35,082 bases of DNA from a virus. The DNA is taken from IMG/VR virus record IMGVR_UViG_3300022687_000016, positions 1-35,082 of that record; one strand, 5' to 3'. Within the stretch, counting starts at the first letter, position 1. Every line of letters starts with the position of its first letter. The notes beneath the pieces are model-generated. The model did not search any database and had not been told where the DNA came from. It saw only the letters and a program-made list of their open reading frames with translations. Positions 1 through 35,082 of this stretch are shown here, in pieces. The position numbers and the translations under genes are program-made.

Positions 1-453
1 GCGCCGGGCGGGCAGGGCGGCGAGGCGCGCCTCGGCGGGGCGCGTGTCATGGATGCGGTCGAACAGGTAAAGTGTGAACGGGGCGAGCCCCGCGCGCCGG
101 GCGATCAGTGACAGCGTGGCGGAGAATCCGGCGGCGGCGCGCAGCTCGCCCTCGACGCTGGTCAGGCCGAAGGCCCGGATCGCGGCGTCCAGATCCCGGT
201 TGCGCAGGCGGTTCAGCGCGCGGCTGCGCGGCGTGCCGGCGGCATCGATGATGATGCGGACGCCGTCAATCTTGGGCTGGGCGATCAGCGGCAGGTCGCG
301 CGCCGCACCATCCGCCGACCCGGCCAGCATCGGCGCCCAGGCGCGCGGCGGTGCGGGCGGGCGTGCCACCGGCGCGGGGATGCGCGCGGCGCAGACCCCG
401 CCGGAGATCCGGACGGTGATGCCGGACGCGCTGCGGGTGAGGGTGGCGTTCAT
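1..453 (-). CDS. ATP-dependent DNA ligase, N-terminal part (cut by window edge)
   Basis: The reading frame is open from the ATG at 453 to base 1 (151 codons) with no stop, so the gene continues outside the window. Ligase motifs can be read in order. Motif I is KIDGVR, with the AMP-accepting lysine at K61, preceded by PMLA at residues 41-44. Next come NRLRNRD at 81-87, motif III EGEL at 101-104 and motif IIIa-like FTLYLFD at 126-132. These define the adenylation domain of ATP-dependent ligases, which seal nicks during phage replication or recombination. Its start overlaps the stop of the upstream gene (ATGA). It is the third gene of a leftward operon controlled from about 1250. The first 40 residues are Ala/Pro-rich and carry no motif. 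Confidence 0.85.
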   Translation of the reverse strand, partial: MNATLTRSASGITVRISGGVCAARIPAPVARPPAPPRAWAPMLAGSADGAARDLPLIAQPKIDGVRIIIDAAGTPRSRALNRLRNRDLDAAIRAFGLTSVEGELRAAAGFSATLSLIARRAGLAPFTLYLFDRIHDTRPAEARLAALPARR

Positions 454-866
454 GCCGCACCGCCTGCCGTCCTGGCGAAGTGCACCTGAGCCTGTGTCGG
501 CGTGGCGGGTTCGAAGCTGGGGTGGTGCTGACCGTCGGCTGTGATCACTTCGAGCGTGTGAAGCTTGAACAGCCCGCCGAGCGTCCAGTTGCACGGCTTC
601 CCGTCGGGCTCTTTGCGCGGCGCCTCGGCTTCCGTCCACCGCCCGACGCACGAATAGCCCAGATGGCGTTCGATCTCGGCAAAGGTTTCGCCAGCGCCGG
701 CCGCCATCAAGTCGCGGCCGCTCTGAACGGTCCCGCACATGGGGCAGACGAAGGCGAGATCCATCCGGTGGCCGACGCCTTGCGCAACCAGAGCCGCGTG
801 AAAGTCCTCCAGAGGAATCGCGCGAACAGCGTTGCCGCATTCTGCTGTCGGGGCGGGGGCGCTCAT
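450..866 (-). CDS. VVA0879-like conserved phage protein
   Basis: This is a 138-aa soluble protein. The core around residues 38-110 (AFVCPMCGTVQSGRDL, then GYSCVGRW, then RKEPDGKPCNWTLGGLF) matches my recollection of the VVA0879-type conserved phage family, which has no known activity. The CxxC at residues 41-44 together with the later Cys residues suggests a metal-binding knuckle; that is inference. The gene overlaps both neighbours by four bases (ATGA at 863-866 and 450-453), so it is probably translationally coupled between an unknown protein and the DNA ligase. This places it in a DNA-metabolism operon. Confidence 0.75.
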   Translation of the reverse strand: MSAPAPTAECGNAVRAIPLEDFHAALVAQGVGHRMDLAFVCPMCGTVQSGRDLMAAGAGETFAEIERHLGYSCVGRWTEAEAPRKEPDGKPCNWTLGGLFKLHTLEVITADGQHHPSFEPATPTQAQVHFARTAGGAA

Positions 867-1174
867 GCCGCACCGCCCGTCGCGTCCTCGTCTTCCCCAT
901 GCCGGTCTTCATCAGGCGGGCAGTCGGCGTCGATCAGGTGTTTGAAGGCGACGACCGAGACGATGCCGGCGAGGAAGGGCGGGGCGGTGATGCGCACGCT
1001 GGCCTTGCCGATGGCGTCGTGGACGTGGCTGACGACGCCGTCGCATTCATTGCGGCCATTGAGGAAGCTGGCCTTCGCGCCGACGCGCAGCCAGGCCGGG
1101 CGGCCGGGCGGCGGGCGGTGGTCGGCCAGCACGATGATGTTGGCGTGCTGGCCCTGTTCGATGCAGTTGAGCAT
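863..1174 (-). CDS. Unknown small protein, first gene of the ligase operon
   Basis: This is a 103-aa protein I do not recognise. Residues 1-75 look like a compact alpha/beta domain (NIIVLADHR, GAKASFL, ASVRITAPPF) and the last 25 residues are a very acidic tail (DADCPPDEDRHGEDEDA). The start at 1174 has GGGAG about ten bases upstream on the minus strand. It is the first gene downstream of the operator-controlled leftward promoter, and its stop overlaps the next start. The roughly 40-nt leader contains a palindromic repeat at 1191-1212. Confidence 0.6.
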   Translation of the reverse strand: MLNCIEQGQHANIIVLADHRPPPGRPAWLRVGAKASFLNGRNECDGVVSHVHDAIGKASVRITAPPFLAGIVSVVAFKHLIDADCPPDEDRHGEDEDATGGAA

Positions 1175-1190
1175 GGGTCTCGTCTCCCGT

Positions 1191-1212
1191 TTCAGCGACC
1201 GGCGGTCGGTGA
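1191..1212. repeat. Palindromic repeat family 2, copy 1
   Basis: The core is CGACCGGCGGTCG flanked by TTCAG and GTGA, an almost perfect palindrome. It lies in the 5' leader of the leftward operon, just after the predicted transcription start. Related copies lie at 4520-4541, 8931-8951 and 21783-21810. Confidence 0.6.
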
Positions 1213-1222
1213 GTTCGGAAGC

Positions 1223-1251
1223 CAGAATGATGAAATTTCATCACTTGTCAA
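1223..1251 (-). promoter_or_regulatory. Leftward early promoter with repressor operator
   Basis: On the minus strand a perfect -35 TTGACA (1251-1246) is followed 17 bases later by a weak -10 ATTCTG (1228-1223). The spacer holds the perfect 16-bp palindrome TGATGAAATTTCATCA (1228-1243). The same layout occurs at 3148-3176 next to the repressor gene. A weaker relative of the operator, matching at 12 of 16 bases, lies at 1258-1273. I infer that the S24 repressor binds here and shuts off the ligase operon. Confidence 0.7.
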
Positions 1252-1306
1252 ATCGAATGATTAAAATACGTCATAACACAGCGTTCCCGATCGGTTACAA
1301 TCTCGC

Positions 1307-1801
1307 ATGCTCTGGGTTCTGATTGGGTCAGCGCTGGTTGTGTGGGTGTTGGCCGGGGCTTTCCAGCCGAAGCGCCGCCGCGCAAAGACGCGGCCCGCCG
1401 CGGCGGGAAAGTCGACGCCAAGACCCCTTTGGATCGCGAAGCGGGCCTTCGAACAGCCCTCGCGCGGCGGCGCGGATCTCGTTTTCAAATCGATCTTCAA
1501 AAATCTGAACCGCCGCTACCGGATCGAATACATTGACACGGAAGCGCGGCGGAGCCTGCGCTGGATACGCGTCAACGATGGAAGGGGGCCGTGGATGGGC
1601 GAGCTGCTCTATCTTGACGCCTGGTGTGAAAAAGCGCAGGCCGAACGAACATTCCGTGTCGACGGAATTATGAAGATAAAGCGCAGCGGTGAAAACTGGT
1701 CGCCGCTGTTTCCGGAAACGGTGATCGTCGAAGACGTTTGCGACATGGCAGATCTTCAGGTGCCGGATTGGGTTCAACAACGAGAGAGGGGAGTGGCATG
1801 A
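1307..1801 (+). CDS. Membrane-anchored WYL-like domain protein
   Basis: This 164-aa protein starts with one hydrophobic segment (residues 1-19), then a strongly basic linker (KRRRAKTR). The following domain contains YRIEYIDTEARRSLRWI and then LDAWCEKAQAERTFRVDGI. The pattern of aromatic residue, Cys, Arg, Thr, Phe, Arg and Ile is typical of WYL domains, which sense ligands or nucleic acid in many phage and defence regulators. The usual HTH is missing; the protein is instead tied to the membrane. The start has no good Shine-Dalgarno sequence. The stop overlaps the next ATG (ATGA). It lies beside the operator at 1228-1243, so prophage control is possible. The WYL call is by pattern only. Confidence 0.6.
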   Translation: MLWVLIGSALVVWVLAGAFQPKRRRAKTRPAAAGKSTPRPLWIAKRAFEQPSRGGADLVFKSIFKNLNRRYRIEYIDTEARRSLRWIRVNDGRGPWMGELLYLDAWCEKAQAERTFRVDGIMKIKRSGENWSPLFPETVIVEDVCDMADLQVPDWVQQRERGVA

Positions 1802-2097
1802 CTGCAATTCTCGGTACGATTTTGTGGTGTGTGGCGGCCTGGCTGTTCTGGATCGGCATCACCGGCGGCAATGACTTCCACCTGATGAGCGCGATCACCG
1901 TGCTTGGCATCGGCGTGCTGGCCTTCGGACAGGCCGAGCAGGCGCATCTGCTGGGGCGCATCGAGCGTCAGCTGAAGCTGGCGCGCAAGGATGAGGCCAA
2001 GCGGCAGGAAGCCGAGGGCGCGAAACCGGCCGTGCGATACGACATCGATGACGACAGGGACGACGCGCTCGGTAAGCTCGCCCGGGAGCAGGGCTAG
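1798..2097 (+). CDS. Small two-helix membrane protein
   Basis: This 99-aa protein has two hydrophobic helices (about residues 3-20 and 27-45), followed by a charged helical tail rich in Lys, Glu and Asp (RIERQLKLARKDEAKRQE). It starts in a four-base ATGA overlap with the WYL-like gene and probably works with it. No family was recognised. It converges on the thermonuclease gene, and their stop codons share the bases CTAG (2094-2097). Confidence 0.65.
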   Translation: MTAILGTILWCVAAWLFWIGITGGNDFHLMSAITVLGIGVLAFGQAEQAHLLGRIERQLKLARKDEAKRQEAEGAKPAVRYDIDDDRDDALGKLAREQG

Positions 2098-2453
2098 CCT
2101 TCCGCGCACCAGTCGTGGCGGTGACCGTCCCAGGCGACGGCCAGCCCGGCCGCGATGAGGTGTTCGCCTGCTTCTTCCCCGCCCACGAGGATCCGCGCCA
2201 GCGTTCGGCCATAGCGGTCTTCGCCCTCGCGCTCGATCGTCCATTGCCCGCCGGTCAGGAAGGCGGCGAGCTCGATCCGGGCGGTGACGGCGAGCTGACG
2301 CTCGGCGTCGCAGGCGGCGCGTCCGCCCATTTCCGGCGCGTCGATGCCGATCAGGCGGATGGTCTCGCCCGCGATCTCGACCGTGTCGCCATCGATCGTT
2401 CGGAAAGCCGGCGAGATCTGCAGCAAGGCCAGCGCGGTGAGGGTGGCAATCAC
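2094..2453 (-). CDS. Thermonuclease (SNase) family nuclease
   Basis: This 119-aa protein carries the staphylococcal nuclease core. It reads TIDGDTVEI (Asp21), RLIGIDAPE (Arg33, Asp38, Glu41) and DRYGRTLARI (Arg83), which correspond to the calcium-binding and catalytic residues of that family. It is a Ca-dependent endo/exonuclease family. The first 15 residues are hydrophobic (MIATLTALALLQISPA), a possible weak export signal without basic residues. The start is GTG, sharing GTGA with the repressor stop, so it should be made together with the repressor from the lysogenic transcript. Confidence 0.88.
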   Translation of the reverse strand: MIATLTALALLQISPAFRTIDGDTVEIAGETIRLIGIDAPEMGGRAACDAERQLAVTARIELAAFLTGGQWTIEREGEDRYGRTLARILVGGEEAGEHLIAAGLAVAWDGHRHDWCAEG

Positions 2454-3088
2454 CGCTTCGCCACTGAGGGGTCGGCGACCGATACGAAGGGCTGGGCCTT
2501 GACCAGTTCGACATCCTCGCGCAACGGGCTGCCGTCCCAGCTTTCCAGATTGTAGCGGCCGAATGTGTAGCCGCGGCGGACGACCTTGAAGAGCAGCTCG
2601 CCCGCCTTCGTCTCGACAATGCAGGCCTTGCCGATCACTTCGGCCGGGTCGATCGCGTCACGGTTGAGGCAATAGATGATCCAGCGGTCGGCGGCCGGGG
2701 GCATGGACAGGCCCCTTATCTCGTAGGCGACCAGGTCGGTGGAAGGCAGGATGCCGGGCGGATGGGCGACCTCGTAGAGCCCGTCATTCTCGCCCATCCC
2801 GTCCATCACCTGCACCGTTGCGCCCGCCCCGACGAAGCCCTTGACCCATATCCGCTTTTTCACAGGCTCGTAGGATTCACCGTAAAGCGCGGCAGGATTG
2901 AGGCCAAGGGCGGACGCAATCTTGCGCTCGTTTCTTGCGTTCAGCGTGTCGGAATAGCCGTTCAGGTAGGAGCGGATCGTTGCCGCGCTGACGCCGGTCG
3001 CGCGGGAAATAGCCGCGGCGCTGGTCAGGCCCGCGCCCGCCATCGTCCGTTTGAAGGCTTCGCGCCTGCGGTCGGCCCATTCGCTCAT
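2450..3088 (-). CDS. Phage repressor, HTH plus S24 LexA-like peptidase domain
   Basis: This is a 212-aa CI-like repressor. The N-terminal HTH spans residues 10-70 (AISRATGVSAATIRSYLNG). The C-terminal S24 domain has RGLSMPP with the serine nucleophile at 128 and LLFKVVRRG with the lysine at 168. A possible Ala-Gly cleavage site lies at 88-89 (VGAGATV), consistent with RecA-triggered self-cleavage. I chose the ATG at 3088 because it fits the family; an upstream ATG at 3145 would add 19 residues of poor sequence. No Shine-Dalgarno sequence is visible. It is divergent from the Cro-like gene, with a shared operator at 3156-3171. The proposed DNA target is TGATGA-N4-TCATCA. Confidence 0.88.
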   Translation of the reverse strand: MSEWADRRREAFKRTMAGAGLTSAAAISRATGVSAATIRSYLNGYSDTLNARNERKIASALGLNPAALYGESYEPVKKRIWVKGFVGAGATVQVMDGMGENDGLYEVAHPPGILPSTDLVAYEIRGLSMPPAADRWIIYCLNRDAIDPAEVIGKACIVETKAGELLFKVVRRGYTFGRYNLESWDGSPLREDVELVKAQPFVSVADPSVAKR

Positions 3089-3095
3089 GGACTGG

Positions 3096-3107
3096 CTTGT
3101 ACACAAG
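3096..3107. promoter_or_regulatory. Inverted repeat just upstream of the repressor start
   Basis: CTTGT-AC-ACAAG is a 12-bp inverted repeat ending eight bases before the repressor ATG. It differs from the TGATGA operator and could be a site for the Cro-like or another regulator. The role is inferred from position only. Confidence 0.35.
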
Positions 3108-3147
3108 AATCGGGCGCCCGCGTGCGGCGGGTTTCCAACGTTCATGG

Positions 3148-3176
3148 TTGACGAGTGATGAAAAATCATCATTCTC
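3148..3176 (+). promoter_or_regulatory. Rightward early promoter with repressor operator
   Basis: TTGACG (3148-3153), a 17-base spacer and ATTCTC (3171-3176) form a promoter. The spacer contains the operator TGATGA-AAAA-TCATCA (3156-3171). It matches the minus-strand promoter at 1251-1223 almost base for base from -35 through -10. The predicted start falls at about 3183, directly at the ATG of the Cro-like gene. Confidence 0.7.
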
Positions 3177-3183
3177 CCGATTC

Positions 3184-3423
3184 ATGCAGACGCAATCTCA
3201 CATCGAAGCCGTCCAGTCGCGCCTTCGCTCGGCGCTAAAACGCGGTGCTGTGGCCAATGATCAGCTCGTTGCGCAGTGCGGCGTGCCGCTGCCGACTCTG
3301 CGCATGATGGCGCGGCCAAACTGGCGGCCCCGGTCGATCGAGAACTTGATCGCGGTCGAGCGCGCACTGGCCGATGAACCCGGCGCTAGCCCTGTCGCAC
3401 CCGACACCGAGGCCTCGCAATGA
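3184..3423 (+). CDS. Small Cro-like regulator
   Basis: This 79-aa basic protein is transcribed divergently from the repressor. An HTH-like stretch runs through residues 20-60 (GAVANDQLVAQCGVPLPTLRMMARPNWRPRS). The position opposite the S24 repressor and next to the operator fits a Cro counterpart, though the sequence is not a textbook Cro. I chose the ATG at 3184; the frame is open further upstream, but that would run through the promoter. No Shine-Dalgarno sequence precedes it and the -10 ends only seven bases upstream, so the message is probably leaderless. Confidence 0.6.
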   Translation: MQTQSHIEAVQSRLRSALKRGAVANDQLVAQCGVPLPTLRMMARPNWRPRSIENLIAVERALADEPGASPVAPDTEASQ

Positions 3424-3518
3424 CCTCGGCCCCATCATCCCTTTCCCCCATCCCGGCCGGTGCACTGACCGCTGGCCGCAGGAGCCTGCTCCTCCGCGGC
3501 CGGGCGCCGGGCCGGGAT

Positions 3519-3576
3519 GTGCGCCGCCGGACAATGTCTGTCCCTCCCCAAGGGTTCGGCGGCGCACGTCTTTTTC
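3519..3576 (+). terminator. Hairpin with T-run after the Cro-like gene
   Basis: GTGCGCCGCCGGA (3519-3531) pairs with TTCGGCGGCGCAC (3555-3567), 12 of 13 positions, across a 23-nt loop. It is followed by GTCTTTTT. It could terminate or attenuate the early rightward transcript before the gene at 3593. Confidence 0.5.
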
Positions 3577-3592
3577 CAACCGAGGCGGCGAT

Positions 3593-3922
3593 ATGACGGA
3601 CGCGTGGTCACAATACGAAACCGCCTGGCGGGAGTGCATGAAGATGTGCGGCGGGCATGTCGTGTCCGTTCATCACCACGATGGCGATGTGGTTCTGAAG
3701 GTCGAAAAGCCGGGTCTCGACGGGGCCAAGCTTACGGCGCGCATCGCGCCGATGATGGCCGCCACACTGGGCCAGCGGATGATGAGCGGCGCGCGCGAGG
3801 CACAGGCTTTCCGCGACCGGCAGTCTGCCCCGACTGCGCCTGCGCCCGTCGCGCCGCTGACCAATTTCGAGGAATGCGTCGCCGCCGCCATCGCGCGCCT
3901 GAAGGCGCAGGGGCGGCTGTGA
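3593..3922 (+). CDS. Unknown 109-aa early protein
   Basis: I do not recognise this family. The N-terminal part (residues 1-60) looks folded (ETAWRECMKMCGGHVVSVHHHDGDVVLKVEKPG), followed by a helical Ala/Met-rich stretch, a Pro/Ala linker and a last helix (FEECVAAAIARLKAQ). I chose the ATG at 3593, with a GAGGCGG-type Shine-Dalgarno sequence close by; the frame is open further upstream, but that part overlaps the hairpin region. It is convergent with the leftward gene ending at 3933. Confidence 0.6.
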   Translation: MTDAWSQYETAWRECMKMCGGHVVSVHHHDGDVVLKVEKPGLDGAKLTARIAPMMAATLGQRMMSGAREAQAFRDRQSAPTAPAPVAPLTNFEECVAAAIARLKAQGRL

Positions 3923-3932
3923 TGGCGCACGG

Positions 3933-4421
3933 CTATTCATCCCGGCCCGCCACGGCGGGCGAAGCCCGCAGCACGAGGTCGATCATGGCGGCCATGGCGG
4001 CGCGGATATCCGCGGCTTCACGGGCGGACGGCAGGGCGTCCGCCGGCGCATCTCCGGTGCGCAACGCATCGCCGGCGGCGAACAGCAAGTCTTCCGGATG
4101 CTCTGCCATCGAGGCGAGCGCGGTCAGCATGGTGACGCCTTCGATGGCGGCGAGGCGCAGGGGCGGGGCCATCCGGAGCCTGGCCGGGGCCGTGATGAAC
4201 GCCGTGAGCGTGTTCACGATGGGCTGCAATTCTTCGGATCGGCGCGCGCGTTCCGCGTCCTGCCGGGCGCCGATCGCGGCCCATGCCGCCTGTCCGGCCA
4301 GATCGGCGGCGATGGGCGCATTGCCCGGCAAGTCGAGCCCGAGGCGGACCGCGATGTTCGTGAAGGCGATCGCCAGCTCCTCGGCCGTCAAAGCAAATGT
4401 TTCAGATTCGTCCTCGCGCAT
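3933..4421 (-). CDS. Unknown leftward helical protein
   Basis: This 162-aa, all-helical, Ala-rich protein is the only leftward gene inside the early rightward region. The start at 4421 has a good GGGAGGG Shine-Dalgarno sequence on the minus strand, and the N-terminus (MREDESETFALTAEELAIAFTNIAVRLGLDL) reads as real protein. No family was recognised. It diverges from the CII-like gene across a 74-bp gap containing the small palindrome GACTGGCAGTC (4443-4453). Because the plus-strand frames here are also open, a shadow is possible but less likely. Confidence 0.6.
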   Translation of the reverse strand: MREDESETFALTAEELAIAFTNIAVRLGLDLPGNAPIAADLAGQAAWAAIGARQDAERARRSEELQPIVNTLTAFITAPARLRMAPPLRLAAIEGVTMLTALASMAEHPEDLLFAAGDALRTGDAPADALPSAREAADIRAAMAAMIDLVLRASPAVAGRDE

Positions 4422-4495
4422 CGCGCCCTCCCATCGTGTCGAGACTGGCAGTCTAGCACCCGCCCGTCACCGCATAAGCCTGCGGGGGTTATGGC

Positions 4496-5005
4496 ATGTC
4501 TGACGGCTTCCTTTGTCCCGGCGACCGCCGGTCGCTGAAACAGGCGTTCTCGGTGGCCCTCAAAAAAGCCGGCGGGCAGTCGGCTGCCGCCGAGCACACG
4601 CGCGTCGATCAGACGACGCTGAGCCGCGCGGCCAGCTTTACCAATCCGGACTGCGCCGAGTGCTTCCCCGCCGCCGACACGGTGGTCGAGGTCGACCTGC
4701 TCGCCGGGGAGCCGGTGATGCTGCGCGCGCTGGCGCGCCTTCTGGGGCAGGCGCTGGTTCCGCTGCCGGTGATCGATGCCGCCGCGCCCGGCGGGGCGGA
4801 GGCGGCGCGTGTCGTCACCGAGCTGGGCCAGGTGCTGACCGCGCTCGGCCAGGCGCTGAGCGATGATGGCCGGGTCGGCTCGGTCGCCGAGATCGACGCC
4901 ATCCTGCCCGAACTGGACGACGGGGGCGATGCGATCGCCCGCCTGAAACACGTCCTGGTTCATCGCCGGGCGGCGCTGCTGGCTTCGGAGGGGCGTACGT
5001 CATGA
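4496..5005 (+). CDS. CII-like phage regulatory protein
   Basis: This 169-aa protein has an N-terminal HTH around residues 14-45 (LKQAFSVALKKAGGQSAAAEHTRVDQTTLSRAASF), followed by a conserved ECFPAADTVVEVDLLAGEP stretch and helices to the C-terminus. The layout matches a group of small phage activators or regulators loosely called CII-like. It is the first gene of the long rightward early operon. ATG 4496 follows a GGGGG; an out-of-frame ATG at 4491 is ignored. Palindromic repeat 2 (4520-4541) falls within its first 16 codons and encodes GDRRSLK. A regulatory role is inferred. Confidence 0.55.
   Translation: MSDGFLCPGDRRSLKQAFSVALKKAGGQSAAAEHTRVDQTTLSRAASFTNPDCAECFPAADTVVEVDLLAGEPVMLRALARLLGQALVPLPVIDAAAPGGAEAARVVTELGQVLTALGQALSDDGRVGSVAEIDAILPELDDGGDAIARLKHVLVHRRAALLASEGRTS
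4520..4541. repeat. Palindromic repeat family 2, copy 2
   Basis: GCGACCG-C-CGGTCGC (4521-4535) is a perfect palindrome followed by TGAAAC. It is the same element as 8931-8951 and lies inside the 5' end of the CII-like gene. Confidence 0.6.
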
Positions 5006-5193
5006 CCCGGCCCGGCTTTCCCCATACCCGCAAGCTGAAGCAGCGCCGCGCCGGGCATGGCGCGGGTGTGTGGTCGCTGGCCTTGGCCGCCGCCGTGCTG
5101 GGCGCGGTTCTGCTCGCCGTCATGGCGACCCTGCCGCGCCCCTTCGTGACGGACGCTTTCGCGCCCTCCTCAGGACAGGGGGATGAGCTGTGA
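5002..5193 (+). CDS. Small single-pass membrane protein
   Basis: This 63-aa protein has a basic N-terminus (HTRKLKQRR), one transmembrane helix (about residues 22-43, VWSLALAAAVLGAVLLAVMATL) and a short tail. The tail is encoded by the palindromic repeat at 5140-5180 (PSSGQG). It overlaps the previous gene with ATGA, and its TGA overlaps the GTG of the next. The function is unknown. Confidence 0.6.
   Translation: MTRPGFPHTRKLKQRRAGHGAGVWSLALAAAVLGAVLLAVMATLPRPFVTDAFAPSSGQGDEL
5140..5180. repeat. REP-like palindromic element, copy 1
   Basis: CCCTTCGTGACG, a variable middle, then CTCCTCAGGACAGGG. This is the host-type element also seen at 5573, 7059 and 9368. It forms the 3' end of the small membrane protein gene and adds the residues SSGQG. 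Confidence 0.7.
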
Positions 5194-5648
5194 GCGGGGC
5201 GGCGCAGATCTCCGCGACCTTCGACTGGCACCGGTCGCGCTTTACCGTCACCGGCTGGGCCGAGGCCGGGCGCTGGATCGCCGTGTCGGGCGTGGTCGCG
5301 CACATGGGTGCGGGCCAGTCTGGTCGCGCGGACGGTGATGATGCGCGGGCCATCGTCCAGGCCGCCGGCGTCGTGGCCGACTTTCTCGCCGACCTTTCCG
5401 ACGCCGCGCGGGCCGACCCGGACCGCGCCGCCAGCACGCTGCAGGATTTTGCCGAAGCCCTGAGCCGCACGCCGATGTCGGCCGCCTCGGCCCTGGGCGC
5501 TCTGCTCGCCGCGATGGCGGGGGCGGAGACCGGTTCCGATTCCAAGACCATTCAACCGGATCCCCGTCTTCACCCTTCGAGACGCGCCGATGGCGCTCCT
5601 CAGGACGGGCGGGAAAACGAGGAGGTTTCCCATGGCGATCGATCCTGA
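5190..5648 (+). CDS. Unknown 152-aa early protein ending in a repeat
   Basis: The start is GTG (GTGA overlap with the preceding stop). The N-terminal half looks like a beta-rich domain (ISATFDWHRSRFTVTGWAEAGRW), followed by a helical region (residues 50-110). No family was recognised. The last 25 residues are read through REP-like copy 2 (5573-5609), in a different frame from the other copies (GAPQDGR). The natural C-terminus may therefore have been replaced. It overlaps the next gene's Shine-Dalgarno sequence and start. Confidence 0.6.
   Translation: MSGAAQISATFDWHRSRFTVTGWAEAGRWIAVSGVVAHMGAGQSGRADGDDARAIVQAAGVVADFLADLSDAARADPDRAASTLQDFAEALSRTPMSAASALGALLAAMAGAETGSDSKTIQPDPRLHPSRRADGAPQDGRENEEVSHGDRS
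5573..5609. repeat. REP-like palindromic element, copy 2
   Basis: CCCTTCGAGACGCGCC-GAT-GGCGCTCCTCAGGACGGG is the copy closest to the chromosomal consensus; the GCGCC/GGCGC halves can pair. It sits in the 3' end of the gene at 5190. Confidence 0.75.
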
Positions 5649-5832
5649 CGCGCCGTCACACGTGGCGTGCCGCATGCCGCCGCCCCTGCGGCTGGAAGTG
5701 CTGGAGCGGGCAAAGCGGATGCAGGCGCGGTCCACCGCCGCGAGTCTGAAACAGGCCCGCGCCGGATCCTATGACGACGCGGCCTGGTGCCGCGCCGTCG
5801 GCGGGCAAACGGCACGGGACGGGAGGGCGTGA
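5632..5832 (+). CDS. Unknown 66-aa early protein
   Basis: This small, basic, helical protein (PPPLRLEVLERAKRMQARSTAASLKQARAGSYDDAAWCRAVGG) has no recognised family. ATG 5632 has a strong Shine-Dalgarno sequence (GAGGAGG at 5619-5625). Its start overlaps the end of the previous gene by 17 bp, and its stop overlaps the next start (TGATG). Confidence 0.6.
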   Translation: MAIDPDAPSHVACRMPPPLRLEVLERAKRMQARSTAASLKQARAGSYDDAAWCRAVGGQTARDGRA

Positions 5833-6041
5833 TGCTGGCGCTGCAGATCCTCGCCGCCGCTTTCATGGCGCTCGGCGTCTGGCTGGCGATCGGGTTGGCG
5901 ATCGCGTGGCGGTCGGCGCTGTCGCTGAACGGCCATTCGGCCCTGTTGTTCGTGATCTTCTGGCCGGTGCCCGTCGCGGCATGGGCCGGAGACGGGCTCG
6001 CCGAGTTTGCCCGCGCCATCTGGGGGGCGGTTGAGCGATGA
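5832..6041 (+). CDS. Small two-helix membrane protein
   Basis: This 69-aa protein has two hydrophobic segments (about residues 2-24 and 33-52, the second with FVIFWPVPVAAWAG). It is coupled to both neighbours by TGATG and ATGA overlaps. The function is unknown; membrane location is predicted from hydrophobicity. Confidence 0.6.
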   Translation: MLALQILAAAFMALGVWLAIGLAIAWRSALSLNGHSALLFVIFWPVPVAAWAGDGLAEFARAIWGAVER

Positions 6042-7111
6042 CCCAGATTGAATGGACGCATATGCCCGGGTTCAAGGGCGAGACCTGGAACCCGGTGGTC
6101 GGGTGCCAGATCGTCTCGAAGGGCTGCACGAATTGCTATGCGATGCGGCAGGCCGCGCGCCTGCTCGATGGCAATCCCAAGACGCCACACTATGCCGGTA
6201 CGACTCGCCAAGTGAACGGGCAGGCGGTCTGGACCGGCAAGATCGGGATGGCGCCTGACACCGCCTTCAACGCGCCGCTGCGGGCCAAGGCGCCGCGATG
6301 CTATTTCGTGAACTCGATGGGCGACCTCTTTGCCGAGGGCGTGCCGGATGGCTGGATCGACCGGGCCTTCGCGGTGATGGCCCTGACGCCGCAGCACCGC
6401 TACCTGATCCTGACGAAGCGGCCCGACCGGATGCGGGCGTATCTGTCTGCGGAGTGCCGCGGGCGCGAGATCACGGCTGCGATGTTTGGTCTGCGGGCGG
6501 GCGAACCGTTGAGCTACGCCGGGCCTTGGCCCCTGAAGAATGTCTGGCTGGGCGTCAGCGTCGAGGACCAGGCGGCGGCGGACAGCCGTATTCCCGACTT
6601 GCTGGCGACGCCGGCGGCGGTGCGCTTTATCTCTGCCGAACCGTTGCTCGGTCCGGTCGATCTGACATCGATCCGCCGGCGCGAAGCCGAGGGCTTCATG
6701 CGTCCGCTCGACGGGCGGTTGAGCCGCATCGACTGGGTGATCGCCGGCGGTGAGTCCGGCAAGGGCGCGCGGCCGATGCACCCGGACTGGGCGCGGGGGC
6801 TGCGTGACCAGTGCGCGGCGGCGGGTGTGGCGTTTTTCCTGAAACAGTGGGGGCAATGGCTGCCGATCTATGACCGGGATCGAGAGGATCCGGACTGGCA
6901 GCATGTCGGCGAGGCGGAACGTCTCTCGCCGAAGGGCCGCTGGCTGAACCTGGAGGGCGGTCACGGGTTTCATGGCGAGCGGGTCGTTCGTGTTGATCGC
7001 GTCGGCAAGACCGCCGCTGGCGCGCGCCTGGATGGCGTCGAGCACCGCGCCTTTCCCGCACTTCGCGACGCGGGCGATGCCCGCTCCTCAGGACAGGGAG
7101 GCGCGGCATGA
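6038..7111 (+). CDS. DUF5131 (phage Gp37/Gp68) family protein
   Basis: This 357-aa protein opens with IEWTHMPGFKGETWNPVVGC and a cysteine cluster C23-x6-C30-x2-C33-Y (GCTNCYAMRQA). It continues with FVNSMGDLF, LILTKRPDRM, NVWLGVSVED, ISAEPLLGPVDL and WVIAGGESGKGARPMHPDW, all hallmarks of the phage Gp37/Gp68 family. The cysteine cluster resembles radical-SAM type sites; the chemistry is unproven. The family C-terminus (VGKTAAGARLDGVEH) is followed by about 20 extra residues encoded by REP-like copy 3 (ALRDAGDARSSGQGGAA). It overlaps both neighbours with ATGA. Confidence 0.9.
   Translation: MTQIEWTHMPGFKGETWNPVVGCQIVSKGCTNCYAMRQAARLLDGNPKTPHYAGTTRQVNGQAVWTGKIGMAPDTAFNAPLRAKAPRCYFVNSMGDLFAEGVPDGWIDRAFAVMALTPQHRYLILTKRPDRMRAYLSAECRGREITAAMFGLRAGEPLSYAGPWPLKNVWLGVSVEDQAAADSRIPDLLATPAAVRFISAEPLLGPVDLTSIRRREAEGFMRPLDGRLSRIDWVIAGGESGKGARPMHPDWARGLRDQCAAAGVAFFLKQWGQWLPIYDRDREDPDWQHVGEAERLSPKGRWLNLEGGHGFHGERVVRVDRVGKTAAGARLDGVEHRAFPALRDAGDARSSGQGGAA
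7059..7098. repeat. REP-like palindromic element, copy 3
   Basis: CACTTCGCGACGC, a variable middle, then CTCCTCAGGACAGGG. It forms the last codons of the DUF5131 gene, beyond its conserved C-terminus, and ends ten bases before the next start. Confidence 0.7.
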
Positions 7112-7854
7112 CTGACCGTCCGATCCTGTTTACCGCGCCGATGATCCGGGCGCTGCTCGAGGGCCGCAAGACGCAGACGCGGCGGGTGATCAAGAATCGC
7201 GGTGCGCTTCCGGATTATCGCGGTCCGCGCGGATGTGAGCGCGACCCGGCGATGTGGGGCTGGGAGGACGGCGCGACCGGCGAGCACATCGCTCTCGTCG
7301 CCGCGGTTCAGGGTGACCCGGTGTGGAATGGTGGCTTCGCCGTCGGCGACCGGCTGTGGGTGAAGGAGGGCTGGTCCGGTGCGCTGTCCTTTGATCGCGT
7401 GAAGCCGCGCGATCTGCCGCGAACCGCCATTTTTTATGAGGCTGACGGAGCTAAGAGCTTCGAAGATTTTGCGCCGGGCAAGTCACGGTCGTCCCGCTTC
7501 ATGCCGCGATGGGCGAGCCGCCTGACGCTGGTCGTCACCAAGGTCCGCGTTCAGCGGGTGCAGGATATCAGCGAGGAGGATGCCAAGGCGGAGGGGATTT
7601 CTGTCTTTCCGCTTCAAGACGCCGACGATCCGTCGGCCTGGTGGCAGAGCGCGCCGGGTGAAAACCAGTCTCGAACGGCTCGTGGGTCGTTCCACTCTCT
7701 CTGGGATTCCCTGAACGCCAAGCGCGGCTTCGGCTGGGATACGAACCCGTGGGTCGTGGCCGTCAGCTTCGATGTCCACTGCGCGAATATCGATCAGCTT
7801 GGGGATCGGCGCGGGTTGCTGCCCGCGCCATGCTGGCAGGTGATGCCATGCTGA
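7108..7854 (+). CDS. ASCH-like phage protein
   Basis: This 248-aa protein opens with RPILFTAPMIRALLEGRKTQTRRVIK, the signature of phage ASCH-like or 'morphogenetic' proteins. LWVKEGW, VTKVRVQRVQDISEEDAKAEGI and WDTNPWVVAVSFDV follow in the usual order. ASCH domains have an RNA-binding PUA-like fold; some are nucleases or read modified nucleic acids. The C-terminus extends about 20 residues beyond the usual NIDQLG end, into the start of the next gene. It often accompanies DUF5131, as here. Its stop overlaps the next start (ATGCTGA). Confidence 0.8.
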   Translation: MTDRPILFTAPMIRALLEGRKTQTRRVIKNRGALPDYRGPRGCERDPAMWGWEDGATGEHIALVAAVQGDPVWNGGFAVGDRLWVKEGWSGALSFDRVKPRDLPRTAIFYEADGAKSFEDFAPGKSRSSRFMPRWASRLTLVVTKVRVQRVQDISEEDAKAEGISVFPLQDADDPSAWWQSAPGENQSRTARGSFHSLWDSLNAKRGFGWDTNPWVVAVSFDVHCANIDQLGDRRGLLPAPCWQVMPC

Positions 7855-8342
7855 CCGCGCGGGAGAGGGAGTGCCTGCAACTGATCTGCGCCCGGCTCGA
7901 CCGGGACGGCGTCGCGCCGAGCTTTGCCGAGATGATGGCCGGGTTGGGGCTGGCGTCGAAGTCTGGCGTGCACCGGCTGATAAGCGGGCTTGAAGACAAG
8001 GGTTATATCCGGCGGCTGAGAGGACGCGAGCGCGCGATCGACGTGCTGAAGCGCCCGGAAGGCCGGGTGGAGATCGCCGAACAGGCGGGCTTTCCGCAGG
8101 GCCGACTGGCGATGGCGGAAAAGCTGATCGCCCACTTCCTCGATGCGACGGACCCCGGTGAACGCTTGGGTCTGGCGGCGTTCATGGACGCTGAGTTCGA
8201 CCCGGCCGGGTCGCCGGGCATGACGCTGCGCGATGTGCGCACCGCATCGATGGTGTTCGTCCGCCGCGGTCCCGTGGCCCAGACGGCCGGAGCGATCGGC
8301 CTGGCGCGCGTGAAGCGGTGCGGGCAGGGGGTGGTGCGATGA
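7848..8342 (+). CDS. LexA-type winged-helix DNA-binding protein without peptidase domain
   Basis: The N-terminal 65 residues (LTARERECLQLICARLDRDGVAPSFAEMMAGLGLASKSGVHRLISGLEDKGYIRRL) are the LexA DNA-binding fold. The remaining 100 residues lack the S24 Ser and Lys motifs, so it cannot self-cleave like LexA. I chose ATG 7848, although the frame is open from 7749, because it starts the domain and overlaps the previous stop. It could compete at SOS boxes or act as an early-gene regulator. It belongs to a run of DNA-binding-domain proteins. Confidence 0.8.
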   Translation: MLTARERECLQLICARLDRDGVAPSFAEMMAGLGLASKSGVHRLISGLEDKGYIRRLRGRERAIDVLKRPEGRVEIAEQAGFPQGRLAMAEKLIAHFLDATDPGERLGLAAFMDAEFDPAGSPGMTLRDVRTASMVFVRRGPVAQTAGAIGLARVKRCGQGVVR

Positions 8343-8596
8343 CCGCTGCCCCGATGACCCGATACTGGATTCGGTTCGACGTGATCGGGCCGCGGCTGGA
8401 AACGCTGTCCGACACCGGCTGGCGCGCCCGCGAGGGGAATTGGCGCGAGGCCATCATGCGCCTGATCGACCGATTCAGTTATCACCCCGGGCCGTGCGAC
8501 GATGATGAAGGTCAGCTGATCTCTCTTCTGCCGGGCGGATTGGGCCTGAAACGCGTTTGCGTTCGGTTGACCCCGCCGGAAGGCGGTGCGGCATGA
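8339..8596 (+). CDS. Unknown 85-aa protein
   Basis: This short protein (YWIRFDVIGPRLETLSDTGWRAREGNWREAIMRLIDRF) looks alpha/beta with a beta-strand start. No family was recognised. It is coupled by ATGA overlaps to the LexA-like and GcrA-like genes. Confidence 0.6.
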   Translation: MTAAPMTRYWIRFDVIGPRLETLSDTGWRAREGNWREAIMRLIDRFSYHPGPCDDDEGQLISLLPGGLGLKRVCVRLTPPEGGAA

Positions 8597-10248
8597 CCGC
8601 CGCCGCCCGTCTCCCTGAGGTCCGGATCAAGGCGTTCTCGCCGAAGGCGATCGATGTGGCCACGCGCGCCGCGGCGGCGCATTTCCGGGTGCGGGAGGGG
8701 GCGGAGCTGCCGCCCCCGGCCCGGCGCGCGGCGGTGTTCGGCCTGTCCATCTTCTTCCGCACGGGCGGGCCGGAGGCGGCGGTTCTGGCCGGCGTGGCGG
8801 CCGATACCGAGGCGGGCGCGGCCCTGCTCGCCCCCGGCTATATCAGCGGGGAGGCGGCGGGGAAGGCAGCGCTGTCGGTCGCCGATGCGCTGAACTGGGC
8901 CTTCGTGTGGAAGCGTGAATCGGAAACTCAACGACCGCCGGTCGCTGAAACGCCTGTGCCGAACGCGCCGCGCAAGACGCGCGCCGAGGGCTGGTCCGAT
9001 GCGGAGCTGGAGACGCTGCGCGCGGGACGGGCGGCGGGCAAGAAGGTGGCGGCGCTGATGGCCGACCTGCCCGGGCGGACGGAAGGCGCGATCCATACCA
9101 AGATCCGCGATCTGAAACTGCCGCCCGCCAAGGTGGAACGCGACACGCCCGGGGCCTGGAGCGAGGCGGAGAATGCCATCGTCGCGCGCGGCCGGGCGCG
9201 GGGCGAAAAGTACACGGTGATTGCTGCGCGCCTGCCGGGGCGCAAGCCGGCGTCCTGCCGTGTCCAGGCGCAGAAGCTGGGCATCACGAAACGGCGCACG
9301 CCCGGCAGCGAAGCCGTGGCCGTGGCCCCTGTCACCGAGCGGTCGATCCACCATCCCGCCAAAGGCGCCCTTCGAGACGGCAGCGAAGCCGCCTCCTCAG
9401 GACAGGGCGCCGGCGGGCCGTGGAGCGACGGCGAGCGCGACGCACTGAAGGCCGCGCGGCTGAGCGGCGAGCGATGGACCGAGACGCTGAAGCGCTTCCC
9501 GGGCCGGACGATGAATGGCGTGCGCGCGGAGTTTGGCCGCCTGACAGCCGATGATCCGGACCTGCTGGAGCGGGCCCGCGAGGCCAGTGCCCGCATGCGC
9601 GCCGGGGGCAGGGGGCCACGATGGACGCCGGACGAGGATGCCATCGTGCGCGCCGGGGTCGAGGCCGGGCGATCCGACGCGGACATCGCGGCGGATCTGA
9701 AGCGCCGCACGCCGGAGGCGGTGCGCAGCCGGGCCAAGGTGCTGCGCATTCACACCCGACCGACCGAGGCCGAAAAGCTGGCCGGGGCGCAGGCGGCCGT
9801 GATCTGGACGCCGGCGGACGATGCGGTGATCGCCGAGATCGCCGCGAAGGGGTACAGCGCCGACACCGCCATCGCGCGCCTGCCGCGCCACGACCGGGAC
9901 ATGGTCCGCGCGAAGCTGGCCATGGCCGAGCGGCGCGCACGGCGGGAGGCGCATCCGAGGGGCGAGGCGATCTCGTCCGGCCCGGCCATCGAAGGGGCGG
10001 AAAACCGGGGTGTGAACGCGGCCCTGTCGCTGGCCCCGAAACAGTGCCGCTGGCCGGTCGGCGATCCGCGCGAACCGGACTTCCATTTCTGCGGCGCGGC
10101 GAAGGTGCGGGGCCAGTACTGCGCCGCCCATGCGGCGATGGCCTACCCCCCGAAACAGAAGCGCCGCCGGGCGAGGCAGGACGCCGCGGCCGCGCTCGAT
10201 TCCCTTCAAGCCCTGCGCGAAGCCCGGATCAGGAGGGCAGTGCAATGA
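8593..10248 (+). CDS. Multi-repeat GcrA-like protein with five SANT/Myb-like DNA-binding repeats
   Basis: This 551-aa protein has an N-terminal helical domain (residues 10-105) that loosely resembles a degenerate DnaA domain IV. Five related repeats of about 44 residues follow at 133-176, 188-231, 276-317, 343-386 and 404-444. Each begins W-S/T-x-x-E/D and ends with a recognition-helix pattern (GRTEGAIHTKIRDLKL type), as in the GcrA N-terminus. The C-terminus (residues 484-518: CRWPVGDPREPDFHFCGAA, YCAAHAAMAY) is the GcrA sigma-70-interacting domain with its Cys residues kept. Host GcrA has one HTH and about 170 residues. Two palindromic repeats lie in linkers (8931-8951, 9368-9407). It probably redirects sigma-70 holoenzyme; that is inference. 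Confidence 0.85.
   Translation: MTAAARLPEVRIKAFSPKAIDVATRAAAAHFRVREGAELPPPARRAAVFGLSIFFRTGGPEAAVLAGVAADTEAGAALLAPGYISGEAAGKAALSVADALNWAFVWKRESETQRPPVAETPVPNAPRKTRAEGWSDAELETLRAGRAAGKKVAALMADLPGRTEGAIHTKIRDLKLPPAKVERDTPGAWSEAENAIVARGRARGEKYTVIAARLPGRKPASCRVQAQKLGITKRRTPGSEAVAVAPVTERSIHHPAKGALRDGSEAASSGQGAGGPWSDGERDALKAARLSGERWTETLKRFPGRTMNGVRAEFGRLTADDPDLLERAREASARMRAGGRGPRWTPDEDAIVRAGVEAGRSDADIAADLKRRTPEAVRSRAKVLRIHTRPTEAEKLAGAQAAVIWTPADDAVIAEIAAKGYSADTAIARLPRHDRDMVRAKLAMAERRARREAHPRGEAISSGPAIEGAENRGVNAALSLAPKQCRWPVGDPREPDFHFCGAAKVRGQYCAAHAAMAYPPKQKRRRARQDAAAALDSLQALREARIRRAVQ
8931..8951. repeat. Palindromic repeat family 2, copy 3
   Basis: ACGACCGCCGGTCGCTGAAAC, sharing 20 bases with the copy at 4520. 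It encodes RPPVAET in the linker before the first repeat of the GcrA-like protein. Confidence 0.6.
9368..9407. repeat. REP-like palindromic element, copy 4
   Basis: CCCTTCGAGACGG, a variable middle, then CTCCTCAGGACAGGG. It is in frame in the linker between DNA-binding repeats 2 and 3 of the GcrA-like protein, encoding ALRDGSEAASSGQG. Confidence 0.75.
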
Positions 10249-10595
10249 GGGATTACGGTGTTTTTCAGGTGATCGCCGATCGGTGCCGGGCGGAAGCGGA
10301 GGCGGCAGAACGGTTTTCGCTGAACCGGGGGCTGTTCATCGCGCTTTGTGCGCCTGTGCCATGGCGCGTTCGCACGCTTCGCGCGATGCCGCGATGGGTT
10401 CGTCGGGCGTGGTTGGCGCTGGTCGAGCATTGCCTGTCAGTGGCACGGGACGGCCTCGACTACGTCGACGTTTCGACCAGCGCTGGCGGTGGGATCAGGG
10501 TGTCGGTCGCCGTTCCATTTTCGCAGGCTCGCCGCGTGCGGTCGCTTTACGAGCTGGCGGACGAAGCCCGGCTGCTCGCGAGGGGTCAGGCATGA
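10245..10595 (+). CDS. Unknown 116-aa protein between the GcrA-like and DnaA-like genes
   Basis: This protein is rich in Arg, Trp and helices (PWRVRTLRAMPRWVRRAWLALVEHCL), with a beta-rich C-terminal half (YVDVSTSAGGGIRVSVAVPF). No family was recognised. The ATGA overlaps on both sides show that it is part of the same translated unit as the neighbouring DNA-binding proteins. Confidence 0.65.
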   Translation: MRDYGVFQVIADRCRAEAEAAERFSLNRGLFIALCAPVPWRVRTLRAMPRWVRRAWLALVEHCLSVARDGLDYVDVSTSAGGGIRVSVAVPFSQARRVRSLYELADEARLLARGQA

Positions 10596-11476
10596 GCGTC
10601 ACGAACCTAGCCGACTACCGCAAGCGGGTGCGCCCGCGCGTCGAGCCCGGCGCGCTGGACGAGGCACAGGCGGCCGCGAACGATGCCTTCGACCGGGGCG
10701 CGGACCTGCCCAAGGGGATGGCCTTTCGCCTGGTCATCGAGATCGGCAGCGATGGTTCGGTCACGAAGGACTGGGCGGTTTGCCGCGAGGGCGGACCCTA
10801 CTCCCCCCGCACGCTGGAGGCCGCCCATGCCGCCGTCCTGGCCGCGCAAGGGGAGATCGGCGCGGCGGCGCTGGCCGATGGCCTGAAAGCCCGGATCGTG
10901 GCGGTGCTGGCGCAGGTGTGCGAGCGCCACGGCGTGACGCTGGCGCAACTGAAGCGTCGGCGGGAGCGCGCCCCGCACATCGTGGCGGCGCGCCGGGATG
11001 CGGTTCAGAGCCTGATGGCGATACCGGGGCCGAAGCGCACACCGGGCAGTCAGGACCGTCCGGCGCTGAGCCTGTCGCGGATCGGGAGAATTCTGGGCGG
11101 GTTCAGCCATGCCTCGATCTCGAAATACGCGGCCGGGCCGCGACCGGCGAACCGCAGGGCCGCGCCGGTGCCGCAGCCGCGCCATGCGAAATGGACGCCG
11201 CAGGACTGGGCGGCGGCCTTTGCGAAGGCTGAAGCCGAGTTCGAACGGATCTGCGCGGCTCACGGCATGCCGCCCGCGCGGGTGCGGGGAAAGTCCAGGC
11301 GGCGGGAAGTCGTCGCGGTGCGGCGCGAGATCGCCCGGGCGCTGAACGCGATTCCGGGACCGGCGGGCAAGCCCGCCATCACCCTGACTCGCATCGGCAA
11401 GATGCTGGGCGGGCGGGACCATTCCACCGTGTTCAACCTGATCCATGGCAAGCGCCGGAAGGGGGCATTGTCATGA
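10592..11476 (+). CDS. Protein with two tandem DnaA domain IV-like DNA-binding modules
   Basis: This 294-aa protein has no AAA+ ATPase. Module 1 (residues 100-180) has RRRERAPHIVAARRDAV, then LSRIGRILGGFSHASI. Module 2 (residues 210-288) has RGKSRRREVVAVRREIA, then LTRIGKMLGGRDHSTV. The second contains the DnaA signature GGRDHSTV (273-280), which contacts the DnaA box; the first is a degenerate copy. An unrelated N-terminal domain (1-95) contains a beta segment (FRLVIEIGSDGSVTKDWAVC). It may bind DnaA boxes of the phage or host origin, either to recruit or to block DnaA. I chose ATG 10592 for the ATGA overlap. Confidence 0.85.
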   Translation: MSVTNLADYRKRVRPRVEPGALDEAQAAANDAFDRGADLPKGMAFRLVIEIGSDGSVTKDWAVCREGGPYSPRTLEAAHAAVLAAQGEIGAAALADGLKARIVAVLAQVCERHGVTLAQLKRRRERAPHIVAARRDAVQSLMAIPGPKRTPGSQDRPALSLSRIGRILGGFSHASISKYAAGPRPANRRAAPVPQPRHAKWTPQDWAAAFAKAEAEFERICAAHGMPPARVRGKSRRREVVAVRREIARALNAIPGPAGKPAITLTRIGKMLGGRDHSTVFNLIHGKRRKGALS

Positions 11477-11883
11477 CCGCGCTGCGCGCCCTTCACCGGA
11501 TCCCGGACGCCGCGAACGATGCCGGGTCGCTGCGCGAGCGGATCGACGCGCTGGAGGCCGAGGTCGCCTACTGGAAAGAGCTGGCCACGGGCAGCGACCT
11601 GACCGCGCCGCCGGAGTGGGCGATGACGCCGGTGCAGGCCTTCCTGGCCGGGCAGCTGGCAAGGCGCGGCATCATCCGCCGCCAGACCGTGGCGCAGATG
11701 TGGCCCGGCAGCGCGGGCGAGGATGTGCCGCTGAAGACGGTGGATGTGCATGTCTGCCGCCTCAGGAAGCGGCTGAAGGCCCTTGGCGTGGAACTGACCA
11801 CCGTGCGGGGCGTCGGCTGGTCCGTCAGCGCGGCCGACCGCGCGCGCCTGATGGCGGCGATGGCGCCGGGAGGTGAGGGATGA
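11473..11883 (+). CDS. OmpR/CtrA-type winged-helix DNA-binding protein without receiver domain
   Basis: This 136-aa protein has a coiled-coil stretch (residues 18-37, SLRERIDALEAEVAYWKEL) followed by a winged helix of the response-regulator C-terminal type (residues 50-118). It shows TPVQAFLAGQL, TVDVHVCRLRKRL and TTVRGVGWSVS, the recognition helix and wing signature. There is no phosphoacceptor receiver. In Alphaproteobacteria the best-known member with this fold is the cell-cycle regulator CtrA, but the domain alone does not prove CtrA specificity. It overlaps the DnaA-like gene with ATGA. Confidence 0.82.
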   Translation: MTALRALHRIPDAANDAGSLRERIDALEAEVAYWKELATGSDLTAPPEWAMTPVQAFLAGQLARRGIIRRQTVAQMWPGSAGEDVPLKTVDVHVCRLRKRLKALGVELTTVRGVGWSVSAADRARLMAAMAPGGEG

Positions 11884-12089
11884 GCGATCAAAAGAAAGCC
11901 CCGAACCAGCTGTGGCCGGTCGGGGCATGCCCCCGAAAGGGTCTTGAGGCGCAACGGAATTTACCGCGCGCGATCAACGAATTTCTATCGATCCGCATCA
12001 GTCGTGGCAAGGCCGCCGGATTCGGGCGGGACTTGACGCACGTCAGCGAATGGGCACATCTTCGCCGCGCTTCGTCGAAAAAGGGCGGA
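11884..12089 (+). other. Mostly non-coding stretch with alternative hairpins; possible short reading frame
   Basis: GCCCCGA (11898-11904) can pair with TCGGGGC (11920-11926). The latter segment can instead pair with CCCCCGA (11930-11936), and GGGGCATGCCCC (11922-11933) is a perfect palindrome. This is an attenuator-like choice after the regulator operon. An ATGA at 11880 opens a long frame (MSDQKKAPNQLWPVG...), but its codon use is unlike the neighbours (many A/T third positions) and it runs through the structured RNA. I regard it as doubtful beyond the first 60-70 codons. Confidence 0.4.
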
Positions 12090-12291
12090 GTACGGGGTAG
12101 CAGCCGTACGGTTCATAGGCGCCAGACCGCGCCAGAGAACCCGCTGAGCGCGGTTTTCTCATGGTCGGGCGCAATGGGGCACCTTCGGGTGCGCCGGTTT
12201 CCTATGAGCCGGTCTGCTAACCTGTTGTCGCCCGGCCACCCGTTTAGCAGCGGTGGGCCGGGGTTCACGCGAACTCATAGGAGCCCGGCCG
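12090..12291 (+). ncRNA. Structured leader RNA, C4 antisense-like, that can hide the next gene's ribosome binding site
   Basis: The strand 12201-12222 (CCTATGAGCC...CTGCTAACC) is complementary to two places. Upstream, TAGCAG (12098-12103) and GGTTCATAGG (12110-12119) close a helix around two hairpins: 12124-12132 with 12148-12156, and a C(TTCG)G tetraloop at 12176-12195. Downstream, it pairs with TTAGCAG (12244-12250) and CTCATAGGAG (12274-12283). The last contains the Shine-Dalgarno sequence of the gene at 12292. A further hairpin (12231-12240 with 12252-12262) puts TTAGCAG in its loop. Phage P1/P7 C4 RNA uses the same logic with two short complementary blocks. The match to C4 is by layout, not by sequence search. 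Confidence 0.65.
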
Positions 12292-12600
12292 ATGCCGCGC
12301 ATCACCGAACAATTCCCCCAAGACCATTGGCAGCACCTGCCCTTCGTGCGCGATCTGCGCGCGGGGCGGCATTTCTGGACAGTCACGCCGTCCGGCGACT
12401 GGATTCAGGACGCCGCGACCGGCGCGCATTATGCGCAACTGACGCTGAACACGATGTGGCGGCACGGCGATCCGGGCCAGCTTCTGGACCGCATCCTGTT
12501 GCAGATCGCAACCGGAAAACGGCCGCTGCACAGCCGGCCATTGCCCCCGGAAACGGCCTTCATTTCCGGCTTCGCGCGGGGACTGCTTCAAATCAAATAG
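12292..12600 (+). CDS. Unknown 102-aa protein under RNA leader control
   Basis: This soluble protein (LPFVRDLRAGRHFWTVTPSGDWIQDAATGAHYAQLTLNTMWRHGDPGQLLDRILLQIATGKRPL) has no family that I recognise. ATG 12292 follows AGGAG (12279-12283) at good spacing, and that site is paired in the predicted leader structure. In P1/P7 the gene in this place is the antirepressor ant. By analogy this product may act on the repressor, but nothing in its sequence shows that. Confidence 0.65.
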   Translation: MPRITEQFPQDHWQHLPFVRDLRAGRHFWTVTPSGDWIQDAATGAHYAQLTLNTMWRHGDPGQLLDRILLQIATGKRPLHSRPLPPETAFISGFARGLLQIK

Positions 12601-12613
12601 CGGAGGCCGGGCG

Positions 12614-12874
12614 ATGAGCTACGAGCTGTCTCAACGGGTGGTGCCCATCCGGATGGGCACGTGCGCCCAAAAGCTGGTCCTGTTCCTGGCGGCATTTCAC
12701 GCGAGTCCGCGTGGCATCTGTCACATGACGCGGTCTGAATTGGCCGAGGCGGCGAGTTGCAGTGTGCGGACCGTCGACCGGGCCACGGCCTTCTGGACCC
12801 AGAGGGGCCTGATGTGGCGCACGCCAACCGGTGCGCTTCGCGTGCGCATTCCGAAGAAGGGAGCGCGCGGATGA
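12614..12874 (+). CDS. Small winged-helix DNA-binding protein
   Basis: This 86-aa protein contains a winged helix (residues 20-80: QKLVLFLAAFHASPRG, MTRSELAEAASCSVRTVDRATAFWTQRGLMWRTPTGALRVRIPKK), the same type as the N-terminus of the next gene. A GGAGG Shine-Dalgarno sequence precedes ATG 12614. It overlaps the replication gene by ATGA, which suggests a joint role at the phage origin or in early control. Confidence 0.75.
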   Translation: MSYELSQRVVPIRMGTCAQKLVLFLAAFHASPRGICHMTRSELAEAASCSVRTVDRATAFWTQRGLMWRTPTGALRVRIPKKGARG

Positions 12875-13713
12875 GCCACAGGCATAACGACTGGGCCACC
12901 GAGGCCGTGTGTGAATCGGGTTCGGAAAAGGCGGTCTTGATGGTGATCGCCAACTATGTCGGCGTCGACGGCACGTGCTATCCGGGCCAAGACACTTTGG
13001 CGCGCAAGGCCTGCGTCAGCGTGAAAACGGTCGAACGCGCATTGAAGGCTTTCGAGGCGCGCGGGTGGATCGAGCGCAGGTTGCGCCGCCGAAAAGACGG
13101 GTCGCGCACATCGGATTTGATCATCATCACGGCTGTTCGTGCCGACGAGGCTTTTGAGGCGGCACAACCCGACAATTTGTCTGGTAGTGCCGAGGTGCCA
13201 ACCCGACATCCTGTCCAAAGTCACCCGACATCCTGTCCAAAGTCACCCGACACCATGTCGGGGCTCACTACGTTTGAACCCCCAGAGGAATCCCCAGTTG
13301 AAGAACCGCGCGCGATGCGCGCGCGCAAATCCACCTCTCCGAAATCGGAACGCCGGAAGGCGACCCGGCTGCCCGAGGGGTGGGAGCCGCCGGACGCATT
13401 CATCGAGGAGGCGGTGAGCATGGGCTTGACCGAGGCGGAAGCGCGGGCCGAGGCGCACCGGATGGCGAACTGGTCACGGGGCAGTCCGAACGGGGCGAAG
13501 CTCGATTGGCGGGCAACCTGGCGAAACTGGCTGACACGCAAACTGGAAGAAAAATCCCATGGACGACACGGCAGGACAGGCAATGACGAGCGGCACCGCG
13601 CCGCTTTCGGGCGTGCTCTTCGTGCCTTTGGCGGAGGGCCGGGCGATGGTGCGGGAGCGGGGCCTGACGGCGGCGGTGCGCCGCCACGCCTCGGACTTGA
13701 AGGCCCGCCTTGA
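12871..13713 (+). CDS. Phage replication initiator-like protein (HTH plus DnaT-like C-terminus)
   Basis: The N-terminal winged helix (residues 15-75: SEKAVLMVIANYVGVDGTCYPGQDTLARKACVSVKTVERALKAFEARGWIERR) is the HTH_36 type found in replication protein O-like initiators. A variable linker contains a duplicated 20-bp segment (13206-13245, HPVQSHPTSCPKSHP region). The C-terminal part (LPEGWEPPDAFIEEAVSMGL...WRATWRNWLTRKL) resembles DnaT-type DNA-binding tails. The frame runs 155 bp into the next gene, and its last 50 residues are low-complexity Gly/Ala/Arg. A lost stop near 13560 is likely. Confidence 0.75.
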   Translation: MSHRHNDWATEAVCESGSEKAVLMVIANYVGVDGTCYPGQDTLARKACVSVKTVERALKAFEARGWIERRLRRRKDGSRTSDLIIITAVRADEAFEAAQPDNLSGSAEVPTRHPVQSHPTSCPKSPDTMSGLTTFEPPEESPVEEPRAMRARKSTSPKSERRKATRLPEGWEPPDAFIEEAVSMGLTEAEARAEAHRMANWSRGSPNGAKLDWRATWRNWLTRKLEEKSHGRHGRTGNDERHRAAFGRALRAFGGGPGDGAGAGPDGGGAPPRLGLEGPP

Positions 13714-14509
13714 CGAGCGGCATCCGGGCAAGGCGGCCGTCGCGGTGGAGCGGCTGTCGGCGCACTATCCGCGCATCGACCGGGACGAGCTGGCCGCGCA
13801 GCACTGGGCCGAAGACTGGTTGAGCGATACGGCGCATTTGCCGCCGCTGGTCATCGAGGAGGCCTGCGCTGCATGGCGGCGATCGGAAGAGCGCTGGATG
13901 CCCACGCCGGGCCAATTGCTGTCGAAGGCGGAGCGCATCATGGCGCTGAAGCTGGCCGAACTTCGCCGCTGCCACGAGCTGCTCGACGGGCCGCCCGAGC
14001 CAACCAGCGGACGGAAGGGCGATGGCGCGCGCCGACCGCCGAAGGGCGAAAAAGTTGCCCCCGACGCCCATGCCCAGACCGAAGCGCCGGTGGCCGAGAT
14101 CATCATCGCGGATCTCGACATTCCCGGCGGGGCGGAAGGCAGCGTGATCCGCGCCGCGCTCAATGGCTGGCAGAGGCCCGCCAGCGTGCGGCCCTGGATC
14201 GGGCGGTTCCGCGTCGTCGATGCCAGCGATGGCGGCGAGCCGGACTGGAAGCTGGCCGTCGACGGGGACGAGTTCGCCTTCGCCGCCGTGTTCACCGGGG
14301 CGGCCATCCACCTGGGCCTGATGGCGCAGGGCGGGACGCTGCGCACCTGGTCGATGGCGTTCGCCGAACGCTTCGTCGGCAAGGGGCGGGGCCAATGGGC
14401 CGATCACGACCCGTGGGGCGTCGCGCTGAAGCCGGAGGTCGTCGAGGGGAAGGGCCCCGATGCCGATGCCGAAACCCACCGAGATCCAGCCAAGGACCAA
14501 GCCGCATGA
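13559..14509 (+). CDS. Probable replication protein, helicase loader-like N-terminus
   Basis: This 316-aa protein has residues 45-125 (LSAHYPRIDRDELAAQHWAEDWLSDTAHLPPLVIEEACAAWRRSEERWMPTPGQLL) that follow the pattern of phage replication P or G39P-type helicase loaders: helices, then W and an F/M-PTPGEL motif. The C-terminal half (residues 175-300) is a mixed domain (WQRPASVRPWIGRFRVV) that I do not recognise. Its place after a winged-helix initiator supports a loader role. The start could be ATG 13559 or ATG 13583; both overlap the initiator gene. Confidence 0.6.
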   Translation: MDDTAGQAMTSGTAPLSGVLFVPLAEGRAMVRERGLTAAVRRHASDLKARLDERHPGKAAVAVERLSAHYPRIDRDELAAQHWAEDWLSDTAHLPPLVIEEACAAWRRSEERWMPTPGQLLSKAERIMALKLAELRRCHELLDGPPEPTSGRKGDGARRPPKGEKVAPDAHAQTEAPVAEIIIADLDIPGGAEGSVIRAALNGWQRPASVRPWIGRFRVVDASDGGEPDWKLAVDGDEFAFAAVFTGAAIHLGLMAQGGTLRTWSMAFAERFVGKGRGQWADHDPWGVALKPEVVEGKGPDADAETHRDPAKDQAA

Positions 14510-15192
14510 CCACGCTGAAAGCCAATACGATGAAGGCCACGCCGGGGATGACCGCCGCCCGCGACGCCCGGACGGAGGTGGTGATGCCACGTGGACGGAT
14601 CGAAGACCCGGTTCGCCGCGAAGAGGCCGATGCGCTGGACGACCGCCGGGCGTCGCTGAAAGCCATGGAGGCCGAGTTTGCCCGCGCGGCCATCGAGCGC
14701 GTGCAGGCCTTTACCGCGCTGGCGCGCGGCGAGGTGCGGGAGAAGGCGACGATCCGCGCGCTGGCCCCGACCAAGGCGCTGGCCGAGATGCATTTCGGGG
14801 CGGGCCGCCGCAAGGGCTGGATCACGGCACGCCAGCTGGCCGGGGCGGCGCAATACCGCCACCTGTCGGACTGCGCGAAGGTCGGCCGCGCGGCCATCGA
14901 TCCGGCGGCGATCCGCGTGGATGGCGGGGGCGGGGGCAGTATCGAGGCCGCGCTGGCGCATGCCGCCGATGCCGAACGCTTGCGCAAGGCCGCGCGCAGT
15001 GCCATCGCGCGGTCGGACCATTTCGGGCTGGGCGGACGGCTGGTCGACTGGGTGGTGCTGAACGAAGGCGCGCTTGACGATTACGGGGTCGGGTCGGCAT
15101 GCCCGTTCGAGAAGGAAGAGTATCAGCGCGGCGCGCGTCGGCTGGCCTTCCTGGCGGCGCTGAACCGGCTGGCCGACCATTTCGGCCTCTAA
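14506..15192 (+). CDS. DUF6456-like protein, candidate late regulator
   Basis: This 228-aa, helix-rich protein has a C-terminal part (residues 160-228: ARSAIARSDHFGLGGRLVDWVVLNEGALDDYG...FLAALNRLADHFGL) that resembles the DUF6456 HTH-like domain of Alphaproteobacteria. A middle segment (WITARQLAGAAQYRHLSDCAKVG) could be a second DNA-contacting part. It is the last early gene before a hairpin-rich intergenic region and the late genes, the position of antiterminators or late activators in lambdoid phages. That role is inference. It overlaps the previous gene with ATGA. Confidence 0.55.
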   Translation: MTTLKANTMKATPGMTAARDARTEVVMPRGRIEDPVRREEADALDDRRASLKAMEAEFARAAIERVQAFTALARGEVREKATIRALAPTKALAEMHFGAGRRKGWITARQLAGAAQYRHLSDCAKVGRAAIDPAAIRVDGGGGGSIEAALAHAADAERLRKAARSAIARSDHFGLGGRLVDWVVLNEGALDDYGVGSACPFEKEEYQRGARRLAFLAALNRLADHFGL

Positions 15193-15341
15193 GTCCCCCA
15201 GCTTCGGGAGTCACGTGACTCATTGCCCCGAAGCCTTCGGGAACGTATCAAACCAGTCATGTCACGAATTTGCGCCCGGCCGGACCCGATCCGCCGGGCG
15301 CTGTCGTCTCCCGATCCCGTCACCAAGCCAAGGAGGGCGCG
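15193..15341 (+). promoter_or_regulatory. Late-gene control region with nested inverted repeats
   Basis: GAGTCACGTGACTC (15208-15221) is a perfect 14-bp palindrome. It lies between GCTTCGGG (15201-15208) and CCCGAAGC (15227-15234). The latter pairs equally well with CTTCGGG (15235-15241), giving two exclusive hairpins. A third hairpin is GCGCCCGGC (15272-15280) with GCCGGGCGC (15293-15301). I could not place a clear -35/-10. The region separates early from late genes and probably holds the late promoter, terminator or antiterminator site. Confidence 0.55.
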
Positions 15342-15713
15342 ATGAACGCGACCTGCCGCAGCTGTCCCCATGCCCGCCCTGTCGAACCGGCGAAGGGCAA
15401 GGGCCCCGACCGCCAGTTCATCTGCCGCGCCAATGCCCCGCGGCCGGTGAGCGATGGCGGGGCCATCGTGCTGACCCAGTGGCCGGTGGTGCGCGCCAAT
15501 GACTGGTGCGGCCAGCATCCCGACCGGGGCCTGTCCGTCCCCGAGCCCGACCCGAGCGCGCTCGACGCGGCGACGGCCGATGCGATGGACAAGGATGCCT
15601 GCGATCTGAAGACGCGCGAGGGTGAGGGGGCTGAGGACGGAAAGCGCGGCCTGTTCGGCCTCGGTGGCGTCAAGGGCAAGAGAGGCCGCAAGACCGGGCG
15701 GGGTCGGAAATGA
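15342..15713 (+). CDS. Cys-rich small phage protein
   Basis: This 123-aa protein starts with a zinc-knuckle-like pattern (CRSCPH at residues 4-9, then FICRANAPRP, then VVRANDWCGQHP), four Cys plus His. It is a common small phage protein type of unknown function. The C-terminus is a Lys/Arg/Gly-rich tail (KGKRGRKTGRGRK), possibly nucleic-acid binding. A strong AAGGAGG Shine-Dalgarno sequence precedes ATG 15342. It is the first late gene. Confidence 0.7.
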   Translation: MNATCRSCPHARPVEPAKGKGPDRQFICRANAPRPVSDGGAIVLTQWPVVRANDWCGQHPDRGLSVPEPDPSALDAATADAMDKDACDLKTREGEGAEDGKRGLFGLGGVKGKRGRKTGRGRK

Positions 15714-15943
15714 CCCGGGCGGCCGGAAAGCCGGTCTGCGGCAGCTGTCCGCACTGGCGTTTCGAGCGGCAGGGCAATGCCGAACGCGCCGGGCGGTGTG
15801 GCCATGGCGCCGCCGAGGATGGCGAGATGTCCGGCCTGCCGGTGCGGCTCGAAAGCGCTCAGTGGGACTGCCACCCGGATCTGAAGGCCAAACCCAAAGG
15901 AAAGGCGAAGGCCGATGGCGCTGCGCGCAAGCCGGGGGTTTGA
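15710..15943 (+). CDS. Second Cys-rich small phage protein
   Basis: This 77-aa protein has CGSCPHWRF, then RCGHG, then WDCHPD, the same four-Cys layout as the gene before it, so the two are probably paralogues. It ends in a Lys-rich tail. It overlaps the previous stop (ATGA) and extends 29 bp into the next gene. Confidence 0.65.
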   Translation: MTRAAGKPVCGSCPHWRFERQGNAERAGRCGHGAAEDGEMSGLPVRLESAQWDCHPDLKAKPKGKAKADGAARKPGV

Positions 15944-16685
15944 CGGCGGGCTGGACGTTCGCACCAATATCCGCGAGTTCACGCGCGGGCTGAACAGCGT
16001 GCAGCGCGACCAGCTGCCCTTCGCGCTGTCGCTCGCCATGAACCGCACGATCAACGGCGTCGAGGCCGACAACAAGCGCTACATGGCGCGGGCCATCGAC
16101 CGGCCGACGCGCTTCACGCTCAATTCGCAGCGCAAGGTCTATTCGAACAAGCGCAGCCTCAATGCCGCCATCGGCTTTCGCGAGTTCGCGGGCAAGGGCG
16201 TCGCGGCGGGCAAGTATCTGCGCGGGCCGGTGTTCGGCGGCGGGCGGCGAACAAAGAAGTTCGAGGTCGCCATGCGGCGGCGAGGACTGCTGGCGGGCGG
16301 GAAGTTCGTCGTGCCCGCGCCGGGCGTCAGGCTCAATGCCTACGGCAACCTGACCGGGCGTCGATATCAGCAGATCCTGTCGGATCTGCAGGCGCACGGC
16401 GAAGTCGGCTATCAGGCCAACCGGACGGCGCGGTCGACGGCCCGCAACCGGAACTACCGGGTCAGGCGCTACTTCGTGCCGAAACCCGGCGGTCGCCTGC
16501 GGGACGGCGTCTGGGAGCGCAGTGGGGCCAGCGGGCGGATCAAGCCGGTCCTGATCGCGATAGGATCGCCGCGCTACCGCCGGACGTTCAACTTCTTCGG
16601 CGCGTCGGCCCGGTCGGCCTCGGGCCGGTTCAGGCGGGAGCTGCCGCGCGCGCTGGAGCGCGCCATGGCCACGGCCCGGCGGTGA
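15915..16685 (+). CDS. Conserved phage virion-type protein (gpZ-like)
   Basis: This 256-aa very basic protein has the pattern LPFALSLAMNRTINGVEADNKRYMARAIDRPTRFTLNS, then FAGKGVAAGKYLRGPVFGG, then YRRTFNFF. It is a family commonly found just upstream of lambda-type terminase genes, and minor tail protein Z or a tail-completion role is often assigned. ATG 15915 has AAGGAAAGG upstream. It overlaps the Cys-rich gene by 29 bp. Confidence 0.65.
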   Translation: MALRASRGFDGGLDVRTNIREFTRGLNSVQRDQLPFALSLAMNRTINGVEADNKRYMARAIDRPTRFTLNSQRKVYSNKRSLNAAIGFREFAGKGVAAGKYLRGPVFGGGRRTKKFEVAMRRRGLLAGGKFVVPAPGVRLNAYGNLTGRRYQQILSDLQAHGEVGYQANRTARSTARNRNYRVRRYFVPKPGGRLRDGVWERSGASGRIKPVLIAIGSPRYRRTFNFFGASARSASGRFRRELPRALERAMATARR

Positions 16686-16835
16686 CCCCCCTTGAGCGGG
16701 TCCTTCCGGCCGCCCCGCCGCCGTGGGTATATTCGCACCCGGGTGGTTGTGTAGCTGCAGGGGTGGGAGAAGCCGGAATCTTGAGGTTTGACGGGCGGAT
16801 CAGGGAAAGCGGGAGTCGGATCAAAGGGTTAGGCG

Positions 16836-17399
16836 ATGCCGCGTGCGCAGAAAGGTAAAGTCGTCAACCAGAAGGAATTGTCGATCCTGTTCGGGGTGAC
16901 GACGCCGACCATAAATGCGTGGGTTTCCAAGGGCATGCCCTGCCAGAAGCAAGGCGCGCCGGGACAGCCGAGCGAGTTCAACACGGCCGATTGCTTCAAC
17001 TGGCGGCTCGACGAAGAACGGCGCGCGGGCGGCGGCATGCCCGCTGCGCTCGACGAGCTGCGCGAACGGAAGATGCGGGCCGAAGCCGAGACGGCGGAGA
17101 TGAACCTCGCCCAGGCGCGGGGCCGCCTGGTGCCGATCGACCAGGTCGCGGACCTGGTCAGCAGCGAATACGCGAAAGTCCGGGCGCGCATGACGGCGCT
17201 GCCGGGAACGACCGCGCCCCGAATTGACCCAAGCCGGACGCGCGAGGTCGCGCTGATCATCGCCGATGCAGTCAACGACGCTCTTTCCGAGCTCTCCGCA
17301 GACGATGCCTACGCCGCCAAGCCTGGCGGACGTGCTCGCAAGGATAAGGCGCGCCGCGCTAAAGCCGCGGTCGCGGATCCCGCTCGACCAGTGGGCTGA
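16836..17399 (+). CDS. Terminase small subunit (Nu1 family)
   Basis: This 187-aa protein has an N-terminal winged helix (residues 8-55: VVNQKELSILFGVTTPTINAWVSKGMPCQKQG) typical of Nu1, which recognises the packaging site. A long helix (ELRERKMRAEAETAEMNLAQARGRLVPIDQV) is the assembly and terminase-contact part. The 150-bp gap upstream holds only a weak TATATT (16728-16733) without a clear -35. The gene overlaps the large subunit by about 95 bp, which is unusually long; the Lys/Arg-rich C-terminus is read in that overlap. Confidence 0.85.
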   Translation: MPRAQKGKVVNQKELSILFGVTTPTINAWVSKGMPCQKQGAPGQPSEFNTADCFNWRLDEERRAGGGMPAALDELRERKMRAEAETAEMNLAQARGRLVPIDQVADLVSSEYAKVRARMTALPGTTAPRIDPSRTREVALIIADAVNDALSELSADDAYAAKPGGRARKDKARRAKAAVADPARPVG

Positions 17400-19374
17400 C
17401 GAGCACCGGCGTCTGTCCGTCGAGGCGAGCGCGGAGCCGGGCCGCTGGCGATCGGTCCGGGTGCCGATGGGCATCGGCCCGATGCGGGCGGTGACCGACC
17501 CGGAGGTTCACACGGTCACCTGCATGGGGCCGACGCAGGAGTTCAAGACCGAGCTGATTCTGAACACGGTCGGTTATTTCGGGCATCAGGATCCGGCGCC
17601 GATCCTGCTTGTCCTGCCGACCGACAAGCTGGCGGAGAGTTTTTCGAAGGACCGCCTCGAGCCGATGCTTCGCGACACGCCGGTCCTGCGGGCCATCTCG
17701 GCGGATCCGAAGTCGCGGGATTCGAAGAACACGCTGACGCGCAAGACGCTCGAAGGCGGTTCGGTGATCGACCTCGTCGGGGCGAACAGCCCGACGGATC
17801 TGTCGAGCCGGCCAAAGCGCGTCGTCCTGGCCGACGAGATCGACAAGTATCCGGAGAGCGCCGGCAAGGAAGGCGACCCGCTGTCGCTGGCCGAGGAGCG
17901 GCAATCGAGCTTCTGGAACCGGTTCTCGATCCGGACCTGCTCGCCGACCGACAAGGACTTTTCGGCGATCGGGCGCGAATACGAGCTGAGCGATCAGCGC
18001 CGGGCCTTTGTCCATTGCCCGCACTGCGGCGACCCGCAGGTGATGCTCTGGCCGAACGTGAAATGGGACAAGGACGAGGACGGCAATCACATTCCGGAAA
18101 CGGCGCAGTACCAGTGCCGGGGCTGCGGCGTTCTCTGGACCGAGCAGGAGCGGGTTGCGGCGATCATGGCGATGGTCGATGCGCCGGGCGCCGGCTATTG
18201 CCAGACGAAGCCCTTCCGATGCTGCGGCAAGGAGCACAAGCCGCTCAGCTGGCATAGCGACGAACACTGGGACGACCGGGGCATGGCGCACTGCCCGGAA
18301 TGCGGCAAGCGCGCGCCGTTCGCCGGACACGCCGGGTTCAATGTCTCGAAGCTGTACTCGACCCGGCAGGGGCTGGCGGACACGGTCCGCAAGTTCCTCC
18401 TGGCGGTCGACTATCCGGAAAAGCTGAAGGTGTTCATCAACACCCAGCTGGCGGAGTTGTGGGAAGAGCAGTCGGTGAAGATCAGTCCGGAAGGGCTGAT
18501 GGCGCGCTGCGAAGCCTATGACGACCAGACGATACCGGACGATGTGCTGATCCTGACCGCCGGGGTCGACACGCAGGACGACCGGCTCGAGGTCGAGATC
18601 GTCGGCTGGGGTCCGGGACGGGAGAATTGGGGCGTTCACTACCGGGTGCTCTACGGCGACCCGTCGCAGGACGCGGTCTGGCGCGAGCTCGACGCGGTGC
18701 TGACGCGCGACTACCGGACGGTGTCGGGCAAGCCGCTGCGCGTCGCGGCGACCTGCATTGACAGCGGCGGTCACCATGCCGACCCGGTCTGCCGCTTCGC
18801 GAAGGCGCGCGCAGGCCGCAAGGTCTGGGCGATCAAGGCCAATGGCCAGCCGGGCCGGCCGATCTGGCCGAAGCGGGCGTCTAAGACGAAGTCGTTCCAC
18901 AACGTCTTCGTGATCGGGTCGATTGCGGCGACCGAGCAGGTCTATGGCGATCTGAAGGTGAAGGATGCGGGTGCGGGCTATTGCCACTTCCCGCAGACCT
19001 ATGACGAGACCTGGTTTGACCAGGTCATCGCCGACAAGCCGAAAACCAAGGTGGTCGGCAACCGGCGCGTTCGCGTATTCGAGACGCCGCCCGGCCGCCG
19101 GAATGAAGCGCTCGACTGCCGGAAGTATGCACTCGCCGCGCTGATCAGTCTGAATGTCCTGCTACCCGCGCCCCGGCCCCGCCCGGTGCCCGCAGCCGAA
19201 CGCCCGGCGAAGATCGCAAACGACACGGCGCCGCAACCGGCAAAGGCGGAAGCGCCCCGGTCCGCACCGGCACTCGCGCCTGCACCCATGCCGGTGGCGG
19301 AGGCGGCTCCGGCCCCGAAACGCAAACCCCGCGGCCGCCGCAAGCGGCTGCATGACGGCGACAGGTGGATCTGA
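17305..19374 (+). CDS. Terminase large subunit (GpA family)
   Basis: This 689-aa packaging ATPase and nuclease has an N-terminal adaptor (LDQWADEHRRLSVEASAEPGRWRS). A Walker A-like loop (CMGPTQEFKTE, Lys81) follows, with Walker B VVLADEIDKY (Asp177, Glu178). Four Cys pairs (CPHC, CRGC, CCGKEH, CPEC at about 235-345) form a zinc insert. The nuclease domain begins at TAGVDTQDDRLEVEIVGWG. The last 70 residues are a Pro/Ala linker and a basic tail. I chose ATG 17305; ATG 17266 is possible. It cuts concatemers and fills the prohead through the portal. Confidence 0.95.
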   Translation: MPTPPSLADVLARIRRAALKPRSRIPLDQWADEHRRLSVEASAEPGRWRSVRVPMGIGPMRAVTDPEVHTVTCMGPTQEFKTELILNTVGYFGHQDPAPILLVLPTDKLAESFSKDRLEPMLRDTPVLRAISADPKSRDSKNTLTRKTLEGGSVIDLVGANSPTDLSSRPKRVVLADEIDKYPESAGKEGDPLSLAEERQSSFWNRFSIRTCSPTDKDFSAIGREYELSDQRRAFVHCPHCGDPQVMLWPNVKWDKDEDGNHIPETAQYQCRGCGVLWTEQERVAAIMAMVDAPGAGYCQTKPFRCCGKEHKPLSWHSDEHWDDRGMAHCPECGKRAPFAGHAGFNVSKLYSTRQGLADTVRKFLLAVDYPEKLKVFINTQLAELWEEQSVKISPEGLMARCEAYDDQTIPDDVLILTAGVDTQDDRLEVEIVGWGPGRENWGVHYRVLYGDPSQDAVWRELDAVLTRDYRTVSGKPLRVAATCIDSGGHHADPVCRFAKARAGRKVWAIKANGQPGRPIWPKRASKTKSFHNVFVIGSIAATEQVYGDLKVKDAGAGYCHFPQTYDETWFDQVIADKPKTKVVGNRRVRVFETPPGRRNEALDCRKYALAALISLNVLLPAPRPRPVPAAERPAKIANDTAPQPAKAEAPRSAPALAPAPMPVAEAAPAPKRKPRGRRKRLHDGDRWI

Positions 19375-19571
19375 TGGCTTACACGACTGACGATCTGACC
19401 GCGCTGCAGACGGCAATCGCGACCGGCGCGCGGCGTGTCACCTATAACGGTCAGACTGTCGAGTACCGCGATCTCGACGAAATGCGCCAGATCGAGCGCG
19501 ACATGATGGCGGCGATTGGCCAGACGAAAACCTCGCGGCGTTCGCGCGTCGTGTTCGACCGGGGCAACTGA
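19374..19571 (+). CDS. Head-tail joining protein gpW-like
   Basis: This 65-aa protein (MAYTTDDLTALQTAIATGARRVTYNGQTVEYRDLDEMRQIERDMMAAIGQ) has the helix-hairpin-helix pattern of lambda gpW, which stabilises packaged DNA and completes the head connector. It is between terminase and portal as in lambda. TGATG overlaps couple it on both sides. Confidence 0.88.
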   Translation: MAYTTDDLTALQTAIATGARRVTYNGQTVEYRDLDEMRQIERDMMAAIGQTKTSRRSRVVFDRGN

Positions 19572-21100
19572 TGAACTGGATCGACCGGGCCATCGCCACC
19601 GTCGACCCGGTGGCGGCGCTGAAGCGCGTCCAGGCGCGGCGGGCGTTGTCGATCGCGGGCAGCGCTTCGGGCAAGCGCAGCTATGAGGGCGCGACGAAAG
19701 GCCGCCGGGCAAAGAACTGGCGGGCAGGCTCGACCTCGGCGACCGCCGAGATACTTGGAGCGGCGCAGACGCTGCGCGATCGTTCCCGGGATCTGGTCCG
19801 CAATGATGCCTACGCCAGGCGCGGCATGCGCGCCTGGGTCGAGAATGCGGTTGGCGAAGGCATCGTGCCCGAACCCGATACCGGAAAGGACAAGCTTGAC
19901 CGGCAGATCCGCGAGGCGTTCGAGGAATGGTCGCACGAGCTCGACGCCGATGGTGTGTCGGACTTCTACGGGCTCCAGGCGCTGGCCTGCGAGACGGTCA
20001 TCCAGTCCGGTGATGCTCTGGCACGCCGCCGCCGCCGCCGTTCCAGCGACGGCTTGTCGGTGCCGCTGCAGATCCAGCTGATCGAACCCGATCATCTCGA
20101 CCGGCTGAAGCAGAACAATGGCGGCAACCGCGTGGTCGCCGGGATCGAACTCGACGCGTTGAACACGCGTCAGGCCTACTGGCTCTACCCGGAACATCCG
20201 GGAGATGTCGGGCTGGGTCTGACGGCGTCGCTGCGCAATGGCGCGGTGCGTGTGCCGGCCGACCAGGTCGCGCATCTCTACCGCCGCTCGCGTCCGGGTC
20301 AGCTGACCGGCGTGCCCTGGCTGGCGCCGGTCATGCTCGATCTGCGCGATCTGGGCGATTACGAGCAAGCGGAAGCCGTGCGCAAGAAGATCGAAGCCTG
20401 CTTCGCCGGTTTCGTGACGACGCAGGACAGTGACGACCCGCGAACGCTTGGCGATGAGAGCAGCGACGAGGATGGACGGCTCGAAACGCTGGAGCCGGGG
20501 ATCATCGAGTATCTCGAACAGGGCGAGAGCATCACCTTCGCCCAGCCGACATCGAACGGATCCTATGGCGAGTACACGCGCCAGCGCCTGCACAAGATCG
20601 CGACCGGTCTTGACATGCCCTACATCGTCCTGACCGGCGATGTGAGCCAGACGAATTATTCGAGCTACCGCGCCGGACTGATCCAGTTCCAGCGTGCCGT
20701 ACGCCAGTTCCAGCGTCAGGTTCTGATCCCCGGCTTCTGCCGGCCGGTCTGGTCCTGGTTCATCGAATCCGCCTTCGCCGCCGGGCGGATCGGCGAGATG
20801 AACACACGCGTGAAGTGGACACTGCCGCAGTTCGAGAGCGTCGACCGCCAGAAAGAAGCGTTGGCCGACCTGATCGAAGTCCGCATGGGCAAGACGCCGA
20901 TGCCGGAAATCATCCGGCGGGCCGGCGGTGATCCCCGACGCGTACTCGACGAAATCGAAAAGTGGACCAGCGAAGTCGATGCCAAGGAACTGATCCTCGA
21001 CAGCGATCCGCGCAAGGTCACGCGCGCCGGTGTCGGCCAGTTCAGCGATCCGCGCCTGCTCAACGGCGAGCCGGATACCGACACCGTCACGACCGAATAG
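19571..21100 (+). CDS. Portal protein, lambda family
   Basis: This 509-aa protein follows the lambda B family: MNWIDRAIATVDPVAALKR at the N-terminus, RDRSRDLVRNDAYARRGMRAWVENAVGEGIVPEP, IEPDHLD, HLYRRSRPGQLTGVPWLAPVMLDL and DVSQTNYSSYRAGLIQFQRAV. It forms the dodecameric DNA channel at the capsid vertex. It starts in a TGATG overlap with gpW. Confidence 0.95.
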   Translation: MNWIDRAIATVDPVAALKRVQARRALSIAGSASGKRSYEGATKGRRAKNWRAGSTSATAEILGAAQTLRDRSRDLVRNDAYARRGMRAWVENAVGEGIVPEPDTGKDKLDRQIREAFEEWSHELDADGVSDFYGLQALACETVIQSGDALARRRRRRSSDGLSVPLQIQLIEPDHLDRLKQNNGGNRVVAGIELDALNTRQAYWLYPEHPGDVGLGLTASLRNGAVRVPADQVAHLYRRSRPGQLTGVPWLAPVMLDLRDLGDYEQAEAVRKKIEACFAGFVTTQDSDDPRTLGDESSDEDGRLETLEPGIIEYLEQGESITFAQPTSNGSYGEYTRQRLHKIATGLDMPYIVLTGDVSQTNYSSYRAGLIQFQRAVRQFQRQVLIPGFCRPVWSWFIESAFAAGRIGEMNTRVKWTLPQFESVDRQKEALADLIEVRMGKTPMPEIIRRAGGDPRRVLDEIEKWTSEVDAKELILDSDPRKVTRAGVGQFSDPRLLNGEPDTDTVTTE

Positions 21101-21128
21101 ACGGTCACTCGACCACAGGAGATATGCC

Positions 21129-23135
21129 ATGCCGCTCGATGCCACCGTCGAGATGCCGCCGCTTGACCTGCGCGCGCAGGTCCGCGCCGAAAGCGTCAAC
21201 GAAGAAACCCGCACGGTCGAACTGGTCTGGACGACCGGCGCTGCCGTGCGCCGCAGCAGCTATCGCATTGGCGATTACATGGAAGTGCTGCGCGTTGATG
21301 AGGCGTCGATCCGCCTTGATCGGCTGAAGAATGGCGCCCCCTTCCTGAACAGCCATAACCGATGGGAACTCGGCGATGTGCTTGGCGTCGTCGAGGACGC
21401 CTGGATTGAAGGCGGGAAGGGTTATGCGCGGGTCCGGATTTCGGATCGCGACGAGGTCGAGCCGATCTGGCGCGACATCAAGGCCGGAATCATCCGGCAG
21501 GTTTCGGTGGGCTACATCGTCCACCGCTACGAGGTGGACGAGAGCGACGAAAAGCTGCCCGTCCATACGGCCACGGACTGGGAACCGTTCGAGATTTCGG
21601 GCGTCCCGGTCGGCGCGGATCCCGACGCAGGTTTCCGCAAGCAGGCCGAAACACACCCCTGCGTCATTCACCGGGCCGACGCCCGCAATCCTGAACAGGA
21701 GACTTCGATGCCGAAGGACAATACCCGTTCGGCCGGCGACCCGGCTGAGAACAAGGCGGTCGACACCGCCACCCGCGACGAGAATTCCACCGACCGGCGG
21801 TCGGTGAATTCCGAGACGCGGATCGACGATCAGGCGGCAGCCCGCCGCGCCATCGCCGAAGAGCGCCAGCGCGCCAAGGATATCCGTGATGCCGGTGCGA
21901 AGCTGCGCATCGACGCCAACGAAGTTGACAAGGCAGTCGAAGACGGCGTGTCCGTTGACCATGCCCGCGCCCGCTTCATCGACCTGATGGCGGATGCCGA
22001 TGCCAAGCAGGGCACCGAGACCGAAGTCCGTTCGACCATCCGCGTCAATCGCGACGAGATGGACACCCGCCGCGAACTGGTCGGCAATGCGATCGAGCAC
22101 CGCCTGAACCCGAAGGCGAAGCTGGAAGACGGCGCCCGCGAATTCCGCGGCATGTCGCTTCTGGAGATTGGCCGGGAGCTGCTCCAGGCGCGGGGCGAAA
22201 GCGTCCGCGGCCTCAGCAAGATGCAGCTTGCCGCAAAGGTGCTCGAGCGTGGCTATCATTCGACCAGCGACTTCCCGCTGATCCTGGCGAATGTCGCCAA
22301 CAAGCGCCTTCGCGGAGCGTATGAGCTTGCGCCGAAGACGTTCGAACCGATCTGCAACCGGGTGACGCTGCCGGACTTCAAGACGGCCAGCGTGCTTCAG
22401 CTTGGTCAGGCCCCGGCGCTTGAGCACATCCCCGAGGGTGCCGAATACAAGGCCGGTACGTTCGGCGAGAACCGGGCGCAATACGGACTTCTGACCTATG
22501 GCCGGAAGGTTACCATGACGCGCCAGATGATCGTGAACGACGATCTCAACGCGTTTGACCGCATCCTGCGCGGTTTCGGTTCGAGCGCGTCCAACCTCGA
22601 ATCCGACATCGTCTGGGGCATTATCTGCACCAATGGCGCGATGGCGGACGGCTTCAACCTGTTCAGTTCTGATCACGCCAACCTGGCGACGGCCGGTGCG
22701 ATCACCATCGCCAATCTGGGTGCGGCCAAGGCGCTGATGCGCAAGCAGACCGCGCTCGATGGCGAGTCTCTCCTGAACATCGAGCCTGCCTTCCTGGCGG
22801 TCCCGGCGGAGCTGGAGACGGTCGCGCTGCAATATACGCGCAGCACCTTTGTGCCGGAAACGGCCGCCAACCAGAACGTTCACGGCACTTCGCTGACCCC
22901 GATCATCGAACCGCGCCTGGCGTCGCTGTCCGGCGGCTCGGCGGACGACTGGTATCTCTTCGCCGATCCGAACCGTATCGATACGATCCACTACGGTTAT
23001 CTGGAAGGTGAAGAGGGCGTCCAGCTTGACCAGATGGCGGACTTCGACACCGACGGCGTGTCGATGAAGGCCCGTCTCGACTTCGCTGCGGGCGCCGTTG
23101 ATTTCCGCGGCGGTGTGAAGAACCCGGGCAGCTAG
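21129..23135 (+). CDS. Prohead protease / major capsid protein fusion
   Basis: This 668-aa protein combines two parts. Residues 1-175 are a prohead serine protease with a likely triad of His76 (FLNSHNRW), Ser126 (RQVSVGYIV) and Glu155 (FEISGVPVGAD). After a linker and a coiled scaffold-like stretch (RAIAEERQRAKDIRDAG), residues from about 330 are the major capsid protein (VTLPDFKTASVLQLG, RKVTMTRQMIVNDDLNAFDRI). Such fusions are known in lambda-like alphaproteobacterial phages; the protease would cut itself from the shell protein. ATG 21129 follows CAGGAG. See the internal start at 21708. Confidence 0.92.
   Translation: MPLDATVEMPPLDLRAQVRAESVNEETRTVELVWTTGAAVRRSSYRIGDYMEVLRVDEASIRLDRLKNGAPFLNSHNRWELGDVLGVVEDAWIEGGKGYARVRISDRDEVEPIWRDIKAGIIRQVSVGYIVHRYEVDESDEKLPVHTATDWEPFEISGVPVGADPDAGFRKQAETHPCVIHRADARNPEQETSMPKDNTRSAGDPAENKAVDTATRDENSTDRRSVNSETRIDDQAAARRAIAEERQRAKDIRDAGAKLRIDANEVDKAVEDGVSVDHARARFIDLMADADAKQGTETEVRSTIRVNRDEMDTRRELVGNAIEHRLNPKAKLEDGAREFRGMSLLEIGRELLQARGESVRGLSKMQLAAKVLERGYHSTSDFPLILANVANKRLRGAYELAPKTFEPICNRVTLPDFKTASVLQLGQAPALEHIPEGAEYKAGTFGENRAQYGLLTYGRKVTMTRQMIVNDDLNAFDRILRGFGSSASNLESDIVWGIICTNGAMADGFNLFSSDHANLATAGAITIANLGAAKALMRKQTALDGESLLNIEPAFLAVPAELETVALQYTRSTFVPETAANQNVHGTSLTPIIEPRLASLSGGSADDWYLFADPNRIDTIHYGYLEGEEGVQLDQMADFDTDGVSMKARLDFAAGAVDFRGGVKNPGS
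21697..21710 (+). promoter_or_regulatory. Internal in-frame ribosome binding site and start within the capsid gene
   Basis: AGGAG (21697-21701) lies six bases before ATG 21708, in frame, exactly between the protease domain and the scaffold/capsid part. It would give a second product of 475 aa (MPKDNTRSAGDP...) without protease, like the nested C/Nu3 design of lambda. Confidence 0.55.
21783..21810. repeat. Palindromic repeat family 2, copy 4
   Basis: CACCGACCG-G-CGGTCGGTG is a perfect 19-bp palindrome, extended by AATT on both sides with one bulged base. It sits in the protease-scaffold linker of the capsid gene. Confidence 0.6.
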
Positions 23136-23161
23136 TCCGCCCCGCCGCATAACCCCTGACG

Positions 23162-23192
23162 GAAAGGGGCGGTCCTGACGGCCGCCCCTTTC
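23162..23192 (+). terminator. Terminator after the major capsid gene
   Basis: GAAAGGGGCGG (23162-23172) pairs perfectly with CCGCCCCTTTC (23182-23192) over a 9-nt loop. It lies 27 bp after the capsid stop in an 111-bp gap. The T-run is only three long and part of the stem, so it may be partial or work from both sides. Confidence 0.65.
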
Positions 23193-23246
23193 GCGTTCCG
23201 CCGGCGGTGACGCCGACGATCCCCCCATCAAGGAAAGGGTCCCCCG

Positions 23247-23930
23247 ATGACCACGAAATTCGTCCAGACCGGCGATATCATCAACCTGACCGCCGGTTCC
23301 GCCATCTCGTCCAACGACGTCATCCTTCTTCCCGGCATGATCGCCGTGGCCCAGACGGCTGCCGCAACGGGCGAGACCTATGCCGCCGGCATCTCCGGCG
23401 TCTACGAACTCGCCTGCAAGTCGACCGATGTGGTCGCGATCGGCGACGAGCTGTTCTGGGATGCCGACAATGAGGAGATGACCCTCACGGCGGCCGGACA
23501 TGTCTATGCCGGTCTTGCCACGAAGGCGTCCGGCAGCGGTACCGCAACCGTCGAAATCCTGATCAACGCGCCGCGGCGCGCCAACACGGTCGTAGTGCAA
23601 TGCACGATCCCGGATTCCGACGAGGTCAATCCCGGCGTCGCGGTCGCACCGGTCGCCGGCGAGATCATCGCCGTCTATTCGACGGTCGATTTCGTGACCG
23701 GCGGCGCAACGGTCGCTGCCGAAACCGTGGTCACCACGAAGATCGGTGCTACCAACATCACGGGCGGCGCGATCACCATCGCATCGGGTGCCGCGATCGG
23801 CGATGTCGATACGGCCACCCCGACCGCCGCGAATGTGGTTGCGGCCGGTGACAAGCTGTCGGCGGTGTCCGACGGCGCGAATACCGCGAACCATCCGGTC
23901 ACGGTGTTCTTCGTCATCGAGCGCCGCTGA
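23247..23930 (+). CDS. Capsid decoration / head protein, DUF2190-like
   Basis: This 227-aa protein has an N-terminal half (residues 1-108: FVQTGDIINLTAGSAISSNDVILLPGMIAVAQTAAATGETYAAGISGVYEL) of the DUF2190 type found after major capsid genes. The C-terminal half is a beta-rich Thr/Ala domain (IAVYSTVDFVTGGATVAAETVVTTKIG) also seen in head-surface proteins. It has its own Shine-Dalgarno sequence (AAGGAAAGG) after the terminator. Confidence 0.8.
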   Translation: MTTKFVQTGDIINLTAGSAISSNDVILLPGMIAVAQTAAATGETYAAGISGVYELACKSTDVVAIGDELFWDADNEEMTLTAAGHVYAGLATKASGSGTATVEILINAPRRANTVVVQCTIPDSDEVNPGVAVAPVAGEIIAVYSTVDFVTGGATVAAETVVTTKIGATNITGGAITIASGAAIGDVDTATPTAANVVAAGDKLSAVSDGANTANHPVTVFFVIERR

Positions 23931-24238
23931 TGGCCGGCCGGGTCTTCGGCCCGGCCGCGCGCATCTTCCAGTCTGCCCTCGGCGAGACCGTGACCTATAC
24001 GCCGCAAGGCGGGGACGCGGTCTCGCTGCAGGGCATCTTCACCGCCGACTACTACGCGGCGCTGGAGGGCGGCGAGCTTCAGGTCGCCAGCACGAAACCG
24101 GCCGTTTCACTGCCCGTCGCCGATGTGCCGAACGCGGCGCAGGGCGACGGCGTCACCGTTCAGGGGACGGCCTACACCGTGGCCGAGGTCCAGCCCGACG
24201 GCATGGGCATGGTCGCGCTGATCCTGCACGAGGCGTGA
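23930..24238 (+). CDS. Head-tail connector, FII-like
   Basis: This 102-aa beta-rich protein (VFGPAARIFQSALGETVTYTPQGGDAVSLQGIFTADY, then VTVQGTAYTVAEVQPDGMGMVALIL) has the pattern of lambda gpFII, the head side of the head-tail joint. It starts in a TGATG overlap with the decoration gene. Confidence 0.75.
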   Translation: MAGRVFGPAARIFQSALGETVTYTPQGGDAVSLQGIFTADYYAALEGGELQVASTKPAVSLPVADVPNAAQGDGVTVQGTAYTVAEVQPDGMGMVALILHEA

Positions 24239-24242
24239 GCTG

Positions 24243-24734
24243 ATGGCGCATATCCGCACGAGAATCCGCACGCGGGCGAAGGCGCTGCTGACCGGGCTCG
24301 CGACCACCGGTGCGAACGTGTTCGAGAATCGGCAGACGGCCATCGAACGGTCCGCACTACCGGCGCTGAATGTCAGCCTGGGCGATGAGGCGATTCAGGA
24401 CATCGCGAAGTCGGGCCGTCTCGGGCGGCAGCTCGATCTGCATGTCGACATCGTGTGCGAGGATGACGGCACGCTCGCGGCCGATCTCGACACGATCCTG
24501 GCGGAGGTCGAAACCGCGCTGTCCTACAGCGCGACGCTCTCGGCCGCGAACGCGGCGGTCTTCGGGCTCAGCGAAGGCGATCGCTGGACGAAGAATCTGA
24601 TCAAGGACATCACGCCCCGCGCGATCGGGGAGATGTATGACGGCGAGGGCCGCCGGATCACCGGCCAGGCCCGCATCACCTTCGCCGTCGAATACCACAC
24701 CCAAGACGGCACGCCCGGCGCGGCGCTGCCCTGA
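24243..24734 (+). CDS. Tail terminator, gpU-like minor tail protein
   Basis: This 163-aa protein (IRTRAKALLTGLATTGANVFENR, ALNVSLGDEAI, QLDLHVDIVCEDDGTLAADLDTILAEVE, GQARITFAVEYHT) has the layout of the gpU tail terminator family, which caps the tail tube and joins it to the head. The order FII, U, tube matches lambda. Confidence 0.78.
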   Translation: MAHIRTRIRTRAKALLTGLATTGANVFENRQTAIERSALPALNVSLGDEAIQDIAKSGRLGRQLDLHVDIVCEDDGTLAADLDTILAEVETALSYSATLSAANAAVFGLSEGDRWTKNLIKDITPRAIGEMYDGEGRRITGQARITFAVEYHTQDGTPGAALP

Positions 24735-24765
24735 ACCCTGCAGTGAACCCTGAAAGGACACGCAC

Positions 24766-25161
24766 ATGACCACGCACACGGGCAAGGACGGCGTCGTCAA
24801 GATCTCGACGAACGAGGTTGCCGAGGTCACCGACTTCACCGTCACTGAAACGGCCGACACGGTCGAGGACCACGCGAAAGGCGACAGCTGGAAGACGCAC
24901 CAGCACACCTTCAAGAGCTGGACCGGCGAGGTCAGCTGCCACTGGGACCCGTCGGACACAAACGGGCAGGAGGCGCTGACGATCGGGGAGTCCGTGTCGC
25001 TGAACCTGTTCCCCGATGACGATCAGTCGGGGGACCGGCAGATCTCCGGTACGGCGACCGTTACCGGCATCACGACCGAGTCTCCGCTCGAAGGCTTGTG
25101 CAGCGCGCGCTTCTCCTTCCAGGGCAATGGCGCGCTGACGAAGTCGAACGTCGGCGCCTAA
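24766..25161 (+). CDS. Major tail tube protein
   Basis: This 131-aa beta-rich protein (TGKDGVVKISTNEVAEVTDFTVTETADTVEDHAKGDSWKTHQ, then GEVSCHWDPSD) is of the TP901-1/gpV-like tail tube fold. A good Shine-Dalgarno sequence (GAAAGGA) precedes ATG 24766. It forms the stacked hexameric rings of the tail. Confidence 0.8.
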   Translation: MTTHTGKDGVVKISTNEVAEVTDFTVTETADTVEDHAKGDSWKTHQHTFKSWTGEVSCHWDPSDTNGQEALTIGESVSLNLFPDDDQSGDRQISGTATVTGITTESPLEGLCSARFSFQGNGALTKSNVGA

Positions 25162-25164
25162 GCC

Positions 25165-25539
25165 ATGGCCGGTAGTGACGTGACCGGGCGGGCGGCCGAC
25201 AAGAAGCGGTCGCCCCTCGGCAAGACATATCTGGCGTGCGCCATGAAGGCGCATGCCGACGGCCTGACGAAGGTGGATGTCGCCGAGTTTGGCGGCACCG
25301 TTTTCGCGCGCCGGCTGACGGTCGAGGACCGCTCGAAAATCCTGACGTGGGCGAAAGGCGATCCGTTCGAGCAGGCGCTCTACACGGTCATCTTTCACGC
25401 GCGTGACGAGAATGGCGATCTGCTGTTTTCGGTCGAGGACAAGGTCGCGCTGAAAAAGAAGGTCGGCGGTGACGTGATCGAGGCGCTCGCGCACCGGATC
25501 AATAACGGCGTCAGCTACGAGGCCGTAAAAAAAAACTGA
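25165..25539 (+). CDS. Tail assembly chaperone G-like, with frameshift to GT
   Basis: This 124-aa protein (SPLGKTYLACAMKAHADGLTKVDVAEFGGTVFARRLTVEDRSKILTWA) lies between tube and tape measure genes. Its last codons are GTA AAA AAA AAC TGA. The heptamer A AAA AAC (25530-25536), in the correct frame, is a classic -1 slip site. A slip would join the next reading frame and give a chaperone of about 175 aa, like lambda gpG and gpGT. Confidence 0.85.
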   Translation: MAGSDVTGRAADKKRSPLGKTYLACAMKAHADGLTKVDVAEFGGTVFARRLTVEDRSKILTWAKGDPFEQALYTVIFHARDENGDLLFSVEDKVALKKKVGGDVIEALAHRINNGVSYEAVKKN

Positions 25540-25691
25540 GTGAGGACGTGCAGCTGAAATACCGGCTGCTCCTGGCGGAGCGGCTGGGAATGACGCTCGC
25601 CCGCCTCGAGGCCGAGATGCCCGAGGACGAGATTCTCTACTGGATGGCGCTCGACGAAGAGCGCGCGGAAGCCCGGAAGAAGAAGGGATAG
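25530..25691 (+). CDS. GT extension (T part) of the tail chaperone, -1 frame
   Basis: After the slip at 25530-25536 the -1 frame reads 51 codons (LSEDVQLKYRLLLAERLGMTLARLEAEMPEDEILYWMALDEERAEARKKKG), the pattern of the gpT part that binds the tail tube and tape measure. It stops at TAG 25689-25691. A separate start at GTG 25548 is possible, but the slip site and missing Shine-Dalgarno sequence favour frameshifting. Confidence 0.8.
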   Translation, partial: KKLSEDVQLKYRLLLAERLGMTLARLEAEMPEDEILYWMALDEERAEARKKKG

Positions 25692-25695
25692 CGCC

Positions 25696-27741
25696 ATGGC
25701 GCTCGGCCTGCCGAAGGATTTCCGCTTCGACATCTTCGCGCGCGACCGCACGCAGGCGGCCTGGCGGGGGATTACCAATTCCATCCGCGGCGGTCAGCAG
25801 GCGGTGACCGGCTTCGTGCGCGCCTGGGGGCCGCTGCTCGGCATCACCGGCGTGGCGGGGCTGGGAATCATCGTCCGGCAGTCGCTGGAAGCGGCGGACT
25901 CGCTGCAGACAGCGGCCGACCGGGTCGGGGTCAATGTCGAGCGGCTGCAGGAGCTGCGCTACGCCGCGCAGACCTATGCCAATGTCGAAGGCAATGCGCT
26001 CGACATGGCGCTGCAGCGCTTTTCCCGCCGGGTCGGCGAGGCGGCCAACGGGTCGGGCGAGCTCTACAACGATCTCGTCCGGCTCGGCATTCCGCTGCGC
26101 GACAATGAAGGCCTGGTCCGGGACAGCTACGAGATCCTGCTCGACTATGCCGATGCGATCGCGCGGGCCGAGGGCCCGCAGGAGCAGCTGCGCCTGGCGT
26201 TCAAGGCGTTCGACAGCGAAGGCGCGGCGCTGGTCAATATCATGCGCGAGGGCCGGGACGGTGTCGCGGCCTATGCCGAGGAGGCAAGGAACCTCAACCT
26301 CGTCCTGGGCGAGCAATCCGTCGCCGCCGCTCAGCGCGCAAACCAGCGCCTGCAGCAGCTCGGCCGGTCGATCCAGACGCAGGTCACCGGCGCGGTGATC
26401 GAACTGGCGCCCGAGATCGAGGATCTGACGCAGTCGATCATCGACATGCTGCCGACGCTGATCGAGTGGGCCACGGCCGCGGCGAATGCGATCGGCGGCG
26501 TGCTCGACGCAATCAGCCGAACGCGCGCCGAACAGGCCGAGGCGCTGCAGACGTTCGCCAACGATGTGGAGCTTCTGAACCGCGACGTCTCGGTGCGCGA
26601 AGTCCACACGCTGTTCCGGCAGAATTTCGACGGCGCGGAAGCCCAACGGCTGATGCAACAGGCCAACGAGCTGTTCTTCGACAATCGCCTCTACAACGAT
26701 CCGGATCGTCTGGATCAGCGCGGAATTCAGCTGCTGACGGAATGGCTGCTGCGGCTCGCCGATGCGCGCCGCGAGGCCGCCGATGCGCTGACCGGAGAGA
26801 CGCCTCCCGGTCGGACACCGCCGCTTGTCCCGCCGGGCTCTGGGGGTGGCAGCAGAGGTGGGGGCGGTGCGGACACACCCGCCCCCGTTTTCAACGACGA
26901 AGCTTTCCGCAATGCGCGGGTCTTCGTGCGCGAGCTGGAGATCATCCGCCGCGAACTCGGCAATGGCGCGGAAGGTCTTGCCAGCTACACCGAGGCGGTG
27001 AACGACGCGGTCGCGCGCGTGACCGAACTGGAAGACCAGCGGGCGCTGATGGATGCCCGGCGTGAAGCAGGCGCCACGACCGAGGCAGAGCATACCCGCC
27101 AGGTCGAGGCGAACAACGAGGCGCTGGAGGAAGCACGGTCGCGCATCGCCGCGCTGGCCGCCCTGACGCCCGAGGTCGAGGCGCTGAAGGCCGAGCTGGA
27201 GCAGCTCGACCCGAGCGCCGACAAGGCGGCGCAGGGTTTCGACCAGTTGCAGAACGCGGCGGACAAGGCCGGCGAAACGATCGCGAACGTGCTGGGCCGC
27301 AGCCTTGAAGACCTGCTGCTCGATGCCGAACGGGCGCCGGACATCCTGCGGGCGCTGGTTCGCGAACTGTTGCGCGTGCTGGTCGTCCAGAGGCTGGTCG
27401 GCGGATTGCTCGGCGGGCTCGGGATCAAGGGCTATGGCAATGACGTGACCGGCGGCTTCATTGCCGATGCGGCGGGCATTGCCGGTCCCGCCGGTTCGGC
27501 GATCGAAGGCATCGTGAAGGCCGGAACCGCGGCCAGTCCGATGACGGCGGGTGCCGGCATGGCGCAGGTCGTGATCCAGCAATCGGTGACAGTCGACGCC
27601 CGGGGCGCGGTGAATGCCGACGAGGTGCAGCGCCGGGTCGATATCGGCATGAACGAGGCCACGGCCCGCGCCGTGGCGACCGCCGAAAAGCGGCTGCCCG
27701 GACAGATCCGGATGCTGAAGCGCGATCTGAGGATGCCATGA
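25696..27741 (+). CDS. Tail tape measure protein
   Basis: This 681-aa protein starts FRFDIFARDRTQAAWRGITNS, with a hydrophobic stretch (WGPLLGITGVAGLGIIV). Long helical parts follow, with a Gly/Pro hinge at about 370-400 (PPGRTPPLVPPGSGGG). The coiled coils include ELEDQRALMDARREAG and EALEEARSRIAALAAL. Near the C-terminus is a second hydrophobic region (LVGGLLGGLGIKGYGNDV). It sets tail length; 681 aa suggests a tail of about 100 nm by the usual 1.5 A per residue rule. Confidence 0.9.
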   Translation: MALGLPKDFRFDIFARDRTQAAWRGITNSIRGGQQAVTGFVRAWGPLLGITGVAGLGIIVRQSLEAADSLQTAADRVGVNVERLQELRYAAQTYANVEGNALDMALQRFSRRVGEAANGSGELYNDLVRLGIPLRDNEGLVRDSYEILLDYADAIARAEGPQEQLRLAFKAFDSEGAALVNIMREGRDGVAAYAEEARNLNLVLGEQSVAAAQRANQRLQQLGRSIQTQVTGAVIELAPEIEDLTQSIIDMLPTLIEWATAAANAIGGVLDAISRTRAEQAEALQTFANDVELLNRDVSVREVHTLFRQNFDGAEAQRLMQQANELFFDNRLYNDPDRLDQRGIQLLTEWLLRLADARREAADALTGETPPGRTPPLVPPGSGGGSRGGGGADTPAPVFNDEAFRNARVFVRELEIIRRELGNGAEGLASYTEAVNDAVARVTELEDQRALMDARREAGATTEAEHTRQVEANNEALEEARSRIAALAALTPEVEALKAELEQLDPSADKAAQGFDQLQNAADKAGETIANVLGRSLEDLLLDAERAPDILRALVRELLRVLVVQRLVGGLLGGLGIKGYGNDVTGGFIADAAGIAGPAGSAIEGIVKAGTAASPMTAGAGMAQVVIQQSVTVDARGAVNADEVQRRVDIGMNEATARAVATAEKRLPGQIRMLKRDLRMP

Positions 27742-28481
27742 ATCCGGTCGAAGATGCCGTTGAAATGCCGGCCGCGCTGAAGGTGCGGACATCGCGCTTC
27801 GACCCGCGCCACCGGCAGAGCGCGGATGCGCGCACGTCCGGTGCGGTCGATGTGTGGGACACGGCGCGGCCCTTCTGGGAGCTGGAGTTTGCCAGCGGCC
27901 CGATGTCGCCCGCCGTGCTGCAGACCTGGCGGGGCTGGCTGGCGGGCCTCAAAGGTTCGGCGCGGTCCTTCCTGGCGTGGGACAAATGGGCGGAGCGGCC
28001 CGTCCATTTCGACGGGGCGGCCGATCTTGATGGCGTGACCTTCGACAGCACGACCGCGACGTTCGACGAGACGGACTGGACGTTCGACGGGGTCAAGGCC
28101 CCGTGGGGCGAACCGGTCCTGACGGCGATCGACACGGCGGCCGGCACGATCAACACGAGCGGCTGGGTCAGCGGCACGCAATTGCAGCCGGGAGACCCGC
28201 TGAGCTGGTTCGACGGGCGCAACTGGACGCGCGTCGTGATCGGCGGTTCCACGATCACCATCGTGGGCGGCGACGGCCTGGCCAACGGTCTGACCGTCGA
28301 GCCCTATCTGACCGCGGTTCCGGGCCTCGCCGGTTACATCCTGCCGATCCCGCTGCGCGTGGAGAAGGCGTGCTGCGAGATGGTGCTGAAACCCAACAGC
28401 GCGTCCGCCGCGCTCAGCCATGACCAGATCGGGACGGTGAGCTTTCAGGCCGCCCAGATCGTGAGGAGAGCCAACACATGA
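27738..28481 (+). CDS. Minor tail protein, distal-tail type
   Basis: This 247-aa protein (DTARPFWELEFASGPMSPAVLQTWRGWLAGLKGSARSFLAWD, then LEPYLTAVPGLAGYILPIPLRV) follows the tape measure, the position of lambda M/L or distal-tail proteins that form the tail tip. It overlaps both neighbours by ATGA. The exact lambda counterpart is uncertain. Confidence 0.65.
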   Translation: MNPVEDAVEMPAALKVRTSRFDPRHRQSADARTSGAVDVWDTARPFWELEFASGPMSPAVLQTWRGWLAGLKGSARSFLAWDKWAERPVHFDGAADLDGVTFDSTTATFDETDWTFDGVKAPWGEPVLTAIDTAAGTINTSGWVSGTQLQPGDPLSWFDGRNWTRVVIGGSTITIVGGDGLANGLTVEPYLTAVPGLAGYILPIPLRVEKACCEMVLKPNSASAALSHDQIGTVSFQAAQIVRRANT

Positions 28482-29380
28482 CGTTCAACACGATCGGCCG
28501 GGGTTCGACCGCGGGTGACGGCACCGGCACGCCGGCGCGCACAGCCGCGACCTATATCAACGACCTGGTCAATGCGGCGAACAATGGCCAGCTGCAGGGC
28601 TTCAAGAACTTCCTGATCAATGGCTGTTTCCAGGTGAATCAGCGCGCCTTCGCGGGCGGGGCGCTGGCCAGCACGGTCTATGGCCATGACCGCTGGCAGG
28701 GGTCCGGCAGCGGCGGAAATTACTCGGTCTCCGGCGACACGGTGACGATTGCGTCCGGCGCGATCCAGCAGATCATCGAAGCGCCGGGACTGGCCGGTGA
28801 GCAGGTGACCATCTCCGCCGAGGACGTGACGGGCGGCAGCCTGTCCATCATCATCGGCGCGGTCGGCGGCGGTTCGGGTTCGGCCTCGGGGTCGATCCCG
28901 GCGGGCAGTGGCCGTCAGGAATTGCAGCTGACCGTGCCCGCCGGCGTCACCGCCAACATGTATTGCTATGTCGGCGGTACGGCGGTGTCGTTCAAGAAAA
29001 TCCAGCTGGAGCGCGGGGGCAAGGCCACCCCGTTCGAGCAACGCCCGCTGTCGCTCGAAACCATGCTGTGCCGCCGCTATTTCCGGCGGCTGAACATCGC
29101 GCAGTTCCAAAGCTTCATCGTCGCGACAACGGTCGGGTCCGACACCTACCGCGCGCCGTTCGAGCACAATCCCCCGATGCGCACGAGCCCGTCCTTCTCC
29201 ACCGGCGGGACGTTCGAGGATGCCTCGTCCGGGATCGACCTGACGGCCACGGCGTTCGCGCTGTCGGTGAACTTCTCGACGCTGCAATTCGTCGCGGCGT
29301 CGACGCTCACGTCCGCGGCGATCAGCGTGCGGGGCGAGGGGGCCGGGGCCAACACGATCGACTTTTCCGCCGAGTTCTGA
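28478..29380 (+). CDS. Tail fiber-like receptor or carbohydrate-binding protein
   Basis: This 300-aa protein has the motif FKNFLINGCFQVNQRAF and, further on, FKKIQLERGGKATPFEQRPLSLETMLCRRYFRR, which occur in phage tail fiber proteins with a carbohydrate-binding jelly-roll middle. The C-terminal domain (residues 200-300) is beta-rich and probably variable. It is placed among tail-tip genes rather than at the end, which is unusual. Confidence 0.7.
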   Translation: MTFNTIGRGSTAGDGTGTPARTAATYINDLVNAANNGQLQGFKNFLINGCFQVNQRAFAGGALASTVYGHDRWQGSGSGGNYSVSGDTVTIASGAIQQIIEAPGLAGEQVTISAEDVTGGSLSIIIGAVGGGSGSASGSIPAGSGRQELQLTVPAGVTANMYCYVGGTAVSFKKIQLERGGKATPFEQRPLSLETMLCRRYFRRLNIAQFQSFIVATTVGSDTYRAPFEHNPPMRTSPSFSTGGTFEDASSGIDLTATAFALSVNFSTLQFVAASTLTSAAISVRGEGAGANTIDFSAEF

Positions 29381-29391
29381 GGGAGGCAGCC

Positions 29392-29592
29392 ATGACGCCC
29401 GTATCGGCCGTTCGTTATCAGCATCCGGATTTCGATCCTCCCGCCCAGGGGCCGGAGATGATCCGGATCAGTTTCGACGATGGCAGCGAAGTGTCAGGTG
29501 CGCCGGATTGCGGCGACGCCACGTTTCGTGCTGCGCTCTACGGCGACGCGGAACTGGGCTGGGCGGCATTGACGGTCGCGGACGCGGAATAG
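29392..29592 (+). CDS. Unknown 66-aa protein near the tail fiber gene
   Basis: This small acidic protein (YQHPDFDPPAQGPEMIRISFDDGSEVSGAPDCGDATFRAALYGDAELG) has a clear GGGAGG Shine-Dalgarno sequence. No family was recognised. It may be a fiber chaperone or cap, judged only by position. Confidence 0.6.
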   Translation: MTPVSAVRYQHPDFDPPAQGPEMIRISFDDGSEVSGAPDCGDATFRAALYGDAELGWAALTVADAE

Positions 29593-29595
29593 GCC

Positions 29596-30270
29596 ATGCG
29601 CGACATTCCGGCCGAAGCGCTGGCCCTGGGCGAAGCCGGGGGCGGGGCGGTCCGCGTGCTGATCCGCACGACGATCGAGGGCGAGACCTACAACTTCATC
29701 GACGAGCCGGAAGCGTCGATCGAGCTTGACGGCGTCGTCTATCAGGGGCTGGCCGACGGCGCGGTACGGTTTTCCGGCGTACCCGATGGCGGCGGCATGG
29801 AGGCCAGCCGCTTTGCCCTGACGATCGACAGCGCGGGCATGCTTCTGGGCGATGCGGCGGAAACGCCGGCGGAGATCCTGTCGAAGATTTCCGACTATGC
29901 CTATCAGGGCGCGGAGATCGATGTCGACTTTGCGGTCTTCACGTCCGCGCCGGGGGGCTATGTCACCACGATCGAGGGGATAGCCGGGCGGTTCACCGGC
30001 GCGCCGATGGCGGTCGATACCGCCGGCGGGTCGGCGACGCGCACGATGGGCTGTCAAACGCTGGAGCAGGACTATGGCCGCTCCAATGGCGGCACGCGCG
30101 GCCCGGCGCATTGCCGGCGCTTCTTCCCCGATGACACGGGGATGGACTTCGTGCCGCAGGTCGCGACCGAGACGAAGCTGAAATGGGGCGTCGAGGGCGA
30201 AGGCGCGACGGCTGGCGGGCGCGGCGGCGGCATCGGCCGCCCCGGCGACATCTTCACCCAGCTGGTCTGA
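29596..30270 (+). CDS. Minor tail protein, DUF2163-like
   Basis: This 224-aa protein (VRVLIRTTIEGETYNFIDEPEASIELDGVVYQGLADGAVRFSGVPDGGG) has a C-terminal signature CRRFFPDDTGMDFVPQVATETKLKWG. It is the tail hub-associated family seen in alphaproteobacterial phages and gene transfer agents. It is followed directly by the DUF6950-like and tail-tip genes, the usual order. Confidence 0.7.
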   Translation: MRDIPAEALALGEAGGGAVRVLIRTTIEGETYNFIDEPEASIELDGVVYQGLADGAVRFSGVPDGGGMEASRFALTIDSAGMLLGDAAETPAEILSKISDYAYQGAEIDVDFAVFTSAPGGYVTTIEGIAGRFTGAPMAVDTAGGSATRTMGCQTLEQDYGRSNGGTRGPAHCRRFFPDDTGMDFVPQVATETKLKWGVEGEGATAGGRGGGIGRPGDIFTQLV

Positions 30271-30665
30271 TGCGCGCGCCGGACTGGGATACCCGCCTTG
30301 CCGAATGGGTGAGGGGGGTCGAGGCCGCCTGCCCGGTGATCTGGCGGGATTCCAATTGCGGCTTCCTGGTCGCCGATGCGGCGGTGGCGATGGGCCTGCC
30401 GGATCCGGCGGCGAGGTTTCGCAACTGGACCGAGCGCCGCCTGCGCTGCCTGTCGGCGCGCGGCCTGATGGCCGCTGTGCCCTATGCCGAAATCCCGGTC
30501 CGCCGCGCCCGGCGCGGCGACTGGATCGCCCTGCAATCCGAAGACGGGCTGGAGCCCGGCCTTGCCGTCTGTCTCGGCAGGCAGGCGCTTGGCTTCGACT
30601 TCGCCACCGGCCGGCTTGCCCGGCTTCCCCTCGATACCGCGCTGCGCGCCTTCCGGGTCGAATAG
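30270..30665 (+). CDS. DUF6950 / NlpC-P60-like tail tip protein
   Basis: This 131-aa protein (WVRGVEAACPVIWRDSNCGFLVADAAVAMG, then GDWIALQSEDGLEPGLAVCLGRQALGF) keeps the Cys of NlpC/P60-like peptidases but lacks a clear catalytic His. That fits the DUF6950 group, which sits before tail-tip J proteins. It probably helps the tail pass the peptidoglycan or is structural. Confidence 0.7.
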   Translation: MRAPDWDTRLAEWVRGVEAACPVIWRDSNCGFLVADAAVAMGLPDPAARFRNWTERRLRCLSARGLMAAVPYAEIPVRRARRGDWIALQSEDGLEPGLAVCLGRQALGFDFATGRLARLPLDTALRAFRVE

Positions 30666-33600
30666 ATGCCCCCTGTTATTGGTTTCATCAGCGCGGTCGG
30701 CGGCGCAATTCTTGGCGCGCTGTCGGCAGGCGGGATCGTCGGCTTTCTGGCCAACACGGCGCTCGGTCTGGTCGTCAGCCTGGCGACGAACGCATTGTTC
30801 GTGCGGCGACCGGACGGCACCCAGCCCGCCGATGAAGGGCTGGAGATGCGGCTGCGCATCCAGCCCGATCACCCGATCGAGGTACTGGTCGGCACGGCGA
30901 TGACGGGCGGCAGCCTGGTCTATGCCAATACGCGCGGCACCAATAACGAATATCTGGAACGCGTCGTCCTCCTGTCCGACTGGCGCTGCGACGGCGTCGT
31001 GAAGGTGTATGGCGACGGTGAGGAGCTGACCTTCGACGGCGACGTGACGACGGGCTACCGAGCCTGCACCTCGCACTATCTGGACGAGGCGAACAATCCC
31101 TGCCTGTGGCTGCGCATCCATCTGGGCGATCCGGACCAGACGGCCGACAGCGAACTGATCGCCAACTATGCCGAGCTGAATTCGAACTTCCGCCTGCGCG
31201 GCCGGGCCTATGCCATCACGCGCATGAAGTGGAACCGCGACGCCTATCCGTCGGGCGAGGCGGAACTGCTCTACGTGATGCGCGGTGCGCCCTGCCACGA
31301 CCCGGCCGACGAAACGAGCGACCCGGACGATGACAGCACCTGGCCCTGGACGGACAACTGGGCGCTGATCGGCGCGCAATACCATCAGGGCTGGTATTTG
31401 AACGGCAAGCTGGTCTGCGGCCTTGGCTGGCCGCGTTCGCGCATCCCCGACGCTGACCTGATCGCCGCCGCGAACGAATGCGACGAGACGGTCGCGCTCA
31501 ATGCCGGGGGTACGGAAAAGCGCTATTCCGGCGGCGGGTCCTTTCTGGTCGGGCGCAAGGGGCGAAGCCACAAGCAGAACCTCGCCCATGTCGAAGAGGC
31601 GATGGACGGATCGATCGATTGCGGCACGGGCCGTTCGGTGCGGATCCTGCCGGGCGTCGAGCGAACGCCTGTCGATCTGACCATCGCCTTTGCCGACACG
31701 CTGGCCGGAGAGGTGATCTACGATCCCGATAGCGAACCGGCGGAACGCATCAACCAGTCGACCGGCCGCTTCATCGATCCGGGCAGCCGCTACGAGCAGT
31801 ACGAGATCCCGCTGGTCATCGACGAGGATTATCTCGAGGCCGACCAGGGGCAGGAATATGTCGACGATCCGACCCTGCTCTTCGTGCAGAGCTTCACCCA
31901 GGCGCAGCGCATCCTGAAGCGGCGCCGGGAACGCTCGCGCCACGGCGGCACGATCACCTGCTCCCTGCCGCTCTTCCCCTACATCAAGCTGGAGCGCGGC
32001 GACCGCGTGCCGCTCGACGCGGCCTTCCGTTCGACCTTCGGCCTGCCGGAGACCTATTGGCGCGTCGCGCGCCGGCCCGAACTGGTGTTCGACCGCGAGG
32101 GCAAGCTGCGCCTGAATTTCGTGCTGCGCGAGCATCCCGATTCCATCGGCAGCTGGACGCCCGCTACGGACGAGGTGTCGAAGCCGGGCAGCACGTCGAC
32201 GCGGCCCGGCCTGCCGGCGCTGGAGCTGTCGAACTTTGCCGTGTCCGCCGTCGAGCTGACCGTGGGCTTCGTGAAGATGCCCGCAATCCTGGCGACCTGG
32301 GATGCCGGCGACAGCCGGGTGCGCGTGCAGGTGACGGGCACGCGGCTCGACGGCGACGAAGGCTCGCCCGTCTCGCCGGTCGAAACGATCACCAACACGG
32401 TCACCGCCGATACCGGGCGCTGCTATGTGCTCGGCGGCCTGCCGTCGCAGTACTATTCGGTGGCCTATGGCCTCGCCTCGTCCGGCCGGTTCAGCGGGCA
32501 GACCGTGGCCGACACCTCGCTGCAACTGACCGCGAACCTCGAGCCGACCGGCGTTGGCGGCGTCAGCGCGGCGGACATCGCCGCGGCGGCGGATGACGGA
32601 GTTCTGACGCCGAGCGAAAAGAACACGATCGTCCCCTTCCTCGAAAGCCTGCTGACGGAGTATTCCGGCGGCCTGCTGACCACGCGGGCGGGCATCTATT
32701 CGGTCTCGACCACGGCCTACACTACCGCGCTCGGCGCGCTCGACACCTATCTCGGCGGGCTGACCAGCGCCGTCGACTGGAACGATCTGGGCGGAAACAC
32801 GACCATCGTCGGCGCGACTTGGGTCTCGACCATCCAGGCGGCGGTCGAGGCGCGCGATGCGCTGCTCGACGCGATCGAGACCGCGAGCGGATCGGGCAAT
32901 GTCGTGCTCAACCCCGACGGCACGCTCGACAACGGCGTCGGCACGGGCGGCGGTGTGACGTTTTCGGGTCTGGGCGGGGGCGATCTCGGCCTGCTCGACA
33001 CGCTCGACTGGGGCGATCTCACTGGGCGTCCGGTCTGGCTGACCGATGGCCGGGTCAATCTCGGTCTGAATTCGGACGGCGACTATCTGCGGGATCTGGT
33101 TCTGTCCCAGGTCACCGATGCCGGCGCGCTGGCCGCCCTCGATGCGGTCGCCTGGGCCAGTGACATCAGCGGCGTGCCGGCGAACCTTGCCGCGCTGACG
33201 GGCAGTGAGGGCATCCTCAATACGCTGGTCTCGATCAATGCCGACGGATCTCTGTCGGGCGCGGGTTCCGGCAATGTGACGCTGGCGGGGATCGGGGCAG
33301 GCAATGTGGCCCTGCTCGACCTCGTGACGGATGCCTACATTCCTTCGGGTGCGGGCATCAAGCAGACCAAGCTCGACCGGCCTGTCGCCGAAGCAACGCG
33401 CGGCACCGGGGCAAACTTCACGTCTACCAGCTGGGCCGACATCGCGTCGGGCAGCGTGACGAACATCCCGGACTATCCTGGCTGGCTGCTGAACGGGACT
33501 GAGTTCAACTGGCCGCCAACGGGGGCGGCCGACAGTGCGGCGACCGTCGCGGAGTGGCGGGTGGTCGAGGACAACGGGGTCAGCCAGATCGTGCTGGCGT

Positions 33601-33800
33601 CGGGTGAGTTGCGCTTCGATGATTCCGGCGGGCCAGTCGTGTTCGACGCAGCCAGTTCGACCCTGCCCGATGCCTTCTGGTACGGCGCCCGGCCGGGCAC
33701 CTACACCGGATCGCTCGATATCCGCCTTCAATGCCAGATCACCTCCGGAAGCTGGATCGCGCCCACGACCGCGACCCGGCTACGCGCCCGTCTTCAGTAA
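30666..33800 (+). CDS. Tail tip / host-specificity protein, gpJ-like
   Basis: This 1044-aa protein has a hydrophobic N-terminus (FISAVGGAILGALSAGGIVGFLANTALG). Hub domains follow (IQPDHPIEVLVGTAMTGGSLVYAN, NWALIGAQYHQGWYLNGKLVCGLG) up to about residue 510, then fibronectin-like strands. The helical motif ADIAAAADDGVLTPSEKNTIVPFLESLL (about 640-665) is common in these proteins. The C-terminal 300 residues are Gly/Ser/Asp-rich repeats (GVTFSGLGGGDLGLLDTLDWGDLTG), likely the receptor-binding part. Confidence 0.85.
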   Translation: MPPVIGFISAVGGAILGALSAGGIVGFLANTALGLVVSLATNALFVRRPDGTQPADEGLEMRLRIQPDHPIEVLVGTAMTGGSLVYANTRGTNNEYLERVVLLSDWRCDGVVKVYGDGEELTFDGDVTTGYRACTSHYLDEANNPCLWLRIHLGDPDQTADSELIANYAELNSNFRLRGRAYAITRMKWNRDAYPSGEAELLYVMRGAPCHDPADETSDPDDDSTWPWTDNWALIGAQYHQGWYLNGKLVCGLGWPRSRIPDADLIAAANECDETVALNAGGTEKRYSGGGSFLVGRKGRSHKQNLAHVEEAMDGSIDCGTGRSVRILPGVERTPVDLTIAFADTLAGEVIYDPDSEPAERINQSTGRFIDPGSRYEQYEIPLVIDEDYLEADQGQEYVDDPTLLFVQSFTQAQRILKRRRERSRHGGTITCSLPLFPYIKLERGDRVPLDAAFRSTFGLPETYWRVARRPELVFDREGKLRLNFVLREHPDSIGSWTPATDEVSKPGSTSTRPGLPALELSNFAVSAVELTVGFVKMPAILATWDAGDSRVRVQVTGTRLDGDEGSPVSPVETITNTVTADTGRCYVLGGLPSQYYSVAYGLASSGRFSGQTVADTSLQLTANLEPTGVGGVSAADIAAAADDGVLTPSEKNTIVPFLESLLTEYSGGLLTTRAGIYSVSTTAYTTALGALDTYLGGLTSAVDWNDLGGNTTIVGATWVSTIQAAVEARDALLDAIETASGSGNVVLNPDGTLDNGVGTGGGVTFSGLGGGDLGLLDTLDWGDLTGRPVWLTDGRVNLGLNSDGDYLRDLVLSQVTDAGALAALDAVAWASDISGVPANLAALTGSEGILNTLVSINADGSLSGAGSGNVTLAGIGAGNVALLDLVTDAYIPSGAGIKQTKLDRPVAEATRGTGANFTSTSWADIASGSVTNIPDYPGWLLNGTEFNWPPTGAADSAATVAEWRVVEDNGVSQIVLASGELRFDDSGGPVVFDAASSTLPDAFWYGARPGTYTGSLDIRLQCQITSGSWIAPTTATRLRARLQ

Positions 33801-33828
33801 ACGCCCTGAACCCGAAAGGACTGCCCCC

Positions 33829-34059
33829 ATGGCCACGACTGAGCCATCCCAGACCCCTGCTCCCACCCCGGCCGAATCCGACGCCGCTCTCTGGTCTTCC
33901 CTGACCAACCGGCTCGAGGGCCTCGCCAAGGACTTCGAAGCCGCTGTCGGCGGCGAGAGCGGTTTCCAGACGCGCGCCTACATCATCGCCGGCGTCGATG
34001 TCGCGCGCATGCTGAAGGCGATGCACCAGCAGGCCGGCAACAAGAAGCCGAAGGCCTGA
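33829..34059 (+). CDS. Unknown 76-aa late protein
   Basis: This short protein has a Pro/Thr-rich N-terminus and a helical part (LWSSLTNRLEGLAKDFEAAVGGESGFQTRAYIIAGVDVARMLKAM). Its place between tail tip and lysis genes is often held by small helical proteins of unknown role. The Shine-Dalgarno sequence is GAAAGGA. Confidence 0.6.
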   Translation: MATTEPSQTPAPTPAESDAALWSSLTNRLEGLAKDFEAAVGGESGFQTRAYIIAGVDVARMLKAMHQQAGNKKPKA

Positions 34060-34099
34060 TCAAACCTCGTCTGCAACCCTGCCATCGCCGGAGGCCACG

Positions 34100-34636
34100 A
34101 TGCCAGACCGATTCATCCAGCCTTTCATTCAGTTCAAGAGCTGGGCCATCGTGCTCTACGAGCCGCTGATCTATTGGACGCTTTCGATCATCGCGGCGGC
34201 CGGTACGGCGGCGGCGGTGTTGCCCGATCCGGCTTTCGACCGTGACTTCTGGCTCGGCTGGGCCGGTCTCCTCGTCGGTTCGGCGCTCGACCTCACGGCA
34301 CGCGGCCGGGCCTATGCGGCCTTGCCGGAGGTGCAGCGGAAAAGCCGGTGGGAAGAATGGAAGACGCGGCTCTTGTGGTCGGCGATCGGTCTCGGCTTCG
34401 GGTCGCTTCTGGCCTACGGCATCAATACCGAGGTGCTGGGCGCGCAGACGGGCTGGCATCCTGCCGTCAACGCAATCTGCGTCGGGGTCGTCGCGCTCCC
34501 CCTGATCGACGGCAGCCGCGCCTTCGCCCGATTCATGTCCGGCAAGAGCGACGTGTTCGGCGGGCTGGTGCTGAACTGGATGGAGCGCCTTGTTGCGTCG
34601 CGCGGTGGCCGACCCTCGGGCGGGGAGGGCGCGTGA
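34100..34636 (+). CDS. Multi-pass membrane protein, holin candidate
   Basis: This 178-aa protein has four hydrophobic segments (about residues 19-41, 51-66, 90-106, 122-138). ATG 34100 has GGAGG upstream, and its stop overlaps the endolysin start (TGATG). Placement directly before an M15 peptidase gene makes it the best holin candidate, but it is longer than most holins and no holin family was recognised. Confidence 0.55.
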   Translation: MPDRFIQPFIQFKSWAIVLYEPLIYWTLSIIAAAGTAAAVLPDPAFDRDFWLGWAGLLVGSALDLTARGRAYAALPEVQRKSRWEEWKTRLLWSAIGLGFGSLLAYGINTEVLGAQTGWHPAVNAICVGVVALPLIDGSRAFARFMSGKSDVFGGLVLNWMERLVASRGGRPSGGEGA

Positions 34637-35082
34637 TGCGCCTTTCCAGAAACTTCCTGCTTTCCGAGTTCACGAAATCTGACACGGCAAACGCCAAGGC
34701 GATCGACAACACGCCGACGACGGAACACCTCGCCAATCTGCGCGTGACGGCGCTCGGGCTGGAGCAGGTCCGCGCGCTGCTCGATGATCGCGTGGTTCAC
34801 ATCACTTCCGGCTATCGTAGTCCGGCGTTGAATCGCGCCGTCGGGGGCGTCATCAATTCGGCGCACGCGCTCGGCCTTGCTGCGGACTTTACCGTCGAGG
34901 GCATGACGGCGCTGCAGGTCTGCCAGCGCATCCGAGACAGCCGCATCGCCTTCGATCAATTGATCTATGAGGCGTCGCGCGGCATCGCTCATCTGTCGTT
35001 CGATCCGACGCGGCTGCGCCGGGAAGTGAAGACGCAAGCGGGCGGGCCCGGCACGCCGGTTGTCAATGGCATCGCGCCATGA
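34636..35082 (+). CDS. M15A peptidase, endolysin
   Basis: This 148-aa protein opens NFLLSEFTKSDTA, with VRALLDDRVVHITSGYRSPALNRAVGGVINSAHALGLAADF in the middle and AHLSFDP near the end. The zinc ligands His77, Asp84 and His119 are all present, as in phage M15A D-Ala-D-Ala carboxypeptidase or endopeptidase endolysins. No signal peptide is visible, so release should depend on the membrane protein before it. The gene ends with the window. Confidence 0.9.
   Translation: MRLSRNFLLSEFTKSDTANAKAIDNTPTTEHLANLRVTALGLEQVRALLDDRVVHITSGYRSPALNRAVGGVINSAHALGLAADFTVEGMTALQVCQRIRDSRIAFDQLIYEASRGIAHLSFDPTRLRREVKTQAGGPGTPVVNGIAP

Follow-up and report, generated by a model that had tools for sequence, protein, structure and literature searches.

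The cell cycle of the Caulobacter type is driven by DnaA, GcrA, and CtrA, and single parts of this circuitry are known from phages, namely, GcrA in phiCbK, “CtrA” in RDJL Phi 1, and the C-terminal part of DnaA in rhizobial phages. Descriptions of GcrA in phages go back to 2012, and there are annotations of “CtrA” among phage proteins, each as a single curiosity. For the GcrA homologue of phiCbK, an altered replicative state of the host has been proposed by the authors (PMC3556154). In the phenomenon denoted “lytic deferment”, host CtrA controls alphaproteobacterial phages (PMC9437464).

Here, we analyze a 35,082-nucleotide stretch of a virus record (IMG/VR IMGVR_UViG_3300022687_000016; hereafter, the window) in which a cassette at positions 7848-11883 combines relatives of LexA, GcrA, DnaA, and an OmpR-family regulator. 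As in lytic deferment, the phage life cycle appears to be tied to host cell-cycle regulators; there, however, a host regulator acts on phage promoters, whereas in the window, the regulator pieces are encoded by the phage itself (PMC9437464). Each part alone is already known in phages, and what is new is the recurrence of the combined set, for which we found no description in the open-access literature searched. The explanation that we favor, with a confidence that falls a little short of even, is that the cassette is an early-lytic set of host-derived, signal-blind DNA-binding proteins that act on the host.

Genomic context of the cassette

The first-pass annotation described the cassette as five translationally coupled genes forming an operon that begins at 7848. 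Neighboring genes overlap by 4 bp, but the genes number six, and the operon starts well upstream, at the gene for a CII-like activator (4496-5005, plus strand; phrog_101, 9.5e-10), from which it runs on through overlapping genes, so that the cassette is part of a longer early operon, 4496-11883. The upstream part (4496-7854, plus strand) has similarly short gene overlaps and comprises, besides the CII-like gene, small genes, a DUF5131 gene (6038-7111, plus strand; PF07505, 1.5e-87; phrog_874, 6.7e-57), and an ASCH-like gene (7108-7854, plus strand). Divergent from this operon is a gene for a CI-like repressor (2450-3172, minus strand; phrog_4, transcriptional repressor, 9.3e-12), which, judging from the sequence, indicates a temperate phage; the host is likely an alphaproteobacterium.

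Directly after the cassette lies a C4 antisense RNA (12157-12243, plus strand; Rfam RF01695, 75 bits against a gathering threshold of 45), whose arms are complementary to the ribosome-binding sites of the two genes that come next, followed by O-like replication initiation genes (12614-13713, plus strand; phrog_4617, phrog_1032, phrog_391). Ahead of the early operon, no sigma70-consensus promoter was found, and a repeat search near the replication genes detected no iterons. With CI, CII, and C4 control in place, a lambda-like switch does not need the four further regulators of the cassette, a point in favor of action on the host.

Domain architecture of the cassette proteins

The first gene of the cassette (7848-8342, plus strand) encodes a 164-aa protein of which residues 2-63 match the LexA DNA-binding domain (LexA_DNA_bind, PF01726; 2.5e-14, 53.2 bits, cut-off 23.7), with 53.7% identity to Cereibacter azotoformans LexA over 82 aa. 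The N-terminal winged helix and the recognition helix are held in common with alphaproteobacterial LexA, the helix SKSGVHRLI being one residue apart from SKSGIHRLI of Cereibacter and Sinorhizobium. Unlike LexA, the phage protein lacks the self-cleaving serine peptidase and dimerisation domain: no profile matched the peptidase, the tail could not be aligned to it, and the score against TIGR00498 is 54 bits, under the cut-off of 111. These results bear out the assignment as a LexA-type HTH protein without its peptidase, and because that domain is absent, RecA-driven cleavage of the phage protein would not be expected. A LexA DNA-binding domain without a dimerisation domain binds weakly unless another part, such as a new tail, dimerises.

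Following an orphan gene (85 aa; 8339-8596, plus strand; 4-bp overlap at each end) without matches in Pfam, PHROG, or NCBIfam, the third gene (8593-10248, plus strand) encodes a GcrA-like protein of 551 aa that consists of an N-terminal region without an assigned domain, five Myb/GcrA-like HTH repeats (first residues 134, 189, 277, 344, and 405 in the repeat alignment), and a C-terminal GcrA sigma-interacting domain (about residues 470-528). Profile matches were obtained with GcrA (PF07750, 3.9e-17), Myb (PF00249, 1.9e-12), and the D5-like phrog_323 (5e-20); residues 470-527 match the structure of the Caulobacter GcrA sigma-interacting domain (PDB 5yix, 9e-12), the C, P, G, D, F, C, G, Y, C, and H columns of this domain are kept, and a conserved CxWPxGDP motif is present in the C-terminal part. 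The sigma-binding part claimed for this protein is thus corroborated; the phage-encoded GcrA family proteins of Caulobacter phage phiCbK and its relatives have this domain as well (PMC3556154). GcrA itself has a single N-terminal HTH, which reads methylated GANTC. The phiCbK protein likewise has one HTH rather than five, and it is encoded by a lone gene, for which no partner of the LexA, DnaA, or winged-helix families was found. None of the five repeats in the window has the recognition helix of GcrA, RNAVIGKxHRLGL, so that the protein possibly fails to recognize GcrA sites of the host, and the NCBIfam GcrA equivalog model scores 54.8 bits, under its cut-off of 280.

A second orphan (116 aa; 10245-10595, plus strand), likewise unmatched in Pfam, PHROG, and NCBIfam, precedes a 294-aa protein (10592-11476, plus strand) with two copies of DnaA domain IV, at about 10892-11119 and 11222-11464. 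Copy 2 (residues 219-282) matches Bac_DnaA_C (PF08299, 2.8e-11) and retains the equivalents of R399, D433, and H434. Copy 1 has no Pfam match but reaches 31.8 bits with a profile free of window sequences (200 shuffled sequences peak at 8.4), and is similar to copy 2 in BLASTP (7.9e-9); it lacks the RDHT reading motif, with GGFSHASI where DnaA has GGRDHTTV. In the structure model, both copies are confident helical domains, and the match to DnaA domain IV (1j1v) has a probability of 1.0 and an rmsd of 1.2 over 74 columns. No profile matched the AAA+ domain (domain III), which in DnaA binds ATP and loads the helicase, in this protein, and the proposed tandem of DnaA domain IV without AAA+ is accordingly upheld for both copies. 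Domain IV without AAA+ is seen also in the phage proteins of RHph_N28_2, Ssp-JY42, and ctOK67 and in NCBIfam PRK06030, but those are single-copy, whereas the window has a pair, with one reading motif diverged. A phmmer search of the full protein against PDB yielded artificial repeat-protein matches only.

The last gene (11473-11883, plus strand) encodes a 136-aa protein in which a coiled coil is joined to a winged helix of the OmpR/PhoB type. Residues 71-116 match Trans_reg_C (PF00486) at 2e-6, barely above the cut-off; the AlphaFold model (pLDDT 75) matches the DNA-binding domains of AdeR, SaeR, ArlR, and PhoB with probabilities of 0.99-1.00, although at Foldseek E > 0.001. No match to a receiver domain was found, and the N-terminal part is predicted to be a long helix. 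Of the proposed OmpR/CtrA-type winged helix without a receiver, the OmpR/PhoB fold and the missing receiver hold, but CtrA does not: among the family models, TctD scores best (3.6e-6) and CtrA reaches only E 0.056, so that an identification as CtrA was rejected and the domain reads as OmpR/PhoB/TctD-like. For a relative of this protein in another record, L081, CtrA is the best match (2.1e-13). Roseobacter phage RDJL Phi 1, Paracoccus phage R3, and the Rhodobacter Rc phages likewise encode an OmpR-family DNA-binding domain, annotated as CtrA, CzcR-like, or HTH; they are devoid of GcrA, LexA DNA-binding domain, and DnaA domain IV genes.

The general claim that each protein keeps DNA binding and drops the regulated part therefore survives in part. 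The regulated parts are lost throughout, and the LexA helix and the contacts of DnaA copy 2 are kept; the host contact residues are not conserved in DnaA copy 1 or in the repeats of the GcrA-like protein.

Candidate binding sites

At one mismatch or fewer, the phage record contains neither the DnaA box TTATCCACA nor the CtrA-type TTAA-N7-TTAA; the LexA-type box GTTC-N7-GTTC occurs in one exact copy, within the tape-measure gene, and on the whole, the window shows no clear excess over chance for any of the three box types, DnaA, CtrA, or LexA. A relaxed DnaA-box pattern has two matches, both outside the operon. Because the phage record is nearly without such boxes, host DNA is the likelier target of host-type readers, a weak argument given that few would be expected by chance.

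A serious competitor to host takeover is a set of regulators for the promoters of the phage itself, and a cascade of this kind strikes us as a real, if lesser, possibility. The GcrA-like protein would be a sigma70-recruiting activator of middle or late promoters and the LexA piece a Cro-like repressor, while the DnaA piece would assist at the origin as an additional binding protein, and the winged helix would be a further switch protein. The cassette sits between cII and the replication genes, the place of regulatory genes in lambda-like phages, DnaA domain IV genes adjoin replication genes in other phages, and the GcrA-like protein, given its altered HTH repeats, may well read a site of its own. 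GANTC, moreover, is strongly depleted in the phage coding DNA (43 observed, 122 expected) but kept upstream of CI (16 and 88 bp), the early operon (91 bp), TerS (23 and 60 bp), and the tape measure (65 bp); this enrichment upstream of genes, however, is post hoc (p = 0.016). Also arguing against a private cascade, host specificity is retained in the LexA helix and in DnaA copy 2, yet there are no such boxes between the phage genes. The related idea that GcrA replaces Mor in Mu-like relatives was rejected since, on our reading of those sequences, a Mor-like gene follows GcrA there, so that the two stand side by side in this lineage.

Recurrence of the gene set

No close sister phage was found in the collections searched with single-sequence queries (the LexA-like, winged-helix, orphan, DnaA-like, and TerL proteins), and the survey of recurrence is built on distant relatives. 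A TerL scan of GTDB contigs recovered deltaproteobacterial MAGs only. In one contig, L112 (positions 9229-10632), LexA, GcrA, DnaA domain IV, and the winged helix are found side by side, in the same order and on the same strand as in the window, all four families fitting within 1.4 kb of an otherwise unrelated phage. Three of the four lie within 5 kb of one another in L063, L064, and Synechococcus phage Ssp-JY42 (PP438432), and pairs occur in further records, including winged-helix homologues that adjoin GcrA, for about six unrelated phage backgrounds in all. Cassette genes aside, BLASTP of the window against these loci found only the replication initiator in common, with L088. The outcome that the first-pass annotation named as grounds for refutation, a scatter of these genes in sister phages, is thus not what these records show, and the presence of the set in the same order in an otherwise unrelated phage suggests that phages may draw on common tools to override the host's control of its cell cycle and of SOS.

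Alternatively, small HTH genes of many origins might have been gathered by recombination in the early regions of alphaproteobacterial phages, with adjacency carrying no joint meaning. We consider this unlikely. The majority of GcrA phages do have just one or two of the four families, among them Caulobacter phage DMCA with GcrA alone, so that a joint function is not obligatory, and the winged-helix phages of Rhodobacter, Roseobacter, and Paracoccus, as well as the DnaA C-terminal phages, mostly lack the other families. Against random accumulation, the four families share order and strand in L112 and the window, and three of them recur in further unrelated backgrounds; in addition, the LexA DNA-binding domain was detected in 7 of 41 GcrA-positive but in 0 of 44 GcrA-negative records (p = 0.005, with kinship ignored). 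The favored explanation is also supported by a comparison with plasmids: around the GcrA genes of seven alphaproteobacterial plasmids, none of the other three families occurs within 5 kb.

A module for superinfection or competition among prophages, with the proteins acting on sites that related prophages share or keeping SOS repressed against induction of a co-resident prophage, appears very improbable: one would expect SOS to be damped by a LexA-like protein that combines the recognition helix of the host with the lack of a cleavage domain, but the DnaA and GcrA parts are left unaccounted for.

Discussion

Under the scenario of host takeover, the cassette proteins would be made early in infection. 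The LexA piece would occupy host SOS boxes and the DnaA piece, DnaA boxes, both staying put despite signals from the cell, and SOS genes and new chromosome initiation would be held down as a result. The winged helix, which without a receiver would not be phosphorylatable, could sit on OmpR-family sites, and the GcrA-like protein, via its five HTH repeats, might recruit sigma70 RNA polymerase to promoters of a new group. In sum, transcription and replication would no longer follow the host cell cycle, to the benefit of the phage. The broader proposition, that unrelated alphaproteobacterial phages repeatedly assemble one signal-blind module of the LexA, GcrA, DnaA, and OmpR-CtrA families as a coordinated kit for cell-cycle takeover, through which host SOS, the initiation of replication, and cell-cycle transcription would jointly be cut off from the signals that govern them, seems to us doubtful.

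A compact cassette of truncated cell-cycle and SOS regulators, kept in one order by unrelated phages, would suggest that phages attack the whole circuit at once. The four genes that L112 packs into 1.4 kb make a small, testable set with which to find out what host controls have to be silenced by a temperate phage, and the cassette proteins might serve as natural dominant-negative tools in work on alphaproteobacterial DnaA, LexA, and GcrA.

A phage operon of truncated host regulators

The record of 35,082 bases belongs to a lambda-like temperate phage, with a CI-like repressor (2450-3172, minus strand), a CII-like activator (4496-5005), an O-like replication initiator (12871-13713), and structural and packaging genes for TerS, TerL, portal, protease/major head, tape measure and tail fibre J. 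The record may be incomplete, as no integrase was seen in the set of genes searched. Of the 16 gapped palindromes, the CcrM site GANTC is the one most strongly depleted (53 sites vs 134 expected, z -7.2). Because of this depletion, the proximity of the phage LexA piece to alphaproteobacterial LexA, and the alphaproteobacterial nature of the GcrA family (PMC7403470), the host is likely an alphaproteobacterium.

At 7848-11883, six genes, each with a 4-bp overlap, extend an operon of overlapping genes that begins at 4496. Upstream of these six genes lies a DUF5131 (PF07505, 1.5e-87) and ASCH-like (phrog_874) gene pair (6038-7854); short stretches of its DNA recur at 72-84% identity in phages whose hosts differ widely. 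The first-pass annotation assigned four products of the operon to the LexA, GcrA, DnaA and OmpR-type families, and profile searches bear out all four identities. The LexA-like protein has a complete DNA-binding domain, with a recognition helix (SKSGVHRLI) one residue off those of Cereibacter and Sinorhizobium LexA; its other 92 residues give no alignment with the LexA peptidase. A 551-aa protein combines five Myb/GcrA-like helix-turn-helix repeats with a C-terminal GcrA sigma-interacting domain, matching the crystallised domain of Caulobacter GcrA at 9e-12; by repeat comparison, the recognition helix of GcrA is kept in none of the repeats. GcrA itself is laid out as a DNA-binding domain, a linker and a sigma2-binding domain (PMC7403470). 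The 294-aa protein has two copies of DnaA domain IV in tandem. In copy 2, residues equivalent to R399, D433 and H434 are preserved (numbered by counting through the 1j1v sequence from E. coli); these contact bases in the E. coli DnaA complex. Copy 1 reads GGFSHASI where GGRDHTTV is expected. In the last protein, the N-terminal part is predicted to form a long helix, probably a coiled coil, and an OmpR/PhoB-type winged helix comes after it. As also proposed originally, each of the four proteins lacks the domain by which the host controls the parent protein and retains a part that reads DNA or sigma.

Directly 3' of the cassette, a C4 antisense RNA (RF01695; 12157-12243, plus strand) pairs through 12193-12208 with 12274-12289, where the ribosome-binding site for ATG 12292 lies, and through 12228-12247 with 12602-12614 (ribosome-binding site, ATG 12614) and with 12630-12641. 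This arrangement resembles P1 immI-like antisense control, here placed over genes that precede the O-like replication initiator.

Recurrence of the cassette

Virus contigs with GcrA or DnaA domain IV relatives were scanned with the four Pfam families (50 records), and then another 37 records, among them 21 viral contigs retrieved via TerL or Myb repeats. One phage record (L112, record G064) carries LexA, GcrA, DnaA domain IV and the winged helix as separate small genes, all on the same strand and in this order, inside 1.4 kb, with an MT-A70-like methyltransferase (read from the sequence) and DnaB downstream. In the Mu-like phage L063, a stretch of 2.3 kb holds LexA, a DnaA that has domains I and IV but lacks AAA+, and GcrA; the LexA DNA-binding domain and GcrA adjoin the DnaA gene (8503-9291; PF11638 1.5e-5, PF08299 1.1e-28, TIGR00362 5.1e-36). 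In another record, L064, GcrA, LexA and the winged helix fall within 1.6 kb; a few kb past this run is a complete DNA polymerase III beta clamp gene (13926-15137), and a clamp gene is annotated in Paracoccus phage Pyei1 as well. Synechococcus phage Ssp-JY42 encompasses GcrA, the winged helix, a DnaB-like gene and DnaA domain IV within 4.7 kb, and in L073 the winged helix directly follows GcrA. Both PP438432.1 (Ssp-JY42) and OM868079.1, labelled Synechococcus phages, encode GcrA, with DnaA-C in PP438432; GcrA being an alphaproteobacterial family, the stated host may be wrong. The receiver-less phage winged helix at L081:6993-7370 (helix IVDVFICKLRKKL) has CtrA as its best NCBIfam match (2.1e-13) and is followed about 2.7 kb downstream by a GcrA gene.

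The LexA DNA-binding domain was found in 7 of 41 GcrA-positive and 0 of 44 GcrA-negative records (Fisher p = 0.005), a comparison of non-independent records in which the GcrA-negative ones are shorter on average and five LexA-GcrA records form a single Mu-like lineage (at least 50 ORF matches pairwise). In all positive records, it is less than 2.5 kb from GcrA. Counted by lineage, LexA is beside GcrA in four backgrounds, the window included; six have the winged helix no more than 3 kb from GcrA, and three have DnaA domain IV no more than 5 kb away. In BLASTP comparisons, matches between the window and these loci are confined to the cassette genes and, for L088, the replication initiator. On seven alphaproteobacterial plasmids, none of the three partners occurs within 5 kb of GcrA. 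Further standalone LexA DNA-binding domain proteins with the SKSGV helix are plasmid-borne (L150:2992-3348, Bradyrhizobium elkanii pUSDA31-2; L151:3001-3348), and neither GcrA nor a winged helix lies within 3 kb of them.

The individual parts are of known kinds. Phage GcrA was described in phiCbK by authors who proposed that it changes the replicative state of the host (PMC3556154), and is listed for Sinorhizobium phiLM21-like prophages (PMC12429752); winged helices annotated as CtrA or CzcR-like occur in Roseobacter, Paracoccus and Rhodobacter phages; host CtrA acts on phage promoters (PMC9437464), and Jorvik depends on it (PMC10589892). We found no description of the combined four-part set in the open-access literature, and the recurrent four-part cassette, the GcrA with five repeats and the protein with DnaA domain IV in tandem look like new variants.

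Possible targets

The cassette proteins would bind host-type sites while remaining blind to RecA, ATP and phosphorylation. The LexA-like protein and DnaA copy 2 preserve the host reading residues, yet the phage record contains no LexA box between genes and no DnaA box, which weakly favours host DNA as the target of these two proteins. The GcrA-like protein, with its changed readers, may recruit sigma70 polymerase to promoters of the phage, a reading kept alive, post hoc, by the persistence of GANTC between genes (10 vs about 12 expected, against 43 vs 122 within genes), with sites retained ahead of the CI, early operon, TerS and tape-measure genes at distances of 16-91 bp. Mixed targeting of host and phage DNA is quite possible. 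The joint role envisaged in the first-pass annotation, in which the cassette could take over host replication and cell-cycle transcription, is a plausible hypothesis.

Follow-up and report, generated by a model that had tools for sequence, protein, structure and literature searches.

A phage regulator that couples five Myb-like repeats to a GcrA-type sigma-interacting domain

One gene in the virus record IMGVR_UViG_3300022687_000016 raises the question of what kind of regulator arises when a long series of DNA-binding repeats is placed ahead of a tail resembling that of GcrA. The window, that is, the whole stretch of DNA analysed, comprises 35,082 bases with a GC content of 67.7%. A sequence-only reading had described the product as an expanded GcrA, and this description proves half right: the tail is a GcrA sigma-interacting domain (SID) and the fourth repeat folds like the GcrA DNA-binding domain, but the repeats are Myb- and phage-D5-like in sequence.

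The open reading frame starts at an ATG that overlaps the upstream ORF by 4 bp (ATGA), and its GC content by codon position (0.75/0.60/0.87) follows the pattern of a coding frame in a record of this composition. The AlphaFold2 model of the 551-aa product has a mean pLDDT of 72.3. The layout of the gene is as follows.

8593..10248, plus strand: coding sequence of the Myb-array / GcrA-SID regulator, 551 aa, ATG at 8593, stop ending at 10248
8593..8931, plus strand: N-terminal region, aa 1-113, helical at low confidence in AlphaFold2 (pLDDT 34-57), no known family
8925..8952, plus strand: 28-nt repeat element in the linker preceding repeat 1, with an inverted copy at 1188-1215 and a shorter copy at 4522-4544
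8992..9120, plus strand: Myb-like repeat 1, aa 134-176 (profiles and AlphaFold2)
9157..9285, plus strand: Myb-like repeat 2, aa 189-231 (profiles and AlphaFold2)
9347..9412, plus strand: 66-nt repeat element within the linker that joins repeats 2 and 3, sharing 71% identity with 7038-7103, its core CTCCTCAGGACAGG present at 4 places in the window
9421..9549, plus strand: Myb-like repeat 3, aa 277-319, weak in sequence signal and confidently modelled (profiles, AlphaFold2)
9622..9750, plus strand: Myb-like repeat 4, aa 344-386, the best Pfam Myb stretch, superposing on the GcrA DNA-binding domain (5yiv/5yiu)
9805..9933, plus strand: Myb-like repeat 5, aa 405-447, the weakest (profiles, AlphaFold2)
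10018..10149, plus strand: GcrA SID, aa about 476-519, with a Cys-Cys-Cys-His set at C485, C500, C510 and H513

A pattern-based scan of viral_contigs returned no viral relative of the N-terminal region. The idea that this region forms an HTH like that of DnaA domain IV was dropped, comparison with the neighbouring DnaA_C protein giving an E value of 0.55. The two small repeat elements lie in frame within linkers modelled at low confidence (pLDDT < 50, aa 113-131 and 240-272), a placement suggestive of small mobile palindromic elements inserted between domains. Further copies listed for them in the window are at 5163-5182, 5593-5612 and 7081-7100, and neither element has a match in 372 alphaproteobacterial genomes or in viral_contigs.

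The tail is the part of the protein that is tied most firmly to a known family. It scores 63.5 bits against Pfam GcrA (PF07750; cut-off 26.9) in a match that runs from repeat 4 into the SID, and phmmer aligns it with the SID of Caulobacter crescentus GcrA crystallised with sigma70 domain 2 (PDB 5yix_B, E 9e-12) and with full GcrA (7ye1, 1.2e-10). Residues 476-519 of the model superpose on 5yix_B at 1.1 Å over 44 residues, with 43% identity and a Z of 6.9. The intact sigma-binding tail that had been proposed is thus borne out in sequence and fold, the residues then singled out (484-518) being the core of the SID. In an alignment of 10 SIDs that includes the one studied here, all ten invariant columns are kept in the window protein, and the Cys-Cys-Cys-His set is invariant in 10 of 10. 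Fold and conserved residues make the tail a candidate for binding sigma70 domain 2. The complete protein reaches 54.8 bits against the NCBIfam equivalog NF050816, below the cut-off of 280, with the tail alone matching; because of this score, and because it lacks the HTH signature of the family, it is not filed as a GcrA. In action it would be GcrA-like at its tail.

The five repeats are related to one another, as had been proposed, and belong to a Myb-like family. A six-sequence profile of phage Myb-like domains, which contains no window sequence, matches all five in order at 13.4, 21.1, 7.8, 42.7 and 10.7 bits, scores that 0, 0, 1, 0 and 0 of 2000 shuffled versions of the protein reached; a mixed profile check agrees. 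When each repeat is compared with a profile of the other four, the scores are 28.0, 33.0, 8.4, 24.5 and 7.7 bits, repeats 3 and 5 being weak (the best of about 1850 shuffles gave 8.8 and 10.1). AlphaFold2 models all five as three-helix domains, with 10-residue blocks mostly at pLDDT 88-97 and repeat 5 at 75-80. Any duplication must be old, since pairwise identity between the repeats is only 7 to 17 of 43. They exceed the cut-off of PF00249 (47.5 bits against 24.4) in three separate stretches, and they match the PHROG family phrog_323, annotated as 'transcriptional regulator, D5-like', at 5.2e-20 over residues 286-455 in two stretches, in a library that has no curated cut-off.

Elsewhere the window has the following features.

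2450-3172, minus strand: CI-like repressor
3184-3423: Cro-like gene
4496-5005: CII-like activator
12757-13713: replication-initiator-like gene
16836 (start): terminase small-subunit ORF

The gene is preceded by one for a LexA-like HTH protein and followed by those for a DnaA_C-type HTH protein and the replication initiator; a gpA-type terminase, a lambda-type portal and head and tail genes lie further downstream, the late genes beginning at 15342 or 16836. This order, with CI-, Cro- and CII-like genes before and replication and late genes after, is that of a lambda-like temperate phage and puts the gene in its early/replication part, ahead of the late genes. The replication-initiator-like ORF carries a perfect 22-nt tandem duplication at 13201-13244, a length that is not a multiple of three. 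The record has no near DNA match among phages. Its terminase is closest to those of Roseobacter phages, at 43%, and to a genome sequence, at 46%, and the host was presumably an alphaproteobacterium.

The reading that we consider probable is that the protein is a phage transcription activator, in which a D5-like tandem Myb array joined to a GcrA SID recruits the host sigma70 holoenzyme to phage promoters with a new DNA specificity. Drawing on the gene itself, its repeats, the sequence and predicted fold of the SID, the missing GcrA signature and the early-operon position, we infer that the protein would bind DNA and sigma70 and activate transcription, with late genes as targets. The Myb array would bind several neighbouring sites in phage DNA while the SID would dock on domain 2 of the host primary sigma factor, and such docking would bring the holoenzyme to phage promoters and assist their opening. 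A single chain with five repeats could do without dimerisation and hold strongly to several sites at once. The target promoters would most likely be those of the late genes, a guess prompted by the gene order and by two gaps of control-region size before 15342 and 16836. Multivalent DNA binding combined with sigma70 recruitment appears to be the likeliest function, although the GcrA tail could be kept for some other reason.

Among the alternatives, all of them unlikely, the one that survives best is that the SID and host GcrA compete for sigma70 domain 2 and the array parks sigma70 on phage DNA, so that host cell-cycle transcription is damped and phage promoters are not activated. Sigma appropriation by phage proteins is well known, as passages of PMC7403470 relate, and a SID lacking a reader of methylated DNA would suit a competitor. 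Five DNA-binding repeats would nonetheless be superfluous for that purpose, and the SID function described in the same passages is activation (PMC7403470).

Slightly less probable still is an expanded GcrA in the proper sense, whose repeats would be diverged GcrA HTHs acting on clustered, CcrM-methylated GANTC sites. Structure gives this possibility some substance. Repeat 4 superposes on the GcrA DNA-binding domain 5yiv at 0.9 Å over 45 residues (Z 7.5), which rules out an unrelated fold, and on 5yiu at 1.4 Å over 49 (Z 8.0); Myb chains, with Myb R2R3 among the fold matches of the repeats, give Z values of about 6 to 7.4, and according to the VIA guidance values of this size can reflect just a common arrangement. 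Fold matches in BFVD comprise one D5 protein and several GcrA regulators. The GcrA DNA-binding domain and the Myb repeats are one kind of three-helix fold. It is the sequence that tells against GcrA HTH copies. No repeat scores above -1.2 bits, a value that 158 of 2000 shuffles reach, when compared with a profile built from 80 distinct host GcrA HTHs that had been filtered by motif. The recognition-helix signature N...GK.HR, whose conservation was rechecked without the motif filter, occurs in all 112 host SID ORFs read on the plus strand (from 141 loci picked largely by SID similarity, a few being the same gene fetched twice) and in none of the five repeats. The proposal that the repeats derive from GcrA HTHs, and hence read methylated GANTC, is not supported; as judged from sequence, the array is Myb/D5-like and not GcrA-type.

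The distribution of GANTC has also to be weighed here. The window holds 53 sites where 168 are expected from dinucleotides, and this ratio of 0.32 is the lowest of the 16 five-base palindrome classes. Eight of the 53 lie in hand-drawn intergenic gaps against 2.7 expected (P 0.005), on a rough gene map in which six boundaries are out of frame. Two pairs of sites stand upstream of the possible starts of the late genes.

15208..15221, no strand assigned: 14-bp palindrome GAGTCACGTGACTC with two GANTC sites (15208/15217), candidate control site in the gap before 15342
16776..16817, no strand assigned: two GANTC sites (16776/16813), candidate late control region in the 150-nt gap upstream of the 16836 ORF

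Depletion, with sites retained in the gaps and paired before the late genes, would fit the methylation reading; it also fits a CcrM-bearing alphaproteobacterial host, which it could simply mirror. The palindrome GAGTCACGTGACTC was ruled out as an operator family, given that it occurs once and that 85 of 100 shuffles hold at least one match at 3 mismatches. No promoters or terminators were found between 15100 and 16900, and no clustered binding site suited to five repeats was recognised.

How singular the sigma-recruiting array is was examined through its relatives, in searches from which records very near the window were possibly left out. No relative with repeats and SID together was recovered by tblastn in phages (22 records) or plasmids (13 records), the SID alone being matched in both, or by pattern-based scans of viral_contigs (queries: whole protein, N-terminus and repeats) and genome_contigs. 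The repeats found no match in 385 alphaproteobacterial genomes at E 1e-6, in a search that had no positive control. When the whole protein was compared with 82 genomes of one family, 81 gave one SID match, none of which extends over the repeats. PF07750 matches at least 241 of the 385 genomes, and expanded low scorers are possibly hidden among the remaining matches.

Three scans identified 49 viral contigs with a SID ORF besides the window, a set that was chosen by SID similarity and includes near-duplicates (47 distinct C-termini). A GcrA-type HTH at 10 bits or more is present in 44 of the 49, the exceptions being L138, L151, L152, L169 (truncated where the contig ends) and L171. The N...GK.HR signature is kept in 11 and lost in 38, and none of the 49 has five repeats. 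The architectures are varied. L172 (aa from 4593; IMG/VR 3300020202_000067) combines a D5-like double HTH, matched by phrog_323 at 7.8e-16 over both copies, with a SID; both HTHs are confidently predicted in its model, and the GcrA profile scores the first weakly (4.9 bits, reached by 2 of 1000 shuffles) and the second as GcrA-like (40.4 bits). A gpA terminase was not found in the L172 phage. L165 has two HTHs before the SID (12.3 and 33.1 bits, 0 of 1000 shuffles each), and L157 may have a second, different HTH there, weak in sequence. L138 carries a SID (Pfam GcrA 41.4 bits) and HTH matches that all lie below cut-off, its HTH being probably XRE-like. In L151 and L152 the N-terminus ahead of the SID contains no GcrA HTH. 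The viral proteins L008-L016, a family some 150 aa long, lack the SID and link the two domain types by placing a GcrA-like HTH after a Myb-like repeat. The viral protein L142 is close to C. crescentus GcrA by phmmer, so that a recent host origin is possible for some of the viral SID ORFs.

The least probable reading, that of a D5-like DNA-binding or repressor protein with the SID as a functionless fused remnant, can appeal to the D5-like repeats as the larger part of the protein and to the failure to find relatives of the whole architecture, but it is poorly compatible with a SID that keeps its fold and all 10 invariant columns and with the recurrence of the D5-like and SID pairing in L172.

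Across the viral set the tail is kept while the HTHs vary, and the window protein stands at the extreme of that range. Conservation of the SID among the 49 ORFs is partly by construction, since the set was chosen by SID similarity; this inflates the contrast between a constant tail and a changing reader, but the host set was chosen largely likewise. The window protein and the signature loss in 38 of 49 ORFs suggest that phages keep the grip on sigma and change the DNA address; if so, they offer a natural set of sigma70-recruiting activators with differing DNA specificities. It is about an even bet that the GcrA SID serves phages of Alphaproteobacteria as a portable module for recruiting sigma70, put on DNA readers that range from drifted GcrA HTHs through double and XRE-like HTHs to a five-repeat Myb array. 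With such a SID, GcrA-type activation would no longer depend on CcrM methylation, and a phage could capture the host holoenzyme for its own promoters. In the excerpted texts of PMC3556154 and PMC6630229, phage GcrA homologues have so far been read as switching on host replication genes via methylated host promoters. The recognition helix of the phiCbK homologue (L106), SAVCGKADR, departs from the host signature, an observation that bears on the idea of phage GcrA acting at host promoters.

Of the known systems, GcrA (PF07750; NF050816), the sigma70 cofactor of Alphaproteobacteria, is the natural first comparison. The window protein resembles it in the sequence and predicted fold of the SID and in having a three-helix DNA-binding fold before it. 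The differences lie in size and reader: GcrA has about 173 aa and a single N-terminal HTH bearing N...GK.HR, whereas the window protein has 551 aa and five Myb/D5-like repeats and lacks such an HTH. According to portions of PMC3667746, GcrA is a dimer that binds promoters via its HTH, recruits RNA polymerase and prefers N6-methylated GANTC DNA; PMC7403470 adds that the SID attaches to sigma2 and aids formation of the open complex. With the phiCbK-type homologues, which the excerpted PMC3556154 proposes to raise host replication genes, the window protein shares a phage-borne SID, but these have one HTH and about 180 aa.

Tandem Myb-like repeats are common to the window protein and the phrog_323 D5-like family, whereas the combination of five repeats with a SID belongs to the former. 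The family is named after the D5 protein of phage T5, which has a role in late transcription, one not described in the papers that searches of open-access PMC returned. L172 also unites D5-like tandem HTHs and a SID in one chain, but it has two HTHs and belongs to a different phage. MotA/AsiA of phage T4 comprises two proteins that engage a different sigma region and have folds unrelated to the window protein. Sigma redirection is what they have in common with its proposed role, for in sigma appropriation (PMC6755090) phage factors act on sigma to redirect host RNA polymerase. Searches of open-access PMC turned up no description of a GcrA domain joined to tandem Myb repeats. Both the sigma-recruiting domain and the type of phage DNA-binding array are known; what is new here is their combination, which was found once more, in L172.

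Follow-up and report, generated by a model that had tools for sequence, protein, structure and literature searches.

Organization of the locus

The window, i.e., the whole stretch of DNA analyzed here, is the 35082-base record IMGVR_UViG_3300022687_000016, a single virus record with a G+C content of 67.7%. On its + strand, a leader, a C4 antisense RNA and a row of four genes follow one another (Table 1). The phage has its own terminase, unlike the satellite P4. This terminase is closest to those of Roseobacter, Bordetella and Paracoccus phages (~41-44% identity in the best of the matches listed), and the CI-like repressor matched seven phage records, including Ruegeria and Paracoccus phages. 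From the relatives of these two proteins, we infer that the window probably derives from an alphaproteobacterial phage. It also contains a CII-like gene (phrog_101, 9.5e-10), and at 7842-8342 (+) a LexA-type DNA-binding domain (PF01726, 1.5e-14) marks a further regulator-like gene.

Table 1. Coordinates of the C4 locus and of the CI-like repressor in the window
Feature	Positions	Strand	Sequence or evidence
CI-like repressor	2450-3172		phrog_4, 9.3e-12
b1, leader target of b'	12094-12103	+	core TAGCAG at 12098-12103, 6-nt match
a1, leader target of a'	12112-12119	+	7-nt match at 12113-12119
Terminator-like leader hairpin	12126-12159	+	arms 12126-12132 / 12148-12154, then TTTTCT
C4 antisense RNA	12157-12243	+	Rfam RF01695, 75 bits
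a', loop of third hairpin, recognizes a1 and a2	12199-12208	+	TTCCTATGAG
b', junction strand, recognizes b1 and b2	12214-12222	+	CTGCTAA
b2, downstream target of b'	12242-12250	+	core TTAGCAG at 12244-12250
a2, downstream target of a'	12274-12283	+	CTCATAGGAG; covers the Shine-Dalgarno sequence
Shine-Dalgarno sequence of gene 12292	12280-12283	+	GGAG, by sequence
First gene behind C4 (102 aa), an orphan at the position of icd in P1	12292-12600	+	codon-like composition
HTH protein, replication-initiation-like	12614-12874	+	phrog_4617, 2.7e-8; Vibrio phage O-like proteins, 33%
Replication initiation protein, O-like	12871-13713	+	phrog_1032, 2.6e-23; HTH_36, 3e-11; overlaps preceding gene
316-aa coding frame, next gene in the row	13559-14509	+	codon-like composition

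The earlier note on this DNA had described the controlled gene as one without known function, and all searches made agreed with this. Searches of Pfam, PHROGs, phages, plasmids and viral contigs, and of 385 genomes (the last run without a positive control), yielded no relative of the 12292 product. Its best match in PDB was not useful (E 0.52), and its predicted structure was poor (pLDDT 46.7). No family was found in Pfam or PHROGs for the 13559-14509 product, and none of the four genes (12292, 12614, 12871 and 13559) matched an antirepressor family in these two collections. Because the first gap after the 12292 gene is only 13 nt and is followed by an overlap, the genes behind C4 likely form one operon, as judged from their arrangement.

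Genes 12292 and 12614 have ribosome sites (12280-12294 and 12602-12616) that are near copies of each other with the pattern GGAG-C/G-CCGG-C/G-CGATG. A fit between the 3' strand of C4 stem P1 (12229-12237) and 12605-12613, before the second gene, was considered probable background because the 9-mer occurs eight times on the + strand. An ORF spanning C4 (11880-12617) was taken as a chance frame since the composition over C4 is not codon-like.

Identification of the C4 RNA

The earlier note had proposed a C4-like switch of the P1 and P7 design and pointed to the Rfam C4 model. In the window, this model (RF01695) scored well above its gathering score of 45 bits (75 bits, E 4.4e-13) and was covered over its whole length (1-87), with the three-stem fold P1-P2-P3 of the family and a' in the loop of the third hairpin. 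The long stem P1 (12162-12178 with 12221-12238) encloses a TTCG hairpin and the a' hairpin, and both-sided changes were observed in 18 of the 22 consensus pairs inside C4 (44 sequences). The fold had a z of -4.4 for C4 itself and of -4.2 for the 202-nt stretch 12090-12291. A blastn comparison of 11880-13740 with 50,697 phage records yielded nine matches, which came from Escherichia and Salmonella phages including P1 and were confined to the C4 stretch; thus, P1 c4 was recovered by plain blastn.

The order of elements is the same in the two phages: GGGGTAGCAG, TTCATAGG, C4, GTTTAGCAG and CTCATAGGAG in the window, and TTTAGCAG with CTTACG upstream, C4, TTTAGCAG downstream and ACTTACGAGG over the icd Shine-Dalgarno sequence in P1. 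Based on the Rfam score, the match to P1 with its same order of parts, and the covariation among homologues described below, 12157-12243 is by sequence a genuine C4 RNA and not merely a "C4-like" one, and the comparison with P1 and P7 is supported. According to PMC5320573, RNase P cleavage in P1 yields a C4 of ~77 nt, the loops of which block a ribosome site; GGT at 12163-12165 of the window agrees with the RNase P site described there.

Pairing and covariation of loops and targets

Both recognition strands of C4 have targets on each side of the RNA. Downstream, a' TTCCTATGAG and a2 CTCATAGGAG can form nine Watson-Crick pairs and one G-U, and b' and the core of b2 can form seven pairs. In dinucleotide shuffles of the target stretch, which served as the chance test, the a'-a2 match was seen in 0/5000 and the b'-b2 match in 254/5000. 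The two blocks that the earlier note had paired with 12201-12222 (12244-12250 and 12274-12283) were both present, and their joint occurrence was not reproduced in shuffles (0/20000). As that note had also claimed, the second block covers the Shine-Dalgarno sequence, the GGAG of which lies inside a2. The proposed pairing with an upstream arm (12098-12119) corresponds to a second target copy, which consists of 7 nt at a1 and 6 nt at b1 and is kept in relatives; the two leader matches arose jointly in 56/20000 shuffles, and a'-a1 arose in 43/5000. In the window, b1 alone is not above chance, because the b'-b1 match arises in 1226/5000 shuffles. Three of the four loop-target matches in the window were at least 7 nt long, and its a' loop sequence was absent from the other 48 distinct loops of the pattern-found set (see below). 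A small hairpin (GTTC-ACGC-GAAC, 12263-12274) is located between b2 and a2; by reading, a similar GTTC-N4-GAAC was noticed in loci L141 and L176, and GTTG-N5-CAAC in P1.

Stronger evidence than the shuffles is provided by a swap test across loci, in which loops were exchanged between loci (1798 or 1786 swaps) and the longest exact match was measured. The Rfam set comprised 43 loci, i.e., the window and the 42 best matches kept as loci, sometimes several per genome. Matches of at least 7 nt were found for a'-a2 in 34/43 loci (vs 5.4% swapped), for a'-a1 in 30/43 (vs 3.9%), for b'-b2 in 36/43 (vs 6.7%) and for b'-b1 in 32/43 (vs 8.2%), these percentages not being probabilities since the loci are related to different degrees. 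The covariation in homologues that the earlier note had named as a check was therefore observed for both downstream pairs. Pattern searches of genomes and viral contigs, which fix parts of C4 and are thus biased to close forms, gave 140 matches, 93 of which were distinct and had a full downstream stretch. In this set, where the test was restricted to a', 7 nt were reached by a'-a2 in 73/93 loci (vs 2.5% swapped) and by a'-a1 in 67/92 (vs 2.0%), although these loci are not independent and many are P1-like.

Leader hairpin and competing folds

Between a1 and C4, the leader contains a terminator-like hairpin (ACCGCGC/GCGCGGT followed by TTTTCT) in an isrK/seqA-like position. This hairpin (12126-12154) had been overlooked in the earlier note, as had the fact that the optimal structure is that of C4 (12157-12243). 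Its elements ACCGCGCC and GCGGT were conserved in 7/7 aligned alpha-type loci, including the window and a Thalassospira plasmid, and a terminator-like hairpin occurs at the same place in P1, N15 and P4. The hairpin (12126-12159) was not picked up by a consensus scan. The isrK model (RF01394) gave 16.3 bits (E 0.42) at 12069-12158, below its 50-bit cut-off, with the position and the terminator-like hairpin in agreement; at the equivalent place it gave 62.4 bits in N15 and 60.8 bits in P4. A likeness was also seen to Burkholderia cenocepacia, in which isrK and C4 share one transcription unit according to PMC4603805. No sigma-70-type promoter was recognized in a promoter scan of the locus, and a TTGACG/CATCTT candidate, noticed by eye only, was set aside.

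The optimal fold of 12070-12291 (-111.2 kcal/mol) contains C4. The upstream pairing, which had been said to close two hairpins, one with a C(TTCG)G loop, does so as a near-optimal alternative: when the leader pairing was forced in the same stretch, the energy was -109.6 kcal/mol, and the two folds are 1.6 kcal/mol apart. Pair probabilities in 12090-12291 were ~0.62 for C4 stem P1, 0.26 for a1-a' and 0.11 for a2-a'. Cofolding gave no C4-target duplex beyond the separate folds (-76.2 for both), loop-loop pairing being outside what this procedure models. These folds resemble the IsrK-orf45-anrP locus of Gifsy-1, where, according to PMC4825925, a leader arm pairs alternatively with a downstream segment and two near-equal folds exist, one silent and one active. 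However, Gifsy-1 controls an antirepressor in this way, whereas an orphan and replication genes are found in the window.

C4 loci in other genomes

We examined what follows C4 in 66 distinct loci, each extending for at least 2 kb beyond the RNA (113 before removal of near-copies). A same-strand replication gene was present in the 5 kb downstream of C4 in 12/66 loci, nine of which were not themselves sources of the queries (the window, L186 and P4 were query sources or the same locus). Antirepressor queries matched 7/66 loci, four of which were query sources or the same locus (P1, N15, L085 and L188). One locus had both gene types, and 48/66 had neither by the queries used; therefore, the link of C4 to downstream replication genes is not general. 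The placement of C4 before a replication gene is already known, and the family comprises both arrangements, exemplified by P4 and P1.

First genes were picked mechanically; the pick failed for 4/43 Rfam loci and some pattern loci, and the 66 proteins obtained are a subset. By Pfam, they included AntA (four), Bro-N (three), P22_AR_N (two), ORF6N (two) and KilAC (one). In alpha-type loci, antirepressor-type first genes were found in L141 (BRO family) and in L178, L180 and L182, which form one homology cluster with L166. The 66 first genes fall into 28 homology clusters, a diversity suggestive of rapid turnover of the first gene targeted and of C4 as an exchangeable regulator.

Several loci had other features. 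In L086-L140, mostly Pseudomonas contigs, C4 with mostly matching targets precedes small DUF6124 (7/66) or DUF3077 (3/66) genes. L188 (G501) has C4, an antirepressor-like gene and then a stretch 29% identical to the 12871 protein of the window over 75 aa, i.e., both layouts in a single locus. L185 (G617) and L186 (G527), in inferred Alphaproteobacteria, contain a tRNA, an integrase, a ~900-aa Toprim primase, a short gene and C4, and these elements look like P4-type satellites.

With regard to distribution, C4 was detected in 62/398 Pseudomonadota genomes (60 above the cut-off). GcrA, a marker of Alphaproteobacteria, was present in 127/398 genomes, and C4 occurred in 1/127 genomes with GcrA vs 61/271 without it (lists compared by eye). 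Within the inferred alphaproteobacterial class, which is the class of the one GcrA-containing C4 genome, C4 was found in 4/385 genomes, this one included. A named alphaproteobacterial example is a Thalassospira lucentensis plasmid, which carries C4 directly ahead of a BRO-family gene. Some genomes were rich in C4: a proteobacterial MAG of ~5.9 Mb (G001, locus L111) had 18 matches, and several others had at least 10 each. Alphaproteobacteria are not among the orders given for C4 in the available part of PMC5320573, and the corresponding part of PMC2864571 places C4 in Proteobacteria and phages and no finer. A search that covered part of the literature found no report linking C4 antisense RNA, Alphaproteobacteria and phages. 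C4, a familiar device by which P1, N15 and P4 stay dormant, is rare in alphaproteobacterial genomes, and the window carries it in an unusual genetic setting and, probably, an unusual host group.

Comparison with known systems and proposed mechanism

The locus shares with immI of P1 and P7 (c4-icd-ant) the RF01695 score, the three-stem fold, b1/a1 upstream and b2/a2 downstream, a2 on the Shine-Dalgarno sequence, and a short gene in the icd position. In P1, C4 affects ant via icd translation and Rho. The window differs in that no antirepressor was found behind its C4, its first gene is unrelated to icd, and replication genes follow instead. With the CI RNA of P4 and its seqA/seqC sites, the likeness is that the P4 RNA belongs to RF01695 (74.9 bits), that an isrK/leader hairpin lies upstream, and that, by gene order only, a C4-family RNA heads a replication operon. 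However, the P4 gene encodes an alpha primase and the initiators of the window are O-like (phrog_1032/4617 type), and its leader was not recognized as isrK. According to PMC4825925, P4 CI RNA pairs with sites on either side of it and thereby ends transcription of the replication genes. N15, likewise a phage, encodes a LexA-type prophage repressor and Cro, has a C4 (78.8 bits) and has isrK upstream, but its C4 is located at the repressor-like gene 32, ahead of the ant gene 30 and away from the replication gene 37.

We consider it likely that the window locus is a C4 module of the P1/N15/P4 type that silences gene 12292 and the O-like replication genes. The identity of C4, the two target pairs and the way these covary in relatives, and the overlap with the Shine-Dalgarno sequence were read from the sequence; from these we infer processing of C4, its action in trans, a translation block and an effect on the replication genes. 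A single transcript would comprise the leader with b1/a1, the leader terminator, C4, b2/a2, gene 12292 and the replication genes. C4 would be cut from it, as by RNase P in P1, and its a' and b' would pair with a2 and b2 of the same or another transcript, hiding the Shine-Dalgarno sequence of gene 12292. The untranslated mRNA would end early, and the O-like replication genes would be kept silent both in the lysogen and when another copy of the phage enters. Except for a recognizable promoter, the sequence elements that such a mechanism requires are present in the window. The leader copy b1/a1 would offer a second, nearly equal pairing that may disarm C4 in cis or tie it to the leader terminator; a leader role of this type is described for P4 seqA and IsrK (PMC4825925). 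More tentatively, this may be a full, tailed lambda-like phage of Alphaproteobacteria in which C4 RNA directly gates the phage's own lambda-O-type replication operon, beside a CI/CII-like circuit.

The occurrence of C4 directly ahead of antirepressors elsewhere (AntA, Bro-N, P22_AR_N, ORF6N and KilAC), alpha-type loci included, together with the CI-like repressor in the window (phrog_4, 9.3e-12), would fit a P1-like immunity. In that case, gene 12292 would encode, or be coupled to, an undescribed type of antirepressor acting against the 2450-3172 repressor; C4 would guard the lysogen by holding this antirepressor silent, and the replication genes would be incidental. We regard this as unlikely: for the 102-aa product, neither an antirepressor family nor any other protein came up as a match, and its poor predicted structure (pLDDT 46.7) lends no support to an antirepressor fold. 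Far less probable is that the C4 module was inherited and, although its link to the targets is intact in sequence, has become irrelevant here, with immunity left to the CI/CII-like circuit alone. The genes for such a circuit are present (phrog_4; phrog_101, 9.5e-10), but the a' pair appears to be still under selection, as suggested by the three of four matches kept at 7 nt or longer and by an a' loop unlike the other 48 distinct loops. Chance complementarity in G+C-rich sequence (67.7%) without any regulatory RNA, which the frequent b'-b1 match in shuffles (1226/5000) might have suggested, is refuted by the Rfam score (75 bits, E 4.4e-13) and the covariation in homologues, and both downstream targets together were seen in 0/20000 shuffles.

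The preferred reading is thus a C4 module acting on gene 12292 and the replication genes behind it. Our survey adds to previous knowledge of C4 by testing, across families, whether each of its two loops covaries with the upstream and downstream target copies. The window would extend the C4 family to phages and mobile elements of Alphaproteobacteria, with the whole module intact, including the leader copy and the terminator-like hairpin. If C4 does gate the replication operon directly, a phage that is not a satellite would possess replication immunity in the style of P4, with the competing pairings of leader, C4 and ribosome site lying a few kcal/mol apart.
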